Assembly (NCBI GenBank): GCA_004017535.1
Contig: SAJS01000005.1
Coordinates: 1 to 64,000, forward strand
DNA from: Mesorhizobium sp.
GTDB taxonomy: Bacteria > Pseudomonadota > Alphaproteobacteria > Rhizobiales > Rhizobiaceae
DNA: 64,000 nucleotides
Direction of reading: 5' to 3'
Made by a program: the position numbers and the translations under genes. Below, one piece after another: positions 1-64,000 of this stretch (positions within the stretch are counted from its first letter, which is position 1; every line of letters begins with the position of its first letter). The notes beneath the pieces are model-generated. The model worked only from the letters and a program-made list of their open reading frames with translations. It had not been told where the DNA came from and ran no database searches.

Positions 1-24
1 AGTGAGACGTTGGCTTTCCCTGGA

Positions 25-77
25 ACACCCCTCATCCGTCGCCTTCGGCGACACCTTCTCCCACAAGGGGAGAAGGA
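25..77. repeat. Rhizobial-type intergenic palindrome, copy 1
   Basis: The segment reads into a hairpin with arms CCTTCTCCC (54-62) and GGGAGAAGG (68-76) and is preceded by CACCCCTCATCCG. The same combination recurs near 63757-63942. It lies just beyond the stop codon of the lytic transglycosylase gene on the minus strand, so it may also work as its transcription terminator. Family membership is inferred from the repeated copies inside this window. Confidence 0.75.
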
Positions 78-84
78 AGGAATC

Positions 85-2118
85 TCAACTCCGTCCGTTC
101 ACAAGATCCCCCACGATGTCGTATCTGCCCGAAATACGCATCTTGTAGACCTCGTAATTCTCCATCACGCGCTGCACGTAACTTCTTGTTTCCGTGTAGG
201 GAATCCGCTCGATCCAATCGACCACCTCATCGACCTGCTTGCCGCGCGGATCGCCGTATTTCGCCACCCATTGGGCGGCGCGGTTGGGGCCGGCATTGTA
301 GCCTGCGAAGGTCAGCACATAGGAGCCGCCGAAGCGGTCGAGCTGCTCGCCGAGGAAAGCCGAGCCCAGCGTCGCGTTGTAGCCCGCATCGCTCGTCAGC
401 CGCGCCTGCGAGAAACTCATGCCGGCCTTCTTCGCCAGTTGCTTGGCCGTGCCCGGCATCAACTGCAGCAGGCCGCGCGCGCCGGCGCTGGAGACGGCGC
501 CGACATTGAACTCGCTTTCCTGGCGGGCAATGGCGTAGGCGAGCGCCTTGCCGGACCCGGAAATGTTGGCCGAATCGGGAATGACCCCCAGCGGATGCGA
601 CAGCGCGCCGACATCGATGCCGCGCTGGGCGGCGATCTTGCCGACTTTCAGCGCCATGAAGTGGTTGCCCTGCTTTTCCGCCAGCACCGCAAGCAGCGCC
701 AGCTCGCCCGGGCTGGTCAGCTGTCCGGCAAGGTCGCGGTAGAGCGTCTCGGCGTAGCGGTCATAGCCCGCTTCCTGCAGCCGCTTGATCGCGCTCACCG
801 CCTCGCGGCCGTCAAAGCTCTGGCGGTCGGCCGCGCTCGGTTTCGGATAGGCGATGTTGAGTGTCCTCAACCCCACGCGCTCGCCGGCGAGCTGGCCATA
901 GAAGGTCGTGCCGTAGCTGGCCGCGCGCGTGAAATAATCCTTGGCGCTGCCCGGACCGCCGACTTCTGCGGCGCGGCCGAGCCAGTAATAGGCGCGCGAC
1001 AGCGACACCGGTCCCTGGGCGAGTTCGGTGATGCGCTTGAAGTGGGTGGCGGCGGTCGCCGGGTCATTGAGGCCGCGCAGTGCGTACCAGCCGGCGTGGA
1101 ATTCGGCCTCGGCGGCATTGGCCGGGCTTTCGGCCGCATGCATGGAGACGATTTTGTAGGCGGTCTTCATGTCGCCCTGATCGACCAGCTCGCGCGAGAG
1201 CACACGCCGTTCCACCCACCAGGCATCGGGGTCGACCAGCGAATCGCGGTCGGTCGGCGCCTGCATCACGACAGCAGCGGCTTCAGCGAATTTCTGCTGC
1301 TTGCGCAGATATTCCGCCTCGGCGAAGAAATAGCCGGCCGAGCGTTGCGCCGCCGGCACCGCTTTCAACAGTTTGGCGGCGTTCTTATCGCCCTTGTCGG
1401 CAGCCGCCCAGGCATCGGCCAACGGCTGCGCCCCGGCGAGCCCGGCGACCCGCAACGCGGAGGCCGGCCGGTCGGCATAGAACATGCGCTCCATGCGGTA
1501 GCGATGGTCGGCCGCGGGGATCAGCGTGCCGAACTCCTTGATGATGGCGTTCTCATCCTTGGCTTCCAGTTTCTCGGTGCGCCAGAACGGCACCAGCACC
1601 GCGCGGGCAGCCGCCTGGTTGCCGAGCGCCACCTGCGAGCGGGCAAGGATGATGACGCCCTCCGGCGTCAGCGGCTGGCTGCGGCCGAAAGCCTGCACCA
1701 CCACTTGCGGCGGCGGATTTTCGCGATAGAGCGCACGTTCGCTGTTCCTGCGCAGCGCGATCGTCCCCGGCCACCCGGGCAGCATCTTGGCGGCATCGGC
1801 AATCTCGCCGCTCGGCACCTGGTCGCCACCATAAAGCGCGATCGCCCAAGCCAGGATGTGCCGGTCGAGCGAAGTGGCGGGCAGCGTGTCGCGGGCATTG
1901 CGCGCGCCAGCGATGTTGTTGGCGGCAAGCGCGTCGAGGCCGCTCTTCAGTTGCGCAATGTCGGAGAATGGGGCGGTGCGGCCAGGCGTCTGCGGTGCAT
2001 CGGGCATGGGAATAGAAGCCGTCGCCCGCGCGTCGACGCTGCCGCCGATCGCCGTGGTGGGCGTCAGCGCGACGATCGCGCCGAAAAGCGCGAAGAGATG
2101 AGGCCGCCTCGTCGGCAT
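85..2118 (-). CDS. Soluble lytic murein transglycosylase (Slt70-like)
   Basis: This 677-residue protein should cleave the MurNAc-GlcNAc bond of peptidoglycan in the periplasm with formation of 1,6-anhydro-MurNAc. The N-terminus has a basic stretch and a hydrophobic segment typical of a Sec signal peptide. A long alpha-helical superhelical region fills the middle, as in Slt70. The C-terminal catalytic domain shows the family pattern ARQESEFN with the likely catalytic Glu near residue 534, then GLLQLMPGTA and FAGYNAGPNRA. An AGGA ribosome site lies about 9 bases before the ATG. The gene is separated from dapA by two large hairpins and is transcribed away from it. The family assignment is firm; the choice between Slt subfamilies is not. 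Confidence 0.93.
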   Translation of the reverse strand: MPTRRPHLFALFGAIVALTPTTAIGGSVDARATASIPMPDAPQTPGRTAPFSDIAQLKSGLDALAANNIAGARNARDTLPATSLDRHILAWAIALYGGDQVPSGEIADAAKMLPGWPGTIALRRNSERALYRENPPPQVVVQAFGRSQPLTPEGVIILARSQVALGNQAAARAVLVPFWRTEKLEAKDENAIIKEFGTLIPAADHRYRMERMFYADRPASALRVAGLAGAQPLADAWAAADKGDKNAAKLLKAVPAAQRSAGYFFAEAEYLRKQQKFAEAAAVVMQAPTDRDSLVDPDAWWVERRVLSRELVDQGDMKTAYKIVSMHAAESPANAAEAEFHAGWYALRGLNDPATAATHFKRITELAQGPVSLSRAYYWLGRAAEVGGPGSAKDYFTRAASYGTTFYGQLAGERVGLRTLNIAYPKPSAADRQSFDGREAVSAIKRLQEAGYDRYAETLYRDLAGQLTSPGELALLAVLAEKQGNHFMALKVGKIAAQRGIDVGALSHPLGVIPDSANISGSGKALAYAIARQESEFNVGAVSSAGARGLLQLMPGTAKQLAKKAGMSFSQARLTSDAGYNATLGSAFLGEQLDRFGGSYVLTFAGYNAGPNRAAQWVAKYGDPRGKQVDEVVDWIERIPYTETRSYVQRVMENYEVYKMRISGRYDIVGDLVNGRS

Positions 2119-2240
2119 GGTTGCAATCCTAGCACATCGTCAGCAGGCGCGGGCACTAGAGAACCCGATGCGAAGCCTAGACTTAGGTCGTGAAGGGCTC
2201 GTAAACAAAAGGTTATCGAGGCCGTTCGAATTGCGCTTGC

Positions 2241-2314
2241 TGGTGTCCCGATTCTGAAATTCGCATGACCTTGATATCGGGCGCGGCGCGAATTTCAGAA
2301 TCGCAAGGACACCA
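2241..2314. repeat. Large imperfect inverted repeat (hairpin A)
   Basis: The left arm starts TGGTGTCCCGATTCTG (2241) and the right arm ends at 2314. They pair over about 24 bases with one 3-base bulge (CAA). The loop contains GATATCG. A second hairpin with a similarly placed GATATCG follows at once, suggesting two members of one palindromic repeat type. Confidence 0.85.
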
Positions 2315-2328
2315 GCCAACTGTCGAAT

Positions 2329-2403
2329 CCAGTGTCGTGGTTTTCGATGTTCGCTCCGAGCCTGATATCGACGTCTGGCGAACATCGAAAACCACGACAC
2401 TGG
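2329..2403. repeat. Perfect 26-bp inverted repeat (hairpin B)
   Basis: The arms at 2329-2354 and 2378-2403 are perfect reverse complements over 26 bases, with a 23-base loop that again contains GATATCG. It ends about 130 bases upstream of dapA. No T-run follows it, so it is not a classic intrinsic terminator. Confidence 0.92.
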
Positions 2404-2533
2404 CACTACGCCGATGCTTGCCGCTAAACCATGTCGAGACTATGGTGCGCGGCTTCGCTTTCGGTTAGAAGGCGCGCAATAACCGACCGACAAACCTGAT
2501 ACGTTCCCGAGAGTTCCAAGGAGTTTGGAAGAC

Positions 2534-3415
2534 ATGCTGAGAGGCTCGCTGACTGCGCTCGTCACACCGTTCGAAAAGAGCGGGCGTTTCGACGAGAAAG
2601 CCTTTCGCGCTTTCATCGAATGGCAGATCGCCGAGGGCACCAAGGGGCTCGTTCCGGTGGGAACCACAGGCGAGTCGCCGACGCTGTCGCATGAGGAGCA
2701 CCGCCAGGTCGTGAAGGTCGCCATAGAGGTGGCCAAGGGTAGGGTGCCGGTCGTGGCCGGCGCCGGCTCCAATAACACCGAGGAAGCGGTCGGCCTTGTG
2801 AAGTATGCCGAACAGGCCGGCGCCGATGCCGCCCTTGTCGTCACGCCTTACTACAACAAGCCCACGCAGCGCGGCCTCTACGCGCATTTCGCCGCCGTCG
2901 CCGAGGCGACCAGGCTGCCGATCATCATCTACAACATCCCGCCGCGCTCGGTGATCGACATGACGCCCGAGACGATGGGCAGGCTGGCGCACGACTTCAA
3001 GAACATCGTCGGTGTCAAGGATGCCACCGGCAAGGTCGAGCGCGTCTCCGAGCAGCGCATGACCTGCGGCAAGGACTTCATCCAGCTCTCCGGCGAGGAT
3101 GCTTCCGCGCTCGGCTTCAACGCCCATGGCGGCGTCGGCTGCATCTCGGTGACATCGAATGTCGCGCCGCGGCTCTGCGCCGAATTCCAGGAAGCGACAC
3201 TCACCGGCGACAGTGCCAAGGCGCTCGAGCTGCAGGATCGGCTCTTGCCGCTGCATAAGGCGATCTTCATCGAACCCGGCCTGTGCGGCGCCAAATATGC
3301 GCTCTCGAAGCTTGGCAAGGTCGAAAACGTGGTGCGCTCGCCGCTGGTGACGATCGAGGCCTCGACGGCCGAAAAGATCGACCAGGCGTTGAAGCACGCC
3401 GGCTTGATTAATTAG
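2534..3415 (+). CDS. dapA: 4-hydroxy-tetrahydrodipicolinate synthase
   Basis: DapA condenses pyruvate with aspartate semialdehyde in the cytoplasm, the first committed step of the diaminopimelate/lysine branch that feeds peptidoglycan synthesis. The 293-residue length fits the family. Visible family motifs are [14 protein letters not shown] (threonine pair of the active site), IIIYNIPPR with the catalytic tyrosine, and VGVKDATG with the Schiff-base lysine. The ATG at 2534 is preferred because AAGGAG lies 10 bases upstream; a TTG at 2525 in frame is possible. Large palindromes flank it on both sides, and smpB follows in the same direction. Confidence 0.97.
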
Positions 3416-3422
3416 CGAGCCC

Positions 3423-3552
3423 GTTTGGAAACTCTACTCCTGCGGCCATCTGAAGGCGCCACCTGCGCTTCCGGTGCTCACGTACTATATGTACGCTCCG
3501 CTCCGGTTCTCGGTGGCGCCTTCACCTGACTCGCAGGAGCGAGTTTCGAAAC
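3423..3552. repeat. 130-bp long palindrome between dapA and smpB
   Basis: The outer arms GTTTGGAAAC (3423) and GTTTCGAAAC (3543-3552) and the inner arms GGCGCCACC (3455-3463) and GGTGGCGCC (3512-3520) pair with few mismatches. The centre has a further ACGTAC...GTACG palindrome. Transcribed, it would fold into one long stem. It could end dapA transcription or protect a dapA-smpB message. Confidence 0.88.
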
Positions 3553-3566
3553 GGACTCTGGACGTC

Positions 3567-4046
3567 ATGAATCAAGTCAAGAAAGCCGACCCCAACAACA
3601 GGACGGTCGCCGAAAACCGCAAGGCGCGCTTCTCCTACGAGGTGCTCGACACGATCGAGACCGGCTTGGTGCTGACCGGCACCGAGGTCAAGTCGCTGCG
3701 CCAGGGCCAGGCCAACATCCAGGAGAGCTATGCCTCAGCCGAGGGCGGCGAGATCTGGCTGATCAATTCCTATCTGCCGGAATATCTGCAGGCCAATCGC
3801 TTCAACCACGAGCCGCGCCGGCGCCGCAAATTGCTGGTCTCCAAGCGCGAGATGGCCAAGCTGTCGCAAAGCGTCGAGCGCGAGGGCATGACGCTGGTGC
3901 CGCTGAAGATCTATTTCAACGACCGCGGCCGCGCCAAGCTGCTCTTGGCAATTGCCCGCGGCAAGAAACTGCACGACAAGCGCGAGACCGAAAAGCAGCG
4001 CGACTGGTCGCGCGAGAAGGGCCGGCTGCTGAAGGAGCGCGGCTGA
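3567..4046 (+). CDS. smpB: SsrA-binding protein SmpB
   Basis: SmpB binds tmRNA and delivers it to stalled ribosomes for trans-translation. The 159-residue length is normal. The family pattern is clear: [20 protein letters not shown], then GTEVKSLR, and the basic C-terminal tail [16 protein letters not shown] that occupies the mRNA channel. I place the start at the ATG at 3567; an in-frame upstream extension would read through the palindrome and is not credible. No tmRNA gene is visible in the window. A weak hairpin (GCTTTTGC...GCAAAAAGC) follows the stop. Confidence 0.97.
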
Positions 4047-4117
4047 GCTTTTGCCGCCGGCCGCAAAAAGCCACCAGCCAGCTTCTTGGTTCAGGCCTAA
4101 CAGCATTTCGGACGGGG

Positions 4118-4849
4118 GTGGTCTTGGGGAAGCGGACCGTTTTCTGGGGCCTGGCCAGTGTGGTTGTCGCCTGTGCCGTCGCGGCCGGCGCCTATTTCTG
4201 GTTCCGCGGCTTTTCACCGGATCGCGCAGAATTCCCGATCCGCGGCATCGACGTCTCGCATCATCAGGGCAAGATCGACTGGCGGCGCGTCGCGGCCGAC
4301 GATGTCGCCTTCGCCATCATCAAGGCCACCGAAGGCGGCACGCATGTCGACACTCTGTTCGCCACGAATCTACGCGAAGCCCGCGCGGCCGGCCTCGCGG
4401 TCGGCGCCTATCACTTCTTCACCTTCTGCCGGCCGGGGGCCGACCAGGCGAAGAATTTTATCGCCGTGGTGCCGCGCAGCGAACCGCTTTTGCCGCCGGT
4501 GGTCGACATCGAATTCGGCGGCAACTGCCCGCAGCGGCCGTCGCCGCAGCAGTTGAACACCGAACTTGCCGCTTTCCTCGGCCCGGTCGAGGCGGCCTTC
4601 GGCAAGCAGGCTATCTTCTACCTGACCGATGAGGCGGCCGACGCCTATTCCGCAACCATCATCGCGCGCCAGCGCTGGCTGCGTTCGCTGGCGATCAGGC
4701 CGCGCGAAAACGACTGGGTCTATTGGCAGTATCACAATATGGGCCGCGTCGACGGCATCGAAGGCGATGTCGATCTCAACGTTCTGAAGGGCAGCCGCGG
4801 GACGCTGGCCGAGCTGTTCGCGCCGACGCCTTCAATTGCCGGCCCTTGA
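4118..4849 (+). CDS. Glycoside hydrolase family 25 lysozyme-like protein
   Basis: The 243-residue protein has one N-terminal hydrophobic segment (about residues 6-28: signal peptide or membrane anchor) followed by a GH25 muramidase domain. Recognisable pieces are GIDVSHHQGKIDW, FAIIKATEGG, GAYHFF and PVVDIEFGG, which carry the acidic catalytic positions of the family, and the C-terminal VYWQYHNMGRVDGIEGDVDL. It should hydrolyse the beta-1,4 MurNAc-GlcNAc bond in the periplasm. The start is GTG at 4118. Whether it serves cell-wall turnover or another role is not shown by context. Confidence 0.88.
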   Translation: MVLGKRTVFWGLASVVVACAVAAGAYFWFRGFSPDRAEFPIRGIDVSHHQGKIDWRRVAADDVAFAIIKATEGGTHVDTLFATNLREARAAGLAVGAYHFFTFCRPGADQAKNFIAVVPRSEPLLPPVVDIEFGGNCPQRPSPQQLNTELAAFLGPVEAAFGKQAIFYLTDEAADAYSATIIARQRWLRSLAIRPRENDWVYWQYHNMGRVDGIEGDVDLNVLKGSRGTLAELFAPTPSIAGP

Positions 4850-4873
4850 AGTGTTTGCCGCGCCGCCGAAGGC

Positions 4874-5803
4874 TCACGATCCTCCCGGCGCCGGTTCACT
4901 GAGACGTCTGCTGGCAATACGTCCTCCGATCGCTGACAAGCCCATCCCGGCGGCCATGATGGCTATGGCTGAGAACTGGATCGTCATCGGCGTTTCGCCG
5001 AGTACGGCCATGCCGACAACCACCGTGGCTATCGGTATGCCGGGCAGGAACAGCGATGCCGCCTGCGGCCCCAATTTCCGGACGATGTAGGTATAGAGGA
5101 ACATGGCTGCCGCGCCAGCCAGAATCCCCTGGATCACGATCTGACCGATGATTTCGCCGACCGCGGCCGCATGGATTTGGCTTGGCGCCAGGAGACAGAG
5201 AATCGGCAGCGGCAGGCAGGACAGGAGCACCACCGCGGCCGTCGCCGGGACGGGATCGGCATGCCAGCGCCTGACAAGAACGGCATAGGTCGAGAACATC
5301 AGGCCCGATCCGATGAAAAGCATGTCGCCGAAGAGAACGCTGCCTGTTGCCTCGCGCGCCGGCGCGAGGAACAGGAACAGGCCGGCCACGATCGCGAGGA
5401 CGCCGATGGTCCGTTGCCGCGAAGCGCCGTCATGGAAGACGATGCGCGACAGCAGGAACGAGAAGAAGACGATTGACGCGGGGCAGAGCGCCGCCGCATG
5501 GGCGGCAGGCGCATAGGTCAGGCCCCAATTGATGATCAGCGGATAAGGCAATCCGGCCAGCGCCGCCAAGGCCAGGGCTCGTCGCCAGCCAAGCGCTCTC
5601 ATGCCTGCGAAGCCACCGCGCCAGGCGATCGGCAGAAAGACCACCGCGGCGCCGCCAAAACGCAAGACGGCTACGTCGGTCGCCGTCAGATGCTCCCGGA
5701 GGCTGAAGCGGGCGGCGACGAATTGGATGGCATAAATGCCGATCATGGTCAGGCCCGCGATGATTGCCAGCCTGGAGTTTCCCGCGTCTCGTGTGTCCGC
5801 CAT
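4874..5803 (-). CDS. EamA-family (DMT superfamily) transporter
   Basis: A 309-residue inner-membrane protein with about ten hydrophobic helices arranged as two EamA repeats, the usual architecture of drug/metabolite transporters. Typical segments are FVAARFSLREHL near the start, a conserved LRFGGAA in helix 2 and VGMAVLGETP near helix 9. The substrate cannot be read from sequence. It is divergently placed from an Lrp/AsnC regulator with a palindrome between them, so an amino acid or related metabolite exporter controlled by that regulator is a reasonable inference. Confidence 0.85.
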   Translation of the reverse strand: MADTRDAGNSRLAIIAGLTMIGIYAIQFVAARFSLREHLTATDVAVLRFGGAAVVFLPIAWRGGFAGMRALGWRRALALAALAGLPYPLIINWGLTYAPAAHAAALCPASIVFFSFLLSRIVFHDGASRQRTIGVLAIVAGLFLFLAPAREATGSVLFGDMLFIGSGLMFSTYAVLVRRWHADPVPATAAVVLLSCLPLPILCLLAPSQIHAAAVGEIIGQIVIQGILAGAAAMFLYTYIVRKLGPQAASLFLPGIPIATVVVGMAVLGETPMTIQFSAIAIMAAGMGLSAIGGRIASRRLSEPAPGGS

Positions 5804-5864
5804 GTCCTGCCGCCGTCATGACATCGTCGCCGGAGACCACCTCCACCGATGCGATGACAAGCGC

Positions 5865-5883
5865 AGGTTATTGCCTATAACCT
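5865..5883. promoter_or_regulatory. Perfect 7-bp inverted repeat, candidate Lrp-type operator
   Basis: AGGTTAT-TGCCT-ATAACCT lies between the divergent EamA transporter and Lrp/AsnC genes, 65 bases upstream of the regulator's GTG. Symmetric AT-rich sites of this size are usual for AsnC-type regulators. The link to this regulator is inferred from position. Confidence 0.5.
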
Positions 5884-5947
5884 TGTGGTAAAATAGGCTC
5901 TTTTCCTGAAATCAGAGTGAAATGCACAGACTAAAGGCGAACTTGGC

Positions 5948-6421
5948 GTGAATACAGAAGCGAGCGATCTCGACGCGGTCGACCGCAATCTTCTTCGACT
6001 GCTGCAGGAGGATGGACGTCGCACGACACTTGATCTGGCAGCGCGTGTCGGCCTGTCGCCGACCGGCACCAGCCTGCGGGTGAAGCGGCTGTTTCGGGAA
6101 GGCTACATCACCGCGGTCAGGGCCGTGCTCAATCCGGCAAAGATCGGACGCGGCACGCTCGTCTTCATCGAGGTGCGTCTCGACCATACGGCGCCCCATA
6201 TTTTTGAGCGGTTTGCCGAGGCAGTGACCAAGGCGCCAGAGGTGCTGGAATGCCATATGGTCGTCGGCGGCTTCGACTATCTGGTGAAGGCGCGCATCGC
6301 GGAGATGGCCGCCTATCAGGATTTCCTGACCCGGGTCATCCTGCCGCTGCCCGGCGTGAAGGAGACGCACACTTACGCCTCGATCGGCGACGTGAAGCCG
6401 GATGCGCTGCTGCCGGTATAG
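5948..6421 (+). CDS. Lrp/AsnC family transcriptional regulator
   Basis: The 157-residue protein has the two-part family architecture. An N-terminal helix-turn-helix (about residues 8-50) includes LDAVDRNLLRLLQEDGR and ARVGLSPTGTSLRVKRL. It is followed by a C-terminal RAM-type effector/oligomerisation domain with VLECHMVVGGFDYLVK. The start is GTG. It is divergent from the transporter at 4874-5803, and the palindrome between them suggests control of the transporter and of itself in response to an amino acid-like ligand. The ligand is unknown. Confidence 0.93.
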   Translation: MNTEASDLDAVDRNLLRLLQEDGRRTTLDLAARVGLSPTGTSLRVKRLFREGYITAVRAVLNPAKIGRGTLVFIEVRLDHTAPHIFERFAEAVTKAPEVLECHMVVGGFDYLVKARIAEMAAYQDFLTRVILPLPGVKETHTYASIGDVKPDALLPV

Positions 6422-6443
6422 CCGCCGGACCATCGGGGCGGCT
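6420..6443. terminator. Possible bidirectional hairpin between convergent genes
   Basis: AGCCGCC (6420-6426) and GGCGGCT (6437-6443) form a perfect 7-bp stem overlapping the stop of the Lrp gene and just before the stop of the convergent glycosylase gene. There is no long T-run, so the terminator role is only plausible. Confidence 0.4.
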
Positions 6444-6447
6444 GAAT

Positions 6448-7104
6448 CTAGTTCCTCAGGAACGCCGCAATCTCGCTGAACACGCCGACGAACATCTCTT
6501 CCGTCAGCACGCCCGTATTGGTGTTGTAGCGCGAGCAGTGATAGCTGGAGAACAGCGCGATGCCGCCGGCCTCCTGCTTTCCGCCGTGGCGGAACGGAAT
6601 GGCCGCGACGCGCTCGCCCAGCGCCCGCACCGTCGACTGATGCGCGATCGAACCCAGCGTCAGTATGGCGCGTAAATTGGGAAAGCGCGCGATGGTGGGT
6701 TTCAAAAAAGTCCGGCAGGTGGCGATCTCGGCGCCGACCGGCTTGTTCTCCGGTGGCACGCAGCGCACTGCGTTGGTGATGGCCGTGCCGACAAGCTCCA
6801 GTCCGTCATCCGGCCTTGCCTTGAACTCGCCGCGCGCCAAGCCATGCGCGATCATCGTGCCGTAGAGCAGGTCGCCGGCATAGTCGCCGGTGAAGGGGCG
6901 ACCCGTTCGGTTGGCGCCGCGCAAGCCGGGCGCCAGCCCGACGATCAGCAGCCGGACGGAATTTTCGCCCTCGGGGGGCAGGAACGTCGGCACCGGTGCA
7001 TTGAACCAGCCCGGCTCGCGTTCGCGCCAGGCGGCGATGAAATCATGCAGCCGCGGGCAGAGCGGGCAGTCACGGCTGGGTTCCGGAGAGGGTGCGGCGC
7101 TCAA
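6448..7104 (-). CDS. Uracil-DNA glycosylase, family 5 (UdgB-like)
   Basis: This base-excision repair enzyme should remove uracil and possibly other deaminated bases from DNA. The 218-residue protein has an N-terminal CPLCPRL and later cysteines in NAVRCVPP and ATCRTF, which fit the four ligands of the iron-sulfur cluster of family 4/5 glycosylases. GLAPGLRGANRTGRPFTGD matches the family 5 first motif, which lacks the catalytic acid of family 4, and HCSRYNTNTG matches the second. Family 5 is therefore preferred over family 4. The gene is convergent with the Lrp gene and ends 26 bases from it. It lies just downstream of a NYN-domain gene on the same strand. Confidence 0.87.
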   Translation of the reverse strand: MSAAPSPEPSRDCPLCPRLHDFIAAWREREPGWFNAPVPTFLPPEGENSVRLLIVGLAPGLRGANRTGRPFTGDYAGDLLYGTMIAHGLARGEFKARPDDGLELVGTAITNAVRCVPPENKPVGAEIATCRTFLKPTIARFPNLRAILTLGSIAHQSTVRALGERVAAIPFRHGGKQEAGGIALFSSYHCSRYNTNTGVLTEEMFVGVFSEIAAFLRN

Positions 7105-7116
7105 GGCCGCCGCCCG

Positions 7117-7698
7117 TCAATAATCGTCCTCGTCGACTTCGGCGGGTTCCGGTCGGCGCACCGGCCGCTCGGACGGATCGCGACCGACCTCGCTCTTCAG
7201 CGTCATCAGATCGATGAAATGGTCGGCCTGGCGGCGCAGGTCGTCGGAAATCATCGGCGGCTGCGAAGCCATCGTCGAAATGATGGACACTTTGCGGCCG
7301 CGCCGCTGCAGGGCCTCGACCAGCGTGCGGAAGTCGCCGTCGCCGGAGAAGATGACATAGTGGTCGACGACGTCGGCAAGCTCCAGCGCATCGACGGTCA
7401 GCTCGATGTCCATGTTGCCCTTGATCTTGCGGCGGCCGGTCGAGTCGGTGAATTCCTTGGCGGGCTTGGTCACCACCTTGAAGCCGTTATAGTCGAGCCA
7501 GTCGATCAGCGGCCGGATCGAGGAATATTCCTGATCCTCGACCAGCGCGGTGTAATAATAGGCCCGCAAGAGATAGCCGCGCTTCTGGAAGCTCGACAGG
7601 AGCTTGCGGTAATCGATGTCGAAGCCCAGCGCGCGGGACGTGGCGTAGAGATTGGCGCCGTCGATGAAAAGAGCGATCTTTTCACGGGGATCGAACAT
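7117..7698 (-). CDS. LabA-like NYN domain protein (putative RNase)
   Basis: The 193-residue protein carries a LabA-type NYN (PIN-like) domain: FIDGANLYATSRALGFDID with the first acidic residue, KGNMDIELTVDAL and FSGDGDFRTLVEAL with further acidic residues, and VSIISTM near the end of the fold. NYN domains are metal-dependent ribonucleases. The C-terminal 40 residues are charged and probably disordered. It is often found close to rpoZ and rsh in Rhizobiales, which is seen here. It is 12 bases upstream of the glycosylase gene, so they may be co-transcribed. Its RNA target is unknown. Confidence 0.88.
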   Translation of the reverse strand: MFDPREKIALFIDGANLYATSRALGFDIDYRKLLSSFQKRGYLLRAYYYTALVEDQEYSSIRPLIDWLDYNGFKVVTKPAKEFTDSTGRRKIKGNMDIELTVDALELADVVDHYVIFSGDGDFRTLVEALQRRGRKVSIISTMASQPPMISDDLRRQADHFIDLMTLKSEVGRDPSERPVRRPEPAEVDEDDY

Positions 7699-8002
7699 TG
7701 AAAAACATCCCTTTTCGAAAATTTCTGTCGTCTAAAAGCGTTCGACGAATAGGTCCGACAAATGGACCTCCATGCCGTCATATCGGAGATAACGCGCAAT
7801 TTGTTGATATCCAAGGGCAGCGCCCGCATTGCAAGCAATTGTGATCGCGACTATGTGAGCCGCATCATGGCGTCGCGCGATGATGAGCCGGGCAACGGCC
7901 CATAAAGCTGGCTCCGACGCCATAAAGCTTGTATTTCGGCCGCGCCCGCGTTATGGAGCGCGCCAGCTTTCCATCAAATCCATCGCATGAAAGGGGCAGT
8001 CC
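7699..8002. other. Gene-free region upstream of rpoZ
   Basis: About 300 bases between the divergent NYN gene and rpoZ. It contains a small perfect palindrome, AGGTCC-7-GGACCT, at 7751-7769. It also has two direct copies of CATAAAGCT at 7901-7909 and 7921-7929, exactly 20 bases apart. These may be regulator sites. I see no reading frame or RNA gene I would defend. Confidence 0.55.
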
Positions 8003-8404
8003 ATGGCCCGCGTAACCGTTGAAGATTGCATCGACAAGGTCGACAACCGTTTTGAACTCGTGCTGCTCGCCGGTCATCGCGCCCGCCAGATCAGCCAGGG
8101 CGCGCAGATCACCGTTCCGCGCGACAATGACAAGAACCCGGTCATCGCTCTGCGCGAGATCGCCGACGAGACGCTGTCGCCCGACGATCTCAAGGAAGAC
8201 CTGATCCACTCGCTGCAGAAGCATGTCGAGGTCGACGAGCCGGAAGCCGAGGGCGAGGCGATCACCGACCAGACCGGCGCGACCGCCGTCGCGGCCGACG
8301 CCGACGATGCCGAGGAGAACATCGCTTTCGACCGCATGAGCGAGGAAGACCTGCTCGCCGGCATCGAAGGCCTGGTGCCGCCGGAAAAGAGCGACGACTA
8401 CTAA
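8003..8404 (+). CDS. rpoZ: RNA polymerase omega subunit
   Basis: Omega helps fold and assemble the beta' subunit. In many proteobacteria it forms part of a ppGpp binding site, which fits its position directly upstream of rsh. The 133-residue protein starts [17 protein letters not shown] and has the conserved [12 protein letters not shown]. The extended acidic C-terminal tail is typical of alphaproteobacterial omega. A 12-bp hairpin with one G-U position lies at 8472-8499 before rsh. Confidence 0.97.
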
Positions 8405-8471
8405 GAGCTTTTGTCCAGGTTGGATCAACCATCCAGGACTTCCGTATCTTAGGTTTCGTGGCTATCTATGA

Positions 8472-8499
8472 GATGCGTCGCACGCCAGTGCGGCGCATC
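8472..8499 (+). other. Stem-loop between rpoZ and rsh
   Basis: GATGCGTCGCAC (8472-8483) pairs with GTGCGGCGCATC (8488-8499) over 12 bases with one wobble pair and a 4-base loop. It lies 30 bases before the rsh start. No T-run follows. It could be a weak terminator after rpoZ, an RNA processing site, or a leader structure affecting rsh translation. Confidence 0.5.
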
Positions 8500-8528
8500 A
8501 ATCATTTCAGCACCGCGAGATCCCGCCC

Positions 8529-10760
8529 ATGATGCGTCAGTATGAGCTTGTCGAGCGCGTGCAGCGCTACAAGCCTGACGTCAACGAGGCGCTGCTCAAC
8601 AAGGCTTACGTCTATGCCATGCAGAAGCATGGCCACCAGAAGCGCGCCTCGGGCGATCCCTATTTCTCGCATCCCCTCGAAGTCGCCGCCATCCTGACCG
8701 AGATGCATATGGACGAGGCGACCATCGCCGTTGCCCTGCTGCATGACACGATCGAGGACACGACCGCGACCAGGGCCGAGATCGACGAGCTCTTCGGCCC
8801 CGAAATGGGCAAGCTTGTCGAGGGCCTTACCAAGCTGAAGAAGCTCGACCTCGTCTCCAAGAAGGCCGAGCAGGCGGAGAACCTGCGCAAGCTCCTGCTC
8901 GCGATCTCGGAGGATATCCGCGTCCTTCTGGTCAAGCTTGCCGACCGCCTGCACAACATGCGCACGCTCGACCATATGCCCGAGTCCAAGCGCCTGCGCA
9001 TCGCCGAGGAGACGATGGACATCTATGCGCCGCTCGCCGGCCGCATGGGCATGCAGGGCATGCGCGAGGAACTCGAGGAAATCGCCTTCCGCTACATCAA
9101 TCCGGAGGCCTATCGCGCCGTCACCGCGAGGCTTGCCGAGATTTTCGAGCGCAACAAGGGCGTCCTGCAGGAGATCGAGACGGCGCTGTCCGGCCTGTTC
9201 GAGAAACACGCCATCAAGGCGAGCGTGAAGAGCCGGCAGAAGAAGCCATGGTCGGTGTTCCGAAAAATGGAGGCCAAGGCGCTCTCCTTCGAGCAGCTCT
9301 CCGACATCTTCGGCTTTCGCGTCGTCGTCGATTCGGTCGACGACTGCTACCGCGCGCTTGGCGCCATCCACACCACCTGGTCGATGGTGCCCGGCCGCTT
9401 CAAGGACTACATCTCGACGCCCAAGCAGAACGACTACCGCTCGATCCACACCACCATCGTCGGCCCGTCGCGCCAGCGCGTCGAATTGCAGATCCGCACC
9501 AAGGAGATGAACAAGATCGCCGAATACGGCGTCGCCGCCCATTCGATCTACAAGGATACCGGCGGCAAGATGAACGGCGCCGGCCATGCGATCTCCAAAG
9601 AGACCAACGCCTATGCCTGGCTCAGGCGCACCATCGAGCAGCTGGCCGAGGGCGACAATCCGGAGGACTTCCTCGAGAACACCAAGCTGGAGCTGTTCCA
9701 GGACCAGGTCTTCTGCTTCACGCCCAAAGGCATGCTGATCGCGCTGCCGCGCGGCGCCACGCCGATCGACTTCGCCTATGCCGTCCACACCGATGTCGGC
9801 GACACCTGCGTCGGCGCCAAGGTCAATGGCCGCATCATGCCGCTGATGACCGAGTTGAAGAATGGCGACGAGGTCGAGATCATCCGCTCCAAGGCGCAGG
9901 TGCCGCCCGCCGCCTGGGAATCGGTCGTGGTCACCGGCAAGGCGCGCGCCGCCATCCGCCGCGCCACCAAGAACGCGATCCGCAAGCAATATTCGGGCCT
10001 CGGCGCCCGCATCCTCGAACGCGCCTTCGAGCGCGCCGGCAAGACCTTCACCAAGGAGAGCCTGAAGCCGGTTCTGCACCGGCTGGCGCGCAAGGACATC
10101 GAGGACGTGCTGGCCTCCGTCGGTCGCGGCGAGCTGAGCTCCACCGACGTCATGAAAGCGGTCTTCCCCGACTATAAGGACGAGCGCGTCACGGTCGCGC
10201 CGCCCAAGCAGCGCGAGGAAGGCTGGTCCAAGATCCGCAACGCCGCCGGCATGCTGTTCCAGATGCCCGGCACGCGGGCCGCGCGGAAGGACAAGGACCA
10301 GCCGCGCGACGGCGCGGTGCCGATCCGCGGCGTGCGCGGCGACCTGCCGGTGCGCTTCGCGCCGGAAGGTGCCGTGCCCGGCGACCGCATCGTCGGCATC
10401 ATCCAGCCCGGGACCGGCATCACCATCTATCCGATCCAGTCGCCGGCGCTGCAGGCCTTCGACGACCAGCCCGAGCGCTGGATCGACGTGCGCTGGGATA
10501 TCGACGAGCGCACCAAGGAGCGTTTCCCGGCGCGCATCTCGGTCACCGCCATCAATGCGCCGGGTTCGTTGGCCGACATCGCCCAGGTGGTGGCGTCCAA
10601 CGACGCCAACATCCACACGCTGTCCATGATACGCACGGCACCCGATTTCACCGAGATGCTGATCGATCTCGAGGTCTGGGACCTGAAGCATCTCAACCGG
10701 CTGCTGTCGCAGCTCAAGGACAATTCGAGCGTCAGCGACGCGCGGCGCGTGAATGGCTAG
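8529..10760 (+). CDS. rsh: Bifunctional (p)ppGpp synthetase/hydrolase (RelA/SpoT homologue)
   Basis: This enzyme makes and breaks the stringent-response alarmone. The 743-residue protein has all domains in order. The HD hydrolase domain (about 25-180) has an intact HD pair in ALLHDTIEDT, and the synthetase domain (about 240-370) has RFKDYISTPKQNDYRS and VELQIRTKEM. A TGS domain follows near 395-455, with a C-terminal ACT domain near 665-740. The RFKD loop (RxKD rather than ExDD) is the form found in bifunctional enzymes. Single bifunctional Rsh proteins are usual in Rhizobiales. It is followed 23 bases later by pyrE. Confidence 0.96.
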   Translation: MMRQYELVERVQRYKPDVNEALLNKAYVYAMQKHGHQKRASGDPYFSHPLEVAAILTEMHMDEATIAVALLHDTIEDTTATRAEIDELFGPEMGKLVEGLTKLKKLDLVSKKAEQAENLRKLLLAISEDIRVLLVKLADRLHNMRTLDHMPESKRLRIAEETMDIYAPLAGRMGMQGMREELEEIAFRYINPEAYRAVTARLAEIFERNKGVLQEIETALSGLFEKHAIKASVKSRQKKPWSVFRKMEAKALSFEQLSDIFGFRVVVDSVDDCYRALGAIHTTWSMVPGRFKDYISTPKQNDYRSIHTTIVGPSRQRVELQIRTKEMNKIAEYGVAAHSIYKDTGGKMNGAGHAISKETNAYAWLRRTIEQLAEGDNPEDFLENTKLELFQDQVFCFTPKGMLIALPRGATPIDFAYAVHTDVGDTCVGAKVNGRIMPLMTELKNGDEVEIIRSKAQVPPAAWESVVVTGKARAAIRRATKNAIRKQYSGLGARILERAFERAGKTFTKESLKPVLHRLARKDIEDVLASVGRGELSSTDVMKAVFPDYKDERVTVAPPKQREEGWSKIRNAAGMLFQMPGTRAARKDKDQPRDGAVPIRGVRGDLPVRFAPEGAVPGDRIVGIIQPGTGITIYPIQSPALQAFDDQPERWIDVRWDIDERTKERFPARISVTAINAPGSLADIAQVVASNDANIHTLSMIRTAPDFTEMLIDLEVWDLKHLNRLLSQLKDNSSVSDARRVNG

Positions 10761-10783
10761 ATGAAGATTGAACGGGGGACGAC

Positions 10784-11362
10784 ATGAACACTGACGAAGT
10801 GCTGGGCATCTTCCGCGAGGCCGGCGCCGTTCTCGAAGGTCATTTCATCCTCACGTCCGGCCTGCGCAGCCCGGTCTTCCTCCAGAAGGCCCGCGTCTTC
10901 ATGCATGCCGACAAGACCGAGCGCCTGTGCAAGGCGCTGGCCGAGAAGATCCGCAAGGCGGTGCCCGGAAAGATCGACTATGTCGTCGGTCCGGCCATCG
11001 GCGGCCTGATCCCGGCCTATGAAACCTCGCGCCACCTCGGCGCGCCGGCCATCTGGGTCGAGCGGGAAGGGGGCGAGTTCAGGCTGCGCCGCTTCGAGAT
11101 CGCCAAAGGCTCGCGCGTCGTCATCGTCGAGGACATCGTCACCACCGGCCTGTCGATCCGCGAGACCATCGACTGCCTGCGCGAGATCGGCGCCGAGGTC
11201 GTAGCGGCCGCCTGCATCATCGACCGCTCGGCCGGCAAGACCGATGTCGGCGTGCCGCTGATCGCGCTTGCCGAATATGAGGTGCCGGCCTATCCGCCCG
11301 ACCGTCTGCCGCCCGAGCTCGCCGCCATCCCCGCTATCAAGCCGGGAAGCCGCAACATCTGA
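10784..11362 (+). CDS. pyrE: Orotate phosphoribosyltransferase
   Basis: PyrE joins orotate to PRPP to give orotidine monophosphate, the fifth step of pyrimidine synthesis. The 192-residue protein has the PRPP loop [13 protein letters not shown] and the N-terminal [17 protein letters not shown]. It resembles the bacterial form with an internal hydrophobic [11 protein letters not shown] segment. A GGGGGA ribosome site lies just before the ATG. The gene follows rsh closely and is followed 10 bases later by a VOC gene. A dihydroorotase gene occurs at 31566-32897 but is not linked. Confidence 0.96.
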
Positions 11363-11372
11363 GGCCTCTACA

Positions 11373-11753
11373 ATGATCGCCGGGATCGACCATTTCGTGC
11401 TGACGGTCCGCTCGGTCGAAGCGACCTGTGCATTCTACCAGCGCGTGCTCGACATGCGGCGCCTGGACGAGCCGAACCGGCCGACCGCGCTTCTGTTCGG
11501 TTCGCAGAAGATCAACCTGCATGAGGTCGGCCGTACTTTCGAGCCGAAGGCGAAGGCGCCGACGCCGGGTTCCGGCGATTTCTGCCTTGTGGCGGCGGTG
11601 CCGCTTGCCGAAGTCCAGGCCAGCTTGCAAGCCAATGGCGTGGCGGTCGAAGTCGGTCCGGTCGAACGCACCGGCGCGCGCGGGCCGATGATGTCGGTCT
11701 ATTTCCGCGATCCCGACGGCAATCTGGTCGAGGTCAGCGAATACCGGTCATAG
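11373..11753 (+). CDS. VOC superfamily (glyoxalase-fold) protein
   Basis: The 126-residue protein has the two beta-alpha-beta-beta-beta modules of the vicinal oxygen chelate fold. It begins MIAGIDHFVLTVRSVEAT and ends FRDPDGNLVEVSEY, with His and Glu at the usual metal positions. The enzyme class could be lyase, dioxygenase or fosfomycin-resistance-like; nothing in the sequence decides this. The ATG at 11373 lies 10 bases after pyrE, so it is probably read with pyrE. Confidence 0.88.
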   Translation: MIAGIDHFVLTVRSVEATCAFYQRVLDMRRLDEPNRPTALLFGSQKINLHEVGRTFEPKAKAPTPGSGDFCLVAAVPLAEVQASLQANGVAVEVGPVERTGARGPMMSVYFRDPDGNLVEVSEYRS

Positions 11754-11782
11754 ACTTGGCCAGCCCAAATTCGAAAGCTCAC

Positions 11783-12193
11783 ATGGCGACAAGCTTCAAT
11801 CCCTCCGAAATCTGGCAGCCATTCGGCGCTTTCTCCATGCTGAAGATCCAAGGGGTGGGCCAAATCGTCCATCTCAAGGGACAGGTTTCGCTCGACAAGG
11901 AAGGGCAAGTCGTCGGCAAGAACGATATGCCGGCACAGGTCCGCAAAACGTTGGAGAATATTCAGGCCGTTCTGGCGTCCGTTGGCGGCACGATGGCCGA
12001 CATCATATCCTTGACCCAGTACGCCACGGACATACAGAAGTTCATGGCCGCAGGGGAAATTCGCAAGCAGTTTTTCGCTGAGCCATTTCCAGTTACGACC
12101 ACTGTAGAGGTCGTTCGCCTCTATCATCCCGACCTGTTGATCGAGATCACGGCGACCGCGGAAATCCCTCATGACCGCTTCAGGCGGCCGTAG
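11783..12193 (+). CDS. RidA/YjgF family protein
   Basis: RidA-type proteins are small trimeric deaminases acting on reactive enamine/imine intermediates, although many relatives have other roles. The 136-residue protein includes GQVSLDKEGQVVG, VRKTLENIQAVLASVGG and PVTTTVEVVRLYHPDLLIEI. The usual RidA signature ends with a catalytic Arg before a Cys/Val stretch. Here the aligned region is diverged, so activity is uncertain. Its bases look less GC-rich than the neighbouring core genes. Together with its position inside a conserved core cluster, this suggests a later insertion. An upstream TTG at 11756 is an alternative start. Confidence 0.82.
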   Translation: MATSFNPSEIWQPFGAFSMLKIQGVGQIVHLKGQVSLDKEGQVVGKNDMPAQVRKTLENIQAVLASVGGTMADIISLTQYATDIQKFMAAGEIRKQFFAEPFPVTTTVEVVRLYHPDLLIEITATAEIPHDRFRRP

Positions 12194-12523
12194 GACTTTT
12201 CAAGACAGACTACGCGACGTTTGGCTGGCTGTACCGCTGCTGCGGTCGGATGAGAGCCGCTGAACCGATGCGCAATCTATCAGTCGATCCCGCCGCCGCC
12301 GTCATCGTGCGGACGGCCATGTTGTCTTTCTTTCCTCAGTTTCGCCAGAATGCGGGCCTTGTTACAGCCTGCGGCAGACAATCGCGGCGGCGTTTCGTTG
12401 TTGTGCGGCCTTGCCGTCGCTATATCAGAGACTTGTTGCCTTTCTGCGCCCTCGAAGCGCAAGATATGTCGGCGCTTCCCGGTGGGCAGGGGCAGCGCGT
12501 GTTGGACCGGGAACTGGAACAGA
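12194..12523. other. Gene-free region upstream of the DUF2062 gene
   Basis: About 330 bases with no convincing reading frame. Small open frames here have codon composition unlike the real genes around them and no family resemblance. It probably holds the promoter of the DUF2062-acpS-lepB-rnc-era operon, but I cannot identify a -35/-10 pair. Confidence 0.55.
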
Positions 12524-13111
12524 GTGCTTTTTCGACGCCGAGAGCCTGATGGCCTCCTTGAGCGGGTGCGTACTTATCTATGGCCGCGCCGCTCGTTCTC
12601 GCGTTCCGTGCAATATTTCTCCAAGCGCATCCTGCGGCTGAAGGCGACGCCGCATTCCGTTGCCGCGGGCGTGGCGGCGGGTGTTTTTGCGTCCTTCTTC
12701 CCGCTTGGCGTCCATTTCGTGGTTGCCGCGGTGCTTTGCTGGATGATCGCCGGCAATCTGGTCGCGGCGGCGCTCGGCGCCGTGTTTTTCGGCAATCCGC
12801 TGACCTCTCCGCTGCTGTGGGGCGCATCGTGGGAAACCGGCAAACTGATCCTGCGTCAGCATTTGCCGAGGCATGGGCCGCCCGAGCATCTCGGTGAAAT
12901 GATGCACAAGCTCTCCTTCGACAAGCTCTGGGCACCCGTTCTGGAGCCGATGCTGATCGGTGCGGTGCTGCTTGGCCTGATCTTCGGCCTCCTGTTCTAC
13001 GGCGTCACGCGCTGGGGCATGACCGTGTTTCGCGAGCGGCGCAGGAAGCGCATGGCCGAGCGCGCTGAGAAGAAGTTGCGGCAGGGCGGACGGGAAATGC
13101 CGGCACAATGA
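12524..13111 (+). CDS. DUF2062 domain membrane protein
   Basis: The 195-residue protein has the DUF2062 pattern [18 protein letters not shown]...HFVVAAVLC followed by [17 protein letters not shown] and a second hydrophobic hairpin near the end. It is an inner-membrane protein of unknown function. I chose the GTG at 12524 because the protein then starts [10 protein letters not shown], as I recall for alphaproteobacterial relatives. The stop overlaps the acpS start by four bases (ATGA), placing it at the head of the acpS-lepB-rnc-era operon. Confidence 0.85.
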
Positions 13112-13521
13112 TCATCGGCATCGGCAGCGACCTCATCGACATCAGACGCATCGAGAAATCGCTGGAGCGGCACGGCCAGCGCTTCGTCCAGCGCATCTAC
13201 ACCGAGGTCGAGCAGGCCAAGTCGGAAAGACGCGCCGCCCGCGCGGCTTCCTACGCCAAGCGCTTCGCCGCCAAGGAGGCCTGTGCCAAGGCGCTGGGCA
13301 CCGGCATGGCCGAGGGCGTGTTCTGGCGCGACATGGGCGTGGTCAACCTGCCGAGCGGCGCGCCGACCATGGCGCTGACAGGCGGCGCCGCCGCCAGGCT
13401 GGAGAAGATACTGCCGAAGGGCCACCGGGCGCTGATCCATCTCACCATCACCGATGATTTTCCGCTTGCTCAAGCCTTTGTGATTATCGAGGCGGTGCCC
13501 GCCGAACAAGCGCCACATTGA
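13108..13521 (+). CDS. acpS: Holo-[acyl-carrier-protein] synthase
   Basis: AcpS transfers the 4'-phosphopantetheine group of coenzyme A to a serine of acyl carrier protein. The 137-residue protein has the family signature [14 protein letters not shown] at its start with the metal-binding Asp, and [14 protein letters not shown] with the second acidic position. It overlaps the DUF2062 gene by four bases and is followed by lepB, the usual order in alphaproteobacteria. Confidence 0.95.
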
Positions 13522-13600
13522 TTCCATCTGACCACGAGCGGCATGACGTTGCTCAGCGCGCGCCGAGACTCTATACCAACATCGCACAATCGAGGACGAC

Positions 13601-14350
13601 ATGAGCGTGGCTGAAAAATCGCAGAAGAAATCCGGCGGGCTTGGGGAGACCTTTTCCGTCATCATCCAGGCTCTGCTGCTCGCGCTCGTCATCCGCACGC
13701 TGCTCTTCCAGCCTTTCTCCATCCCGTCCGGCTCGATGCGGCCGACGCTGCTCGAAGGCGACTATCTCTTCGTCACCAAATGGGCCTATGGCTATTCGCG
13801 CTATTCGCTGCCGTTCGGCCCCGATATCTTTTCCGGCCGCATCTGGGGCTCGGAGCCCAAGCGCGGCGACGTGGTGGTGTTCAAGTTCCCGCCGGATCCC
13901 TCGGTCGACTACATCAAGCGCGTCATCGGCCTGCCCGGCGACAAGATCCAGATGAAGGACGGCCAGCTCTTCATCAACGACGTCGGCGTGCCGCGCGTGA
14001 AGACCGGCCAGATCGAAAATCCCGACATCACCGAAGTGCCTCAGCCCGTCGACGTCTATCGCGAGACGCTGCCGAACGGTGTCAGCTACGACACGCTCGA
14101 CCTGACGCCCAATTCGATCGGCGACAACACCCGCGAATGGACCGTGCCGCCCGGCCACTATTTCATGATGGGCGACAACCGCGACAATTCCTCCGACAGC
14201 CGCTTCACCGTCGGCTTTGTTCCTGCCGAAAACCTGGTCGGCCGCGCCAACCTCATCTTCTTCTCGATCGCCGGCAAGGCAAGCCCGCTCGAGATCTGGA
14301 AGTGGCCGTCGCTGATGCGTGCCGATCGCCTGTTCCATTTCGTCCACTAG
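13601..14350 (+). CDS. lepB: Signal peptidase I
   Basis: LepB removes Sec and Tat signal peptides at the outer face of the inner membrane. The 249-residue protein has an N-terminal membrane helix (about 18-38), the catalytic serine in PSGSMRPTL, the catalytic lysine in YIKRVIGLPGDK, and the conserved MGDNRDNSSDSR box. It should process the exported proteins of this window, such as the DUF680 and TPR proteins. It is four bases upstream of rnc. Confidence 0.96.
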   Translation: MSVAEKSQKKSGGLGETFSVIIQALLLALVIRTLLFQPFSIPSGSMRPTLLEGDYLFVTKWAYGYSRYSLPFGPDIFSGRIWGSEPKRGDVVVFKFPPDPSVDYIKRVIGLPGDKIQMKDGQLFINDVGVPRVKTGQIENPDITEVPQPVDVYRETLPNGVSYDTLDLTPNSIGDNTREWTVPPGHYFMMGDNRDNSSDSRFTVGFVPAENLVGRANLIFFSIAGKASPLEIWKWPSLMRADRLFHFVH

Positions 14351-14354
14351 AGCG

Positions 14355-15071
14355 ATGGCGGCCAGCAAGCGTTTGACCGCCGATGCCCTTGCCGAGGCGC
14401 TTGCCCCGCGCACCGGCCATGCCTTCGCCGATCGCCAGCGTCTGCAGCGGGCGCTGACCCATGCCAGCGCGCGTTCGACCCATGCCGGCGTCGACTACGA
14501 GCGTTTCGAGTTCCTGGGCGACCGCGTTCTCGGCCTTGTCGTCGCCGACATGCTGCTCGCGGCCTTTCCAGATGCAGCCGAGGGCGAGCTGTCGCTGCGT
14601 CTCAACGCGCTGGTCAATGCCGAGGCGCTCTCCGACATCGCCGAGGAGATCGGCCTGCCCGAGCTGATCCGCGCCGGCTCCGATGTGCGCAATCTCGACG
14701 GGCGCAAGCGCACCAATCTGCGCGCCGACGCGCTGGAATCGCTGATTGCCGTGCTTTACCTGGATGGTGGCCTCGAGGCGGCGCGCGCGTTCATCCACCG
14801 CTATTGGCAGCCGCGCTCGCAGGCGATCGGCGCAGCGCGGCGCGACGCCAAGACCGAATTGCAGGAATGGGCGCACCAGGCCGCGGCCGGCGCCGTGCCG
14901 GCCTACCGCGTCGACGGCCGCGAGGGACCGGACCACGACCCGCTGTTCACCGTCAGCGTCAAGGTCGGCTCATTTGCTCCGGCGACCGGCAGCGGCCGCT
15001 CCAAGCGCGAGGCCGAGCAGGCCGCGGCGGCTACTCTTTTGCTGCGCGAAGGCGTATGGAGCGCGGCATGA
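14355..15071 (+). CDS. rnc: Ribonuclease III
   Basis: RNase III cuts double-stranded RNA and processes rRNA precursors. The 238-residue protein has the signature FEFLGDRVLGLVVADML and the second acidic site in ESLIAVLYLDGG in the nuclease domain (about 15-145), followed by a C-terminal double-stranded RNA binding domain with KTELQEWAHQ and GSGRSKREAEQAAA. The ATG at 14355, just after lepB, gives a normal N-terminus. The stop overlaps the era start as ATGA. Confidence 0.97.
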   Translation: MAASKRLTADALAEALAPRTGHAFADRQRLQRALTHASARSTHAGVDYERFEFLGDRVLGLVVADMLLAAFPDAAEGELSLRLNALVNAEALSDIAEEIGLPELIRAGSDVRNLDGRKRTNLRADALESLIAVLYLDGGLEAARAFIHRYWQPRSQAIGAARRDAKTELQEWAHQAAAGAVPAYRVDGREGPDHDPLFTVSVKVGSFAPATGSGRSKREAEQAAAATLLLREGVWSAA

Positions 15072-15988
15072 CAGAAAATGAAACCCCTGAAGTTCCCGCG
15101 ACGCGCTCCGGCTTCGTCGCGCTGATCGGCGCGCCCAACGCCGGCAAGTCGACGTTGGTCAACCAGCTGGTCGGCGCCAAGGTGTCGATCGTCACGCATA
15201 AGGTGCAGACTACCCGCGCCATCGTGCGCGGCATCGCCACTCATGACAACGCGCAGATCGTCTTCGTCGACACGCCAGGCATCTTCAAGCCGAAGCGGCG
15301 GCTGGACACCGCGATGGTGACGACCGCCTGGGGCGGCGCCAAGGATGCCGATGTCGTGGTGCTTCTGATCGACGCCGAGCGCGGCATCAAGGGCGATGCC
15401 GACGCCATCCTCGACCGGCTGAAGGACGTCCGCCAGCCGATGCTGCTCGTCCTCAACAAGGTCGACCGCGTCAAGCCAGAGACGCTTCTCGCGCTGGCCG
15501 CGACCGCGAACGAGCGCGTGCCGTTCAAGCGCACCTTCATGGTCTCCGCGCTCACCGGCTCCGGCTGCAAGGACCTGCTCGGCTATCTCGCCGAGACCTT
15601 GCCCGCCGGCCCCTGGTACTATCCGGAGGACCAGATCTCCGACCTGCCGATGCGCCAGCTCGCGGCCGAGATCACGCGTGAAAAACTATATCTGCGGCTG
15701 CACCAGGAGCTTCCCTATTCTTCGCATATCGAGACCGAGAAATGGGAAGAGAAGAAGGACGGCTCGGTGCGCATCGAGCAGGTCATCTATGTCGAGCGCG
15801 ACAGCCAGAAGAAGATCGTGCTTGGCCACAAGGGCGAGACGATCCGCGCCATCGGCCAGGCCGCGCGGATGGAGATCGCCGAAATCCTCGAGCAGAAGGT
15901 GCACCTTTTCCTGTTCGTCAAGGTGCGCGAGAACTGGGGCGACGACCCCGAGCGCTACCGCGAGATGGGGCTGGAGTTTCCCCATTGA
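15068..15988 (+). CDS. era: GTPase Era
   Basis: Era is a GTP-dependent 30S assembly factor that binds the 3' end of 16S rRNA. The 306-residue protein has the P-loop GAPNAGKST, switch and G3 box VDTPGIF, G4 box LNKVDRV, and a C-terminal KH domain with KKIVLGHKGETIRAIG. The start at 15068 overlaps the rnc stop. A longer open frame upstream is only the shadow of rnc. The operon then carries a phosphotransferase gene before recO. Confidence 0.97.
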   Translation: MTENETPEVPATRSGFVALIGAPNAGKSTLVNQLVGAKVSIVTHKVQTTRAIVRGIATHDNAQIVFVDTPGIFKPKRRLDTAMVTTAWGGAKDADVVVLLIDAERGIKGDADAILDRLKDVRQPMLLVLNKVDRVKPETLLALAATANERVPFKRTFMVSALTGSGCKDLLGYLAETLPAGPWYYPEDQISDLPMRQLAAEITREKLYLRLHQELPYSSHIETEKWEEKKDGSVRIEQVIYVERDSQKKIVLGHKGETIRAIGQAARMEIAEILEQKVHLFLFVKVRENWGDDPERYREMGLEFPH

Positions 15989-16024
15989 TGCTTGTCGCCT
16001 AGAAGGTCCGTAAGGGTCTGCGAC

Positions 16025-16918
16025 ATGCATAGTCCAGAGATCACGATCGATACAGGTCTCGTGCGACGGCTGGTCGACACGCAGTTTCCGCGATGGCTGG
16101 ACCTGCCGGTCAGTCCGGTCGCTTTCGGCGGCTGGGACAACCGCACTTTTCATCTTGGCGACGAGATGACGGTCCGACTGCCGAGCGCGGCCGCCTATTC
16201 GCTGCAGGTCGAGAAGGAGCAGCGCTGGCTACCGAAACTGGCACCCCTACTGCCGCTGCCGATTCCGACGCCGCTGGCCATGGGCGAACCGGCCGAAGGC
16301 TACCCCTGGCATTGGTCGATCTATCGCTGGATCGAGGGCGAGACGGCCAAGAGCGGCCGCATCGCCGATCTCAACGTCTTCGCCGTTTCGCTCGCCGATT
16401 TCCTTGTCGCATTGAGGGGCATCGATCCGACGGACGGGCCTGCGCCCGGCCAGCACAATTTCCACCGCGGCGGGCCGCTGACCGTCTATGACGGCGAGGC
16501 GAGGCAGGCCATCGCCGCGCTTGAACGGCGGATCGACGCACAAGCCGCCACGACCGTCTGGGAAGCCGCACTTGCCGCCACCTGGTCTGGCTCTCCGGTC
16601 TGGTTTCATGGCGATGTCGCCTCGGGCAATCTTCTGGTCGAGGACGGCCGCCTGAGCGCCGTCATCGATTTCGGCACCTCGGGCGTCGGCGATCCATCCT
16701 GCGATCTGGCGATCGCGTGGACCTTCTTCGAAGGCGAAAGCCGGGAGGCCTTCCGCGCCCGCATCGCCGCCGACGACGCCACCTGGGCGCGCGGCCGCGG
16801 CTGGGCGCTGTGGAAGGCGCTGATCACCGTCGCCGGCCACGACGCCAACCAGGCCGAGGCGGATAGGCAGCGCCACGTGATCGACGAGGTGCTTGCCGAT
16901 CATTGCCGCTGGGCCTGA
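16025..16918 (+). CDS. Aminoglycoside phosphotransferase (APH) family protein
   Basis: The 297-residue protein has a protein-kinase-like APH fold: the catalytic loop FHGDVASGNLLV with its Asp and Asn, then the metal-binding VIDFGTSGVGDPSCDLA. The N-terminal lobe contains GGWDNRTFHLGDEMTVRLP. Members phosphorylate aminoglycosides, macrolides, choline, homoserine and other small molecules; the substrate here is unknown and resistance should not be assumed. It sits between era and reco, a place where those two genes are usually adjacent. An upstream start at 15992 is possible but less like the family. Confidence 0.87.
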   Translation: MHSPEITIDTGLVRRLVDTQFPRWLDLPVSPVAFGGWDNRTFHLGDEMTVRLPSAAAYSLQVEKEQRWLPKLAPLLPLPIPTPLAMGEPAEGYPWHWSIYRWIEGETAKSGRIADLNVFAVSLADFLVALRGIDPTDGPAPGQHNFHRGGPLTVYDGEARQAIAALERRIDAQAATTVWEAALAATWSGSPVWFHGDVASGNLLVEDGRLSAVIDFGTSGVGDPSCDLAIAWTFFEGESREAFRARIAADDATWARGRGWALWKALITVAGHDANQAEADRQRHVIDEVLADHCRWA

Positions 16919-17003
16919 CACGGAAACAGAGAATGTCAGCACAGATCGAGCCCGGCGTGTCGAAACCTTGATTTCGCCCCGCAACGGGTGAAAAGCTCGA
17001 TCC

Positions 17004-17774
17004 ATGGAATGGCGCGACGAGGGAATCGTTCTCGGCACCCGCAGGCATGGCGAAACCAGCGCCATCCTCGAGGTGATGACGCGCACCCATGGCCGCCATC
17101 TTGGCCTTGTGCGGGGAGGGCGCTCGCGCAAGCAGCAGCCGGTGCTGCAGCCCGGCAACCGCGTCGACCTTCTGTGGCGGGCGAGGCTCGATGAGCATCT
17201 CGGCGTCTTCCAGGCCGAGGCGATCGAGATGAATGCCGCGCGGCTGATGGACAGCGCGGTCGCCGTCTATGGCCTGCAGACCATGGCCGCGCATCTGAGG
17301 CTCCTGCCGGAGCGCGACGCCCATGGCGGCCTCTACGAGGCCCTTGCCGTGATGATCTCCCATCTGGGCGATGCCGATGCGGCGGGCGAGCTGGTGGCGC
17401 GCTTCGAGCTGCTCATCCTCGACGAACTGGGCTTCGGCCTCGACCTCAGCCAATGCGCGGCGACCGGCACAAGGCAGGATCTCGCCTATGTCTCGCCGAA
17501 ATCCGGACGCGCCGTGTCGCGCGAAGCCGGCTCGCCCTGGCATGACAAGATGCTTGCGCTGCCGGCCTTTCTGCAGCGCGGCTCCGGCCTGCGCGCCGAT
17601 GCGGCGGCACTGGAAGACGCCTTCCGGCTGAGCGGCTTCTTCTTCACCCGCCATGTCTACGAGCCGCGCGGCCTCGAGCCGCCCGACGCCCGCGCCGGCT
17701 TCCTCGCCGCGCTGCGCCGGCATCATGCGGCGATGAAGGCGGTTGGTGAGGCCGGGAGCGGGGCAGACGCCTAG
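17004..17774 (+). CDS. recO: DNA repair protein RecO
   Basis: RecO works with RecF and RecR to load RecA on gapped single-stranded DNA. The 256-residue protein starts [17 protein letters not shown], the typical N-terminal OB-fold opening, and has [16 protein letters not shown] and a helical C-terminal domain. The usual zinc-binding cysteines of some RecO proteins are reduced: only one Cys (SQCAATG) is seen, as in other alphaproteobacteria. The 3' end overlaps the convergent NUDIX gene by four bases. Confidence 0.93.
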
Positions 17775-18235
17775 TTGGCGCCGCGCCGTTCCAGGAAATC
17801 GTCGAGCATGGCGCGCTGGCCTTTCAGGATCTTGACGCCGGCTTCGGGCAGCGAAAACCATCCGGCTCTGTCGACTTCGGGGAACTCCTTCATGCGTCCC
17901 GATTTCGGCGGCCACTCCAGGGTGAACATGTTGCTCCTGATGGCGTTTGTGTCGACATCGGCCTCGACGCTCCATGCCACCACGATCTTGCCGCCCGGCT
18001 GCCTGTAGCTGCCGAGCGGCCGGAAGTTGCCGTCGATGGCGACGCCGAGCTCCTCCTCGGCTTCCCGCTTGGCGGCTTCGAGCTCATCCTCATTGTCGCC
18101 GATCAGTCCCTTGGGGATCGACCACGCGCCTTCATCCTTGCGTGCCCAGAACGGACCGCCTGGGTGGACGAGCAGGAATTCGAACACACCGGCTCTGTGT
18201 CTGTGGACCAGCAGGCCGGCACTTCGCTGCGGCAT
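17771..18235 (-). CDS. NUDIX hydrolase
   Basis: The 154-residue protein has a near-complete NUDIX box: [20 protein letters not shown] followed by LGV. The metal-binding glutamates (REAEEELG) are present. It begins [14 protein letters not shown] and resembles the group that hydrolyses dinucleotide polyphosphates or damaged nucleotides; the substrate is not decided by the sequence. It is convergent with recO and shares four bases at the stop codons, so transcription of one may affect the other. Confidence 0.88.
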
Positions 18236-18387
18236 CGGTCACCTCACGGCATTCCTTTTGATCGCGCGAGAATAGCACGAGTATTTCGCGGGCGACGTCG
18301 CGCGATCTCGCCGGCCATGCGGGCAATGTCGGCGGCCCGATAGCGGATAAACCGGCAAGTTGCTGGCAATCGGCCGCGAAACATGCT

Positions 18388-18416
18388 CGATCTTGTTAGC
18401 CGGTCCGATCTTGTTA
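18388..18416. repeat. Direct repeat CGATCTTGTTA x2
   Basis: CGATCTTGTTA occurs at 18388-18398 and 18406-18416, an 18-base step, about 85 bases upstream of the DUF2339 start. It could be a tandem binding site for a regulator. No matching copy was noticed elsewhere in the window. Confidence 0.6.
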
Positions 18417-18498
18417 ACTGGCAAGACGCTGATTTGCGCCGGTGGTCTCGTTGCCGCATTTGGTGGCCACGACTGGTCTGGTTTTGAGGGAAACCGCC

Positions 18499-21279
18499 AT
18501 GTTTTTCAGCCTGATCGCCATTGCCGCCGTCATAGCTCTTTTCGTCATCGTGTCCCGACAGCAGAACCGCATTGCACTGGTCGAGCGTGAGCTCGGCGTC
18601 CTGCGCGCCCTCGTGCAGTCGGGAGCTTCGCTGCCCGCGCCCAAGGCGGACGCCGCGCAGGAAGGTCTTCCCGATGAGATCAAGGCAGCCGTGGCGCCTG
18701 TCGCGCCGTTGGCCGACGGCGTGGCCGAAGAGATCGTCGCAAAGCCCGAGGCCGCTGAAGGCGAAGCCGCAGCTGGACCTTGGACGAAGGCCCGGTCGGC
18801 CGCGGCGCAATCCGCCAGGCCGATCGAACCGGCGCAACCCGCCACTGTGGCCGAGACGCTCGCGCCCGCCAAGGCGGCACGCCAGACAGACGTGGAGACG
18901 GCGCTTGGCACGCGCTGGGCGGTCTGGGTCGGCGGCATCGCGCTGGCGCTGGGCGGCCTGTTCCTGATCCGCTACACCATCGAGGCCGGCATCTTTGGCC
19001 CAGGCGTGCGTCTGGCCATGGCCGGTATACTTGGTGTCGTGCTGATTGCCGGCGCCGAATTCATCCGCCGCACCGGCTTCAGGGTGCCGGTGCAGGGCGC
19101 CGCCGGCGCCTATATCCCCTCGATCCTCACGGCTGCCGGCGCCTTCATCCTGTTCGGCACGGTCTACGCGGCGCATGGCATCTATGGCTTTATCGGGCCC
19201 GCGACCGCCTTCGCGCTGCTTGGTGTCATCGGCGTCGCCACCATTGGCGCCTCGCTGGTGCATGGCCTGGCGCTGGCCGGCATCGGCCTCGTCGGCGCCA
19301 TGGTCACGCCGGCGTTGGTCGCATCGCAGGCACCCAATCCTTGGGCCTTGTTCGTCTATCTGGCGATCGTGCTTGCGGCGAGCGCGGCGACCGCCCGCAT
19401 CCGCGACTGGAAGGCGCTCATGGCGGCCGCTTTCGCCGGCACCGGCATCTGGACCATCCTCTACATGGTCGACGCGCCGGATGTGAACCTCGCCGCCGTC
19501 TTGTTCATCAGCCTGGCGACGCTGGCGGTGCTTGCCTGGGTCTGGCTCGCCCCGTTCTTGAGGGCTGGCCGCGACGAAGCGGCCCGAGGTTTCGATTGGC
19601 CATCGATCGTGCCCGGCTTCTTCATCGCCCTGAGCGCGGTGGGCCTGTCAGTCGATCCGGCTTTTGCCAGCGCCGGCGATGCATTGCATGGCGCCGTCCT
19701 GCTGGCTGCGCTGGTCGCGGTGGCGCTCTACCGGCCGCGCGCGCTTCCGCTGGTCTTCGCCGCCGGCATCGCCACTGTGCTGATCTATCTCGGCATCATC
19801 CCGCCAGCCACCATCGGCGCCGATGCGCTCAATGTCGGACTGGACGCCCAGCCTTTGGCGTCGTCCGATGCGCTGACGTTCCGCATCGGCATCGCGCTTG
19901 GCCTGATCTTTTTCGCCGCCAGCTTTTGGGCGGCGCACCGCTTCGCCGCCGCCGCGTCGCGGCGCGCGGCCTGCTGGGCAGCCTGGGGCGTCATTCCTCC
20001 GCTGGTGGTGCTCACCGCGCTGTGGCTGACCTTCGGCGATATCGACCGCGATCTCGGCTACGCGCTGCCGGCGCTGTTGCTGTTGCTGGCCTTTGCCGCT
20101 GGCGGCGAATGGATCGCGCGCGCCGAAGAGCCGCCACTGGTTGGCGGCCCGGCAGTGTCCTTCGCGCTCGGCGGCGCGGGCGTCGCCGGCCTGCTCATGC
20201 TGCATATGGCCTTTGGCTCGGGCTGGACGACCGTGCTGCTCGGCATCGCCGCCATTCTGCCGGCGCTGGCCACGCGCTGGCGGTCTTACCCTGTGCTGGG
20301 CTGGATCTCGGTGGGCGCGGCGGTCGCCGTGCTTGGCCGCGTCGCCTTCGATCCGACCATTGTCGGCGCGGCGTTTCTCTCCAGGACGCCGGTCTTTAAC
20401 TGGCTGCTGCCGGGCTATGGCGTGCCGGCGCTCGCCTTCGGCTTCGCCGCCTGGCAGCTCGCCCGCACCACCAACGGCCGGCCGCGCCTTGCCATGGAGG
20501 CGGCCTCGGCGCTGTTCGCGCTGCTCACCATCGCCATGCTGGTGCGCCACGCCATGCATGGCGGCGTGATCGACACCGGTGCGGTGACGCTTGCCGAGCA
20601 AGCGATCTACACGCTGATCGCGCTCGGCGCCGGCGCCATACTGGTCGCCATCGACATGCGCTCGCCAAGCTCGGTTCTGCGCTATGGCTCGATAGCCGCC
20701 GGCGTGATCTCGGCGGGCTTGATCGCCATTCAGCATTTCGTGGTGCTGAACCCGCTGCTGACGGACGAGTCGACCGGCACGATCCCGGTGTTCAACCTTC
20801 TGTTCCTAGCCTACCTGCTGCCGGCCATCGCCGCCGGCGCGCTGGCGCTCTATGTCCGCGACAAGCGGCCGCGATGGTATGCGGCCATGCTGGCGCTGAT
20901 TGCCGCGCTGCTTGCCTTCGCCTACGCCACACTTTCGGTGCGCCGCCTGTTCAAGGGCGAGTTCATCGCCCTGTGGAGCGGGCTCGGCCAGCTCGAGACC
21001 TACACCTATTCGGCGCTGTGGCTGGTCATCGGCGTGGCGTTGCTCACCGCCGGCGTCTGGCTGAAATCGCAGGTGCTGCGCATCGCCTCCGCGGTGCTGA
21101 TCGCGGTCGCGGTGGTGAAGGTCTTCCTCTTCGACATGTCGGAGCTGGAAGGCGTGCTGCGCGCGCTCTCCTTCATCGGCCTTGGCGCCGTGCTGATCGG
21201 CATCGGCCTGTTCTACCAGAGGCTGCTGACGCGGGCGGCGCGCGATAAAACTGGAAACTTGCAGGAAACAAATGGATAG
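18499..21279 (+). CDS. DUF2339 domain large membrane protein
   Basis: The 926-residue protein starts with a membrane helix MFFSLIAIAAVIALF. A soluble, Ala/Glu-rich and probably coiled segment follows (about 25-145), then more than twenty closely packed hydrophobic helices to the C-terminus. This is the DUF2339 architecture; ALGTRWAVWVGGIALALGG at the start of the membrane part is typical. The function is unknown. I chose the ATG at 18499; an upstream start at 18442 would add residues before the first helix. The gene is followed by an ECF sigma/anti-sigma pair on the same strand. Confidence 0.88.
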   Translation: MFFSLIAIAAVIALFVIVSRQQNRIALVERELGVLRALVQSGASLPAPKADAAQEGLPDEIKAAVAPVAPLADGVAEEIVAKPEAAEGEAAAGPWTKARSAAAQSARPIEPAQPATVAETLAPAKAARQTDVETALGTRWAVWVGGIALALGGLFLIRYTIEAGIFGPGVRLAMAGILGVVLIAGAEFIRRTGFRVPVQGAAGAYIPSILTAAGAFILFGTVYAAHGIYGFIGPATAFALLGVIGVATIGASLVHGLALAGIGLVGAMVTPALVASQAPNPWALFVYLAIVLAASAATARIRDWKALMAAAFAGTGIWTILYMVDAPDVNLAAVLFISLATLAVLAWVWLAPFLRAGRDEAARGFDWPSIVPGFFIALSAVGLSVDPAFASAGDALHGAVLLAALVAVALYRPRALPLVFAAGIATVLIYLGIIPPATIGADALNVGLDAQPLASSDALTFRIGIALGLIFFAASFWAAHRFAAAASRRAACWAAWGVIPPLVVLTALWLTFGDIDRDLGYALPALLLLLAFAAGGEWIARAEEPPLVGGPAVSFALGGAGVAGLLMLHMAFGSGWTTVLLGIAAILPALATRWRSYPVLGWISVGAAVAVLGRVAFDPTIVGAAFLSRTPVFNWLLPGYGVPALAFGFAAWQLARTTNGRPRLAMEAASALFALLTIAMLVRHAMHGGVIDTGAVTLAEQAIYTLIALGAGAILVAIDMRSPSSVLRYGSIAAGVISAGLIAIQHFVVLNPLLTDESTGTIPVFNLLFLAYLLPAIAAGALALYVRDKRPRWYAAMLALIAALLAFAYATLSVRRLFKGEFIALWSGLGQLETYTYSALWLVIGVALLTAGVWLKSQVLRIASAVLIAVAVVKVFLFDMSELEGVLRALSFIGLGAVLIGIGLFYQRLLTRAARDKTGNLQETNG

Positions 21280-21281
21280 CC

Positions 21282-21310
21282 GGGAATAAGTGGGCCTGCA
21301 TCATCGTTAT
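21282..21310 (+). promoter_or_regulatory. Candidate ECF-type sigma promoter
   Basis: GGGAAT at 21282-21287 and CGTTAT at 21305-21310 are separated by 17 bases. This agrees with the general GGAA(C/T)-16/17-CGTT layout of ECF-dependent promoters. It lies 110 bases upstream of the ECF sigma gene, as expected for autoregulation. The match is by eye. Confidence 0.5.
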
Positions 21311-21419
21311 CCACGTGCTTGGGTAATCGCAGCGGTTCGGCCGCTTCGCGCTGACTGCTTGCACCGCGCCGGGAAGGCGCGTTCTATCGGGACGGAAAGC
21401 GACCACGAAACAAGCGGTC

Positions 21420-21938
21420 ATGGACGACAAGAAGGCAGCGATCCTGAGCGAAATACCGCGGTTGCGGCGCTATGCGCGCTCGTTGCTGCGCGACCGCGAT
21501 TCCGCCGACGACCTTGTCCAGGACTGCCTGGAGCGGGCGCTTGTGCGGCTCGACAACTGGCAGACTGGAGAAAGCCCCCGGAGGTGGCTGTTTACGATCA
21601 TGCACCACTTGTTCATCGACCAGATGCGCAAGGTCAACCGGCGCGGCGAGGCGGCGATGCTGCCTCTCGAAGCCGGCGAGGCCCAAGCCGCGCCCGCCGA
21701 TCAGGTCGAGACCATCGCGTCGCGCGAGATCATGGATGCCCTGCAGGCGATCAGCCCCGATCGCCGCGCGGCGTTGGTGATGGTCGCCATCGAGGGCTTT
21801 TCCTATGCCGAGGCCGCCAACATCCTTGGCGTGCCGGCCGGCACGCTGATGTCGCGCATCGCGCGCGGCCGCGAGGAACTGCGAGGATTGCTCGACGACA
21901 CATCGCGCCGCCGCTCGATAAGGATCGTCGAGAAATGA
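21420..21938 (+). CDS. ECF-subfamily RNA polymerase sigma factor
   Basis: The 172-residue protein has only regions 2 and 4, as in ECF sigma factors. Region 2 includes RYARSLLRDRDSADDLVQDCLERAL and WLFTIMHHLFIDQMRK. Region 4 includes ALQAISPDRRAALVMVAIEG and the helix-turn-helix YAEAANILGVPAGTLMSRIARGREEL. No extra C-terminal sensor domain is present. Its stop overlaps the start of an anti-sigma gene as ATGA, which implies translational coupling and control by that partner. A candidate autoregulated promoter lies at 21282-21310. Confidence 0.93.
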   Translation: MDDKKAAILSEIPRLRRYARSLLRDRDSADDLVQDCLERALVRLDNWQTGESPRRWLFTIMHHLFIDQMRKVNRRGEAAMLPLEAGEAQAAPADQVETIASREIMDALQAISPDRRAALVMVAIEGFSYAEAANILGVPAGTLMSRIARGREELRGLLDDTSRRRSIRIVEK

Positions 21939-22729
21939 CCCGCCGCGATTTTTCCGAACGCGATATCCATATGGCCCTCGACGGCGAGCTGCCAGGCGAG
22001 GAGCGCATGGCTTACGATGCCTGGCTCCAGGCCAATCCCGAGATGAAGGCGAAGTCCGCGCGCTACATTGCCGACCGCGCCGCCATGCGCGCCGCCTTCG
22101 CGGGCGTGATGGACGAGCAGGTGCCGGCGAGGCTGCGGCAGGTCGTGCTTGGCGAGGCGCCCGCAAAAGCATCGGCCTGGCGCTCGCGCTGGTGGCTGTC
22201 GGCTGCCGCGGCCGTGCTGCTCGCGGTCGGCGGGCTTGGCGGCTATATCGCCGGTGTCGACAGCATCGCCCGTGGCGGCGAAGGCGACGATCAGCTCGCC
22301 GAGCAGGCGATCGCCGCCCATGTCACCTACGCTGCCGAGAATCGCCACGCCGTCGAAGTCCCGGCGAGCGACAAGGACCATCTCCAGACCTGGCTGTCGA
22401 ACCGTGTCGGGCTGAAGCTGGTCGCGCCCGATCTTGCGGCCGAGGGCTTCCAGCTGGTCGGCGGCCGGCTCCTGCCGGCTGGTGAGCAAGGCAAGGCGGC
22501 AATGCTGCTCTACGAGGATGCCAAGGGCGAGCGCATCTCGCTCTACGTCACCGCCGACTCGTCGGAGACATCGAAGGGCACCTACGCGGCCGAGACGGGC
22601 GGACCGGAAGCAGTCTATTGGCTCGACAAGGGCTACGCCTGCGCGGTCGTCGGCTCATTGCCGCCGGAGCGCCTGTCGGACGTCGCAAAGAGCGCCTATG
22701 GCCAGCTCGTGGCCGGCATATCGAGCTGA
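21935..22729 (+). CDS. Transmembrane anti-sigma factor
   Basis: The 264-residue protein has a short N-terminal cytoplasmic domain beginning MTRRDFSERDIHMALDGELP, one membrane helix near 85-105 (WWLSAAAAVLLAVGGLGGYI) and a C-terminal periplasmic domain of about 155 residues. The N-terminal domain should sequester the ECF sigma factor, and the periplasmic part should sense the signal. No HxxxCxxC zinc motif is seen, so it is not a ZAS-type redox sensor. The gene overlaps the sigma gene by four bases. A perfect hairpin at 22762-22782 follows it. Confidence 0.87.
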   Translation: MTRRDFSERDIHMALDGELPGEERMAYDAWLQANPEMKAKSARYIADRAAMRAAFAGVMDEQVPARLRQVVLGEAPAKASAWRSRWWLSAAAAVLLAVGGLGGYIAGVDSIARGGEGDDQLAEQAIAAHVTYAAENRHAVEVPASDKDHLQTWLSNRVGLKLVAPDLAAEGFQLVGGRLLPAGEQGKAAMLLYEDAKGERISLYVTADSSETSKGTYAAETGGPEAVYWLDKGYACAVVGSLPPERLSDVAKSAYGQLVAGISS

Positions 22730-22761
22730 ACCGGCTGCGTTTTTCGGCGGCCGGCAGTCGC

Positions 22762-22782
22762 TTGAACAGCAATTCTGTTCAA
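22762..22782 (+). terminator. Perfect 8-bp hairpin after the anti-sigma gene
   Basis: TTGAACAG-CAATT-CTGTTCAA forms a perfect stem 33 bases after the anti-sigma stop. It lacks a downstream T-run, so it may be a processing or regulator site rather than an intrinsic terminator. Confidence 0.45.
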
Positions 22783-22854
22783 ACGATCGAGCCTTTGCTG
22801 CCGCCGCGGAAACTGTCACAATTCGGCCCTAATCAAGGAGCGATAGCGCTTGAT

Positions 22855-22880
22855 GAATACTGGCGCTTCGGCCAGTATTC
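22855..22880 (+). promoter_or_regulatory. Perfect 10-bp hairpin in the leader of the GNAT-C39 gene
   Basis: GAATACTGGC-GCTTCG-GCCAGTATTC is a perfect 10-bp inverted repeat with a 6-base loop, 57 bases before the start codon. It could be a regulator operator or a leader RNA hairpin for the following three-gene cassette. Confidence 0.5.
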
Positions 22881-22936
22881 GCGACGCATCCACCGGGGCC
22901 GTTTCTTAAACCCAATCGAGGTTCTCCCAAGCCCGC

Positions 22937-24034
22937 ATGCCTGCCGAGATCCGCAAGGCCCGCGCGTCAGACGTCGATGACCTCGCCGCCATCGAGAAGG
23001 CTGTTTTTCAGGGCGACAGGCTCTCGCGCCGCTCCTTCCGCCAGTTCATCGAACGCGAGACCGCCGAGATGCTGGTGGCTGAGAACGAGGGCCGGGTCGC
23101 CGGTTATGCGGTGGTGCTGTTTCGCAAGGGCAGCGGGGTGGCGCGGCTCTATTCCATCGCTGTCGGTCCCTTCTTCGGCCGGCTCGGTATCGGCCGGCTT
23201 CTGCTCGCGGCCGCGGAAGAGGCGGCCTTCGAGCACGACCGTCTGTTGCTGCGCCTCGAAGTGCGCGAGGACAATGATCGGGCCATCCGCATCTACGAGC
23301 AGGCCGGCTATCGGAAACTGGGCCGCGAGCCCGACTACTACGAGGATGGCGCGACCGCGCTGCGCTACGAAAAGACGCTGCGCGGCGATACGCCCACGGC
23401 AACCAAGGTGCCGTTCTACCAGCAGACCTGCGAGTTCACCTGCGGTCCTTGCTGCCTGATGATGGCGATGGCGAATTTCGACCGGGGCTTCGTGCCCGAC
23501 CCGGTCATGGAAATCCGCCTGTGGCGCGAGGCGACCACGGTCTTCATGATGTCGGGTCCGGGCGGCTGCGAGCCCTTCGGCCTGGCGGTCGCCGGCTATG
23601 AGAGCGGGCTTGCCGCCGAGATATTCGTCTCGTTCTATGGCGCGCTGTTCCTGCAGTCGGTGAGGAGCGAGGACAAGCGCCGGGTGATGGAGCTTGCCCA
23701 GGTCGATTTCCGCCGCCGCGCCGAACTTTACGGCATCCCCGTCAACTACCGTTCATTCGGCATCGGTGATATCCGCCAAGCCCTCGGCGAGGGCAAGCTC
23801 GTGCTGGTGCTGGTCAGCGGCTTCCTTATGTTCGGCAAGAAGGTGCCGCATTGGGTGCTGGCCATCGGCGACGATGGCGACCATATCCTGATCCACGACC
23901 CCTGGGTCGAGGATGAAAGGCAGGAAACCATCCTCGATGCCGCGAACATTCCAGTGCCCTACGACATCTTCATGAACATGGCGCAGTTCGGCCGCGACGG
24001 CTTGCGCGCCGCCATCACTCTGGGAAAACGCTGA
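22937..24034 (+). CDS. GNAT acetyltransferase fused to C39-family peptidase domain
   Basis: The 365-residue protein joins two enzymes. Residues 1-150 form a RimI-like GNAT domain: LYSIAVGPFFGRLGIGRLLL holds the acetyl-CoA loop and NDRAIRIYEQAGYRKLG the late motif. Residues 155-365 form a C39-like papain-fold peptidase with the likely catalytic Cys in EFTCGPCCLMMAM, His in VPHWVLAIGDD and Asp in LIHDPW. All three are present, so the peptidase part looks active. No signal peptide or ABC transporter is attached, unlike bacteriocin-processing C39 proteins. The RimK-type ligase gene begins 3 bases later. A cytoplasmic peptide-modifying role is inferred. Confidence 0.9.
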   Translation: MPAEIRKARASDVDDLAAIEKAVFQGDRLSRRSFRQFIERETAEMLVAENEGRVAGYAVVLFRKGSGVARLYSIAVGPFFGRLGIGRLLLAAAEEAAFEHDRLLLRLEVREDNDRAIRIYEQAGYRKLGREPDYYEDGATALRYEKTLRGDTPTATKVPFYQQTCEFTCGPCCLMMAMANFDRGFVPDPVMEIRLWREATTVFMMSGPGGCEPFGLAVAGYESGLAAEIFVSFYGALFLQSVRSEDKRRVMELAQVDFRRRAELYGIPVNYRSFGIGDIRQALGEGKLVLVLVSGFLMFGKKVPHWVLAIGDDGDHILIHDPWVEDERQETILDAANIPVPYDIFMNMAQFGRDGLRAAITLGKR

Positions 24035-24037
24035 ACA

Positions 24038-25501
24038 ATGACGTGGGTAATCCTCACAGGCAGGCAGAACGATCTCGATCAGGTGGCCACACCCCACAAG
24101 ATCATCACCAACCGCGACTATCTCGCGCATCCGGCGCTGTTCCGCGGCCAGCGGCCGAAAGTGATCAACCTATCGAACAATTACGGCTACCAGAGCCGCG
24201 GCTACTACGCTTCGCTGCTCGCCGGCTCGCGCGGCCATAGGGTGATCCCGACGGTAGAGACCATGATCGACCTGTCGGAGCGCAAGCTTTACGAGCACGC
24301 CCTGCCGGAGCTCGAGCTTGCCTTGAACAAATGCCGCAAGGACCTCGGCGGGACTTTTCCGGCCAAGGTCGCGATCTTCTTCGGCATCGGCCCGTCGAAA
24401 GTGTGGGACCGTTTCGCCAAGCTGTTGTTCGACTGGTTCCGCGCGCCGGCGCTGGAGGTGCACATCAAGGACAGCGCCGAATGGGCCTCGATCCGCAAGA
24501 TCGGCTTCCTGCCGCTCGCCCGCATGACCGAGGACGAGGAAGAGCTCTTCCTGCAATGCCTGGAGACCTACACCAACCGCGAATGGCGCGACACCAAGGG
24601 CCGCACGCCGGCGCGTTATACCTTCGCGACGCTGGTCGATCCGCATGAGGAATTGCCGCCGTCGGAAATTTCCTCGCTGCGCTATTGGGCGCGGATCGCC
24701 GAGAAGATGGGCGTCGAGGTCGAGCCGATCACCAGGAAGGACCTCGCCAAGCTCGCCAATTACGACGCGCTGTTCATCCGCGAGACCACCTCGATCTCCA
24801 ACCACACTTACCGCTTCGCGCGCCGCGCCCAGCAGGAAGGCATGCCGGTGATCGACGACCCGCTTTCGATGATCCGCTGCACCAACAAGGTCTATCTCAA
24901 CGAGCTGATGACCTACAACAAGGTGCCGGTGCCGCCGACCGTGATGATTGCCGGCACCTCCGACTTCGAAGTGGCGGCGCAGACGCTAGGCTTCCCGCTG
25001 GTGCTGAAGATCCCGGACTCGTCTTTCTCGCGCGGCGTCAAGAAATGCGAGAACATGGCGGAGCTGACCAAGCTCGCGACCGAATGGCTGGAAGATTCCG
25101 ATCTCCTGATCGCGCAGAAATTCATCCCGACCGAATATGACTGGCGCGTCGGCGTGCTCGGCGGCCAGCCGCTGTTTGCCGTGCATTATCTGATGGCGAA
25201 GAAGCACTGGCAGATCGTCAACCACAAGGCCAGCGGCAAGCCCGACCAGGGCGGCATCAAGACCTTCACGCTGAAGCAGACGCCGCCGCATGTCGTCGAA
25301 ACGGCTGTGCGGGCGGCAAAATGCATCGGCGACGGCCTCTACGGCGTCGACCTCAAGGAGACCAAGGACGGGGTCTTCGTCATCGAGGTCAACGACAACC
25401 CCAACCTCGATCATGGCTGGGAGGATTCGGGCGAGAAAGACGAGCTCTGGGTGCGGCTGACGCAGTGGTTCCTGGAACGCCTGGAGCGGCCGGAGAAGTA
25501 G
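24038..25501 (+). CDS. RimK-family ATP-grasp amide ligase with RLAN domain
   Basis: The 487-residue protein is longer than classical RimK. The N-terminal 200 residues match the RLAN (RimK-like ATP-grasp N-terminal) type, with PKVINLSNNYGYQSRGYY. The C-terminal ATP-grasp domain has LVLKIPDSSFSRGVKK (nucleotide lysine and glycine loop), IAQKFIPTEYDWRVGVLGG and VIEVNDNPNLDHGWED with the magnesium-binding residues. It should use ATP to form an amide bond between an amino acid and a carboxylate of a peptide, protein or small molecule. The tight spacing to the acetyltransferase-peptidase gene implies a joint pathway. The substrate is unknown. Confidence 0.9.
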   Translation: MTWVILTGRQNDLDQVATPHKIITNRDYLAHPALFRGQRPKVINLSNNYGYQSRGYYASLLAGSRGHRVIPTVETMIDLSERKLYEHALPELELALNKCRKDLGGTFPAKVAIFFGIGPSKVWDRFAKLLFDWFRAPALEVHIKDSAEWASIRKIGFLPLARMTEDEEELFLQCLETYTNREWRDTKGRTPARYTFATLVDPHEELPPSEISSLRYWARIAEKMGVEVEPITRKDLAKLANYDALFIRETTSISNHTYRFARRAQQEGMPVIDDPLSMIRCTNKVYLNELMTYNKVPVPPTVMIAGTSDFEVAAQTLGFPLVLKIPDSSFSRGVKKCENMAELTKLATEWLEDSDLLIAQKFIPTEYDWRVGVLGGQPLFAVHYLMAKKHWQIVNHKASGKPDQGGIKTFTLKQTPPHVVETAVRAAKCIGDGLYGVDLKETKDGVFVIEVNDNPNLDHGWEDSGEKDELWVRLTQWFLERLERPEK

Positions 25502-25523
25502 TCGCCTGATTTGAGGGAACAAA

Positions 25524-25796
25524 ATGCTGTTCTTCGTGATCGAGGATTTCCACGGCGCGGACCGCAAGGAGATCTACCGCCGCTTCCGCGACAAGGGCCG
25601 GCTGAAGCCGGATGAGCTTGTCGTGCATCACAGCTGGATCGCCGGCGATATGAGCCGCTGCTTCATGCTGGTGGAGGCCGAGGATGCGACGGTGCTGCAG
25701 CGCTGGGTCATCGAATGGGCGGATTTGGTCGAGTTCGAAATCATTCCCGTGGCCAACAGCAAGGACATGGTCGCGGCGCTTGCCGGGCACCTGTGA
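25524..25796 (+). CDS. DUF3303 family protein
   Basis: A 90-residue soluble protein beginning MLFFVIEDFHGADRKEIYRRF, with HHSWIAGDMSRCFMLVEAED in the middle. This is the DUF3303 pattern, a small ferredoxin-like alpha/beta fold of unknown function. It starts 23 bases after the ligase gene and is probably the third gene of the GNAT-C39/RimK operon. A GAGGGAA ribosome site precedes it. It might be a dimeric accessory or binding protein; nothing in the sequence shows catalysis. Confidence 0.82.
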   Translation: MLFFVIEDFHGADRKEIYRRFRDKGRLKPDELVVHHSWIAGDMSRCFMLVEAEDATVLQRWVIEWADLVEFEIIPVANSKDMVAALAGHL

Positions 25797-25816
25797 ACGG
25801 GCATGCCCTGCTGCCG

Positions 25817-26740
25817 TCAGCCTGGCGTTGCTAGCAGCGCCGGAGACCTGACTGCGCGCACGCATTCCTCGACCAGCCATTCCCGGAACGCGGCAACGAT
25901 ATCGCGTCTTGCGCTGCGTTCGGGGATCGTGAGGCAATAGGGCTGGCGCAGTTCCAGGGATTGTCCGGCGGCCCGCACCAGTCTGCCATCCTCCAGCGCT
26001 TGCGCGCAATAGATGCCTTGCGCCAGCGCCACGCCCAGGCCTGAAATGGCGAGATCGAGCGCTGCACGCGAGGAGTTGGCCGAAAGGCCGCGCTGCGCCG
26101 CGCGGCCCGGTTCGCCTCCCGCCGCGTCGAACCAGTTGCGCCAGGATGGAAAGGACGCTCCGGTCGGTCCCCAATCGGTGTGGATCAGCGGCAGGCCCGC
26201 AAAGCCGGCGGATACGGTCGCTCGGGCCAGCGTCGGCGCGCAGACAGGATAGACGGCGTCCCTGACGATCTCCTCGGTCGGATGCTCCCGATAGTGCGGG
26301 CCGTAGGAGAGGCGGATGTCGATCAATTCATGATCGAAGGGCACCGAATCGTCGTCGCCCCTGAGCGATATATCGGCGGCACCATGGGATGCGACGAAGC
26401 CGGCGAGCCGTTCCGAAAGCCAGCCCATCGCCATGGAAGGCGGCACCGAGATGACGAGCCTCGGCCGGAACGTGCCGCCGCCGACATCGCGCGCGACGCT
26501 GCCGATCTCCCGGAAGGCCATGCTGAGCCTGGGCAGCATCTCCACCCCGGCCTCGGTCAGCACCGCGCGCCGGTTCACCCGGTGGAATAGCTTTCGCCCC
26601 ATCTGCTCCTCGACGGTGCGGATAAGCTGGCTGACGGCCGCGGCCGAGATCGACAGTTCTTCCGCGGCGGCGGCAAAGCTGCCTGTGCGCGCCGCCGCTT
26701 CGAAGGCCTGAAGTCCGCGCAAGGAGGGAAGGGCGACCAT
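25817..26740 (-). CDS. LysR-family regulator (GcvA-like)
   Basis: The 307-residue protein has the N-terminal winged helix-turn-helix LQAFEAAARTGSFAAAAEEL with SAAAVSQLIRTVEEQMG, then a type 2 periplasmic-binding-protein effector domain with SVPPSMAMGWLSERL. It most resembles GcvA/AmpR-like LysR proteins. It is divergent from a fatty acid desaturase gene, and a perfect palindrome at 26749-26773 begins 8 bases upstream of its own ATG. Autorepression and control of the desaturase are inferred. The ligand is unknown. Confidence 0.92.
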   Translation of the reverse strand: MVALPSLRGLQAFEAAARTGSFAAAAEELSISAAAVSQLIRTVEEQMGRKLFHRVNRRAVLTEAGVEMLPRLSMAFREIGSVARDVGGGTFRPRLVISVPPSMAMGWLSERLAGFVASHGAADISLRGDDDSVPFDHELIDIRLSYGPHYREHPTEEIVRDAVYPVCAPTLARATVSAGFAGLPLIHTDWGPTGASFPSWRNWFDAAGGEPGRAAQRGLSANSSRAALDLAISGLGVALAQGIYCAQALEDGRLVRAAGQSLELRQPYCLTIPERSARRDIVAAFREWLVEECVRAVRSPALLATPG

Positions 26741-26748
26741 GACAATCC

Positions 26749-26773
26749 AATAGATAAGTTCACCTTATCTATT
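26749..26773. promoter_or_regulatory. Perfect 10-bp inverted repeat, candidate LysR operator
   Basis: AATAGATAAG-TTCAC-CTTATCTATT lies between the divergent LysR and desaturase genes. Its core ATAAG-5-CTTAT satisfies the T-N11-A rule of LysR boxes. It lies 8 bases before the LysR start and 51 bases before the desaturase start. The binding partner is inferred from position. Confidence 0.65.
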
Positions 26774-26824
26774 TCGCCGAAGTCCTCGTTTTTCGAAAGG
26801 TTTCTTTCTGGGTATTGTGGCTGC

Positions 26825-27742
26825 ATGAACGCAATCGACCATCACGAAACCGTCGACCATCGCTCCGTAATAGCCTCGCTGACGAATGAGGAGCGCGGCC
26901 GGCTGACTGGCAAATCGAATCGGCCGGGCCTTCTCCAGTTCACGCTCCATCTCGGGGCGATCATCGTCCTTGGCGCGCTGATCGGCGCACGAGTGCCGTT
27001 CTGGCCGGTCCTGATGCTGCCGCAGGGCATCCTGATCGTCTTCCTGTTCACCCTGCTGCATGAAACCGTGCACCGGACGGCATTCGAAACGCAATGGCTG
27101 AACGATGTGGTCGCGCGCTTCTGCAGCCTGACGATCGCGCTGCCGGCCGACTGGTTCCGCTACTTCCATTTCGCCCATCACCGCTTCACTCAGGATCCGG
27201 AAAACGATCCGGAGCTGGCTTTCCCGAAGCCCGAGACAATGCGGCAATACATCGTCCACGTCTCAGGCCTGCCGGTGTGGTGGGGCCACTTCAAGACCCT
27301 CTACACCAATGCAATGGGGCGCTGCCGCGACAGCTACGTGCCGCCCAGGGGTCTGCCGAAGGTGAAGGTCGAGGCGCGGGCGATGATCGCCTTCTATGTC
27401 GTCCTGCTGGCGCTTGCGGTCTGGTTCAAGGCGTCGGTGCTGCTCACTGTCTGGATCGTGCCGGCGCTGCTCGGGCAGCCATTTCTCAGGCTCTATCTGC
27501 TGGCCGAGCACGGCCGCTGTCCCTTCGTCGCCAATATGCTGGAAAACACCCGCACGACGCTGACCAACTGGTTCGTGCGCAAGCTCGCCTGGAACATGCC
27601 TTATCATGCCGAGCACCACGCCCATCCCGGCGTGCCGTTCCACCAGCTGCCCGAATTCCACCGGCTGATCGAGCGGCACCTCAAGGTGGTCGAGCCCGGC
27701 TATGTGAGCTTCCACGAGAAATATATCGGGGCGCTGCGCTAG
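26825..27742 (+). CDS. Membrane fatty acid desaturase family protein
   Basis: The 305-residue membrane protein has the three histidine boxes of the di-iron desaturase/hydroxylase family: HETVH (about residue 79), HFAHHRF (about 116) and HAEHH (about 262). It has about four to six hydrophobic helices. The enzyme inserts a double bond or a hydroxyl group using oxygen and an electron donor. The substrate could be an acyl lipid, a carotenoid-like compound or an alkane; the sequence alone does not tell. The neighbouring LysR gene and the operator-like palindrome suggest inducible expression. Confidence 0.88.
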   Translation: MNAIDHHETVDHRSVIASLTNEERGRLTGKSNRPGLLQFTLHLGAIIVLGALIGARVPFWPVLMLPQGILIVFLFTLLHETVHRTAFETQWLNDVVARFCSLTIALPADWFRYFHFAHHRFTQDPENDPELAFPKPETMRQYIVHVSGLPVWWGHFKTLYTNAMGRCRDSYVPPRGLPKVKVEARAMIAFYVVLLALAVWFKASVLLTVWIVPALLGQPFLRLYLLAEHGRCPFVANMLENTRTTLTNWFVRKLAWNMPYHAEHHAHPGVPFHQLPEFHRLIERHLKVVEPGYVSFHEKYIGALR

Positions 27743-27772
27743 GCGACCGACGCCTAAGAGAGACGGGGCACA

Positions 27773-29914
27773 TCAACCTGACTGGCGCAGGAGCGCCTGC
27801 GAATGCAGCAGCCGGCTCATGTCGGCCGCTTTGGCCGGCACGCCGATCAGATAGCCTTGCGCCTCGCCGCAGTCCGCCTTGCGCAGCATGTCGAGCTGCG
27901 CTTCGGTCTCGACGCCCTCGGCGGTGACGGTTATGCCGAGCTCGGCGCCGAGACCGATCACGGTGCGCACGATCGCCGCCGTATCGCGCCTGTCGAGGTC
28001 GCGGATGAAGGAGCGGTCGATCTTGATCTTGTCGACGGGGAAGCGCCTGAGATAGCCGAGCGAGGAATAGCCGGTGCCGAAATCGTCGAGCGCGATGCGC
28101 ACGCCGAGACCGCGCAACTGGCTGAGCGTCCTCAGCACCGCGTCGCTTTCGTCCATCATCACCGTTTCGGTGATTTCGAGCTCCAGCCGGTTGGCCGGCA
28201 GGCCCGAAAAGGCGAGCGCCGAGATCACGCTGCGGGCGAAGCCGCCGCTCTTGATCTGCGCGGCCGAGACGTTGACGGCCATGCGCATCTCAGGCGGCCA
28301 ATGGGCGCCCACGCTGCAAGCCTTGCGAAGCGCCCAGTCGCCGAGCTGCACGATCAGTCCGGTCTCCTCGGCGGCGGCGATGAAGTTTTCCGGCGACACC
28401 AGGCCGCGCGATGGCGAGCGCCAGCGCATCAGGGCTTCCGCGCCGACAATTTCGCCGGAGCCGATGTTGAGGATCGGTTGGAAATCGAGCTCGAACTCGC
28501 GCTTGGAAACGGCTGCTTCCAGATCCGCTTCAAGCGCGCGGCGCTCGCGCATCAGCGCATCCATGCCCGCCTCGAAGAAGCGATAGACGTTTCGACCTTC
28601 GCTTTTGCCCTGGTAGAGCGCCATGTCGGCATTGGTGAGCAGCGTGTCGGCATCATGTCCGTCACCGGGATAGAGCGCGATGCCCAGGCTCACGCCTACA
28701 TGCATTTCGCGGCCCTTGTCGCGATAGGGCTTGCCGACGATCTCGACGATGCGCTTGGCGAGCTTCTCGCCGTCGGCGGCGCTCTTGATACCGGACTGGA
28801 TGATGGCGAACTCGTCGCCGCCGAAGCGGGCCACCACGTCCTTGCTGCCGCGCACGGCGTGCTGCAGCCGCTTGGCGACGCATTTCAGCAGCCAGTCTCC
28901 GGCCGGGTGGCCGAATGTGTCGTTGACGGCCTTGAAGCGATCGAGATCGAGCGAGAGGATCGCCAGCGGCTTGGCCTTGGCCTCGCCAAGCGCCTGGTCC
29001 AGCTTCTCGCGAAACATCGAGCGGTTGGGCAGGTTGGTCAGCGTGTCGTGATGCGCAAGATGCGTCATGCGCTCCTCGACACGGCGTCGTTCAGTCACGT
29101 CCTCAAACGTGGCAACCCAGCCGCCGCCGGCGAGCGGCCGCCGCAGGACGAAGAGCGTTCGGCCGTCGACCAGTTCTCGATAGCTCGAGCGCGGCTGGCC
29201 CGCTTCCAGGGCCGCCTTCGCCTTTTCCACCTCGATGTCGACTTCAACGGGCACGAAGATGCCGAGAGCCACGAGTTTCTCAAGCATCTGACGGTGCGTC
29301 ATGCCGAGCGTGAAATCGGCAGCCTTTGCGTTGCAAAGGTCCAGGAAGCGCTGGTTGCGGACGATCAGGCAGCCCTCGGCGCTGAACATCAGCAGGCCTT
29401 GCGACATGTTGGCCAAAGCGGCGTCGAAGCGGCGGTGCTGCTCCTTCAGCTCCGCCTCGGCGCGCCGCTGCTCGGTCACGTCCTCATAGATCGAAACCCA
29501 GCCGCCGACGGCGATGGGCCGATGCGAAATAACGATGATGCGCCCGTCGGACAGGACTTCCTCATAGGTCGAAGGCCTGGCGCCGTCGATATAGGGCTTG
29601 CGGATAGCATGGAGTTCTTCGGCGCTTTGCGAGGCGACGCCGACATCGACACTGTGCTGCAGAATGTCGAAGAATCGGATGCCAGGCTTCACCACCTTGG
29701 CGTCGAGGCGGAAGAGATCGATATAGTTTCTGTTGCAGATGATCATCCGCTCATCGGCGTCGAACATGCACAGCCCATGCGACATGTTCTCGACCGCCGC
29801 CGCGAAGCGCTCGTTCTGGGCCCGTAATTCTTCCGCAATCCGCCGTGCCGGACCGATAGCGGCCGTTCTTCGCTTGCCGGCGGTGTAAGTCGTCTTGACA
29901 TGAACCCCAGGCAT
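27773..29914 (-). CDS. PAS-PAS-GGDEF-EAL cyclic di-GMP signalling protein
   Basis: The roughly 713-residue cytoplasmic protein has two PAS domains of the PAS_7 type (about 30-150 and 160-280), each marked by ENMSHGLCMFDA or ANMSQGLLMFSA. A GGDEF domain (about 285-450) has an intact RFGGDEF, and an EAL domain (about 455-705) has AEALMRW, DDFGTGYSSLGYL and AEGVET. Both active-site sets look complete. The inhibitory I-site RxxD before GGDEF is not in register (the spacing is RGSKD), so product inhibition may be absent. There is no membrane segment. It could make or degrade c-di-GMP in response to a ligand or redox signal. Confidence 0.92.
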   Translation of the reverse strand: MPGVHVKTTYTAGKRRTAAIGPARRIAEELRAQNERFAAAVENMSHGLCMFDADERMIICNRNYIDLFRLDAKVVKPGIRFFDILQHSVDVGVASQSAEELHAIRKPYIDGARPSTYEEVLSDGRIIVISHRPIAVGGWVSIYEDVTEQRRAEAELKEQHRRFDAALANMSQGLLMFSAEGCLIVRNQRFLDLCNAKAADFTLGMTHRQMLEKLVALGIFVPVEVDIEVEKAKAALEAGQPRSSYRELVDGRTLFVLRRPLAGGGWVATFEDVTERRRVEERMTHLAHHDTLTNLPNRSMFREKLDQALGEAKAKPLAILSLDLDRFKAVNDTFGHPAGDWLLKCVAKRLQHAVRGSKDVVARFGGDEFAIIQSGIKSAADGEKLAKRIVEIVGKPYRDKGREMHVGVSLGIALYPGDGHDADTLLTNADMALYQGKSEGRNVYRFFEAGMDALMRERRALEADLEAAVSKREFELDFQPILNIGSGEIVGAEALMRWRSPSRGLVSPENFIAAAEETGLIVQLGDWALRKACSVGAHWPPEMRMAVNVSAAQIKSGGFARSVISALAFSGLPANRLELEITETVMMDESDAVLRTLSQLRGLGVRIALDDFGTGYSSLGYLRRFPVDKIKIDRSFIRDLDRRDTAAIVRTVIGLGAELGITVTAEGVETEAQLDMLRKADCGEAQGYLIGVPAKAADMSRLLHSQALLRQSG

Positions 29915-29979
29915 GAGCACGCCTTCGGACCGTGACCGAACGCTATACTCTCCTGGTAGCCGGTTAATTTAGCGTTCTT

Positions 29980-30618
29980 TTAAATGGCCGAATTGGCGAC
30001 GAACGAAGACTGGCGCTTGGCTTCCAGTACCTTGAAACGCTTGAGGAAAGCCGTTTGCGCCCAGGTCACGGATTTTGGCGTGAAGTCGAAGCGGTCGGCG
30101 GAGAAGCCGCGCGGCCGGCCAAAATACTCGGTCGCCTCCGCCGTCGAGAAGCCGGCCAGCAGCGTCGCCTCGAAATAGGCGGCGATCTGGTCGGCGCGCT
30201 TGATATCCTTGCGCAAGGAGGCGGCGAGCTCCGCCGGCAGCGAGAAACGCAGATGGATGGCGCGCTGCAGGCGCAGCTCGCAATCCTTGTAGGAGCCGCC
30301 CATTACCGATTTGAACGGCGAGATCATGTCGCCGATGACATATTCCGGCGCATCGTGCAGCAGCGCGGCGAGCCGCGCCTCCGCCGTGGCCTGCGGTGCC
30401 AGCTCGCCATAGAGCGCCTCGACCAGCAGCGAATGCTGCGCGACGGAAAAGGCGTGATCGCCGCTGGTCTGGCCGTTCCAGCGGGCGACGCGGGCGAGCC
30501 CATGCGCGATGTCGGCGATCTCGATGTCGAGCGGCGAGGGGTCGAGCAGGTCGAGCCGCCGGCCGGACAGCATGCGTTGCCAGGCGCGCGGCGGCGCGCC
30601 GGCCCGGTCGGCCGCCAT
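29980..30618 (-). CDS. HD-domain phosphohydrolase (YfbR-like)
   Basis: The 212-residue protein has an HD-type metal site: HAFSVAQHSLLVEAL, then AALLHDAPEYVIGD, with a later Asp in RADQIAAYFEA. This order resembles YfbR-type 5'-deoxynucleotidases, which act on nucleoside monophosphates, but the substrate is not proven. Its ATG shares one base with the stop of the YgfZ-like gene (TGATG), so the two are translationally coupled. Confidence 0.87.
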   Translation of the reverse strand: MAADRAGAPPRAWQRMLSGRRLDLLDPSPLDIEIADIAHGLARVARWNGQTSGDHAFSVAQHSLLVEALYGELAPQATAEARLAALLHDAPEYVIGDMISPFKSVMGGSYKDCELRLQRAIHLRFSLPAELAASLRKDIKRADQIAAYFEATLLAGFSTAEATEYFGRPRGFSADRFDFTPKSVTWAQTAFLKRFKVLEAKRQSSFVANSAI

Positions 30619-31481
30619 CAGGGCTCCTCCGTGCTGGCCGCGCCTTCAGGGAAGCTGAACTTCGCCCAGGCGGGGATAGCGAGCGTAACCGGAACCTCGC
30701 TCGCCAGGATCGCCTCGCCGGCATCGACCGCCGCCTTCACCCGGTCGATGCGGGCAATGGCAAGTCCGGTGCCGCCACTAACCGAGCCGAGCGCGCCCAC
30801 CGGCCGGCCGGCGACGGTGAGCTCGGTTCCCGAAGCGGGCAGGGGGCCGTCAGCCGATGCGATCAGAACCCGGCGCCGCGCGGTGCCGCGATGCTGCATG
30901 CGCGAGACCACTTCCTGGCCGATATAGCAGCCCTTCTTGAAGCCGACGCCGCCGGCTTCGTCGAGCAGCACGTCATGCGGGAAGGCGTCGCCAAGCTGGT
31001 AGTCGCTCCCGCTTTCGGCGACGCCGTTGGCGATGCGGAGGGCTTTCCAGCCATCAGGATCGCCACCGTCCTTTGCCCCGCCGCCATAAGTACGCCTCAC
31101 CGCCACATCGCGAAAACGCGTGTCGGCAAGCACCGTTGAATCGGAGGATGAGGCGGTTGAATCATCGCCCCACGCGACCGTGACAACCACCTGATCCTGT
31201 TTGGCAATCTCGGCCTTTGCCCTTAGCCGATAAAGCATCAGCCGGCGCACGAAGTCGTCGGCGATGTCGGCCCGGCAGTCGAGCCGAAAACCGTTGTCGC
31301 CGGCGCGCGAGATCAGGAAATCGAACAGGATCTTGCCCTGCGGCGAAAGCAGCGCGCCGGGTTTGGCCTCGCCGTGCGGGAGCGTATCGAGATCGGTGGT
31401 GAGGATGTTCTGCAGGAAATGCTCGGCGTCGGGGCCTGATACGGAAATGAGCGCGCGGTCGTTGAGCTGGGTAAAGGGCAT
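30618..31481 (-). CDS. ygfZ: YgfZ/GcvT-like folate-binding protein
   Basis: The 287-residue protein belongs to the tetrahydrofolate-binding YgfZ family, which supports maturation or repair of iron-sulfur enzymes. It begins MPFTQLNDRALISVSGPDAE and carries the signature GCYIGQEVVSRMQHRG with the conserved Cys. I chose the ATG at 31481, which gives the normal N-terminus; the open frame continues upstream but overlaps dihydroorotase on the other strand. It is divergent from the dihydroorotase gene with 84 bases between them. Confidence 0.92.
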   Translation of the reverse strand: MPFTQLNDRALISVSGPDAEHFLQNILTTDLDTLPHGEAKPGALLSPQGKILFDFLISRAGDNGFRLDCRADIADDFVRRLMLYRLRAKAEIAKQDQVVVTVAWGDDSTASSSDSTVLADTRFRDVAVRRTYGGGAKDGGDPDGWKALRIANGVAESGSDYQLGDAFPHDVLLDEAGGVGFKKGCYIGQEVVSRMQHRGTARRRVLIASADGPLPASGTELTVAGRPVGALGSVSGGTGLAIARIDRVKAAVDAGEAILASEVPVTLAIPAWAKFSFPEGAASTEEP

Positions 31482-31565
31482 GAGGGAAAGTCGGCCTGAT
31501 CTTGCAAAACGTTCGGCCATTACGTAAGCCGGCCACACTCCCCCCGCAAGAGATTGGACCTGCCC

Positions 31566-32897
31566 ATGGCAACCACCTTCGACCTCATCCTGACAGGCGG
31601 CACGGTAGTGAACCATGACGGCGAGGGCCGGCGCGACATCGGCGTAAAGAACGGACGCATCGCGCGGATCGGCGATCTCGGCCGGGCCTCGGCCGGCGAG
31701 ACCATCGACTGCACCGGCCTTCACATCCTGCCGGGCGTCGTCGACAGCCAGGTCCATTTCCGCGAGCCCGGCCTGGAGCACAAGGAGGATCTGGAGACCG
31801 GCTCCCGCGCGGCGGTGCTGGGCGGCGTCACCGCCGTCTTCGAAATGCCCAACACCAATCCTTTGACCACCAGCGAGGCGGCGCTGGCCGACAAGGTGCG
31901 GCGCGCCACCGGCCGCATGCATTGCGATTTCGCCTTCTGGGTCGGCGGCACGCGCGACAATGCTCGCGATGTCGGCGAACTGGAACGGTTGCCGGGAGCG
32001 GCCGGCATAAAGGTGTTTATGGGCTCGTCGACCGGCGACCTTCTGGTCGAGGACGACGAAGGCGTCGCCTCGATCCTGCGCAACACCCGCCGCCGCTCGG
32101 CTTTCCATTCGGAAGACGAATTCCGCCTGCGCGAGCGGCTCGGCGAGCGCGTCGAGGGCGATCCGTCGTTCCATCCCATCTGGCGCGACGAGATCGCAGC
32201 GCTGCGCTGCACCGAGCGCCTGGTGCGCATCGCCAGGCAGACGCGCGCGCGCATCCATGTGCTGCACATCTCGACTGCGGAAGAAATCGTCTTCCTCGAG
32301 CAGCACAAGGATGTCGCGACCTGCGAAGCGACGCCGCATCATCTGACGCTGACGGCGGACGACTATGCCAGGCTTGGCACTCTGATCCAGATGAACCCGC
32401 CGGTGCGCGCGGCTCGCCACCGCGACGGCGTCTGGCATGGCATTCATCAAGGCATCGTCGATGTTCTTGGCTCCGACCATGCGCCGCACACGCTGGCCGA
32501 GAAGGCGAAGCCCTATCCGGCCTCGCCGTCGGGCATGACCGGCGTGCAGACCCTGGTGCCGGTCATGCTCGACCACGTCAATGCCGGCCGGCTCACGCTG
32601 CAGCGCTTCGTCGATCTTTCCAGCCACGGCCCGCAGCGCATCTTCGGCATGGCCAGGAAGGGCCGCATCGCCGCCGGCTACGATGCCGATTTCACGGTCG
32701 TCGACATGAAGCGGCGCGAGACCATCACCAACGCCCAGGCCGGCTCCAAGGCCGGCTGGACACCCTATGACGGCAGGGAGGTCACCGGCTGGCCGGTGGG
32801 CACCATCCTGCGCGGCAATCGCGTGATGTGGGAAGGTGAGATCGCGACAACCGGTCAGGGCAGGGCGGTGGAGTTCTCCGAGGCGCTGCCGGCCTAG
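31566..32897 (+). CDS. pyrC: Dihydroorotase (class I type)
   Basis: Dihydroorotase closes carbamoyl aspartate to dihydroorotate in pyrimidine synthesis. The 443-residue protein has the metal-binding motif VDSQVHFREPG, the lysine to be carboxylated in AGIKVFMGSS, HVLHISTAEE and GSDHAPHTL with the catalytic Asp, all of which are needed for activity. EMPNTNPLT binds the substrate side. The ATG at 31566 is preferred over an upstream in-frame start at 31554. It is not linked to pyrE. Related cyclic amidohydrolases such as allantoinase are the main alternatives. Confidence 0.92.
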   Translation: MATTFDLILTGGTVVNHDGEGRRDIGVKNGRIARIGDLGRASAGETIDCTGLHILPGVVDSQVHFREPGLEHKEDLETGSRAAVLGGVTAVFEMPNTNPLTTSEAALADKVRRATGRMHCDFAFWVGGTRDNARDVGELERLPGAAGIKVFMGSSTGDLLVEDDEGVASILRNTRRRSAFHSEDEFRLRERLGERVEGDPSFHPIWRDEIAALRCTERLVRIARQTRARIHVLHISTAEEIVFLEQHKDVATCEATPHHLTLTADDYARLGTLIQMNPPVRAARHRDGVWHGIHQGIVDVLGSDHAPHTLAEKAKPYPASPSGMTGVQTLVPVMLDHVNAGRLTLQRFVDLSSHGPQRIFGMARKGRIAAGYDADFTVVDMKRRETITNAQAGSKAGWTPYDGREVTGWPVGTILRGNRVMWEGEIATTGQGRAVEFSEALPA

Positions 32898-32948
32898 CCC
32901 TGCCAAGAATTGGATTTGTTAAGCGCTCTGTATTATCTTGTAGGCGCT

Positions 32949-33173
32949 GTGACCGAGAACATCGCGCCGATCATTCCTGCAGAGTTTCCGGAGCTTCAAG
33001 CGCTCGCCTGGAACCGCGATGTCGCACGCCCCATCCCCGCCAAGGAAGCCTTTGCGCTTTACGAGCGCAACTGGCGCTTTGTCGATCAAAAGCGCCTTAC
33101 GGCACGTGAGAAGCTGCTTATCATGAAGTTGGCTGACGAATTCGGCCACGGCATCCTTCTGACCACATCGTGA
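32949..33173 (+). CDS. Small unrecognised protein, possible antitoxin of the AbiEii-like gene
   Basis: A 74-residue acidic-to-neutral protein from a GTG (32949): it includes FPELQALAWNRDVARPIP and EAFALYERNWRFVD, and ends in a helical EKLLIMKLADEFGHG. I do not recognise a family. No helix-turn-helix is evident, unlike the classical AbiEi antitoxin. It lies 25 bases upstream of the nucleotidyltransferase gene on the same strand, so a partner role is inferred only from position. A TTG at 32910 would add 13 hydrophobic residues. Confidence 0.65.
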   Translation: MTENIAPIIPAEFPELQALAWNRDVARPIPAKEAFALYERNWRFVDQKRLTAREKLLIMKLADEFGHGILLTTS

Positions 33174-33198
33174 TAATCCATCTTCCTGTCCTCGACGC

Positions 33199-33954
33199 GT
33201 GCAACCACTGCGCCAGATGGGAACATTGCGGGTAGAGATCATGAAGGCGTTCGGAAAACCGGAACACAGGATTATCGCCGAAGCCCTCGGACTGATGGAT
33301 CGCGACTTTCTGACAGCGAACCAATGCTGGTTTGGCGGAGGCACGGCCATCGTCATGAAACTTGGCGAGTATCGCCGGTCACTGGATCTGGATTTCCTTT
33401 GCGCCGACGCCAGCGGCTACCGCGAGCTGCGGACAAGAGCATCGGAACTCGGCGTTCGAGCCTTTTTTCCCGAGCCCGTCGAAGCTGTACGGGACTTCCA
33501 GGTCGACCAATACGGCCTAAGGACAGTGGTGCGCCTGAGGGAACAAACTATCCGGTTCGAAGTCGTCCGGGAGGGCCGCATCGATTTGCGTGGTCATTTT
33601 GACGACGATCTTGGGATACCAGCCCTTGTTCCTGCAGATATGTTCGCGGAGAAGCTGTTGGCGAATGCCGATCGATCCCAGGATCGTGCTGTCGCATACC
33701 GAGATGCCTTCGATCTTGGGATGCTGGTTAGAGCGTATCGGCAAATCCCAACCGAAGCCCTCGACAAGGCGCAAGCCGCCTACGGCCCCGACATCCATCG
33801 CAAAGTCATTTGGGTCGTAGACAAGCTCCGAGACAAAGACGAGCTACGCGATGCGGCCAACATTCTGCAAATGGATGTGGCTGCCGGAACCGACGCCATT
33901 TCGGCTTTGCGAGCGGAGGCAACCCGGCTCTGGCCACAGGTCGGGAAGGGATGA
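33199..33954 (+). CDS. AbiEii/AbiGii-family nucleotidyltransferase (toxin-like)
   Basis: The protein is up to 251 residues long and has the DNA polymerase beta-like fold of AbiEii toxins. The motif GGTAIVMKLGEYRRSLDLDF holds the GG and the D-x-D metal pair, IRFEVVREGRID the third acidic region, and DMFAEKLLANADR plus YRDAFDLGML the lysine and aspartate of the later motifs. AbiEii enzymes add nucleotides to tRNA or other targets and cause abortive infection or growth arrest. The start is unclear: GTG 33199, ATG 33217 or ATG 33241, the last with the best upstream purine stretch. The small gene before it may be the antitoxin. Confidence 0.86.
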   Translation: MQPLRQMGTLRVEIMKAFGKPEHRIIAEALGLMDRDFLTANQCWFGGGTAIVMKLGEYRRSLDLDFLCADASGYRELRTRASELGVRAFFPEPVEAVRDFQVDQYGLRTVVRLREQTIRFEVVREGRIDLRGHFDDDLGIPALVPADMFAEKLLANADRSQDRAVAYRDAFDLGMLVRAYRQIPTEALDKAQAAYGPDIHRKVIWVVDKLRDKDELRDAANILQMDVAAGTDAISALRAEATRLWPQVGKG

Positions 33955-33964
33955 GTTATCTGCC

Positions 33965-34771
33965 TTAATCCCCGGCCACAAAGAACAGCCACTGCCCGGT
34001 CGGCGTGATGCCGACGCGGTAGAAGATATAGGCGCCGAACTGCTTCATGTCGTCATAGTCGCTGGCCGTGACCAGCTTGAACAATTCGACGCGCTGCCTG
34101 GCATCGAGCTTGTCGAGCGGCAGCGCGAAGAAATACGGCCAGACATAGAGTTCCTGCGGCGTGCCGGTGTCGACATGCACATAGCCGGCCGAAAGCACCT
34201 CTTCCAGGATGGCGAGGATCTCCTGGCCGTCGCCGTCGCCCGAGAGGCCCTTGAGGAAGGTGATCGGGTCGCCGTCGATATCGCCCAGCGACAATTGGGT
34301 CATGGAATCGCCCTTGCCGATCAGCGGCCGCAGCTTCTCGATGTCGCCGGTACGGCAGGCCTCGATGATCAGCCCATGCATGCGCTTGACCGGTTCGGGA
34401 AGCGTGTTGAGGTCGTAGACGACCGCCGGCGGCGGCGCGTCCGGATCGGCGCGCGGGCTGGTGATGCCGCCATTGGCGGGCGGCGTTTCCGGCTCCGACT
34501 TGTCGGTGTCGTCTGCCGGCTGGTCGCTGTCCGCAGGCTTGGAGCCGGGCGCTTCCGGCATCGGCACGGTCGCGCCGGGCGCGGCGCTGTCGCCGCTGGC
34601 GGGCGGGGTCACCGGGGAAGGCAGGTCCTCGCGCTGGATCTCGCTCAGTGCGTAGGAAGGCGTGCTGGCGAGGCACAAAGGCAGCGCGAGGCAGGACGCG
34701 GCGATCAGGATGTTGAGCGTCAGCCCGCGCGGCCGGCCTGACATCGAAAATCTCACCGCTTGCCTCTCCAT
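33965..34771 (-). CDS. Secreted or lipoprotein-like conserved hypothetical protein
   Basis: The 268-residue protein from the ATG at 34771 has a positively charged start, a hydrophobic segment LNILIAASCLALPLC and then a likely signal cleavage near ASTPSYA. A low-complexity linker rich in Pro, Ser, Asp and Gly follows (about 50-115), then a globular C-terminal domain of about 150 residues with VKRMHGLIIEACRTGDIEKL and ELYVWPYFFALPLDKLD. The function is unknown. The C-terminal domain looks conserved in type and probably lies in the periplasm. The gene is convergent with the AbiEii-like gene. Confidence 0.8.
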   Translation of the reverse strand: MERQAVRFSMSGRPRGLTLNILIAASCLALPLCLASTPSYALSEIQREDLPSPVTPPASGDSAAPGATVPMPEAPGSKPADSDQPADDTDKSEPETPPANGGITSPRADPDAPPPAVVYDLNTLPEPVKRMHGLIIEACRTGDIEKLRPLIGKGDSMTQLSLGDIDGDPITFLKGLSGDGDGQEILAILEEVLSAGYVHVDTGTPQELYVWPYFFALPLDKLDARQRVELFKLVTASDYDDMKQFGAYIFYRVGITPTGQWLFFVAGD

Positions 34772-35092
34772 TGTTACACGGCCCAGATCAGGATGACGTT
34801 TCGTTGAACCGTCCTCCTGATCTAACCTTTTGTTGGAGCATGACCTTTTCCGAAAACCGGTTCCCACTTTTCGGGATCATGCTCTAGTCCGGGCGGCGCC
34901 TTGAATGGTCAAGCGCATGGGCATGATGCCCAAACGGCGTGCCCTCGTCAAAAGTCACTGTCGAAAAGTCGCTGTCAAAACGGATGACCAAAGCATGTCT
35001 CTCGAAAGTGGGAACCGGTTTCGGGATAAAGACATGCGTAAAAATCAAAAACCTAAAGCGCATGGAGCGAATCTGAAAGATCGCGACGCGCT
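34772..35092. repeat. Cluster of rhizobial intergenic palindromes
   Basis: This gene-free 320-base stretch holds three imperfect palindromes: 34836-34884 (arms GAGCATGA and ATCATGCTC around a core GGTTCCCACTTTTCGG), 34992-35039 (arms AGCATGTCT and GACATGCGT around AGTGGGAACCGG), and 35052-35095 (arms CTAAAGCGC and GCGCTCTAG around GAATCTGAAAGATCGC). The first two share the AGTGGGAACCGG core in opposite orientation. They match the style of repeated intergenic mosaic elements of Rhizobiales. Confidence 0.8.
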
Positions 35093-35350
35093 CTAGTGCT
35101 TCAGCCGTTCGGGCTCGAAGGCGCCGGCGATCACCTTTTCCCGCATGCGGTCGAGCAGCGCCAGCGCCGAGGTCTCGCCATTGGCGCGCAACATCTCGCC
35201 GAAAGCCGTCTCCAGCGCCGCCTCGGCGATGATTTCCGGCTCGATGCCGGCCGACAGGCCTTCCGCCCATGCCTCGCTGTGGCTCTCAACGGCGGTCAGG
35301 CGTTTTTCTTCCCTGACCAATGCGTCGATGTCGCTGACACCATGTTCCAT
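35093..35350 (-). CDS. Small conserved-type hypothetical protein
   Basis: An 85-residue, mainly helical, acidic protein with AESHSEAWAEG-like and ETAFGEMLRANGE segments. It has no signal peptide or membrane helix. The ATG at 35350 is preferred since AAGGTGG lies about 8 bases upstream; GTG at 35362 is an alternative. I do not recognise a family. Its 3' end abuts a palindromic repeat at 35095, so the repeat may end its transcription. Confidence 0.7.
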   Translation of the reverse strand: MEHGVSDIDALVREEKRLTAVESHSEAWAEGLSAGIEPEIIAEAALETAFGEMLRANGETSALALLDRMREKVIAGAFEPERLKH

Positions 35351-35362
35351 TGCGATGTCCAC

Positions 35363-35704
35363 CTTACTGCAAGCGGCGATCCAAAGTGGATCCGGCTTGG
35401 GCTGTCAGTTCGTCCGCAGTCTCAATTAAGTCATTGTAAATACGACATTTTTAGGGTCGAAATTCACATTCTCGGCGAGACTTCGCTCAATCGATGCCGA
35501 GCTTAGCCGATTAGGCCGGCTTGCGGCATCAAAACCTTCAGTTTGAGTTAATTCCGCAATCGCGAGCTAACGTTTCATTAACACTGTTGCGGAACCGCAA
35601 CAGATGATTGCACCAGAGCGGGACAGGAGACAATAAGGCACGCCACATTGGCGCCCGATTGCCACAAGAAACTGCGTGAAACATTGCTGCCGGACGAGCC
35701 GGGC
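35363..35704. other. Gene-free region, AT-richer than its surroundings
   Basis: About 340 bases between two leftward genes. The stretch 35425-35600 is visibly richer in A and T and should contain the promoter of the small gene ending at 35093. No reading frame, RNA gene or strong hairpin was recognised. Confidence 0.5.
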
Positions 35705-36082
35705 TCAATTGCCGTAGCGGGAGGCGATGTCGCGCGACAGCGTCTCGCCTTCCTTCATGTAGCGGGCGATGGCCTCGGTCGCGGAAGGCGTGCATCGTGT
35801 ATAGGTGCCGCTGAAGGAGCGGTAGCCGCGGTTGAAGGAGGCGATGAAGCGGGCGCGCCGGTCGGGGTCCGGATTTTCCGACTCGAGCAGCTTTTCCATT
35901 TCGACCCGCCACTGGTCGCCCTTTTCGCCGCACAGGTTGCGCAGGAAATGCAGCGAGCCCAGCACTTCCGCCAGCCGCATCAGCCCTGGCTCGAACGGCG
36001 CCTCGGCAGCGCGCGCCGGAGCCGGCGAGGCCGCGATGCCGACGGCGAGGCACGCGGCGAGAAGAGGGGAAGCGCGGGTCAT
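35705..36082 (-). CDS. TIGR02301-type secreted protein
   Basis: The 125-residue protein begins with a clear signal peptide (MTRASPLLAACLAVGIAA, cleavage likely near APARA) and continues with MRLAEVLGSLHFLRNLCGE and SFNRGYRSFSGTYTRCTPSA. This is the pattern I associate with the TIGR02301 family of alphaproteobacterial exported proteins. Two cysteines of the mature part could form a disulfide. The function is unknown. An upstream ATG at 36124 would lengthen the N-terminus by 14 residues. Confidence 0.82.
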   Translation of the reverse strand: MTRASPLLAACLAVGIAASPAPARAAEAPFEPGLMRLAEVLGSLHFLRNLCGEKGDQWRVEMEKLLESENPDPDRRARFIASFNRGYRSFSGTYTRCTPSATEAIARYMKEGETLSRDIASRYGN

Positions 36083-36152
36083 CGGGGCCTTGCGAAGAAG
36101 GGACAAGGCTTTGTGGCGAAACATTTTGTCCCCTGCAAGGCCATTCTGGATG

Positions 36153-36578
36153 CTACCGCGTGGCGCGTCGCGCGGGGCCAAGCAACTCCTCGGCGACCGA
36201 GAACACGTCGCCGGCAAGCGGCATATCAGCCATTTGCGCCAGCGTGTAGAACGCCGCGGTCTCGGCATCGTCGTTTGCCACGGGCTCGCCGCCGGCATAG
36301 GCGGCGCCGAACACCGTCAACAGATAGTTGACCGCGTGATTTTCGCCGCTGCCGTCGATATGGATGTCGCGCAGCGGGCGGTAGTCGATGGCTTCAACTC
36401 CGGTCTCCTCGCGCAACTCCCGCGCGGCGGCCTCCGCCAGCGTTTCGCCCGGCTCGACCTTGCCGCCGGGATAGGCATAGAGCCCTTGCGACGGCGCCCG
36501 GCCGCGCTTGACCAGGAGCACGGTGCCGCCGCGCACGACGGCGACGGAAACGGCCGGTATGATCTTGCGCTGTTCCAT
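36153..36578 (-). CDS. NUDIX hydrolase (MutT-like)
   Basis: The 141-residue protein has a full NUDIX box GGKVEPGETLAEAAARELRE followed by ETGV, and begins KIIPAVSVAVVRGGTVLLVKRG. It should hydrolyse a nucleoside diphosphate linked to another group; a nucleotide-pool cleaning role or ADP-ribose hydrolysis are both possible. It is divergent from a SRAP (YedK-like) DNA-damage protein with 116 bases between them, which makes a genome-maintenance role attractive but unproven. Confidence 0.9.
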   Translation of the reverse strand: MEQRKIIPAVSVAVVRGGTVLLVKRGRAPSQGLYAYPGGKVEPGETLAEAAARELREETGVEAIDYRPLRDIHIDGSGENHAVNYLLTVFGAAYAGGEPVANDDAETAAFYTLAQMADMPLAGDVFSVAEELLGPARRATR

Positions 36579-36694
36579 GCATTCCGATCTTTCTGCAGGC
36601 TTTTGTGGACCGATTGGGCGAATCCAGCTTTAGCCGTTGCGGCGTGGCGGTTCCATCGCCACTTTCATGGACCGTCAATCGAAGAGCCAGATCC

Positions 36695-37456
36695 ATGTGC
36701 GGACGCTTTGCCCTGACCGCCACGCCGCACCAGACCGCCGCCTTCCTTGGCCTTGCCGAACTGGAGGGATTTCCGCCCCGCTACAACATCGCGCCGTCAC
36801 AGCCGGTGCTGATGGCGCTTGCCGGCCCGCCGCGGGGGCCCGGCTCCAACCTGCCGGACCGCCAGGCGATGCTGGTGCGCTGGGGCTTGATTCCGGCCTG
36901 GGTCGAGGACACCAAGGCGTTTCCGCTGCTCATCAACGCCCGCTCGGAGAATGTGCTGCAAAAAGCCTCGTTCAAGACCGCCATGCGCCACCGCCGCGCT
37001 CTTGTGCCGGCATCTGGTTTCTATGAGTGGCAGCAATCGGGTTCGGCCAAGGGGCAGCCCTACTGGATCCGCCCGCGACGCGGCGGCGTGGTCGCCTTCG
37101 CCGGCCTGATCGAGACCTACTCCGAGCCCGGCGGTTCCGAGATGGACACCGGCGCGATCATCACGACTGAGGCTAATGCCGGCATTGCCCATGTCCACGA
37201 TCGCATGCCGGTGATGATCGAGGAACGCGACTTCGCCCGCTGGCTCGATTGCCGCACGCAGGAGCCGCGCCACGTGCTCGATATGCTGAAGCCCGCCGAG
37301 CCGGATTTCTTCGAGGCGATACCGGTTTCCGACCTGGTCAACAGGGTCGGAAACACCGGGCCGGAGATCCAGGAGCGCGGCATCGTTTCGCCGCAAGCCG
37401 AAAAGCCCAGGCGCCAGAAGCCTGGCGCGGACGAAAACCAGATGAGCCTATTTTAG
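36695..37456 (+). CDS. SRAP domain protein (YedK/HMCES-like)
   Basis: SRAP proteins form a covalent bond with abasic sites in single-stranded DNA. The 253-residue protein has the invariant MCGRFAL, whose Cys2 becomes the N-terminal nucleophile after methionine removal, then NARSENV, FYEWQ and HDRMPVMI with the catalytic His. The ATG at 36695 is fixed by Cys2; any upstream start would bury it. The stop codon shares bases with a rhizobial palindrome at 37456-37497. Confidence 0.94.
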   Translation: MCGRFALTATPHQTAAFLGLAELEGFPPRYNIAPSQPVLMALAGPPRGPGSNLPDRQAMLVRWGLIPAWVEDTKAFPLLINARSENVLQKASFKTAMRHRRALVPASGFYEWQQSGSAKGQPYWIRPRRGGVVAFAGLIETYSEPGGSEMDTGAIITTEANAGIAHVHDRMPVMIEERDFARWLDCRTQEPRHVLDMLKPAEPDFFEAIPVSDLVNRVGNTGPEIQERGIVSPQAEKPRRQKPGADENQMSLF

Positions 37457-37497
37457 AGCAATTCCGGGAATGGAGCGGTTTTCCGTTCGGAATTGCG
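37456..37497. repeat. Rhizobial palindrome abutting the SRAP stop codon
   Basis: GCAATTCC (37458-37465) and GGAATTGC (37489-37496) are perfect arms around GGAGCGGTTTTCCG. The element begins on the last base of the SRAP stop codon. It resembles a palindromic repeat type common in rhizobial intergenic DNA, and could serve as a terminator. Confidence 0.75.
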
Positions 37498-37621
37498 TCA
37501 AACCATCCAATAGAAGGCTGCGTGCCTCGAAGGGCTGCTTTGGGGCCTTCATCTCCAGGGCGCTCTCTGGCGCCCTCATCGTCGGCGCGCCCATCGTCGG
37601 AGCCGCGCCGGTCGCGCCGTT

Positions 37622-37777
37622 TCAGGCGGCGCGCGGCGAGATGATCTTTTGCGCGGGCTTCTTCTTCTTCGCGGTGTGGAGGAGGGCGGCGACAATGGCC
37701 GCCGGGCCGATCGCGCGGTAGTGGGTGGCCAGCGCGGGCTGCGTTTGTCGGATCTGTTCCTGCTTGCTGCGAGCCAT
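37622..37777 (-). CDS. Very small basic hypothetical protein
   Basis: A 51-residue protein, MARSKQEQIRQTQPALATHY at its start and a lysine-rich HTAKKKKPAQK at the end. The strong purine-rich stretch GGGGAGAGA just before the ATG at 37777 supports real translation. The basic, short form suggests nucleic acid or ribosome contact, but no family is recognised. It is isolated between a repeat-bearing stretch and a long gene-free region. Confidence 0.6.
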   Translation of the reverse strand: MARSKQEQIRQTQPALATHYRAIGPAAIVAALLHTAKKKKPAQKIISPRAA

Positions 37778-38169
37778 GATTCTCTCCCCTGGTAACGGTT
37801 TCGTGTTCAGCGTTTGGCGGCTGATTCCGTCCAAATCGTGACACCGGGCGGTCTAGCCGGCGAATGTTTCATCACTGTGCCGACATGTTTAATAAAATGT
37901 TTCGCCCCGTCTTTACCTGTGATCCAACGACATCTTTCCTAGGCCGAGCGACTTGACGGCAACACCCGCCGGCGCGATAAAGCCGCCCATGAAAACGTCT
38001 TTCGCCATTTGTGGCATTTGCATTATTGGCTAGCCTCGCGCTGGTCCGGACGTTTTCGCCTCATCTTTTCCCAGATCGGAAAAAACGCCCCGGCCAGCAG
38101 GCTGGAGCCTGTTTTGCGCCGTGGCGCAGGCGAGGCTCCATCCAAGTCTAAGGGATCGGAAGGGCACGC
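37778..38169. other. Gene-free region upstream of cysS
   Basis: About 390 bases without a convincing gene. It holds three direct copies of ATGTTT at 37864, 37885 and 37897 and an imperfect inverted repeat around CGTTTTC...GAAAAAACG near 38051-38088. It should contain the cysS promoter and that of the small leftward gene. No tRNA or T-box-like structure was seen. Confidence 0.5.
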
Positions 38170-39621
38170 ATGTCTGACGCATCGAAGGGCCTCAGCCTCT
38201 ACAACACGCTTACGCGGACCAAGGAACCTTTCGTTCCGATCGACCCGCAAAATGTGCGCATGTATGTCTGCGGCCCGACCGTGTATGACTTTGCCCATAT
38301 CGGCAATGCCAGGCCGGCGATCGTCTTCGATGTGCTTTTCCGCCTCTTGCGCCAACTCTACGGCGAAAAGCACGTCACGTATGTGCGCAACATCACGGAT
38401 GTCGACGACAAGATAAACGCCAGGGCCCTGCGAGACTTCGGCGGCGAGATCGCGGCCGGGAAGTTGTCGCTGAACGATGCGATCCGCAAGGTCACCGAAA
38501 AGACCGCCGATCAGTACCACAAGGATGTCGCGGCCCTCGGCTGCCTGCAGCCGACCTACGAGCCGCGGGCGACGGAGTTCGTCGCGCCCCGCGCCGACGG
38601 CAAGGCCGACATGCTGTCGCTGATCCGCCAGCTGATCGAGCGCGGCCATGCCTATGTCGCCGGCGGCGAGGTGCTGTTCGACACCGCCTCGATGCCGGAC
38701 TATGGCGAGCTCTCCAGGCGCAATCTCGACGAGCAGCAGGCCGGCGCGCGCATCGCGGTCGACGCGCACAAGAAGAATCCCGGCGATTTCGTGCTGTGGA
38801 AATTGTCTTCGCCTGAAGAACCCGGCTGGGAAAGCCCGTGGGGCAGGGGCCGGCCCGGCTGGCACATCGAGTGCTCGGCCATGTCGGCCGCCTATCTCGG
38901 CGAGGTCTTCGACATCCATGGCGGCGGGCTGGACCTGATCTTCCCGCACCACGAGAACGAGATCGCCCAGTCGCGCTGCGCCCACGGCACCAAGGTCATG
39001 GCCAATGTGTGGATGCACAACGGCTTCCTGCAGGTCGAAGGCCAGAAGATGTCGAAGAGCCTCGGCAATTTCTACTCGATCCATGAGCTGCTGGAGACCG
39101 AGACCCTCGGCGGCCGCACCTGGCCGGGCGAGGTGCTCAGGCTGGCGATGCTGATGACGCATTACCGCGAGCCGATCGACTTCTCCGTGCGCAAGCTTGA
39201 GGAGGCGGAAAACACGTTGCGCAAATGGAAGCGTGCCGCCGATCTCGCGCCCGCGGCCGCGAAGGACCTGCCGGCCGAAGTGGTGGAAGCGCTCTCGGAT
39301 GACCTTGCCACCTACACTGCCTTCCAGCGGCTGACGCAGATTGCCGGCGAGGCGGTCGAGTCCGGCGGCGAAACCGGGAATGGCGCAGCCGCTTCGCTGA
39401 AAGCGGCGCTGGCCTTCCTGGGATTCGATGTCGGCGCGGCCAAGGTGGACGAGGCAGCGGTGGCAAAAGCAATCGCCAAACGCTTGGAATTCATCGCCGC
39501 TAAGAACTGGGCCGAGGGTGATCGCATCCGCGACGAGCTTCTGGCACAGGGCGTGCAGCTGAAGGACGGCAAGGATCCTGTCACCGGGGCGCGGGTGACG
39601 ACCTGGGAGATCAAGCGGTGA
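38170..39621 (+). CDS. cysS: Cysteinyl-tRNA synthetase
   Basis: CysRS charges tRNA-Cys with cysteine in the cytoplasm. The 483-residue protein has the class I signature HIGN in [16 protein letters not shown] and KMSKSLGN. It also has the zinc ligands: Cys in YVCGPT, Cys in HIECSAM, and the HHENE segment. The C-terminal anticodon-binding region is normal. It is followed after a 47-bp perfect inverted repeat by a run of accessory genes. Confidence 0.97.
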
Positions 39622-39659
39622 TGCGGCTTGTGCGATTGGCGAAGGCCGTGGCGACAGCC

Positions 39660-39847
39660 AATCTCCCCCCTTGCGGGGGAGATGTCCGGCAGGACAGAGG
39701 GGGGTGTGAAGGAACTCCAGCCTCTCAGCTTGCCCGCTTTGGCGACAACTATTTCTTGAAAGTGCAGCACTCCCTAAGAGCTTCCACGTTGGCGGGACAG
39801 CACCCCCCTCTGTCCTGCCGGACATCTCCCCCGCAAGGGGGGAGATT
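39660..39847. repeat. 47-bp perfect inverted repeat with a 94-base interior
   Basis: The arms at 39660-39706 and 39801-39847 are exact reverse complements over 47 bases; they contain CTCCCCCCTTGCGGGGGAG and GTCCGGCAGGACAGAGGGG. A diverged copy of the same arrangement lies at 61281-61467. This points to a repeat family in rhizobial intergenic DNA, placed as two facing copies. It lies between cysS and a DUF559 gene. Confidence 0.92.
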
Positions 39848-39895
39848 AGCCGGCGCGTCCGGTTTCGCTAATCTACAGCGGAAGGGGGCCTGAAC

Positions 39896-40288
39896 ATGGG
39901 CCACGATCGCGTTCCCGTTCGCCAGCGCGCGAACGCCAAATCGATGCGGCGCGCGATGACCGATGCCGAGCTGAAACTTTGGAACGAGCTGCGCGCCCAC
40001 CGCCTGATGGGCATGAGCTTTCGGCGACAGGTGCTGATAGGACCTTACATCGTCGATTTCGCCTGCTCTGCCCATCGCCTTATCGTCGAAGTTGATGGCA
40101 GCCAGCATGGTGATGCGGAACACTCTCGGCGGGACGAGGAAAGAACTGCCTATCTAGCTGCCAGCGGCTGGACCATCCTGCGCTTCTGGAACGACGACGT
40201 GATCCGCGATATCGACAATGTCTGCCAGCACATCGTCATCGTGGCCGGGCTGGCCGCCACGCCATCGACGGAGGAACTCGTCCTGTGA
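39896..40288 (+). CDS. DUF559 domain protein (VSR-like endonuclease fold)
   Basis: The 130-residue protein matches the DUF559 pattern: ANAKSMRRAMTDAELKLWNE, FRRQVLIGPYIVDFACSAHR, VEVDGSQHGD and GWTILRFWNDDVIRD. The fold is that of very-short-patch-repair type nucleases, with the acidic residues of IVDFAC and VEVDGSQH at the metal site, so a DNA endonuclease activity is plausible. It is preceded by the perfect 47-bp inverted repeat and its stop overlaps the next start as GTGA. Confidence 0.88.
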   Translation: MGHDRVPVRQRANAKSMRRAMTDAELKLWNELRAHRLMGMSFRRQVLIGPYIVDFACSAHRLIVEVDGSQHGDAEHSRRDEERTAYLAASGWTILRFWNDDVIRDIDNVCQHIVIVAGLAATPSTEELVL

Positions 40289-40671
40289 TCGATCATCTCG
40301 GCATCACCGTTTCCGATTTCGACGCGTCGAAGGCTTTCTACGACAACGCGATGGCGCCGTTGGGAGCTTCGCTGCTCTATATGGTGCCGCAGGAATATAC
40401 CGGCGGCGCCAAGGTCGGCGGCTATGGCCGAGACCGGCCGGTGTTCTGGGTGAGCGACAGCAAGGACAAGCCGAAATCCACCCAGCATGTCGCCTTCACC
40501 GCGCGCAGCCGTGCCGAGGTCGACGCATTCCATGCGGCAGCACTTGCCGCCGGCGGCAGGGACAATGGCGCGCCGGGCCTGCGTCCGCACTATCATCCGA
40601 ACTACTACGGCGCCTTCGTCTTCGATCCCGACGGCAATAATGTCGAGGCGGTCTGTCATGACCCGGAGTGA
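40285..40671 (+). CDS. VOC superfamily protein
   Basis: The 128-residue protein has the glyoxalase/dioxygenase fold: it begins MIDHLGITVSDFDASKAFYD, has STQHVAFTARSRAEVDAFH in the middle and ends FVFDPDGNNVEAVCH, which supplies the His/Glu metal positions. The start is GTG and overlaps the DUF559 stop. Metal and substrate cannot be told. It may be co-translated with the GFA genes that follow. Confidence 0.88.
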   Translation: MIDHLGITVSDFDASKAFYDNAMAPLGASLLYMVPQEYTGGAKVGGYGRDRPVFWVSDSKDKPKSTQHVAFTARSRAEVDAFHAAALAAGGRDNGAPGLRPHYHPNYYGAFVFDPDGNNVEAVCHDPE

Positions 40672-40704
40672 GCCCCTAAGGCAGCCCATGAAACGGAGTG
40701 AGCG

Positions 40705-41192
40705 ATGAGCCTCGACAACAGGCCGATCTACACCGGCGGCTGCCAGTGCGGCGCCGTGCGTTTCCGCGTCGAAGGCGCGTTGGGCGATGCCTCGGTCTGC
40801 CATTGCCGCATGTGCCAGAAGGCGAGCGGCAATTTCTACCTGCCGCTGGTGTCGGTGCGCGGCGCCACACTCGACTGGACGCGCGGCGAGCCGAAACGCT
40901 TCCGTTCGTCCAACGCCGCCTGGCGCGGCTTCTGCGCGGAATGCGGCACGCCGCTGACCTTCGAGGCGCCCGACGGTATAGCGCTGGCGATCGCCGCCTT
41001 CGACGACCCGACCGGCATCGCGCCCACCATCCAGTGGGGCATCGAAGCAAAACTTCCTTATGTCGACGGCATCCCGAACCTGCCGTCCGAGGACACGATG
41101 GCCGATATCGGCTCTGCGCCTTACCTCGCCGAGCTCGTCTCCTATCAGCATCCAGACCATGACACCGACCAATGGCCGCCGGAGGAAAGACC

Positions 41193-41196
<4 letters not shown>
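40705..41196 (+). CDS. GFA family (CENP-V/formaldehyde-activating-like) protein, copy 1
   Basis: The 163-residue protein has the GFA zinc pattern: GGCQCGAVRFRV, CHCRMCQKASGNFY and FCAECGTPL. These provide the cysteine ligands of two zinc sites. The family was named for a glutathione-dependent formaldehyde-activating enzyme, but most members have no proven activity. A second copy follows with ATGA overlap, and the two are clearly paralogous (the second motif is CHCRMCQKQFGNFF). Confidence 0.92.
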
Positions 41197-42631
<1,435 letters not shown>

Positions 42632-42642
42632 TGACGCACGTT

Positions 42643-42666
42643 CGCGCTCCACTGCGACGGAGCGCG
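42643..42666 (+). other. 8-bp hairpin upstream of cimA
   Basis: CGCGCTCC-8-GGAGCGCG forms a perfect stem between the pip stop and the cimA start, 18 bases before the ATG. No T-run follows. It may end the upstream operon or affect initiation at cimA; no leader peptide with clustered Leu, Ile or Val codons is seen. Confidence 0.45.
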
Positions 42667-42684
42667 GCATTTCGAGCTACTGCC

Positions 42685-44301
42685 ATGACAAAGCAACGCC
42701 TCTACCTCTTCGACACCACGCTCCGCGACGGCCAGCAGACGCCAGGCATCGACTTTTCCGTCGAGGACAAGATCGCCATCGCAAAGCTGCTCGACGGGTT
42801 CGGGATCGACTATGTCGAGGGCGGCTATCCGGGCGCCAATCCGACCGACACCGCCTTCTTCCAGAAGAAGCGGACGGAAAGCGCGAAATTCGTCGCCTTC
42901 GGCATGACCAAGCGTGCGGGGGTCTCGGCTTCCAACGACCCGGGGCTGGCGGCGCTGGTGCAGTCGAAGTCCGACGCCATCTGCTTTGTCGCCAAGAGCT
43001 GGGACTATCATGTGCGCGTGGCGCTCGGCTGCACCAACGAGGAGAACCTGGAATCGATCAAGGCCTCGGTCGAGACGGCGGTGGCCGCCGGCAAGGAGGC
43101 GATGATCGACTGCGAGCATTTCTTCGACGGCTTCAAGGCCAATCCCGATTACGCGCTGGCCTGCGCCCGGACCGCCTATGAAGCCGGCGCGCGCTGGGTG
43201 GTGCTGTGTGACACCAATGGCGGCACGCAGCCTTCGGAAGTGCACGAAATCGTCGGCAAGGTGATCGCCGGCGGCATCCCGGGCAACCATCTCGGCATCC
43301 ACGCGCATGACGACACTGGACAGGCGGTGGCCAACTCGCTCGCCGCAGTCGAGGCCGGCGTGCGCCAGATCCAGGGCACGCTGAACGGCATCGGCGAGCG
43401 CTGCGGCAACGCCAATCTAATCACCATCATCCCGACTCTGGGGCTGAAGTCGGCCTTCGCCGATCGTTTCGAGACCGGCATTTCGGCTGAGGATCTGACC
43501 GGAATATCTAGGCTTTCCCGCGCCTTCGACGAATTGCTCAACCGCGCGCCGGAAGCGCAGGCGCCCTATGTCGGCTCCTCAGCCTTCGCCACCAAGGCCG
43601 GCATCCATGCCTCCGCGCTTGCCAAGGAGCCGGCGACTTACGAGCACGTGCCGCCGGAAGCCGTCGGCAATCGCCGCCGCGTCATGGTCTCCGACCAGGG
43701 CGGCAAGGCGAATTTCCTCGCCGAACTGAAGCGGCGCGGCATCGAGGTGCCGAAGGACGACAACCGGCTCGACTCCCTGATCGCCGTCGTCAAGGAGCGC
43801 GAGGCCGAGGGCTATGCCTATGAGGGTGCCGACGCGTCCTTCGAGCTGCTGGCCCGCAAGATGCTGCACGGCCTGCCGGAGTTCTTCAATGTCACCTCCT
43901 TCCGCTGCATGGTCGAGCGCCGCTTCGACGCCAACGGCAATCTGAAGACCGTCTCCGAGGCGATCGTGAAGGTCGAGGTGGACGGCGAGGAGAAGATGTC
44001 GGTCGCGGAAGGCCACGGCCCGGTCAACGCGCTCGACATCGCGCTGCGCAAGGACCTCGGCAAATACCAGAGCGAGATCGTCGACCTCGAACTCGCCGAC
44101 TTCAAAGTGCGTATTCTCAATGGCGGCACCGAGGCCATCACCCGCGTCCTGGTCGAATCGCACGATTCCACCGGCGCCCGCTGGTGGACGGTCGGCGTGT
44201 CGGAAAACATCATTGACGCCTCCTTCCAGGCGCTGATGGATTCGATCATCTACAAGCTGATGAAGAACCGCGAGATGGCTGGGCTGGTGGCGGCGGAGTA
44301 G
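42685..44301 (+). CDS. cimA: Citramalate synthase
   Basis: CimA condenses pyruvate and acetyl-CoA to (R)-citramalate, an entry to 2-oxobutyrate and isoleucine that bypasses threonine deaminase. The 538-residue protein has FDTTLRDGQQTPGIDFSVED, GYPGANPTDTAFF, HAHDDTGQAVANSLA and the C-terminal LeuA-type allosteric domain (about 405-530). The long linker and the GIDFSVEDK form favour citramalate synthase (TIGR00977-like) over 2-isopropylmalate synthase. The ATG at 42685 is preferred. An upstream ATG-like start would add about 18 residues. Confidence 0.92.
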   Translation: MTKQRLYLFDTTLRDGQQTPGIDFSVEDKIAIAKLLDGFGIDYVEGGYPGANPTDTAFFQKKRTESAKFVAFGMTKRAGVSASNDPGLAALVQSKSDAICFVAKSWDYHVRVALGCTNEENLESIKASVETAVAAGKEAMIDCEHFFDGFKANPDYALACARTAYEAGARWVVLCDTNGGTQPSEVHEIVGKVIAGGIPGNHLGIHAHDDTGQAVANSLAAVEAGVRQIQGTLNGIGERCGNANLITIIPTLGLKSAFADRFETGISAEDLTGISRLSRAFDELLNRAPEAQAPYVGSSAFATKAGIHASALAKEPATYEHVPPEAVGNRRRVMVSDQGGKANFLAELKRRGIEVPKDDNRLDSLIAVVKEREAEGYAYEGADASFELLARKMLHGLPEFFNVTSFRCMVERRFDANGNLKTVSEAIVKVEVDGEEKMSVAEGHGPVNALDIALRKDLGKYQSEIVDLELADFKVRILNGGTEAITRVLVESHDSTGARWWTVGVSENIIDASFQALMDSIIYKLMKNREMAGLVAAE

Positions 44302-44316
44302 GGGGATTCGAAACCG

Positions 44317-45150
44317 TCAGCCGACTCGATAATCGGCATCATAACCGAATCGCCTGAAATCCTCCGCATAGGCCCGCACGACGGCATCAACCAGCGGCCC
44401 TGTCCATGCAATGCCTGGCGTAGGGGCAGACTGGTTGAGCGGTTTCGCCAGCGAGTTCCGAATTTCCTCCGAAGCGCCTAATCGGGCCAAGACAGGGTTC
44501 AAGCCCTCGGCCAAGGATTCGAGCTTTATGATCTCGATTCTGAAGTCGCTCGAATTCGGAATTATTGCTGACATTAGGCTCCAATGGCCGTTTTTGCCGA
44601 GAGCAGCCGTTGTGCAGGCGCCTTTGACGAAGCTGTCGAAAGACAGTTGGTCTCGGTCGATGTCGGACGAGGACAATAAGGTCATGTCGCCCATCAATTG
44701 CTCGATCAGCCCGGTATTTCCCGGGTCGGATAGTTTGAGCTCATAGAATTTGTTGAGATAACATGACCGCAATCTGGAGAATGGATTTCTCACCACGGAG
44801 AAAATCAGCGTCTCCGGGTCGCGCAGCAGCGATTCGAATAGTTTTACGCCGACGTCGCTCGGGGCAAGTAGTCCGGATTTTCGACGCGAATGATATGCCT
44901 CGGGATCGTCATCATGGTTGATTCCGTAGGCGCAGATCGAAAGCAGTCGCTTGACTGTGGTGCAACCCGCCTTGGGTACTTCCACATAGATCAGTTTTCG
45001 GTCCGGGAAAACGTGAAAGAAGTAATCGATGTCGGTTGTTGCGCGGTAAGCCCGATAGGCGACCGAGTCGGTCAGATGACGCCTTACTCCGAGCTGTGCT
45101 CGGAAGAAGGTATACTTCCTATTCTTTATGGCACTTGTCAGGCGCGACAT
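44317..45150 (-). CDS. Sulfotransferase family protein (carbohydrate-type)
   Basis: The 277-residue protein has the two PAPS-binding motifs of the Sulfotransfer_2 group: VEVPKAGCTTVKRLL (5'-phosphosulfate loop) and FSVVRNPFSRLRSCYLNKF (3'-phosphate loop). It should transfer sulfate from PAPS to a sugar hydroxyl on a surface or signal molecule. It has no signal peptide. The bases of the gene and its upstream 230-base region look distinctly less GC-rich than the neighbours, and it is a single isolated gene, so horizontal acquisition is likely. The acceptor is unknown. Confidence 0.87.
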   Translation of the reverse strand: MSRLTSAIKNRKYTFFRAQLGVRRHLTDSVAYRAYRATTDIDYFFHVFPDRKLIYVEVPKAGCTTVKRLLSICAYGINHDDDPEAYHSRRKSGLLAPSDVGVKLFESLLRDPETLIFSVVRNPFSRLRSCYLNKFYELKLSDPGNTGLIEQLMGDMTLLSSSDIDRDQLSFDSFVKGACTTAALGKNGHWSLMSAIIPNSSDFRIEIIKLESLAEGLNPVLARLGASEEIRNSLAKPLNQSAPTPGIAWTGPLVDAVVRAYAEDFRRFGYDADYRVG

Positions 45151-45386
45151 TGAAGGGTTCCAGAATCACTTCATATTAGAATTCCCCCAAGCGCTAAAAT
45201 GAGCCTATTATTCCCGGCGGGCCATCGCAAACAGAAAATTCTGTAGGCGGACCGGCCGAGGCGAATTGTGATGCGGCGCCACGGAAAGGAAGCGATCCCA
45301 ACCCGCTGAGCCATCACCAAAACTCCATTGATCCATCATAATTTTGTGATGGTCTTGTGCGGCCCGCTGGGCCATAGCGTTGGGCC

Positions 45387-46313
45387 ATGGTCACCGCTAC
45401 AGCCGATCTCGATCAGGACGCCAAGGGCCGCCGTGGCTTCCTTCTGGCGCTTGGCGCCTATTTCCTCTGGGGATTACTGCCCTTCTACATGAAGGCGGTG
45501 GCGCATCTGCCGCTTGCAGAGGTGATCGCCAACCGCGTCGTCTGGTCGGTGCCGATCGCGGCGGCGGTGCTGATCTGGGCCGGCCGCACCGCCGACTTCA
45601 AGGCTGCGATCCGTTCGCCCAAAAGCCTTGCCATGGCCGCGCTGACGGCGGTGCTGATCTCGGTCAACTGGGGCATCTATGTCTGGGCGATCGCGGTCGA
45701 CCGTACCGTCGAGACCGCGCTGGGCTACTACATCAACCCGCTGGTCAATGTCGTCGTCGGCGCCGTGCTGCTCGGCGAGAAGCTTGACCGCTTGCAGATC
45801 GCGGCTGTCGCGCTGGCCGCCATCGCGGTGACGGTGCTCACCGTCGAGGCCGGCAAGCTGCCCTGGGTGTCGCTGGCGCTCGCATTCTCCTTCGCCGCCT
45901 ACGGCTTCTTCCGCAAGACGCTGCCGATCGGCCCGAGCCAGGGTTTCTTGCTCGAGGTGCTGCTGCTCTCAGTGCCGGCGCTTTGCTACATCGGCTATCT
46001 GATCGCCACCGGGCAGGACCATCTCATCTCCCGCATAGGTTCCGACACGGCCTTGCTGATCGGCTGCGGCCCGATCACCGCCGTGCCGCTGTTGCTGTTT
46101 GCCTTCGGCGCCAGGCTGCTGCGCCTCTCCACCATCGGCATCATGCAATATATCGCGCCGACCATGGTATTCCTGATTGCCGTGCTGATATTCGATGAGC
46201 CGTTCGGCACCACCCAGGCCATCGCCTTCGCGCTGATCTGGATGGCGCTGGCGATGTACAGCTGGTCGATGTTCAGGGGCCGCGAAGCGCGGCCAGCGGC
46301 ACCCGCGAGGTAA
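45387..46313 (+). CDS. rarD: EamA family transporter RarD
   Basis: The 308-residue inner-membrane protein has about ten hydrophobic helices in two EamA repeats. It has typical RarD features: GAYFLWGLLPFYMKAV at helix 1, NRVVWSVPIAA at helix 2 and IGIMQYIAPTMVFLIAVLIF near the end. RarD proteins are membrane transporters whose substrate has not been defined for this group. The preceding 236 bases hold no gene and are shared with the sulfotransferase gene. Confidence 0.9.
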   Translation: MVTATADLDQDAKGRRGFLLALGAYFLWGLLPFYMKAVAHLPLAEVIANRVVWSVPIAAAVLIWAGRTADFKAAIRSPKSLAMAALTAVLISVNWGIYVWAIAVDRTVETALGYYINPLVNVVVGAVLLGEKLDRLQIAAVALAAIAVTVLTVEAGKLPWVSLALAFSFAAYGFFRKTLPIGPSQGFLLEVLLLSVPALCYIGYLIATGQDHLISRIGSDTALLIGCGPITAVPLLLFAFGARLLRLSTIGIMQYIAPTMVFLIAVLIFDEPFGTTQAIAFALIWMALAMYSWSMFRGREARPAAPAR

Positions 46314-46369
46314 GCAAAAGCGCGAGACGGCTATCCGTCCGCAACCGCGTCGAACAGAGGAGGGCGCCG

Positions 46370-47056
46370 ATGTACGTTCTGCATATCGGCAACAAGAATT
46401 ATTCGTCGTGGTCGCTGCGGCCATGGCTGCTAATGCGGGTCCTCGGCATTCCCTTCGAGGAGCGGCTGACGCCGTTCCCGGCCGGGCCGAGTTTCGACCT
46501 CTACAGCCAGTTCTCGCCAAATGGCCGCGTGCCCTGCCTTGTCGATGACGGTTGGACGGTCTGGGATTCGCTCTCGATCGTCGAATATCTGGCCGAACGC
46601 CATCCGTGCGTCTGGCCGGCTGATGCAAAGGCGCGCGCCTGGGCACGCTCGGCCGCCGCCGAGATGCATTCGAGCTTCACCGCGCTGCGCAACGACTGCC
46701 CGATGAGTTGCGGCGTGCGCGTCGAGCCATTGCCGATGTCCGCCGCGCTGAAGCACGATCTCTTCCGCATGGGAGACTTGTGGAACGATGGCCTTGCGCG
46801 TTTCGGCGGGCCGTTCCTGGCCGGGGACCGTTTTGGCGCCGTCGACGCCTTCTTCGCGCCGATTGCGTTCAGGGCGCAGTCCTACGGCCTGACGTTCCAA
46901 GGTGAGGCGGCTGACTATCCGCGGCGGCTGCTCGACCTACTGGCCATGCGTGAATGGTACGCGGCCGGCCTCGCCGAGACATGGCGCGAACCCGGCCACG
47001 AAGCCGAAGTCGCTGCCGCGGGCACGATCGTGGGGGATCTGCGGGCAACAGCGTAG
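46370..47056 (+). CDS. Glutathione S-transferase family protein
   Basis: The 228-residue protein has the thioredoxin-like N-terminal domain, NKNYSSWSLRPWLLMRVLG, with Ser in the position that activates glutathione, and an all-helical C-terminal domain. It also has WDSLSIVEYLAERHP, the substrate-side helix region of the fold. The start is supported by GGAGG just before the ATG. It might act in detoxification; the substrate is unknown. It is convergent with the ZntB-like gene. Confidence 0.9.
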   Translation: MYVLHIGNKNYSSWSLRPWLLMRVLGIPFEERLTPFPAGPSFDLYSQFSPNGRVPCLVDDGWTVWDSLSIVEYLAERHPCVWPADAKARAWARSAAAEMHSSFTALRNDCPMSCGVRVEPLPMSAALKHDLFRMGDLWNDGLARFGGPFLAGDRFGAVDAFFAPIAFRAQSYGLTFQGEAADYPRRLLDLLAMREWYAAGLAETWREPGHEAEVAAAGTIVGDLRATA

Positions 47057-47067
47057 TCCCGATTGCT

Positions 47068-48063
47068 TCAGACCCGGCCCAGCCGTCGCACGATCTTGTA
47101 AACAATGCCGGCGATGACGACGGAGATCGCCGTCACCACCCAAAAGCCGTGCGGCGTGTCGACCAGCGGCAAGCCGCCGACATTCATGCCGAACAGGCCG
47201 GAGATGATGGTCGTCGGCAACAGCACTGCCGTCATGACGGAGAGGATGTAGAGGAGTTGGTTCGACTGCTCGGTTAGCTTGGCCATCAGCTCGTCCTGCA
47301 ACAGGCGCGTGCGCGCCTGCAGCTGCTCGCCGTCGTGATGCAGCGTATGCGCCCGGTGCGAGAGGCGTGTCGCCATGTCGTTGATCGGGTCGGGCAGCTC
47401 GTTGCGATGCGAATGGTCGAGGTGGCGGAAGAGGCTGGTGAGCGTCGCCATCTGCCGGTGGATCAGCACCAGCTGCCGGCGCGCGTCGACCAGCGCCTGG
47501 CGCTCATTGTGCCATGCATCGCACACGATGCGGTCCTCGATGCCATCGAGCGTGTCGCCCATCTTGTCGAGCTCGGCCGCCATGCCGTCGAGCGACTGGC
47601 CCATCACCGCCTCGATCAGCTCGGCCGGCGTGCGGAATTTCCGTGCGCCGCTCTCCACCATCTTGCGGATCCTGTCTACCGATTCCAGCGGCTGCTTGCG
47701 CGCACCGACCAGCATCCTGTCGTTGAAGGCGAAGCGGAAATGTGTCAGTCCGCGCGCCTCCGCGAAATCGTGCCTGAGGTCCGGCAGGTCGCCATAGAGG
47801 AAGTCGTCCTCGAAATCGATCTGACAGCCATGGCTGGGCGACAGGAAGGCGTCGCGCACCGGCGCCGGCAGGGCCGTCTCGGCGCCGATCTCGTGGCGGG
47901 CGCGCATATCGGTGATCTGGTAGCTGCGCCAGCTCCAATGCGCCTCGTCGGGATCCGTGGTGCGGGAACCGTCGGCCTTGAAATGGTAGACGAAGAACAG
48001 CCCGTGCTCGTCCGGCAGATAGGGCGAGAGATCAGTGCCTTCGGCGGGGAGGGCGATGTTCAT
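47068..48063 (-). CDS. CorA-family divalent metal transporter (ZntB-like)
   Basis: The 331-residue protein has a large cytoplasmic N-terminal domain with long helices (about 145-260). Two membrane helices lie at the C-terminus, separated by the pore motif GMNVGGLP. This GMN motif is diagnostic for CorA-type channels. The ZntB subgroup moves zinc rather than magnesium, and the sequence SGLFGMNVGGLPLVDTPHGF is closer to ZntB. The direction of transport is not decided. It is a pentamer in the inner membrane by family knowledge. Confidence 0.88.
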   Translation of the reverse strand: MNIALPAEGTDLSPYLPDEHGLFFVYHFKADGSRTTDPDEAHWSWRSYQITDMRARHEIGAETALPAPVRDAFLSPSHGCQIDFEDDFLYGDLPDLRHDFAEARGLTHFRFAFNDRMLVGARKQPLESVDRIRKMVESGARKFRTPAELIEAVMGQSLDGMAAELDKMGDTLDGIEDRIVCDAWHNERQALVDARRQLVLIHRQMATLTSLFRHLDHSHRNELPDPINDMATRLSHRAHTLHHDGEQLQARTRLLQDELMAKLTEQSNQLLYILSVMTAVLLPTTIISGLFGMNVGGLPLVDTPHGFWVVTAISVVIAGIVYKIVRRLGRV

Positions 48064-48259
48064 GGCGGCTTCGCCGTTGGGGTCGCGGGATGGTCAGCGC
48101 GAACCTACCATGGCGATTGCCGCCGGGTGTGACAGTTTGATGACCGGTGCTTAGCGCGTCTCCCTCTCGGCAAGGGCTGTCCTACGTTTGCCCGCTTGCC
48201 CAACGGGTCTCTCAGCCGGCAACGGCTCAGTCAAATGCCAGGTCGGTCAGTCGGCATCG

Positions 48260-50974
48260 CTATCCCGCTGCCAGCCACTCCCGCGACTGCGCGAAGGTCC
48301 TGAAGGATGTTGCGTCCATCGGCCGCCCGAAGGCGTAGCCCTGGAGGATGTCGCAGCCAAGCTCTTTCAGGATGCGCGCATGTTCCATCGTCTCGACGCC
48401 TTCCGCCACGACTCCTATGCCGAGCGATTTGCCGATCTCTATGATTGACGACACCAGCCGCCGCTGCGCCGGCGAGCCGGTTATCGGCGTGACGAGCTGC
48501 CGGTCGATCTTGAGACGGCGCGGTTGCAGTTTGAGCAGGCTGACGACGGATGCATAGCCCGTGCCGAAATCGTCGATCTCGATGTCAATTCCGAGTTCCT
48601 TGATGTGCTCGATATTCCAGGCGACAAGGTCGTCGTGCTCGTCGAGAAAGATAGACTCCACGAGCTCGAATGAAACAGTTCCTTTCTTGATCGCCAGCTT
48701 GCGCAGGCCGTTGATGAGATCCTTGTCTTCCAGCCTTCGTGCCGAGACGTTGACCGACACGCGCGGGATGTTGAGCCCATCGAGCGACCAGCGCTGGAAA
48801 TTCTCGAGCGTTTGTTCGAGGATCGTGCGGTCGATGAGCGAGACCACGTTCAATTCCTCGGCCACCTTGAGGAACACGTCGGGGCCAAGGATGCCGCGCT
48901 GTGGATGGCGCCAGCGCGACAGCGCTTCGACACCGACGATCTCGAGCGTGTTGGCGTCGAACTGCGGCTGGTAATAGGCAATGAACTCGTTGCGCTCCAA
49001 GCCGCCGAGAATCTCGTCGGCGGTTTGCTTGGTCTTCACGATCTCGCTTTGCAGCTCTTCGTTGAAGAACTCATAGCGGTTGCGCCCTCGGCTCTTGGCT
49101 CGGTAGAGCGCGAGATCGGCATTGACCAGCAGTTGCTTGGCATCGATGCCGCTATTGGCTGCAATCCCGATGCTGACCCCAAACCGGCATTGATGGCCCT
49201 TATAGTCGACGGGTTGCCGCATCTCTTCGATGATCCGGTCCGCGAGGGCGCCGAGTTCATCGTCCCTGCGTCCGCGGCACACCACGATGAACTCGTCCCC
49301 GCCGATGCGCGCCACGAAGTCGGCTGTCCGGGCATTGGCCTTGATGACCTTCGAGGCATGCATCAGCATCGCGTCGCCTGCCGCGTGGCCGAGCGTGTCG
49401 TTGATCTGCTTGAAGCGGTCAAGGTCGAGATGCAGCAGCGCGGTGCGATCATCGTGCGCCCCGGCGAGCATCTCATCGAGATAACGGCGGTTAGGCAGGC
49501 CTGTCAGAGAATCATGCAGCGCGACGTGTTCGATCCTAGCCTTGGCGGTCTCGAGCTCGGCATTCTTCGATTCCGACAATTGCCGCTCACGCACCAGGTT
49601 CTCATTGAGCAGAACGTCGCTGGTCACGTCCCATTCGGCGCCGATCATCTTGGGCGTGTCGCCGGCGTCCTGCAGGAAGCCTGCCCGGGTGCGCACGTGG
49701 CGGACAGTGCCGTCAGGAAGGAGAAGACGGTACTGCGAGGAATAGCGGCCGTGGGTTGCGGCCGCTGCGTCGAAGTCCTTCCTTGCGCGCTCCAGGTCGT
49801 CTGGATGAATGGTCAGCGCCCAGTCGTCATAGCCACGCGGCCGGCCGTCAGCCGGCTTGCCATAAATTTCGTTGACGCGATCATCCCACACGAGCTGCGA
49901 GGTGGCGAGGTCATGTTCCCACACGCCGATGCCCGAGGCGTCGAGGGCAAGCTCCAGCCGCTGCGAAAGCCGCCGCAGCTCCGCGTAGTTCTTCTGTCTC
50001 TCTCCGAACAACCAACCGGCTATCAGGATGGGCAACACAACCAGCGCGCCGGCCAGCGCCATCGTTGCCCACAAGGTGGCCTCGTTCTTCGGCGTGGCCG
50101 GCCAGCCGTGTTTCGGTATCGCCGACAATTGCCAGGACCCCAGCGGCAGTTCCACTTCGGCCGTCACCGGGGTGCCGTTGACCACGTTCTCGCTGCCGAA
50201 GAAGCGCTGGCCGCCGCCGCCCAGCGCGTCCTTGCCTGTTAGGGCGACTTCGATATCGAGGTCCGGGTCGGTGAGGCCGCTTGCGGCAAAGAGCCTGTCG
50301 ACATCGATGACCGCGGAGAGAATGCCCCAGAACCGGTCACCGCCGCCCACTGTCGGTACGAAAATCGGAATCCTGCCGATGAAGCCTCGGCCGCCCTGGA
50401 CGAGGTCTACCGGACCCGCCAGAACCAAGGCGCGCTGGTCGCGGGCCCGCAGCGCCGCCATGCGCTGTGCTTCATTCTTGCGGTAGTCGAGCCCGAGCGC
50501 CTTTTCATTGCCCTCCATCGGGTACATCAACGAGATCACAAGGTCGGGCGCGCCGGCAATGTTGCGCAGCTGTGATTTATCCTTGAACAGGTTCGCGGCG
50601 AGCGCGGCAAATCGCTGTTGCCCCATATACGGCTCGGTGGTCACCGCTGAAGCAAGGCCCTGCACCAGCTGCAGGTTGCCGTTTATGTTGCCCTCGAGCT
50701 TGGCGCGGATGATGTTGACCTTGGCCAGCACCTCGGCGCGCATCAGCTGGTCGGAGACTTTTCTGTTTTGCTGGTCGACGAAGAGCGCGCAGATCGCAAG
50801 CACGAAAACAGCGATGGCCGCCGGTAAGTTGGCGGAAGAGACAACGGCCGGTCTGATGCGGCCGATATTGAAACCCCTCCATGTCAATTCGACAGGAATA
50901 CCTTTCGCGGATAGAAATCCATCGGTTGAGGCTAACAGGAAGTGCTTAAATTTAAACTTCCGGCCCGGCTTCAA
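48260..50974 (-). CDS. CHASE-like sensor, PAS, GGDEF and EAL cyclic di-GMP protein
   Basis: The 904-residue protein starts with a membrane helix (about 48-66) followed by a periplasmic CHASE-like domain (about 70-300) with GNINGNLQLVQGLASAV. A second helix lies near 303-325. A PAS domain (about 340-460), a GGDEF domain (about 475-635, RIGGDEF) and an EAL domain (about 645-895, GVEALSRW, DDFGTGYAS, AEGVET) follow. Here an I-site RTAD lies five residues before GGDEF, so synthesis may be feedback-inhibited. Both catalytic sites look complete. It is an inner-membrane receptor for an extracytoplasmic signal. Confidence 0.92.
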   Translation of the reverse strand: MKPGRKFKFKHFLLASTDGFLSAKGIPVELTWRGFNIGRIRPAVVSSANLPAAIAVFVLAICALFVDQQNRKVSDQLMRAEVLAKVNIIRAKLEGNINGNLQLVQGLASAVTTEPYMGQQRFAALAANLFKDKSQLRNIAGAPDLVISLMYPMEGNEKALGLDYRKNEAQRMAALRARDQRALVLAGPVDLVQGGRGFIGRIPIFVPTVGGGDRFWGILSAVIDVDRLFAASGLTDPDLDIEVALTGKDALGGGGQRFFGSENVVNGTPVTAEVELPLGSWQLSAIPKHGWPATPKNEATLWATMALAGALVVLPILIAGWLFGERQKNYAELRRLSQRLELALDASGIGVWEHDLATSQLVWDDRVNEIYGKPADGRPRGYDDWALTIHPDDLERARKDFDAAAATHGRYSSQYRLLLPDGTVRHVRTRAGFLQDAGDTPKMIGAEWDVTSDVLLNENLVRERQLSESKNAELETAKARIEHVALHDSLTGLPNRRYLDEMLAGAHDDRTALLHLDLDRFKQINDTLGHAAGDAMLMHASKVIKANARTADFVARIGGDEFIVVCRGRRDDELGALADRIIEEMRQPVDYKGHQCRFGVSIGIAANSGIDAKQLLVNADLALYRAKSRGRNRYEFFNEELQSEIVKTKQTADEILGGLERNEFIAYYQPQFDANTLEIVGVEALSRWRHPQRGILGPDVFLKVAEELNVVSLIDRTILEQTLENFQRWSLDGLNIPRVSVNVSARRLEDKDLINGLRKLAIKKGTVSFELVESIFLDEHDDLVAWNIEHIKELGIDIEIDDFGTGYASVVSLLKLQPRRLKIDRQLVTPITGSPAQRRLVSSIIEIGKSLGIGVVAEGVETMEHARILKELGCDILQGYAFGRPMDATSFRTFAQSREWLAAG

Positions 50975-51205
50975 GTTGCGTCACTGGTAGCTTCGCGGCC
51001 TATTTTCAGCCCAAAAACTGGAGCGATGCTTAACGCCGGCTAACTGGCCGCGGCTTCCCGTTTCATCCAGACGGGTCGCGATTTCTATCGCGCCCTGAAA
51101 AGATTCTTCTGCTCCCCGGGAATAAAGCCCGGGCCTTCCGGGTCTTGGCTGTAGCGAGGCCATCCTCCCAAGGCACGCATCAACCAACCCGGAAGGAATA
51201 CGCAT

Positions 51206-51415
51206 ATGAACAACATCGCCCTCACCGCAGTCGCCATCCTCCTTGCCACCGGCAGCGCCTTTGCCGGCAGCGAACACTTCTCGACGGCCGCCCGGCAGGC
51301 AGCCGCCGTCGACACCACCACCACTGCTTCCATCGTGAAGCTGGACCGCCACGACTTGAAGCCGGCGGCCAAGATCGCTGCGGATGAGCCTGGCCAAGGC
51401 ATCTGGGGTCGCTGA
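51206..51415 (+). CDS. DUF680 family small secreted protein
   Basis: The 69-residue protein begins with a signal peptide MNNIALTAVAILLATGSA (cleavage near FAGSEH). It ends in a short mature part of about 50 residues with TTTTASIVKLDRH and GQGIWGR. This is the DUF680 pattern, a family I know only from Mesorhizobium, so it also supports the organism call. The function is unknown. A GGAAGGA ribosome site precedes the ATG. It stands at the head of a run encoding exported proteins. Confidence 0.87.
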   Translation: MNNIALTAVAILLATGSAFAGSEHFSTAARQAAAVDTTTTASIVKLDRHDLKPAAKIAADEPGQGIWGR

Positions 51416-51635
51416 GCTAGGAGTCGAGGCCAAAGGTCTTGACCATGTGCGAGGAAGGCACGCCTCGCCCGGTTCAACGACCAGACGTCCCGATCTCCCC
51501 GGTGCCGGCCGGTCTTCAGTCGGACCGGCCGGCACCGGCTTCCGCAGCCGGCGGAGGGTCGCACCGGGCCCTCCGCCAATTTCTCACACCGCCTGAAACC
51601 TGACGCAAATTTGCAGCCACAAGAGGAGATTTCTG

Positions 51636-52607
51636 ATGTTCAACATGACACGTCGCATGGTGCTCGGATCCGCCGCCGCCGCTGCCGCCTTCGGCATTGC
51701 CGGCAAGCTGGAATTCGCGCCCGCGGCCCACGCCGAAACCCCGGTGGAGCCGCTGGTCGGCTTCTACAAATACAAGGTGGGCTCGCTCGAGGTCACCGCC
51801 GTCTATGACGGCATCTGGCGCAAGCCCCACGACCCGGCCTTCATCAAGGACGTGTCGGTCGACGACACCAAGGCGGCGCTCGCCAAGGCGGGGCTGACCA
51901 CCGACTTCATGCCGATCCCGCTCACCGTCGTAGTGCTCAAGATGAACGGCCGCACCATCATGATGGATGCCGGTTCCGGCGTTGGCCAGTGGCAGGCCAA
52001 CGCCACGCATCTGCCGGCCAACATGAAGGCCGCCGGCATCGATTACAAGGCGATCGACACCATTCTGATCTCGCATTTCCATCCGGACCATGTCTGGGGC
52101 CTGATGGAGAAGGGCACCAACGATCCGGTGTTCCCCAATGCCGAGCTGGTCGTCAACGCCACCGAGTACAATTGGTGGACTGATCCGAGCCGCCTCGCCA
52201 AGCTGCCCGAGGGCCGCAAGCCGGCGGGCAAGCGCATCGCCGAGAATTTTCCGAAATGGAAGAACTGGAAGCTGGTCGACGACGGCGCCGAAGTGGTGCC
52301 CGGCATCCGCCTGATGGCGGCGCCCGGCCACACGCCTGGCCATTCCGTCTACCATGTCGATGCCGGCGCCGAGCAGTTCCTCGTCTCGGCCGACACCATG
52401 TACGTGCCGGCGCTGCTTGCCCCGCATCCCGAATGGCAGGGCGCCTACGACCAGGACGGTCCGACGGCGATCGCCACGCGTCACCGGATCATCGACCAGG
52501 TGATCGCCGACAATATCCGGATCTGCGGCTCGCACTTCCCGTTCCCCGGCACAGGCAGCTTCGTCAAGGACGGCAACGCCTACGCCTTCACCCCAACCCA
52601 GATCTGA
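51636..52607 (+). CDS. Tat-exported metallo-beta-lactamase-fold hydrolase
   Basis: The 323-residue protein starts with a twin-arginine signal, MTRRMVLGSAAAAAAFG, followed by a hydrophobic stretch and a cleavage near APAAHA. The hydrolase core has SHFHPDHVWGL (HxHxDH metal site), GHTPGHSVYHV (metal His), and a late SHFPFPGTG His. It should be exported folded with its metal ions to the periplasm. Members include lactonases, alkylsulfatases and others; the substrate is unknown. AGGAG lies just before the ATG. A TPR gene follows 37 bases later. Confidence 0.9.
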   Translation: MFNMTRRMVLGSAAAAAAFGIAGKLEFAPAAHAETPVEPLVGFYKYKVGSLEVTAVYDGIWRKPHDPAFIKDVSVDDTKAALAKAGLTTDFMPIPLTVVVLKMNGRTIMMDAGSGVGQWQANATHLPANMKAAGIDYKAIDTILISHFHPDHVWGLMEKGTNDPVFPNAELVVNATEYNWWTDPSRLAKLPEGRKPAGKRIAENFPKWKNWKLVDDGAEVVPGIRLMAAPGHTPGHSVYHVDAGAEQFLVSADTMYVPALLAPHPEWQGAYDQDGPTAIATRHRIIDQVIADNIRICGSHFPFPGTGSFVKDGNAYAFTPTQI

Positions 52608-52644
52608 TCTCAAATCAGATCATGAACAGAGAGCGACAACGCCA

Positions 52645-53106
52645 ATGAAACACGCACTTTTCGCGGTCCTCGGCGCCATCGCGGTGCTGACCGCGGCCCC
52701 CATCGCCATCGCCGTTCCGGCCTATGCCGTCGACGACATCGAAGGCGCCGACGCGCCGGACCTGACAGCCGTCAAGGCCAAGATCGACGCCAAGGACTAC
52801 AAGGGCGCGCTGGCCGATTTGCGCGACCTGGCCCAGGACACCCAGCAGGCCGACGTCTACAACCTGCTCGGCTTCACCCTGCGCAAGACCGGCGACTATC
52901 AGACCTCGCTGACCTACTACACCAAGGCGCTGGAGCTTAAGCCCGACCACAAGGCCGCGCATGAATATCTGGGCGAGCTCTATGTCGAGACCGGCGACAT
53001 GGCCAAGGCCAACGAGCAGCTCGCCTCGCTGGAGAAGCTATGCCCGTCGGGCTGCGAGGAGCTTTCCGACCTCAAGCAGGCGATCGACACTAAGGTGACG
53101 AAGTAG
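52645..53106 (+). CDS. Periplasmic tetratricopeptide repeat protein
   Basis: The 153-residue protein has a signal peptide (MKHALFAVLGAIAVLTAAP, cleavage likely near AVPAYA) and two to three TPR motifs: YKGALADLRDLAQD, ADVYNLLGFTLRKTGDYQTS and AHEYLGELYVETGDMAKANE. A CPSGC pair near the C-terminus (CPSGCEEL) could form a disulfide or bind metal. TPR domains mediate protein contacts, so it may assist the exported hydrolase just upstream. DoxX follows after 230 bases with a repeat. Confidence 0.88.
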   Translation: MKHALFAVLGAIAVLTAAPIAIAVPAYAVDDIEGADAPDLTAVKAKIDAKDYKGALADLRDLAQDTQQADVYNLLGFTLRKTGDYQTSLTYYTKALELKPDHKAAHEYLGELYVETGDMAKANEQLASLEKLCPSGCEELSDLKQAIDTKVTK

Positions 53107-53108
53107 TT

Positions 53109-53175
53109 CAACCCGTTTCTCGCCCCCACAAAGTTGGGGAGAGGTGGCCGCGAAGCGGCCGGAGAGGAGCCCTGG
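53109..53175. repeat. Palindromic repeat between TPR and DoxX genes
   Basis: CGCCCCCACAAAGTTGGGG and GTGGCCGCGAAGCGGCC (53145-53161) make two small hairpins. The style (CCCCAC...GTGGGG hairpin followed by a GGCCGC...GCGGCC hairpin) resembles rhizobial intergenic repeats. It may reduce read-through from the upstream genes to doxX. Confidence 0.6.
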
Positions 53176-53337
53176 CGACCTCCCCCTCCAATACAACGTT
53201 TTGGGCGCCACGGCGGTAGCGCCCGAAAACCGGAGCCGGCGTTCCTCTCCCTCGCGCCGGCTCCGACCTTTCAACCTCGAGCGCGCAGGTCCACGCGAAC
53301 GCGTGACGGCCACCTGTTCCAAGGATTGGAGCCGATA

Positions 53338-53820
53338 ATGACACCGATTGAACTTGCCGAGAAACTGCGCGCCAGGGACGTCGTCCTGCTGGCTGGCCGG
53401 CTGCTTCTGTCCCTGATCTTCGTGCATGAGGGACTGCAACTGGCGACGCATTTCGAGGGCGCTCAGAAGGCGATGGCCACGCTTGGCGTCGGCACGCCGC
53501 TGCTCATTGCCACCATCGCGCTGCAGCTCGGCGCCGGCCTGTCGGTGGCGCTCGGCATCCTGACGCGGCTGGGCGCGCTCGGGCTCGGCCTGTTCTGCCT
53601 GATGACGGCCAGTCTCTTCCACACCAATTTCGCCAGCCAGAACGAGCTGCTGCATTTCGAGAAGGATCTCGCCATCGCCGGCGGCATGTTCATCCTCGCG
53701 CTGAGTGGGGCGGGCAAGCTGTCGATGGACAGGGTGCTGACCGGGTTCGCGAAGGACACCAAGATCGATCCGCCCATCGAGCGGCATCTGTCGGTGGGGG
53801 AGACAAGCCTGCCGGTTTGA
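53338..53820 (+). CDS. DoxX family membrane protein
   Basis: The 160-residue protein has four hydrophobic helices and the DoxX pattern VVLLAGRLLLSLIFVHEGLQ with conserved Arg and His, and LGVGTPLLIATIALQLGAGL. DoxX-type proteins are inner-membrane proteins linked to thiosulfate oxidation or redox stress in some bacteria. The ATG at 53338 is the last base triplet before TPIELAEK and is preferred over a long upstream extension that crosses the repeat. It is convergent with the SDR gene. Confidence 0.88.
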   Translation: MTPIELAEKLRARDVVLLAGRLLLSLIFVHEGLQLATHFEGAQKAMATLGVGTPLLIATIALQLGAGLSVALGILTRLGALGLGLFCLMTASLFHTNFASQNELLHFEKDLAIAGGMFILALSGAGKLSMDRVLTGFAKDTKIDPPIERHLSVGETSLPV

Positions 53821-53836
53821 GTGTTGCCAATGAGGC

Positions 53837-54619
53837 TCACAACACGCTCGTGATCCCGCCGTCCACCAGCAACGTCTGTCCGGTGATAAAACTCGCGGCG
53901 TCCGATGCCAGGAACACCGCCGCGCCGGCCAGTTCCTCGACATCGCCCCAGCGCCGCATCGGCGTGCGGCCGGTCAGCCAAGTCGAGAATTTCTCGTCGG
54001 CGACCAAAGCTGCATTCAACTCGGTCTTGAAATAGCCGGGAGCAATGGCGTTGACGCGCACGCCGTGCTGGCCCCACTCGCCGGCCATCGACTTGGTCAG
54101 CATGGTGATCGCCCCCTTGCTCGCCGCGTAGGGTGCGATCGAGGGGCGGGCAAGCGCGCTCTGCACCGAGGAGACGTTGATGATGACGCCCTTGCGGCGT
54201 TGGATCATGCCCTTCACCGCGGCGCGGCTCACCTTGAACACGCCGTCGAGATTGGTCGCCATCAGCGCGTCCCAGTCGGCGTCGGAAAAAGTCTCGAGCG
54301 GCGCACGGCGCTGGATGCCGGCATTGTTGACCAGGATGTCGATCGGACCGGTGTCGGCTTCCGAAGCCGCGATTGCCGCATCGACCGACTGGGTGTCGGT
54401 GACGTCGATTAGCGCTTCCGATATCGTGTGGCCTTCGGCGCGCAGCCTATCGCCGGCAGCCTTCAGCTCCTCCATCTTGCGGCCGCCAAGCGTGACGCGC
54501 GCGCCGGCCGCGGCCAGCGCCTCCGCGAAGGCAAGCCCCAGCCCGCGGCTGGCGCCGGTGATGAAGGCATGCCTGCCCTCGAGGCCGAAGAGGCGGCCGA
54601 GATAATCAGTCGAACGCAA
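53837..54619 (-). CDS. Short-chain dehydrogenase (IdnO/gluconate 5-dehydrogenase-like)
   Basis: The 260-residue SDR has the cofactor loop TGASRGLG, NNAG in the middle, the active-site Ser in NVSSVQSALARPS and YAASKG with catalytic Tyr and Lys, and the end FITGQTLLVDGG. It resembles gluconate 5-dehydrogenases, which reduce 5-keto-D-gluconate. It starts at TTG 54619 and overlaps the adjacent idonate dehydrogenase-like gene by 14 bases, as idnO-idnD pairs do. Start codon and substrate are less certain than the family. Confidence 0.88.
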   Translation of the reverse strand: MRSTDYLGRLFGLEGRHAFITGASRGLGLAFAEALAAAGARVTLGGRKMEELKAAGDRLRAEGHTISEALIDVTDTQSVDAAIAASEADTGPIDILVNNAGIQRRAPLETFSDADWDALMATNLDGVFKVSRAAVKGMIQRRKGVIINVSSVQSALARPSIAPYAASKGAITMLTKSMAGEWGQHGVRVNAIAPGYFKTELNAALVADEKFSTWLTGRTPMRRWGDVEELAGAAVFLASDAASFITGQTLLVDGGITSVL

Positions 54620-55636
54620 TTTGCACCTTCATCGATTGCGATTTGTCGCTGGCCAGCTCGAAGGCTCTTCGCGCCTCGGCGAGCGGCAGCGTGTTGCTGA
54701 GCAGCGGCGCGACGTCGATCCGGCCGGAGCCGATCAGGTCGACCGCAAGCGCGAATTCCGTGTCGAAGCGGAAGCTTCCCTTCACCTGGATCTCCTTGGT
54801 GACGATGACCGACATGGAAAGCTCCGCCGTCGCGCCCTGGCCGACGGCCACCAGCGTGCCGCGCGGCTTGATGACAGGCAAGGCGCTGGCGACCGTCGCG
54901 CCCTGGCCGGCGGCCTCGAAGACGACATCGAAATACCCCTTGTTGGCGGCGTAGCCGTCCATCGCCTCGGCATGTGTGGCGACATTGATCGTGCGGTCGG
55001 CGCCGACCTTGGCGGCGTATTGCAGCGGCCTGTCCTGCACGTCGGTAACGACCACCTCGCGCGCGCCGGCAAAGCGCGCGGCGAGCACCAGCAGCGTGCC
55101 GATCGGTCCGGCGCCCATGATCAGCACGCGGCTGCCATAGATCGGCGCATGGGCGACGGCATGCAGCGTCACGGCGAGAGGCTCGGCGAAGGCGCCGGCG
55201 GTCGGGTCGGAGCCTTTCGCCAGCGGCACGGCGTTTTCGGCGCGGCAGACGAGATGTTCGGCAAAGCCGCCCTGCACATGCGGCGTTCGCATCGCCGACC
55301 CAGGAAGCGCATGTCGAGGCAATGGATCGGCTGCCCGGTGCGGCAGAAGGCGCAGACGCCGCAAGGATTGGCCGGATTGACGGCGACCGCCGTGCCCACC
55401 GCCGGCCCGGAGACGCCGGCGCCCAGCGCCTCGACGCGGCCGGCGATCTCGTGGCCGAGGATCATCGGCTCCTTCATGCGGACAGTGCCGAAACCGCCAT
55501 GGCGGAAATAATTCAGGTCGGAGCCGCAAATGCCGCCGCGCGCAATGCGCACCAGCACCTCGCCCGGGCCGGGCTCCGGCGTCGCGCGCTCCTCGACGTC
55601 GAGGTCGAGCGGCCGGCGCAGCACCACCGCGCGCAT
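54606..55636 (-). pseudogene. L-idonate 5-dehydrogenase-like MDR gene with a frameshift
   Basis: A zinc alcohol dehydrogenase-type (MDR) protein is encoded in two frames. The first part, from ATG 55636, has EVLVRIARGGICGSDL, GHEIAGRVEALG and a four-cysteine zinc lobe (CGVCAFCRTGQPIHC). The frame breaks near 55298-55301 after DMRFLG, and the other frame resumes with SAMRTPHVQGGFAEH and the Rossmann part MGAGPIGTLLVLAA to the stop at 54606. One inserted base would give a 343-residue enzyme of normal length. It is either a decayed gene or a sequencing error. It overlaps the SDR gene. Confidence 0.85.
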
Positions 55637-55716
55637 CGAGGATGTTGGCGACAAACCGGCTCTCCGCTGCTTCCCCAACAGCTAACAGGAAAGTCGCAAT
55701 GCCTTCAACTGCAATT

Positions 55717-55732
55717 ATCTGACAAATCAGAT
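55717..55732. promoter_or_regulatory. Perfect 6-bp inverted repeat, candidate GntR operator
   Basis: ATCTGA-CAAA-TCAGAT lies between the divergent idonate-dehydrogenase-like gene and the GntR gene. Short symmetric sites of this kind are typical for FadR-type GntR regulators. Assignment is by position only. Confidence 0.6.
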
Positions 55733-55787
55733 GATAATGGACAGGTTCGGCTTGGTGAGGTAACACCGACTGTTGTTGGCAGAGCAA

Positions 55788-56519
55788 ATGGGCCGGGACA
55801 AGATGGCAGGCAACCAGACCGCGTCGGTGACGGACGAGATAACCAACAGTCTCGGCCGCGAGATTCTCCGCGGGCTGTTTCCGCCCGGCGCGACCTTGAT
55901 TGGCGAGGAGGAGATCTGCGCCCGCTTCGGCGCCAGCCGCAGCGCCGCCCGCGAAGCGGTGAAAATCCTGTGGGCAAAGGGCCTGCTGGTCACCCGCCCG
56001 CGGCGTGGCTCGCGCATCCGCCCGCTGAAAGATTGGAATTTCTTGGACCCCGCGGTGCTGGGCTGGCTGCGCGCCAGCGCGACGCCGCGCCACTTCATCA
56101 TCGAGCTTCTGGAAGTGCGCCTGGGTTTCGAATGCGAGGCCGCAGCCCTTGCCGCGAGCCGCAACAACGCAAACGAAATCGCCGCCATCCGCGAGGCCTT
56201 CGAGGCAATGCGCGCGGCCTCCTCCGGCCAGGGCGATCCGGTCCTGTCGGACGCCGCTTTTCATGAAGCGGTGCTTGCCGCCACCGGGAACCGCTTCTTC
56301 CTGCCGCTCTCGGCGCTGATCCACACGGCGCTGCAGTATAGCGTCCCGACCACCAACGCGCTGTTCGGTCACCCGGTGGGCGATCTCGACGCGCATGGCA
56401 AGGTGCTGAAGGCGATCGAGTCCGGCGACTCCGCAAGAGCCCGCAAGGCCATGCACGACATGCTGAGCGAGGTGCTCGCCCGCGTGCGCACGGCCGTTGA
56501 ACTCACTGGTGCCGGCTGA
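55788..56519 (+). CDS. FadR-type GntR-family regulator
   Basis: The 243-residue protein has the winged helix-turn-helix [13 protein letters not shown], then [24 protein letters not shown] and [11 protein letters not shown], followed by an FCD-type all-helical effector domain with [18 protein letters not shown] and the metal-binding His in [12 protein letters not shown]. It probably represses the divergent idnO/idnD-like genes in response to a sugar acid. Start ATG 55788 or ATG 55803 cannot be separated. An RND permease stub follows 3 bases past a short gap. Confidence 0.92.
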
Positions 56520-56544
56520 ATCGTTCAGGCCCAAGCTCCCTGCG

Positions 56545-56667
56545 GCGATCGCCGGCGGCCTCATCGTCTCGCAATTGCTGACGCTGTACACAACGCCGGT
56601 CGTCTACCTCTACTTGGATCGGCTGAGCGCGCGCAGGTCGTCACCTCGGTTCGCCCCGGCGGAGTAA
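56545..56667 (+). pseudogene. C-terminal remnant of an RND efflux permease
   Basis: A frame of 40 codons encodes [20 protein letters not shown] and then [14 protein letters not shown], ending in a stop at 56665. The first part is the last membrane helix of MdtB/MdtC-like HAE1 multidrug permeases, proteins of more than 1000 residues. Nothing of the rest is present; the frame runs directly out of the GntR 3' end. It is therefore a deletion relic, so the GntR-to-ProC region has lost a larger efflux locus. Confidence 0.82.
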
Positions 56668-56693
56668 TTGGTAATCGCTCCTGGGCTGGCCGA

Positions 56694-57470
56694 CTACTCG
56701 CCCGTGATGCGCCGATGTACCCGCTCCAGGCTCTCCGCGAAGGCCTCGAACGTGCCCCGCTCGGTCATCTCGCGCAGCACCTGCTCGTTGATGCCGCCGC
56801 GCGTCGCATAATCCTGCGCAAGATGCATGAAATTCTCGTCCGGCGCCGTATCCGGCGCATCGGCCAGCGCCTTGTAGATGTTGGTGATGTAGTCGCGGGC
56901 CTTGTCGCGCGGCACACCCTGACTGCTCACCCAGGCGTGGATCGTGTCGAGATATCTGAAGTAGCCGGCATAGGTGGCGGTGACGACGCTGAGCGCGTCG
57001 AACTCGCTCTGGTCCTCGACCTCGATCACCCCGCCCAACCTGCCGAAGAACGTCGCCACGATCGGGTCCGGCGGACAGATGATCGTAGAGCCTTGCCGGC
57101 GGGCGATCATTGGCATCGGCAGGGCCTTGCCGACTTGCGCCGCCGGCGCCACGAGGCCGGCAATCTCCTCACGCGGTATCGTCGCGATCAGGCTGATGAC
57201 GTGATGATCCGGCCGGAATCGCAGTTCCTTCAGCACCTCGCGCGCGATCTGCGGCCGCACCGCCAGCATGACCGTGTCGCACTGGTCGAGCACGGCCTGA
57301 TTGTCGGCGGCAATGCGCACATCCCGGTAGCGCGCGGCAAGTCCCGCAGCGATCGCCTCATTGCGCGGCGAGATCACCACCGGGGTCGTCTCACCCGGCA
57401 GCGATTTCAACCCGGTGACGATGGCCGAGCTCAGCGCGCCCGTGCCGACGAAGCCAAGTTTCATGGACAT
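56694..57470 (-). CDS. ProC-like pyrroline-5-carboxylate reductase family protein
   Basis: The 258-residue protein has the N-terminal nucleotide loop LGFVGTGALSSAIVTGL, then the family helices LAVRPQIAREVL and GKALPMPMIARRQGST. Compared with standard P5C reductases it lacks the familiar MPNTPA form (MPMIAR instead), so the exact substrate may differ, for instance another imino acid. A true P5CR is an alternative. It is transcribed leftwards and isolated. Confidence 0.85.
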   Translation of the reverse strand: MSMKLGFVGTGALSSAIVTGLKSLPGETTPVVISPRNEAIAAGLAARYRDVRIAADNQAVLDQCDTVMLAVRPQIAREVLKELRFRPDHHVISLIATIPREEIAGLVAPAAQVGKALPMPMIARRQGSTIICPPDPIVATFFGRLGGVIEVEDQSEFDALSVVTATYAGYFRYLDTIHAWVSSQGVPRDKARDYITNIYKALADAPDTAPDENFMHLAQDYATRGGINEQVLREMTERGTFEAFAESLERVHRRITGE

Positions 57471-57603
57471 TCTGCCCCTTGTTTCGGATTGCCGTCGACA
57501 ATAGCGACGGCTTCTTCTTCGGCAAGGGGAGCGGATGGCCGCAACTAGGGCCCCGAGGCGGTGAGGCCGCGCGCGGGAACTACGGCCTCACCTGAAGTCC
57601 CGC

Positions 57604-57894
57604 TTAGCGCTTCGGCCCAAAGCCAGGATAGGGGTTGAGCGGCACGATCGCCGAGATGTCCATCATGCCGGCCTCGATCAGCGGCAGCGTGGCGAGATGG
57701 CCGCGCACTTCCTTCTCGTCGGCCGCTTCGAACATCATGCCGCTGCCGGGGATGTCGCCACGGTTCCAGATCTGGCGCACGGCGCCTTGCACGTAAAGCG
57801 TCTTGCGCTGCTCGGACTCCGGCGGCAGCAGCGGCGCGAAATCGGCGTCGCTGAATTTTTGGGTGTTGCGGCTGAGCAGGGCAAAGAACTGCAT
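57604..57894 (-). CDS. Muconolactone delta-isomerase-like/YciI-type small protein
   Basis: A 96-residue protein beginning [10 protein letters not shown], with [20 protein letters not shown] and [20 protein letters not shown]. The pattern fits the small ferredoxin-like fold of the muconolactone isomerase family (PF02426). Several members have no link to aromatic degradation, so the activity is unknown. The ATG at 57894 is chosen because this gives the normal N-terminus. It is divergent from a LysR gene, which may regulate it. Confidence 0.75.
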
Positions 57895-58012
57895 GGCGTT
57901 CTCCTTCGTGGTTGGGTTGACGGGGGAGATATCGCGCCGGCTGTCCAGACTGTCCAAGACTGATTAGGATAAAGTTCAGACCTTTGAGGACTTGGAAATG
58001 GGAGGCAAAAAG

Positions 58013-58903
58013 ATGCTCGACCTGCGCCAGATCAGATATTTCGTCGCCGTCGCCGAGGCCGGCAATGTCGGCCGCGCCGCCGAGCAGTTGCACATCTCGC
58101 AGTCGCCCTTGAGCCGTCAGATTATGCAGCTCGAGGAGCAACTCGGCGTCACGCTCTTCGAGCGCGCGAAGCAGCGCGTCCATCTCAACGCCGAGGGCAG
58201 GGCCTTCCTCGCCGAAGCACGCGCCTTGCTTGCCAACGCGGCGCGGCTGGAAGAAATCGGCCGCAACCTCGCCAGCGGTGCCGCTGGCAGCCTTGCCATC
58301 GGCTATGTCGAGGGCGCGGTGCATGCCGGGCTGATCGCCGCGATGCTGAAGGATTTCCGCCGCGCGCGGCCGGATTTCCACCTGCAACTCAGGAGCCTGC
58401 GAACGGCTGCGCAATTCGACGATCTGAGGCAGCGCGTGCTCGACCTCGGCTTCGTCTACTCGCCGGCACCCGAGGGCGATCCCGATGTTGAAAGCATGCT
58501 GGTGCGGCGCGAGCCATTGGTGCTCGCAATGCCTGAGAGCGATCCGCTCGCCGGTGCCGCCGCCATCGCACCCGGCCGACTCGACGGCCGCGTCTGGATC
58601 ACCGTCGTGCGCCAGCCCGGCGACACCAACCGCGCGCAGTTCCTGGCGGCCTGCGTCGAATCCGGCTTCATACCCGACATCGCCTATGAGACGAACGATC
58701 CGTTGACCTCGCTCGGCCTTGTCAGCGCCGGCCTTGGCCTGGCGACGGTTCAGGAAAGCCTGCGCAGCGCGGCCCCTCCGGGCGTCGCCTTCCGCGACCT
58801 GCCCTGGTTCAAGCGCAGTGTGTCGATCCATCTGGCATGGCGCAGGAATGATCGGCGGGTCGTGATTGGCGATTTGAGGAGGGCAGTAGGCAATAGGCAA
58901 TAG
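58013..58903 (+). CDS. LysR-family regulator ending in a heptanucleotide repeat
   Basis: The 296-residue protein has the CatR/BenM-like N-terminal [20 protein letters not shown] and [17 protein letters not shown] helix-turn-helix, and a periplasmic-binding-protein effector domain with [17 protein letters not shown]. The strong GGAGG at 58001-58005 selects the ATG at 58013. The last residues GNRQ and the TAG stop are encoded by a CAATAGG tandem repeat starting at 58884. It likely controls the divergent isomerase-like gene. Confidence 0.92.
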
Positions 58904-58967
58904 GCAATAGGCAATAGGCAATAGGCAATAGGCAATAGGCAATAGGCAATAGGCAATAGGCAATAGG
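58884..58967. repeat. Heptanucleotide tandem repeat (CAATAGG)x11 plus one variant
   Basis: After a variant unit CAGTAGG (58884-58890) there are eleven perfect CAATAGG units to 58967. The LysR stop codon TAG (58901-58903) lies in the second perfect unit. Some 10 bases after the array, a short inverted copy CCTATTGCCTACTGCC (58977-58992) can pair with its start. The repeat number probably varies between strains. Confidence 0.95.
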
Positions 58968-59004
58968 GCTGTCTTCCTATTGCCTACTGCCTAACCCCTC
59001 CTGC

Positions 59005-59616
59005 CTACATCTTGTCTATCACCGCCTGCACGCCCTCCGTCGGCGCGTCGACCGAGGAGCCCGCCACCATGATGGCGGCGACGATTGCTTCCGGGTCGTT
59101 GACCACCAGCGGCTTCACGCGATGCGCGGTGTGGATGAAGCCTTCCTCCGACATGTGCTCGATCAGCGCCAGCATCGGGTCCCAGAACCCCTTGACGTTG
59201 GCGAAGACGATGGGCTTGCGGTGATGGCCGAGCTGCGCCCAAGTCATGATCTCGACGATCTCCTCCACCGTGCCGATGCCGCCCGGCAGCGCCACAAAGG
59301 CGTCGGATTTCTCGAACATGCTGTGCTTGCGCTCGTGCATATTGTCGGTGATCAGCAATTCGTCGAGCTTGTCGAGCGCGGTTTCGGTCGCTTCCCTGTT
59401 GATCAGGAAGCGCGGGATGATGCCGGTGACCTTGCCGCCGGCCTTGAGCGCGCCGTCGGCGACGGCGCCCATGATCCCCTTGGTGCCGCCGCCATAGATC
59501 AGGCGCAATCCGGATTTGGCAAGCGAGCGGCCAAGCGTGTGGCCGGCCTTGATATAGGCCTCGTCGCGGCCCGGAGACGAGCCGCAATAGACGCAGACGG
59601 ATCGAATCGTGTTCAT
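59005..59616 (-). CDS. LOG family nucleotide 5'-monophosphate phosphoribohydrolase
   Basis: The 203-residue protein has the LOG signatures: SVCVYCGSSPGRDEAY, GRSLAKSGLRLIYGGG, the conserved MHERK region and PGGIGTVEEIVE (PGGxGTxxE). These are the substrate and phosphate-binding positions of phosphoribohydrolases that release free cytokinin bases or related nucleobases. A cytokinin role in a plant-associated rhizobium is attractive but unproven; many bacteria have LOG genes for general nucleotide turnover. Confidence 0.93.
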   Translation of the reverse strand: MNTIRSVCVYCGSSPGRDEAYIKAGHTLGRSLAKSGLRLIYGGGTKGIMGAVADGALKAGGKVTGIIPRFLINREATETALDKLDELLITDNMHERKHSMFEKSDAFVALPGGIGTVEEIVEIMTWAQLGHHRKPIVFANVKGFWDPMLALIEHMSEEGFIHTAHRVKPLVVNDPEAIVAAIMVAGSSVDAPTEGVQAVIDKM

Positions 59617-59735
59617 GACGATGATTGGTGATGGGGACGGTTGGCCGGGTCAAGCCCGCGGACCGGCTTTTTCTTGTGAGCTTGGAGAAAACACGCTAGA
59701 CCGGCGTTAGGTGGCTAAGGGGGCAGTACAGAATT

Positions 59736-61265
59736 ATGGCTATCAATCCTTCTAGGGCGTTCTTGTTCGCGGCGGGCGGCGTGGCCGTCGTCGCGGCGGT
59801 CGCCTACGGGTCGGGGGCGCTCGATCCCTACCTCAACCGGAAACCGGCGCAGGTCGCGGCGCTGCCGCAGACCGATGCGAAACCGGCTGAATCCTCGAGC
59901 ACGACCACCGAGGCGCGCGTGCCTCAAGCTCCTTCAAACACAATGGCCCCGGCCAACACGATGGCGCCGGCCAACAACGCGACGGCCCCAGCCACGACAA
60001 CGCCCGCCCAGGCGCCCGCCGCCGCGGCCGGCCCGACGCTGCCGACCTTCGATGTCGTGCGCGTCGAAAGCAACGGTTCGATCGTCGTTGCCGGCAGCGC
60101 CGCGCCCAACGCCAAGGTCGAGATCCTGAGTGGCGGCACAGTGCTCGGCTCGACCGATTCCGGCCCTGACGGCGCCTTTGCCATCGTGCTCGACGATCCG
60201 CTGAAGCCCGGCGACTATACCATCACGCTGCGCCAGACGGTTGGCGGCACGGCCATCGCCTCGGCCCAGACCGCAGTCGTCTCGGTGCCGCAGAGCCCGA
60301 CCGGGCAGGTGTTGGCGATGGTCGAGGAACCCGGCAAGGCGTCGCAACTGATCACCGTGCCGCAGGCCGAGACCAAGCCGGCGGCGCCGGCCGCCACCGA
60401 CCTGGCGGCACCGGCAGCCCAGGCGCCGGCAACGACCGCTCCCGCAACGACCGCGCCGGCCGTGTCGGATTCGGCCGCGGCGCCGGCCGCAACCGCGCCG
60501 GCCGCGACCGATCAGGCTTCTGCTCCGGCGACTGCGCCGGCCCCTGGCGAGCCCAAGATCGCCGTCGAGGCGGTCGAGATCGACGGCAGCAAGATCTTCG
60601 TCGCCGGCACGGCCGACCCGGGCCGCAAGGTGCGCGCCTATGCCGATGCCATCCTGCTCGGCGACGCCAAGACCTCTCCTGACGGGCATTTCCTGATCGA
60701 AGCTAAGCGCGATATTCCGGTCGGCAGCTACACCATCCATGTCGACGGGCTGGACGACGACGGCGTCAAGGTCATCGCTCGCGCCGCCGTGCCGTTCGAG
60801 CGCGAGCCCGGCGAGTCGATCGCAGCCGTTGCTCCGAATGAGACAAAGACCGGCGAGGCCAAGCCGGCCGAGACCAAGCTCGCACAGGTCCAGGGCGCCG
60901 GATCCCAGGCCGCGGAAGCCAAGCCGGCGGCAACGGCCGAAGCGGCTAAGCCCGCCGAGGCTCCGGCCAAGGTCGCCGAGGCGACGCCGTCGACCGACGT
61001 GGCCGAGACGGTCGCGCCGAAGCTCGAACATGCCGACAGCGCCGTCATCATCCGCCGCAACGACACGCTCTGGCGCATCTCGCGCCGCGTCTACGGCCAT
61101 GGCACGCGCTTCTCGACCATCTATCTCGCGAACAAGGACCAGATCCGCGATCCCGACCGCATCTGGCCGGGCCAGGTGTTCAAGGTTCCGTCCAAGTCCA
61201 AGGAAGGGGAGGACGCCGACATGAAGGCCATAGGCGAGCAGATGACAGCGCCGAAGACGGAGTAG
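59736..61265 (+). CDS. LysM domain protein with Ala/Pro-rich linkers
   Basis: The 509-residue protein has an N-terminal hydrophobic segment (FLFAAGGVAVVAAVAYGSGA) acting as anchor or signal peptide. Two repeated Ig-like segments (VAGSAAPNAKVEILSGG and VAGTADPGRKVRAYADAIL) are separated by long Ala/Pro/Thr-rich linkers. A C-terminal LysM domain (about 428-478) has VIIRRNDTLWRISRRVYG and IYLANKDQIRDPDRIWPGQV. LysM binds GlcNAc in peptidoglycan or chitin-like chains, so the protein probably spans the periplasm. The linker regions are low-complexity and may vary in length. Confidence 0.88.
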   Translation: MAINPSRAFLFAAGGVAVVAAVAYGSGALDPYLNRKPAQVAALPQTDAKPAESSSTTTEARVPQAPSNTMAPANTMAPANNATAPATTTPAQAPAAAAGPTLPTFDVVRVESNGSIVVAGSAAPNAKVEILSGGTVLGSTDSGPDGAFAIVLDDPLKPGDYTITLRQTVGGTAIASAQTAVVSVPQSPTGQVLAMVEEPGKASQLITVPQAETKPAAPAATDLAAPAAQAPATTAPATTAPAVSDSAAAPAATAPAATDQASAPATAPAPGEPKIAVEAVEIDGSKIFVAGTADPGRKVRAYADAILLGDAKTSPDGHFLIEAKRDIPVGSYTIHVDGLDDDGVKVIARAAVPFEREPGESIAAVAPNETKTGEAKPAETKLAQVQGAGSQAAEAKPAATAEAAKPAEAPAKVAEATPSTDVAETVAPKLEHADSAVIIRRNDTLWRISRRVYGHGTRFSTIYLANKDQIRDPDRIWPGQVFKVPSKSKEGEDADMKAIGEQMTAPKTE

Positions 61266-61280
61266 AGGTTGGCGATTGGC

Positions 61281-61467
61281 TGATCTCCCCCCAAGTGGGG
61301 GAGATGCCCGGCAGGGCAGAGGGGGGCGCCTGTCCCGCCAACCTGTCAGTCCTACCCACTCTGCAATCGCAAACTTCTGCGGTTGTGTCACCTCATGCTG
61401 AGACGCCTCGTTCCTTCGCGCCCCCCTCTGGCCTGCCGGCCATCTCGCCCACAAGGGGGGAGATTAG
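61281..61467. repeat. Facing pair of rhizobial repeats, diverged copy of 39660-39847
   Basis: Arms at 61281-61329 and 61418-61467 pair with a few mismatches and contain GGCAGGGCAGAGGGGGGCGC and CCTGCCGGCCATCTCGCCC. The same pattern with perfect arms occurs at 39660-39847. The region lies between the LysM gene and the ArsR gene, whose promoter probably lies in the rest of this gap. Confidence 0.85.
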
Positions 61468-61526
61468 CTCTCTACCCATCCGCCTAGCTTGCCCTCCCAC
61501 CCTCCATCGTCTATCGCCGATGGACG

Positions 61527-61862
61527 ATGACCGAATCCCCCGAAAGCCGTTGCGCTGACATCCGCGCCATCGCGCTGCGCCTGGCGGCGCTCTCGCATCC
61601 GGCGCGCATCGAGATCCTGAAACATCTCTCGGCCAGCTCATGCTGCTCGTGCCGTGAGGTGGTCGACCATCTCGACCTCGCCCAATCGACCGTTTCGCAG
61701 CACCTGAAGGTGCTGGTCGAGGCCGGGCTCGTCCGCTTCGAGGCCGACCGCCAGCGCTCGCGCTACGCGGTCGACCATACCGCGCTTGCGGGCGTCTCCG
61801 CCTCGCTCAATCAACTCGTTGCTTCCTGCTGCCCCGGCAGTTTACCCAAAAGGCAAGACTAG
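61527..61862 (+). CDS. ArsR-family metal-responsive-type regulator
   Basis: The 111-residue protein has the winged helix-turn-helix LAALSHPARIEILKHLSAS, DLAQSTVSQHLKVLVEAGLV and RQRSRYAVD. A cysteine cluster SSCCSCREV lies in the alpha-3 region, where ArsR/SmtB proteins bind arsenic, lead, cadmium or other thiophilic metals. A second pair, SCCPG, lies near the C-terminus. Its stop shares one base with the GTG of an Atm1-type exporter (TAGTG). Repression of the exporter and release by metal is inferred; a peroxide or persulfide sensor is an alternative. Confidence 0.9.
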   Translation: MTESPESRCADIRAIALRLAALSHPARIEILKHLSASSCCSCREVVDHLDLAQSTVSQHLKVLVEAGLVRFEADRQRSRYAVDHTALAGVSASLNQLVASCCPGSLPKRQD

Positions 61863-63745
61863 TGGCCGAAAAGACCGTATCCGCCGAAGCCGGCACCCTC
61901 ACGACCCTGCGCAATCTCTGGCCCTATATGTGGCCGGCCGAGCGAGCCGATCTCAGGGCCCGTGTCACCTGGGCGACGCTGCTTCTGGTCGTCGCCAAGC
62001 TCACTTTGGTCGCCGGCCCGTATTTCTTCAAATGGGCGACGGATGCGCTGGCCCATGCCTCCAAGACCCCGCCGCCGCTGCCGGCCTTCCTGCTGGTGCC
62101 GGTGGCGCTGGTCATCGCCTACAACGTGCTGCGCCTGGTCCAACTCGGCTTCAACCAGCTGCGCGACGCGCTGTTTGCCCGCGTCGGCCAATATGCGGTG
62201 CGACAGCTCGCCTACCGCACGTTCGTCCACATGCACGAGCTGTCGCTGCGCTTCCATCTGGAGCGCCGCACCGGCGGCCTGTCGCGCATCATCGAGCGCG
62301 GCACCAAGGGCATCGAGACGATTGTGCGCTTCATCATGCTGAACACGGCGCCGACCATCCTCGAATTCGCGCTGACGGCCGGCATCTTCGCCTTTACCTA
62401 TGGCTGGAAATATGTCGCCGTGGTCGCCGTCACCGTCTGGCTCTATGTTTGGTTCACGGTCAAGGCCAGCGACTGGCGCATCTCGATCCGCCGCGACATG
62501 AACGACAGCGACACCGACGCCAACACCAAGGCGATCGACTCGCTGCTCAACTTCGAGACGGTCAAATATTTCACCAATGAGCGCATGGAGGCCGAGCGTT
62601 TCGACCGCTCCATGGCGCGCTACGAGATCGCCGCAACCAAGACCTGGACATCGCTCGGCTGGCTGAATTTCGGCCAGGGCCTCATTTTCGGTCTGGGCAC
62701 CGTCATCGTCATGTGCATGTCGGCGCAGGAAGTGCAGGCCGGCACGCAGAGCGTCGGCGACTTCGTGTTCATCAACGCCATGCTGATCCAGCTTTCGGTG
62801 CCCCTCAACTTCATCGGCTTCATCTACCGCGAGATCCGGCAGGGCCTGACCGACATCGAGCACATGTTCGACCTGCTCGACGTGCCCCAGGAGATCGTCG
62901 ACAAGCCGGACGCGAAGCCGCTCAAGGTCGGCCCCGGCAAGGTCGAGTTCCGCGACGTGCATTTCTCCTATGATCCGAACCGCAAGATACTGAAAGGCGT
63001 CTCCTTCGAGGTGCCGGCCGGCAAGACGGTGGCGATCGTCGGCCCTTCGGGCGCCGGCAAGTCGACCATTTCCAGGCTTCTGTTCCGTTTCTACGACGTG
63101 CAGTCCGGCCAGGTGCTGATTGACGGCCAGGACATCCGCGACGTCACCCAGGAGAGCCTGCGCGCCGTGCTCGGCATGGTGCCGCAGGACACGGTGCTCT
63201 TCAACGACACCATCGCCTACAACATCCGCTACGGTCGCGTCGGTGCCAGCGAGGAGGAGGTGCGCAAGGCGGCCGAGCTTGCCCAGATCGGCCCGTTTAT
63301 CGACAAGCTGCCCGAAGGTTACAAGTCGATGGTCGGCGAGCGCGGCCTTAAACTGTCGGGCGGCGAGAAGCAGCGCGTGGCGATCGCCCGAACCATCCTC
63401 AAGGCACCGCCGATCCTGATGCTGGACGAGGCGACCTCGGCGCTGGACACCCAGACGGAGCAGGAGATCCAGGCGGCGCTGGACCTCGTCAGCAAGGGCC
63501 GCACCACCATCGTCATCGCCCACCGCCTGTCGACGGTGATCTCGGCCGACGAGATCATCGTGCTGAAGGACGGCCAGATCGCCGAGCGCGGCACGCATGC
63601 CGCACTTCTTGCCAAGCACGGCCTCTACGCCTCGATGTGGGATCGCCAGCGCGAGGCGACCGAAGCCGAAGAGCGTCTGCGCATCGCGCGGGAAAGCGAC
63701 GAGCTTGGCGTGGTCGTGCGCAGGAGGACGGCGGAGGTGAGCTAG
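61862..63745 (+). CDS. Atm1-type ABC transporter (ATP-binding and permease)
   Basis: The 627-residue half-transporter has six N-terminal membrane helices (about 35-325). The nucleotide-binding domain (about 355-600) has Walker A GPSGAGKST, signature LSGGEKQRVAIAR and Walker B PILMLDEATSALD. This is the Atm1/HMT1-like architecture; bacterial members export glutathione-metal or glutathione-linked compounds and give heavy-metal tolerance. The GTG start overlaps the ArsR stop by one base, so regulation by the metal sensor is likely. The direction is outward by family knowledge. Confidence 0.92.
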   Translation: MAEKTVSAEAGTLTTLRNLWPYMWPAERADLRARVTWATLLLVVAKLTLVAGPYFFKWATDALAHASKTPPPLPAFLLVPVALVIAYNVLRLVQLGFNQLRDALFARVGQYAVRQLAYRTFVHMHELSLRFHLERRTGGLSRIIERGTKGIETIVRFIMLNTAPTILEFALTAGIFAFTYGWKYVAVVAVTVWLYVWFTVKASDWRISIRRDMNDSDTDANTKAIDSLLNFETVKYFTNERMEAERFDRSMARYEIAATKTWTSLGWLNFGQGLIFGLGTVIVMCMSAQEVQAGTQSVGDFVFINAMLIQLSVPLNFIGFIYREIRQGLTDIEHMFDLLDVPQEIVDKPDAKPLKVGPGKVEFRDVHFSYDPNRKILKGVSFEVPAGKTVAIVGPSGAGKSTISRLLFRFYDVQSGQVLIDGQDIRDVTQESLRAVLGMVPQDTVLFNDTIAYNIRYGRVGASEEEVRKAAELAQIGPFIDKLPEGYKSMVGERGLKLSGGEKQRVAIARTILKAPPILMLDEATSALDTQTEQEIQAALDLVSKGRTTIVIAHRLSTVISADEIIVLKDGQIAERGTHAALLAKHGLYASMWDRQREATEAEERLRIARESDELGVVVRRRTAEVS

Positions 63746-64000
63746 GCGCCACTTCCGCTTCTCCCCGTGTGGGAGAAGGTGGCCTCGCGAAGCGAGGTCG
63801 GATGAGGGGTGTTGGAAGGATCGCGGCGCGGCAAGACTAAGCGCTTGAAGCATTTATTCTTTTCTCGCCTCGTTCCGTCCAACACCCCTCATCCGTCTCG
63901 GCGCTGGCGCGCCGATCCACCTTCTCCCACAAGGGGAGAAGGAAAGGGGAAAAATCCCCTTGACCTCAACCTATCTTGAGCTTGCAAACCGTCTCCGAGC
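63746..64000. repeat. Facing copies of the window-end repeat family
   Basis: Two oppositely oriented copies, about 63757-63820 and 63877-63942, share GGATGAGGGGTGTTGG/CCAACACCCCTCATCC and the CTTCTCCC...GGGAGAAGG hairpin. They are members of the same family as the copy at 25-77. No gene is seen in this last stretch. Confidence 0.85.

Follow-up and report, generated by a model that had tools for sequence, protein, structure and literature searches.

A conserved GNAT and RLAN–RimK ligase pair in Mesorhizobium and other Pseudomonadota, possibly making N-acetylated short peptides

Introduction

An association of a GNAT/papain-like peptidase with a RimK-like amidoligase was reportedly described by Iyer et al. 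in 2009. Citing that paper, a passage of PMC10318531 mentions that DUF3335 is often fused to GNAT, possibly acting as a peptide ligase or acetylating, and groups DUF3335, C39, BtrH_N and phytochelatin synthase as related papain-like families. For operons combining an R2K ATP-grasp enzyme with a GNAT, peptide ligation with an acyl cap from the linked GNAT has been proposed (PMC4431377, section on these operons). A pair of a ligase and a protease that adds and removes glutamates is known (excerpt of PMC11957791), and the synthetase of the NAGGN osmolyte system both N-acetylates glutamine and attaches a second glutamine (excerpt of PMC8070244). In the sections of a graspetide survey considered here (PMC8939145), C39 peptidase–ABC transporter proteins top the table of families at ATP-grasp loci, although the peptidase is said not to be typically encoded at those loci. 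No function shown for a GNAT–DUF3335/RLAN–RimK pair was found in the literature.

Results and Discussion

Organization of the locus

Such a pair lies in the window analysed here, a stretch of 64,000 nucleotides of Mesorhizobium sp. (contig SAJS01000005.1), with the following features:

22937..24034, + strand: GNAT–DUF3335 (C39-like, papain-like) fusion protein, 365 aa (ORF call, Pfam)
22937..23386, + strand: GNAT domain of the RimI/Naa10 (N-alpha-acetyltransferase) type, approximately residues 1-150 (NCBIfam, nearest folds)
23408..24022, + strand: DUF3335 papain-like domain with Gln163, Cys169, His305 and Asp321 (Pfam, alignment)
24038..25501, + strand: RLAN–RimK ATP-grasp ligase, 487 aa (ORF call, Pfam)
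24113..24553, + strand: RLAN domain, residues 26-172 (Pfam)
24884..25414, + strand: RimK/LysX-like ATP-grasp domain, residues 283-459 (Pfam, fold search)
25524..25796, + strand: DUF3303 protein, a local neighbour, 90 aa (Pfam)

The sequence-only reading of this DNA had described a GNAT fused to a C39-like peptidase that keeps Cys, His and Asp, an RLAN–RimK ligase 3 bases downstream and then a DUF3303 gene, all of which agrees with the ORF calls, the Pfam matches and the alignment. In the fusion protein, Acetyltransf_1 (GNAT) scored 64 bits and DUF3335 ('Peptidase_C39 like'), C-terminal to it at residues 158-362, 252 bits with a cut-off of 25. Across 24 aligned DUF3335 sequences, Gln163, Cys169 and His305 were invariant, and the position of Asp321 held Asp in 22 and Glu in 2; we take these four to be the catalytic residues of the papain-like domain. 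The ligase scored 131 bits for RLAN and 38.9 bits for the RimK ATP-grasp domain, of which Lys324, Glu450 and Asn452, presumably catalytic, were invariant in 29 aligned sequences. The loss of catalytic residues in relatives, considered beforehand as an argument against the cassette, was thus not seen in either alignment. Moreover, all three ORFs are under purifying selection among close relatives, with a median dN/dS of 0.085 for GNAT–DUF3335 (78 comparisons), 0.068 for RLAN–RimK (80) and 0.165 for DUF3303 (71).

The four neighbours of the cassette with Pfam matches were DUF2339, an ECF sigma factor, LysR and a fatty-acid desaturase, none of them an exporter. Neither PF03412 (Peptidase_C39) nor a transporter domain was among the Pfam matches of the cassette proteins, so the supposed lack of an ABC exporter held within this set. 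The match to Peptidase_C39_2 was sub-threshold (18 of 24 bits).

Relationships of the two core enzymes

The GNAT domain is nearest to protein N-terminal acetyltransferases. Its predicted model, in which the first GNAT strand occupies residues 4-7, had Ard1/RimI as nearest folds, and it scored 79.7-82.4 bits against the NCBIfam rimI family, below the cut-off of 86.4; the GNAT of another cassette (L118) reached 88.2 bits. Both sequence and fold searches placed the ligase closest to RimK and LysX/ArgX, with 5k2m (LysX/ArgX) among the nearest folds. Its best NCBIfam match was LysX_arch (88.6 bits, far below the cut-off of 275.6), and it also fell below the cut-offs of the RimK families TIGR00768 (87.5 of 143.4) and NF007764 (23.9 of 331). 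No solved structural relative of the RLAN part was found by sequence search. Since model confidence was low there (mostly 60-79 for residues 1-78, mostly <50 for residues 79-191) and ATP-grasp dominated the full-length Foldseek comparison, no RLAN relative could be named.

These relationships bear on ribosome modification, in which a RimI-like acetylation and a RimK-like glutamylation would act on the neighbouring 30S proteins S18 and S6. The GNAT score of 82.4 bits is level with that of the genome's other best rimI candidate (82.9), the Mesorhizobium genome has no match above a RimK family cut-off, and DUF155, a family with ribosome-linked relatives, adjoins the pair in some lineages and co-occurs with RLAN in 21 genomes (6.9 expected). 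However, the cassette proteins stay below the rimI and rimK family cut-offs and a second RimI candidate is present in the genome; we regard this explanation as very unlikely.

Conservation and partners across genomes

Mesorhizobium belongs to the Pseudomonadota, and of 398 genomes sampled from this phylum 72 encoded RLAN. RLAN occurred together with DUF3335 in 57 genomes, well above the 10.5 expected by chance (Fisher p 1e-53, a value that ignores kinship), and in 55 of these the two were <=5 kb apart. A GNAT was even more constant: it lay <=1.5 kb from RLAN in 53 of the 54 RLAN loci fetched and adjoined it in all 80 close relatives kept, the gene orders being divergent, convergent and both co-directional ones, while in L119 and L124 it was fused N-terminally to RLAN–RimK. 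No GNAT was seen beside RLAN in L086, nor among the annotated genes of a P. aeruginosa plasmid stretch and a Legionella adelaidensis record. The peptidase domain was missing in 17 of the 53 loci with a GNAT neighbour. The link between GNAT, the C39-like domain and RLAN–RimK is real and conserved, with catalytic residues kept; its core is GNAT plus RLAN–RimK, and the peptidase is optional.

The proposal of a three-gene peptide-modifying cassette is therefore retained for the linked domains, but the peptidase does not belong to the core and DUF3303 looks like a Mesorhizobium-local passenger, probably outside the system. The latter (93.8 bits in Pfam) occurred in 71 of the 80 close relatives but in none of 60 wider loci, some of them from the same genus (phmmer, E 1e-5), and was rejected as a third component.

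The optional status of the peptidase also bears on whether DUF3335 builds rather than breaks the product, as a BtrH- or phytochelatin-synthase-like acyl- or transpeptidase. The grouping of these families in the passage of PMC10318531 speaks for it, whereas a domain missing in 17/53 loci is unlikely to be required for the basic product, and we hold this role to be improbable. The C39 domain was modelled poorly (pLDDT mostly <50), because the alignment sequences covering it were close relatives; the model therefore gives no fold evidence for or against it.

When 211 neighbour ORFs from loci with a long GNAT-C39 were clustered, the two core proteins, with their other-frame shadows, alone recurred across most families. 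Among 103 neighbour ORFs scanned at loci lacking the long GNAT-C39, none of the best 25 of 119 families exceeded 5 ORFs. Outside family f38, DUF2817 co-occurred modestly with RLAN (12 genomes against 5.5 expected, the total not being adjusted). As an M14-like hydrolase, DUF2817 had weak PDB matches (MpaA, E 0.0046, behind a xylanase inhibitor, 0.0026).

The sequence-only reading saw no precursor peptide gene nearby, and the wider search concurs: of 937 ORFs that encode 20-90 aa and lie no more than 800 bp away at the 54 RLAN loci, none was matched by a homologue from another family (blastp-short at E 1e-3 with the low-complexity filter, settings that a lineage-specific or distant precursor could escape), and a precursor beside the pair was rejected. 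A locus for RiPP-type maturation whose precursor escaped notice would recall the C39 peptidase–ABC transporter proteins heading the graspetide table (PMC8939145, in part). Against it stand the lack of a conserved short ORF at these loci, the lack of an exporter in the four Pfam-matched neighbours and the distinctness of DUF3335 from the double-glycine C39 family, which make it hardly credible.

Viral versions

Four viral contigs carry an overlapping pair of GNAT and RLAN-less ATP-grasp genes of the same families as the cassette, the smallest version of the system, and most phage versions found were without RLAN. In the viral loci L142, L143 and L150, no GNAT was present ahead of the ligase. 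Viral searches with query A4 recovered the same contigs, query A1 had no match and the L145 ligase returned its own contig only. The L145 ligase also had no match among named phages (tblastn, E 1e-8); the Mesorhizobium ligase matched 6 such records at 24-29% identity over less than half its length. A protein of about 100 aa adjoins the pair in L145 and L146, the likeness of the two copies being judged by eye; it matched no Pfam family, the L145 copy no PHROGs family either, and a single homology search returned the protein itself alone.

Proposed function

We tentatively propose, at somewhat below an even chance, that a short N-acetylated peptide is the product of the pair and that the papain-like domain degrades it, as separate enzymes do for the osmolyte NAGGN. 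The GNAT would acetylate an amino acid or short peptide at its alpha-amino group. Using ATP, RLAN–RimK would activate a carboxylate and couple it to a further amino acid; the resulting short N-acetylated peptide might contain Glu or Gln. RLAN may serve to hold the acceptor in place, and DUF3335, where present, may hydrolyse or trim the acetylated peptide, consistent with its conserved Gln/Cys/His/Asp.

Several observations argue for this. A GNAT is near RLAN in 53/54 loci and in 80/80 close relatives, and the L119 and L124 fusions share the domain order of the NAGGN synthetase. In one genome (G006) the complete NAGGN trio is followed, after one unnamed ORF, by GNAT-C39 and DUF2817 genes, all on the same strand; in Legionella adelaidensis RLAN–RimK precedes GCS2 and N-formylglutamate amidohydrolase genes, families taken as small-molecule glutamate enzymes. 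The missing conserved precursor and the minimal viral pair point in the same direction. On the other side, the nearest ligases, RimK and LysX/ArgX, have protein C termini or carrier proteins as substrates, the GNAT is nearest to protein N-terminal acetyltransferases, DUF155 is a neighbour in some lineages, and no GNAT was seen at L086, among the annotated genes of the P. aeruginosa plasmid stretch and the Legionella record, or ahead of the ligase at three viral loci. Also against it, linkage to NAGGN was found in 1 of 9 genomes holding both systems, the two are distributed independently (9 shared genomes, 6.5 expected, p 0.26), and a BLAST comparison of the ligase with the NAGGN ligase was not significant (E 0.16). 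TIGR03103 matched the GNAT part only (19.2 bits, cut-off 569), did not match the RLAN–RimK ligase up to E 0.01 and had no match at E 1e-100 in the Mesorhizobium genome. The counts of shared genomes also dismissed an exchange with NAGGN by mutual exclusion. The asparagine synthase beside RLAN in L118 was rejected as a NAGGN link, its best match being of the XrtA/EPS type (569.8 bits, cut-off 816.9).

The main rival is a RimK/RimB-like protein tagging, where the ligase would add residues to a protein C terminus or side chain, the papain-like domain remove them and the GNAT cap them. It draws on the closeness of the ATP-grasp domain to RimK/LysX/ArgX and of the GNAT to protein N-terminal acetyltransferases, on the known glutamate-adding and -removing pair (PMC11957791, in part) and on the carriage of the pair by viral contigs. 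However, no target gene was seen to accompany the pair, since clustering shows the core proteins alone recurring across most families, the peptidase domain is missing in 17/53 loci, and the Legionella variant has the two glutamate enzymes; we judge tagging unlikely, albeit a serious candidate. Between the two alternatives of the sequence-only reading, synthesis and trimming of a small acetylated peptide is favoured over the addition and removal of residues on a protein. An initially vague 'peptide-modifying' guess thereby becomes two enzymes with acetyl-CoA, ATP and amino acids, with an acetyltransferase as usual and a peptidase as optional partner. With RLAN in 72/398 genomes, Pseudomonadota commonly carry a system that is uncharacterised and probably forms amide bonds. 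More speculatively, and with a low probability, GNAT plus ATP-grasp could be a general two-enzyme device for a new class of acetyl-capped peptides or tags. Bacteria would have extended it by RLAN and, in many cases, by a papain-like eraser, and its minimal form with overlapping genes would serve some phages to alter the infected host or their own particle.

Comparison with known systems

The locus differs from double-glycine C39 bacteriocin peptidases in having DUF3335 instead of PF03412 and no ABC exporter among its Pfam matches, and from graspetide-type RiPP loci in that no conserved precursor gene was found nearby. R2K operons share the idea of the cassette but use other ATP-grasp families (R2K.2, R2K.3), and RLAN and DUF3335 are absent from the section of PMC4431377 describing them. 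As in RimK–RimB, which performs S6 polyglutamylation and its removal, a RimK-type ATP-grasp ligase is combined with a peptidase; RimB, however, is a retropepsin-like aspartic protease, whereas the cassette has a papain-like domain, a GNAT and RLAN. RLAN also distinguishes it from the LysX/ArgX amino-group-carrier ligases, its best NCBIfam match and among its nearest folds. With the NAGGN system (Ngg synthetase TIGR03103, amidotransferase TIGR03104, M42 peptidase TIGR03106) it shares GNAT, ATP-grasp and peptidase, and the GNAT-then-ATP-grasp order of the synthetase is that of the L119 and L124 fusions, but it has RLAN, a papain-like domain in place of the M42 peptidase and no amidotransferase among its four Pfam-matched neighbours.

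Overall, with GNAT and DUF3335 in one protein, RLAN and RimK adjacent and catalytic residues in place, the locus belongs with the predicted amidoligase cassettes. The comparative-genomics link of ATP-grasp amidoligases with peptidases and acetyltransferases that the sequence-only reading mentioned fits the relevant passages of PMC10318531 and PMC4431377. Compared to the association of Iyer et al. (2009), the usual partner here is the GNAT and not the peptidase, and the system extends to GNAT–RLAN–RimK fusions and RLAN-less viral pairs, some of which the 2009 paper may include.

Genes of the cassette and their enzyme families

The three cassette genes are as the sequence-only reading had described them; the ORFs lie on one strand and their domains were confirmed with Pfam:

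22937-24034, same strand as the next two, GNAT + DUF3335 (C39-like peptidase) ORF
24038-25501, same strand, RLAN + RimK (ATP-grasp ligase) ORF
25524-25796, same strand, DUF3303 ORF

The closest records to these genes belong to Mesorhizobium sp. ORS3359 and other Mesorhizobium, and the genome that holds them (G000) has a size of 6.86 Mb, spread over 73 contigs. The GNAT domain is RimI/Naa10-like: its top NCBIfam match was rimI (79.7 bits, below the cut-off of 86.4), its solved-structure matches were led by N-alpha-acetyltransferases, and its fold matches by Ard1/RimI-type proteins. LysX, ArgX and RimK were nearest to the ligase in NCBIfam, solved structures and folds, with scores below all NCBIfam cut-offs listed; its structure model is reliable chiefly over the ATP-grasp part. 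The papain-like DUF3335 domain carries Gln163, Cys169, His305 and Asp321, and alignments confirmed conserved catalytic residues in both enzyme types, GNAT(-DUF3335) and RLAN-RimK. Between positions 22650 and 25900, six terminator-like sites were found, mostly within genes, against a shuffled mean of 2.5, which may be due to chance or composition.

The core pair and the optional peptidase

Among 398 genomes drawn evenly across the phylum, RLAN was present in 72 and DUF3335 in 58. Both occurred together in 57 genomes against 10.5 expected (Fisher p 1e-53, a value overstating the association because related genomes are not independent), no more than 5 kb apart in 55 of the 57 (exceptions G193 and G006); the neighbourhood of GNAT-C39 and RLAN-RimK seen in the sequence was recovered. 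Sixty loci were examined. RLAN was present in 54, drawn from the sample's 75 RLAN places, and in 53 of the 54 a GNAT or GNAT-C39 gene lay within 1.5 kb of RLAN; the exception, L086, has a GNAT-C39 on another contig of the same genome. The two genes were divergent in 26 loci, co-directional with GNAT first in 19 and with RLAN first in 6, and convergent in 2. Since the adjacency survives such reshuffling, it argues for joint action of GNAT and RLAN-RimK. Eleven plasmid records were found and three examined, one of these without annotation; the Pseudomonas aeruginosa copy had no GNAT among the annotated neighbours in its incomplete gene table.

The three-gene system proposed earlier held for the GNAT-ligase link, whereas the peptidase proved optional and DUF3303 was set aside. 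GNAT occurred without DUF3335 in 17 of the 53 loci, namely 16 called by script and L108, where a long ORF passed the length limit in a genome (G177) without DUF3335. In L105 the ligase gene is touched by a separate GNAT and the GNAT-C39 is more distant; in L119 and L124 GNAT is fused N-terminally to RLAN-RimK. The best 80 of 311 close relatives (77 of the 80 titled Mesorhizobium) all had GNAT beside RLAN, and 78 had DUF3335; L080 and L081 match over GNAT alone. In the GNAT tree, with many forks open, GNAT-only members branched inside DUF3335-bearing groups (L126, L080/L081) as well as in groups apart from these, which suggests either repeated loss of DUF3335 or its acquisition later than the first splits, followed by loss. 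In proteins that carry it, DUF3335 is more strongly constrained than GNAT (median dN/dS 0.052 vs 0.117 in 77 close relatives).

DUF3335 was also seen apart from the pair. Of the 58 genomes in which DUF3335 occurs, G008 alone lacks RLAN; it encodes a DUF3335 protein without GNAT (L133:8620-9321), adjoined by a pyridine nucleotide-disulphide oxidoreductase gene. Two genomes of the same genus (G274, G197) carry extra DUF3335 genes far from RLAN (L130:8745-9839, L131:8633-9694, L132:7-897), the GNAT part being strongly diverged in L130 and L131.

DUF3303, flanking genes and partners

Among the best 80 of the 311 relatives, 71 carried DUF3303, whereas phmmer detected none in the wider set of 60 loci; its dN/dS was the highest of the three cassette ORFs, and it was set aside as a cassette member. 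Upstream, DUF2339, a sigma factor and a protein presumed from its sequence to be an anti-sigma factor were matched in 77, 78 and 78 of the 80 relatives, and downstream LysR and desaturase genes in 61 and 62, which places the cassette in an old chromosomal position. No precursor peptide gene had been seen nearby, and this stood: none of 937 short ORFs within 800 bp of the pair had a homologue in another family, and a precursor was set aside. The clusters recurring across most families were only the two core proteins and their other-frame shadows.

Some partners are lineage-specific: sequence clustering found DUF155 proteins in 7 of the 60 loci (families f38, f39 and f40) and DUF2817 proteins likewise in 7 (families f38 and f39), with Pfam confirming three and two of them, respectively. 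DUF155 (E up to 1e-15) and RLAN co-occurred in 21 of the 398 genomes vs 6.9 expected (9 vs 3.9 excluding f38, p 0.007), DUF2817 (E under 1e-60) and RLAN in 25 vs 9.0.

Minimal pairs in viral contigs

Nine loci were found in IMG/VR. Four hold a GNAT gene overlapping the beginning of a RimK-like ATP-grasp gene that lacks RLAN; two further loci are listed with them:

L145:5558-6870, overlapping pair
L146:5499-6906, overlapping pair
L147:5493-6861, overlapping pair
L148:5585-6846, overlapping pair
L143:5977-6912, ATP-grasp ligase gene between terminase and portal
L150:5998-7158, ligase retaining part of RLAN

Pfam verified the L145 pair, the L146 GNAT and the L147 ligase. Portal, terminase or baseplate genes occur on L142, L143 and L145; the viral status of L146-L148 is that of the collection. 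L142, L143 and L150 have no GNAT in front of the ATP-grasp gene, the match figures of L144 were identical to those of L143, and L149 begins within the gene. Against a profile of bacterial cassette GNATs alone, the four viral GNATs scored 83-141 bits, Escherichia coli RimI 63 and the other GNATs of G000 32-61, the weakest viral score (L148) lying no more than moderately above RimI. In the tree of ligases, those of L145-L148 formed their own group with E. coli RimK far outside, their exact placement being unsure on long branches. That of L150 grouped (93/98) with the Legionella adelaidensis ligase; in the latter's record (L152:41-3232), genes for GCS2 and N-formylglutamate amidohydrolase come after RLAN-RimK, and no GNAT is among the 12 annotated genes. 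Proteins of about 100 residues, alike by eye and matching no Pfam family, lie beside two pairs (L145:5005-5310, L146:7039-7341). We recognised no published report of the viral pair in a literature search mostly confined to journals outside subscription.

Proposed working and comparison with known systems

The cassette is of a predicted and, as far as found, uncharacterised kind. The present analysis adds that its core pair is GNAT and ligase, that the peptidase is optional, that DUF3303 and a precursor can be set aside, and that viral contigs hold a minimal pair. To judge by their families, GNAT and ligase are capable between them of capping an amine and making an amide bond. They would perform capping and coupling like that of the osmolyte NAGGN, acting on amino acids, and DUF3335 may serve as eraser or trimmer of the product; the NAGGN operon also holds a peptidase gene. 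The main rival, that residues are added to and removed from a protein, has a precedent in RimK and RimB (PMC11957791).

NAGGN-like capping and coupling can be compared with NAGGN synthesis itself, in which a single GNAT + ATP-grasp protein N-acetylates Gln and couples a second Gln (PMC8070244), and for the R2K families it has already been proposed that what an ATP-grasp ligase makes is capped by a GNAT (PMC4431377). In G006, one strand carries a complete NAGGN trio (synthetase 944 bits, amidotransferase 939 bits, M42 peptidase 614 bits) and then, after one unnamed ORF, GNAT-C39, DUF2817 and DUF155 genes (L114:296-11309). Such linkage was found in one of nine genomes with both systems, and their occurrence across the 398 genomes was independent. 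The window ligase and that of NAGGN are not significantly similar, so the cassette would work like NAGGN rather than be a member of it.
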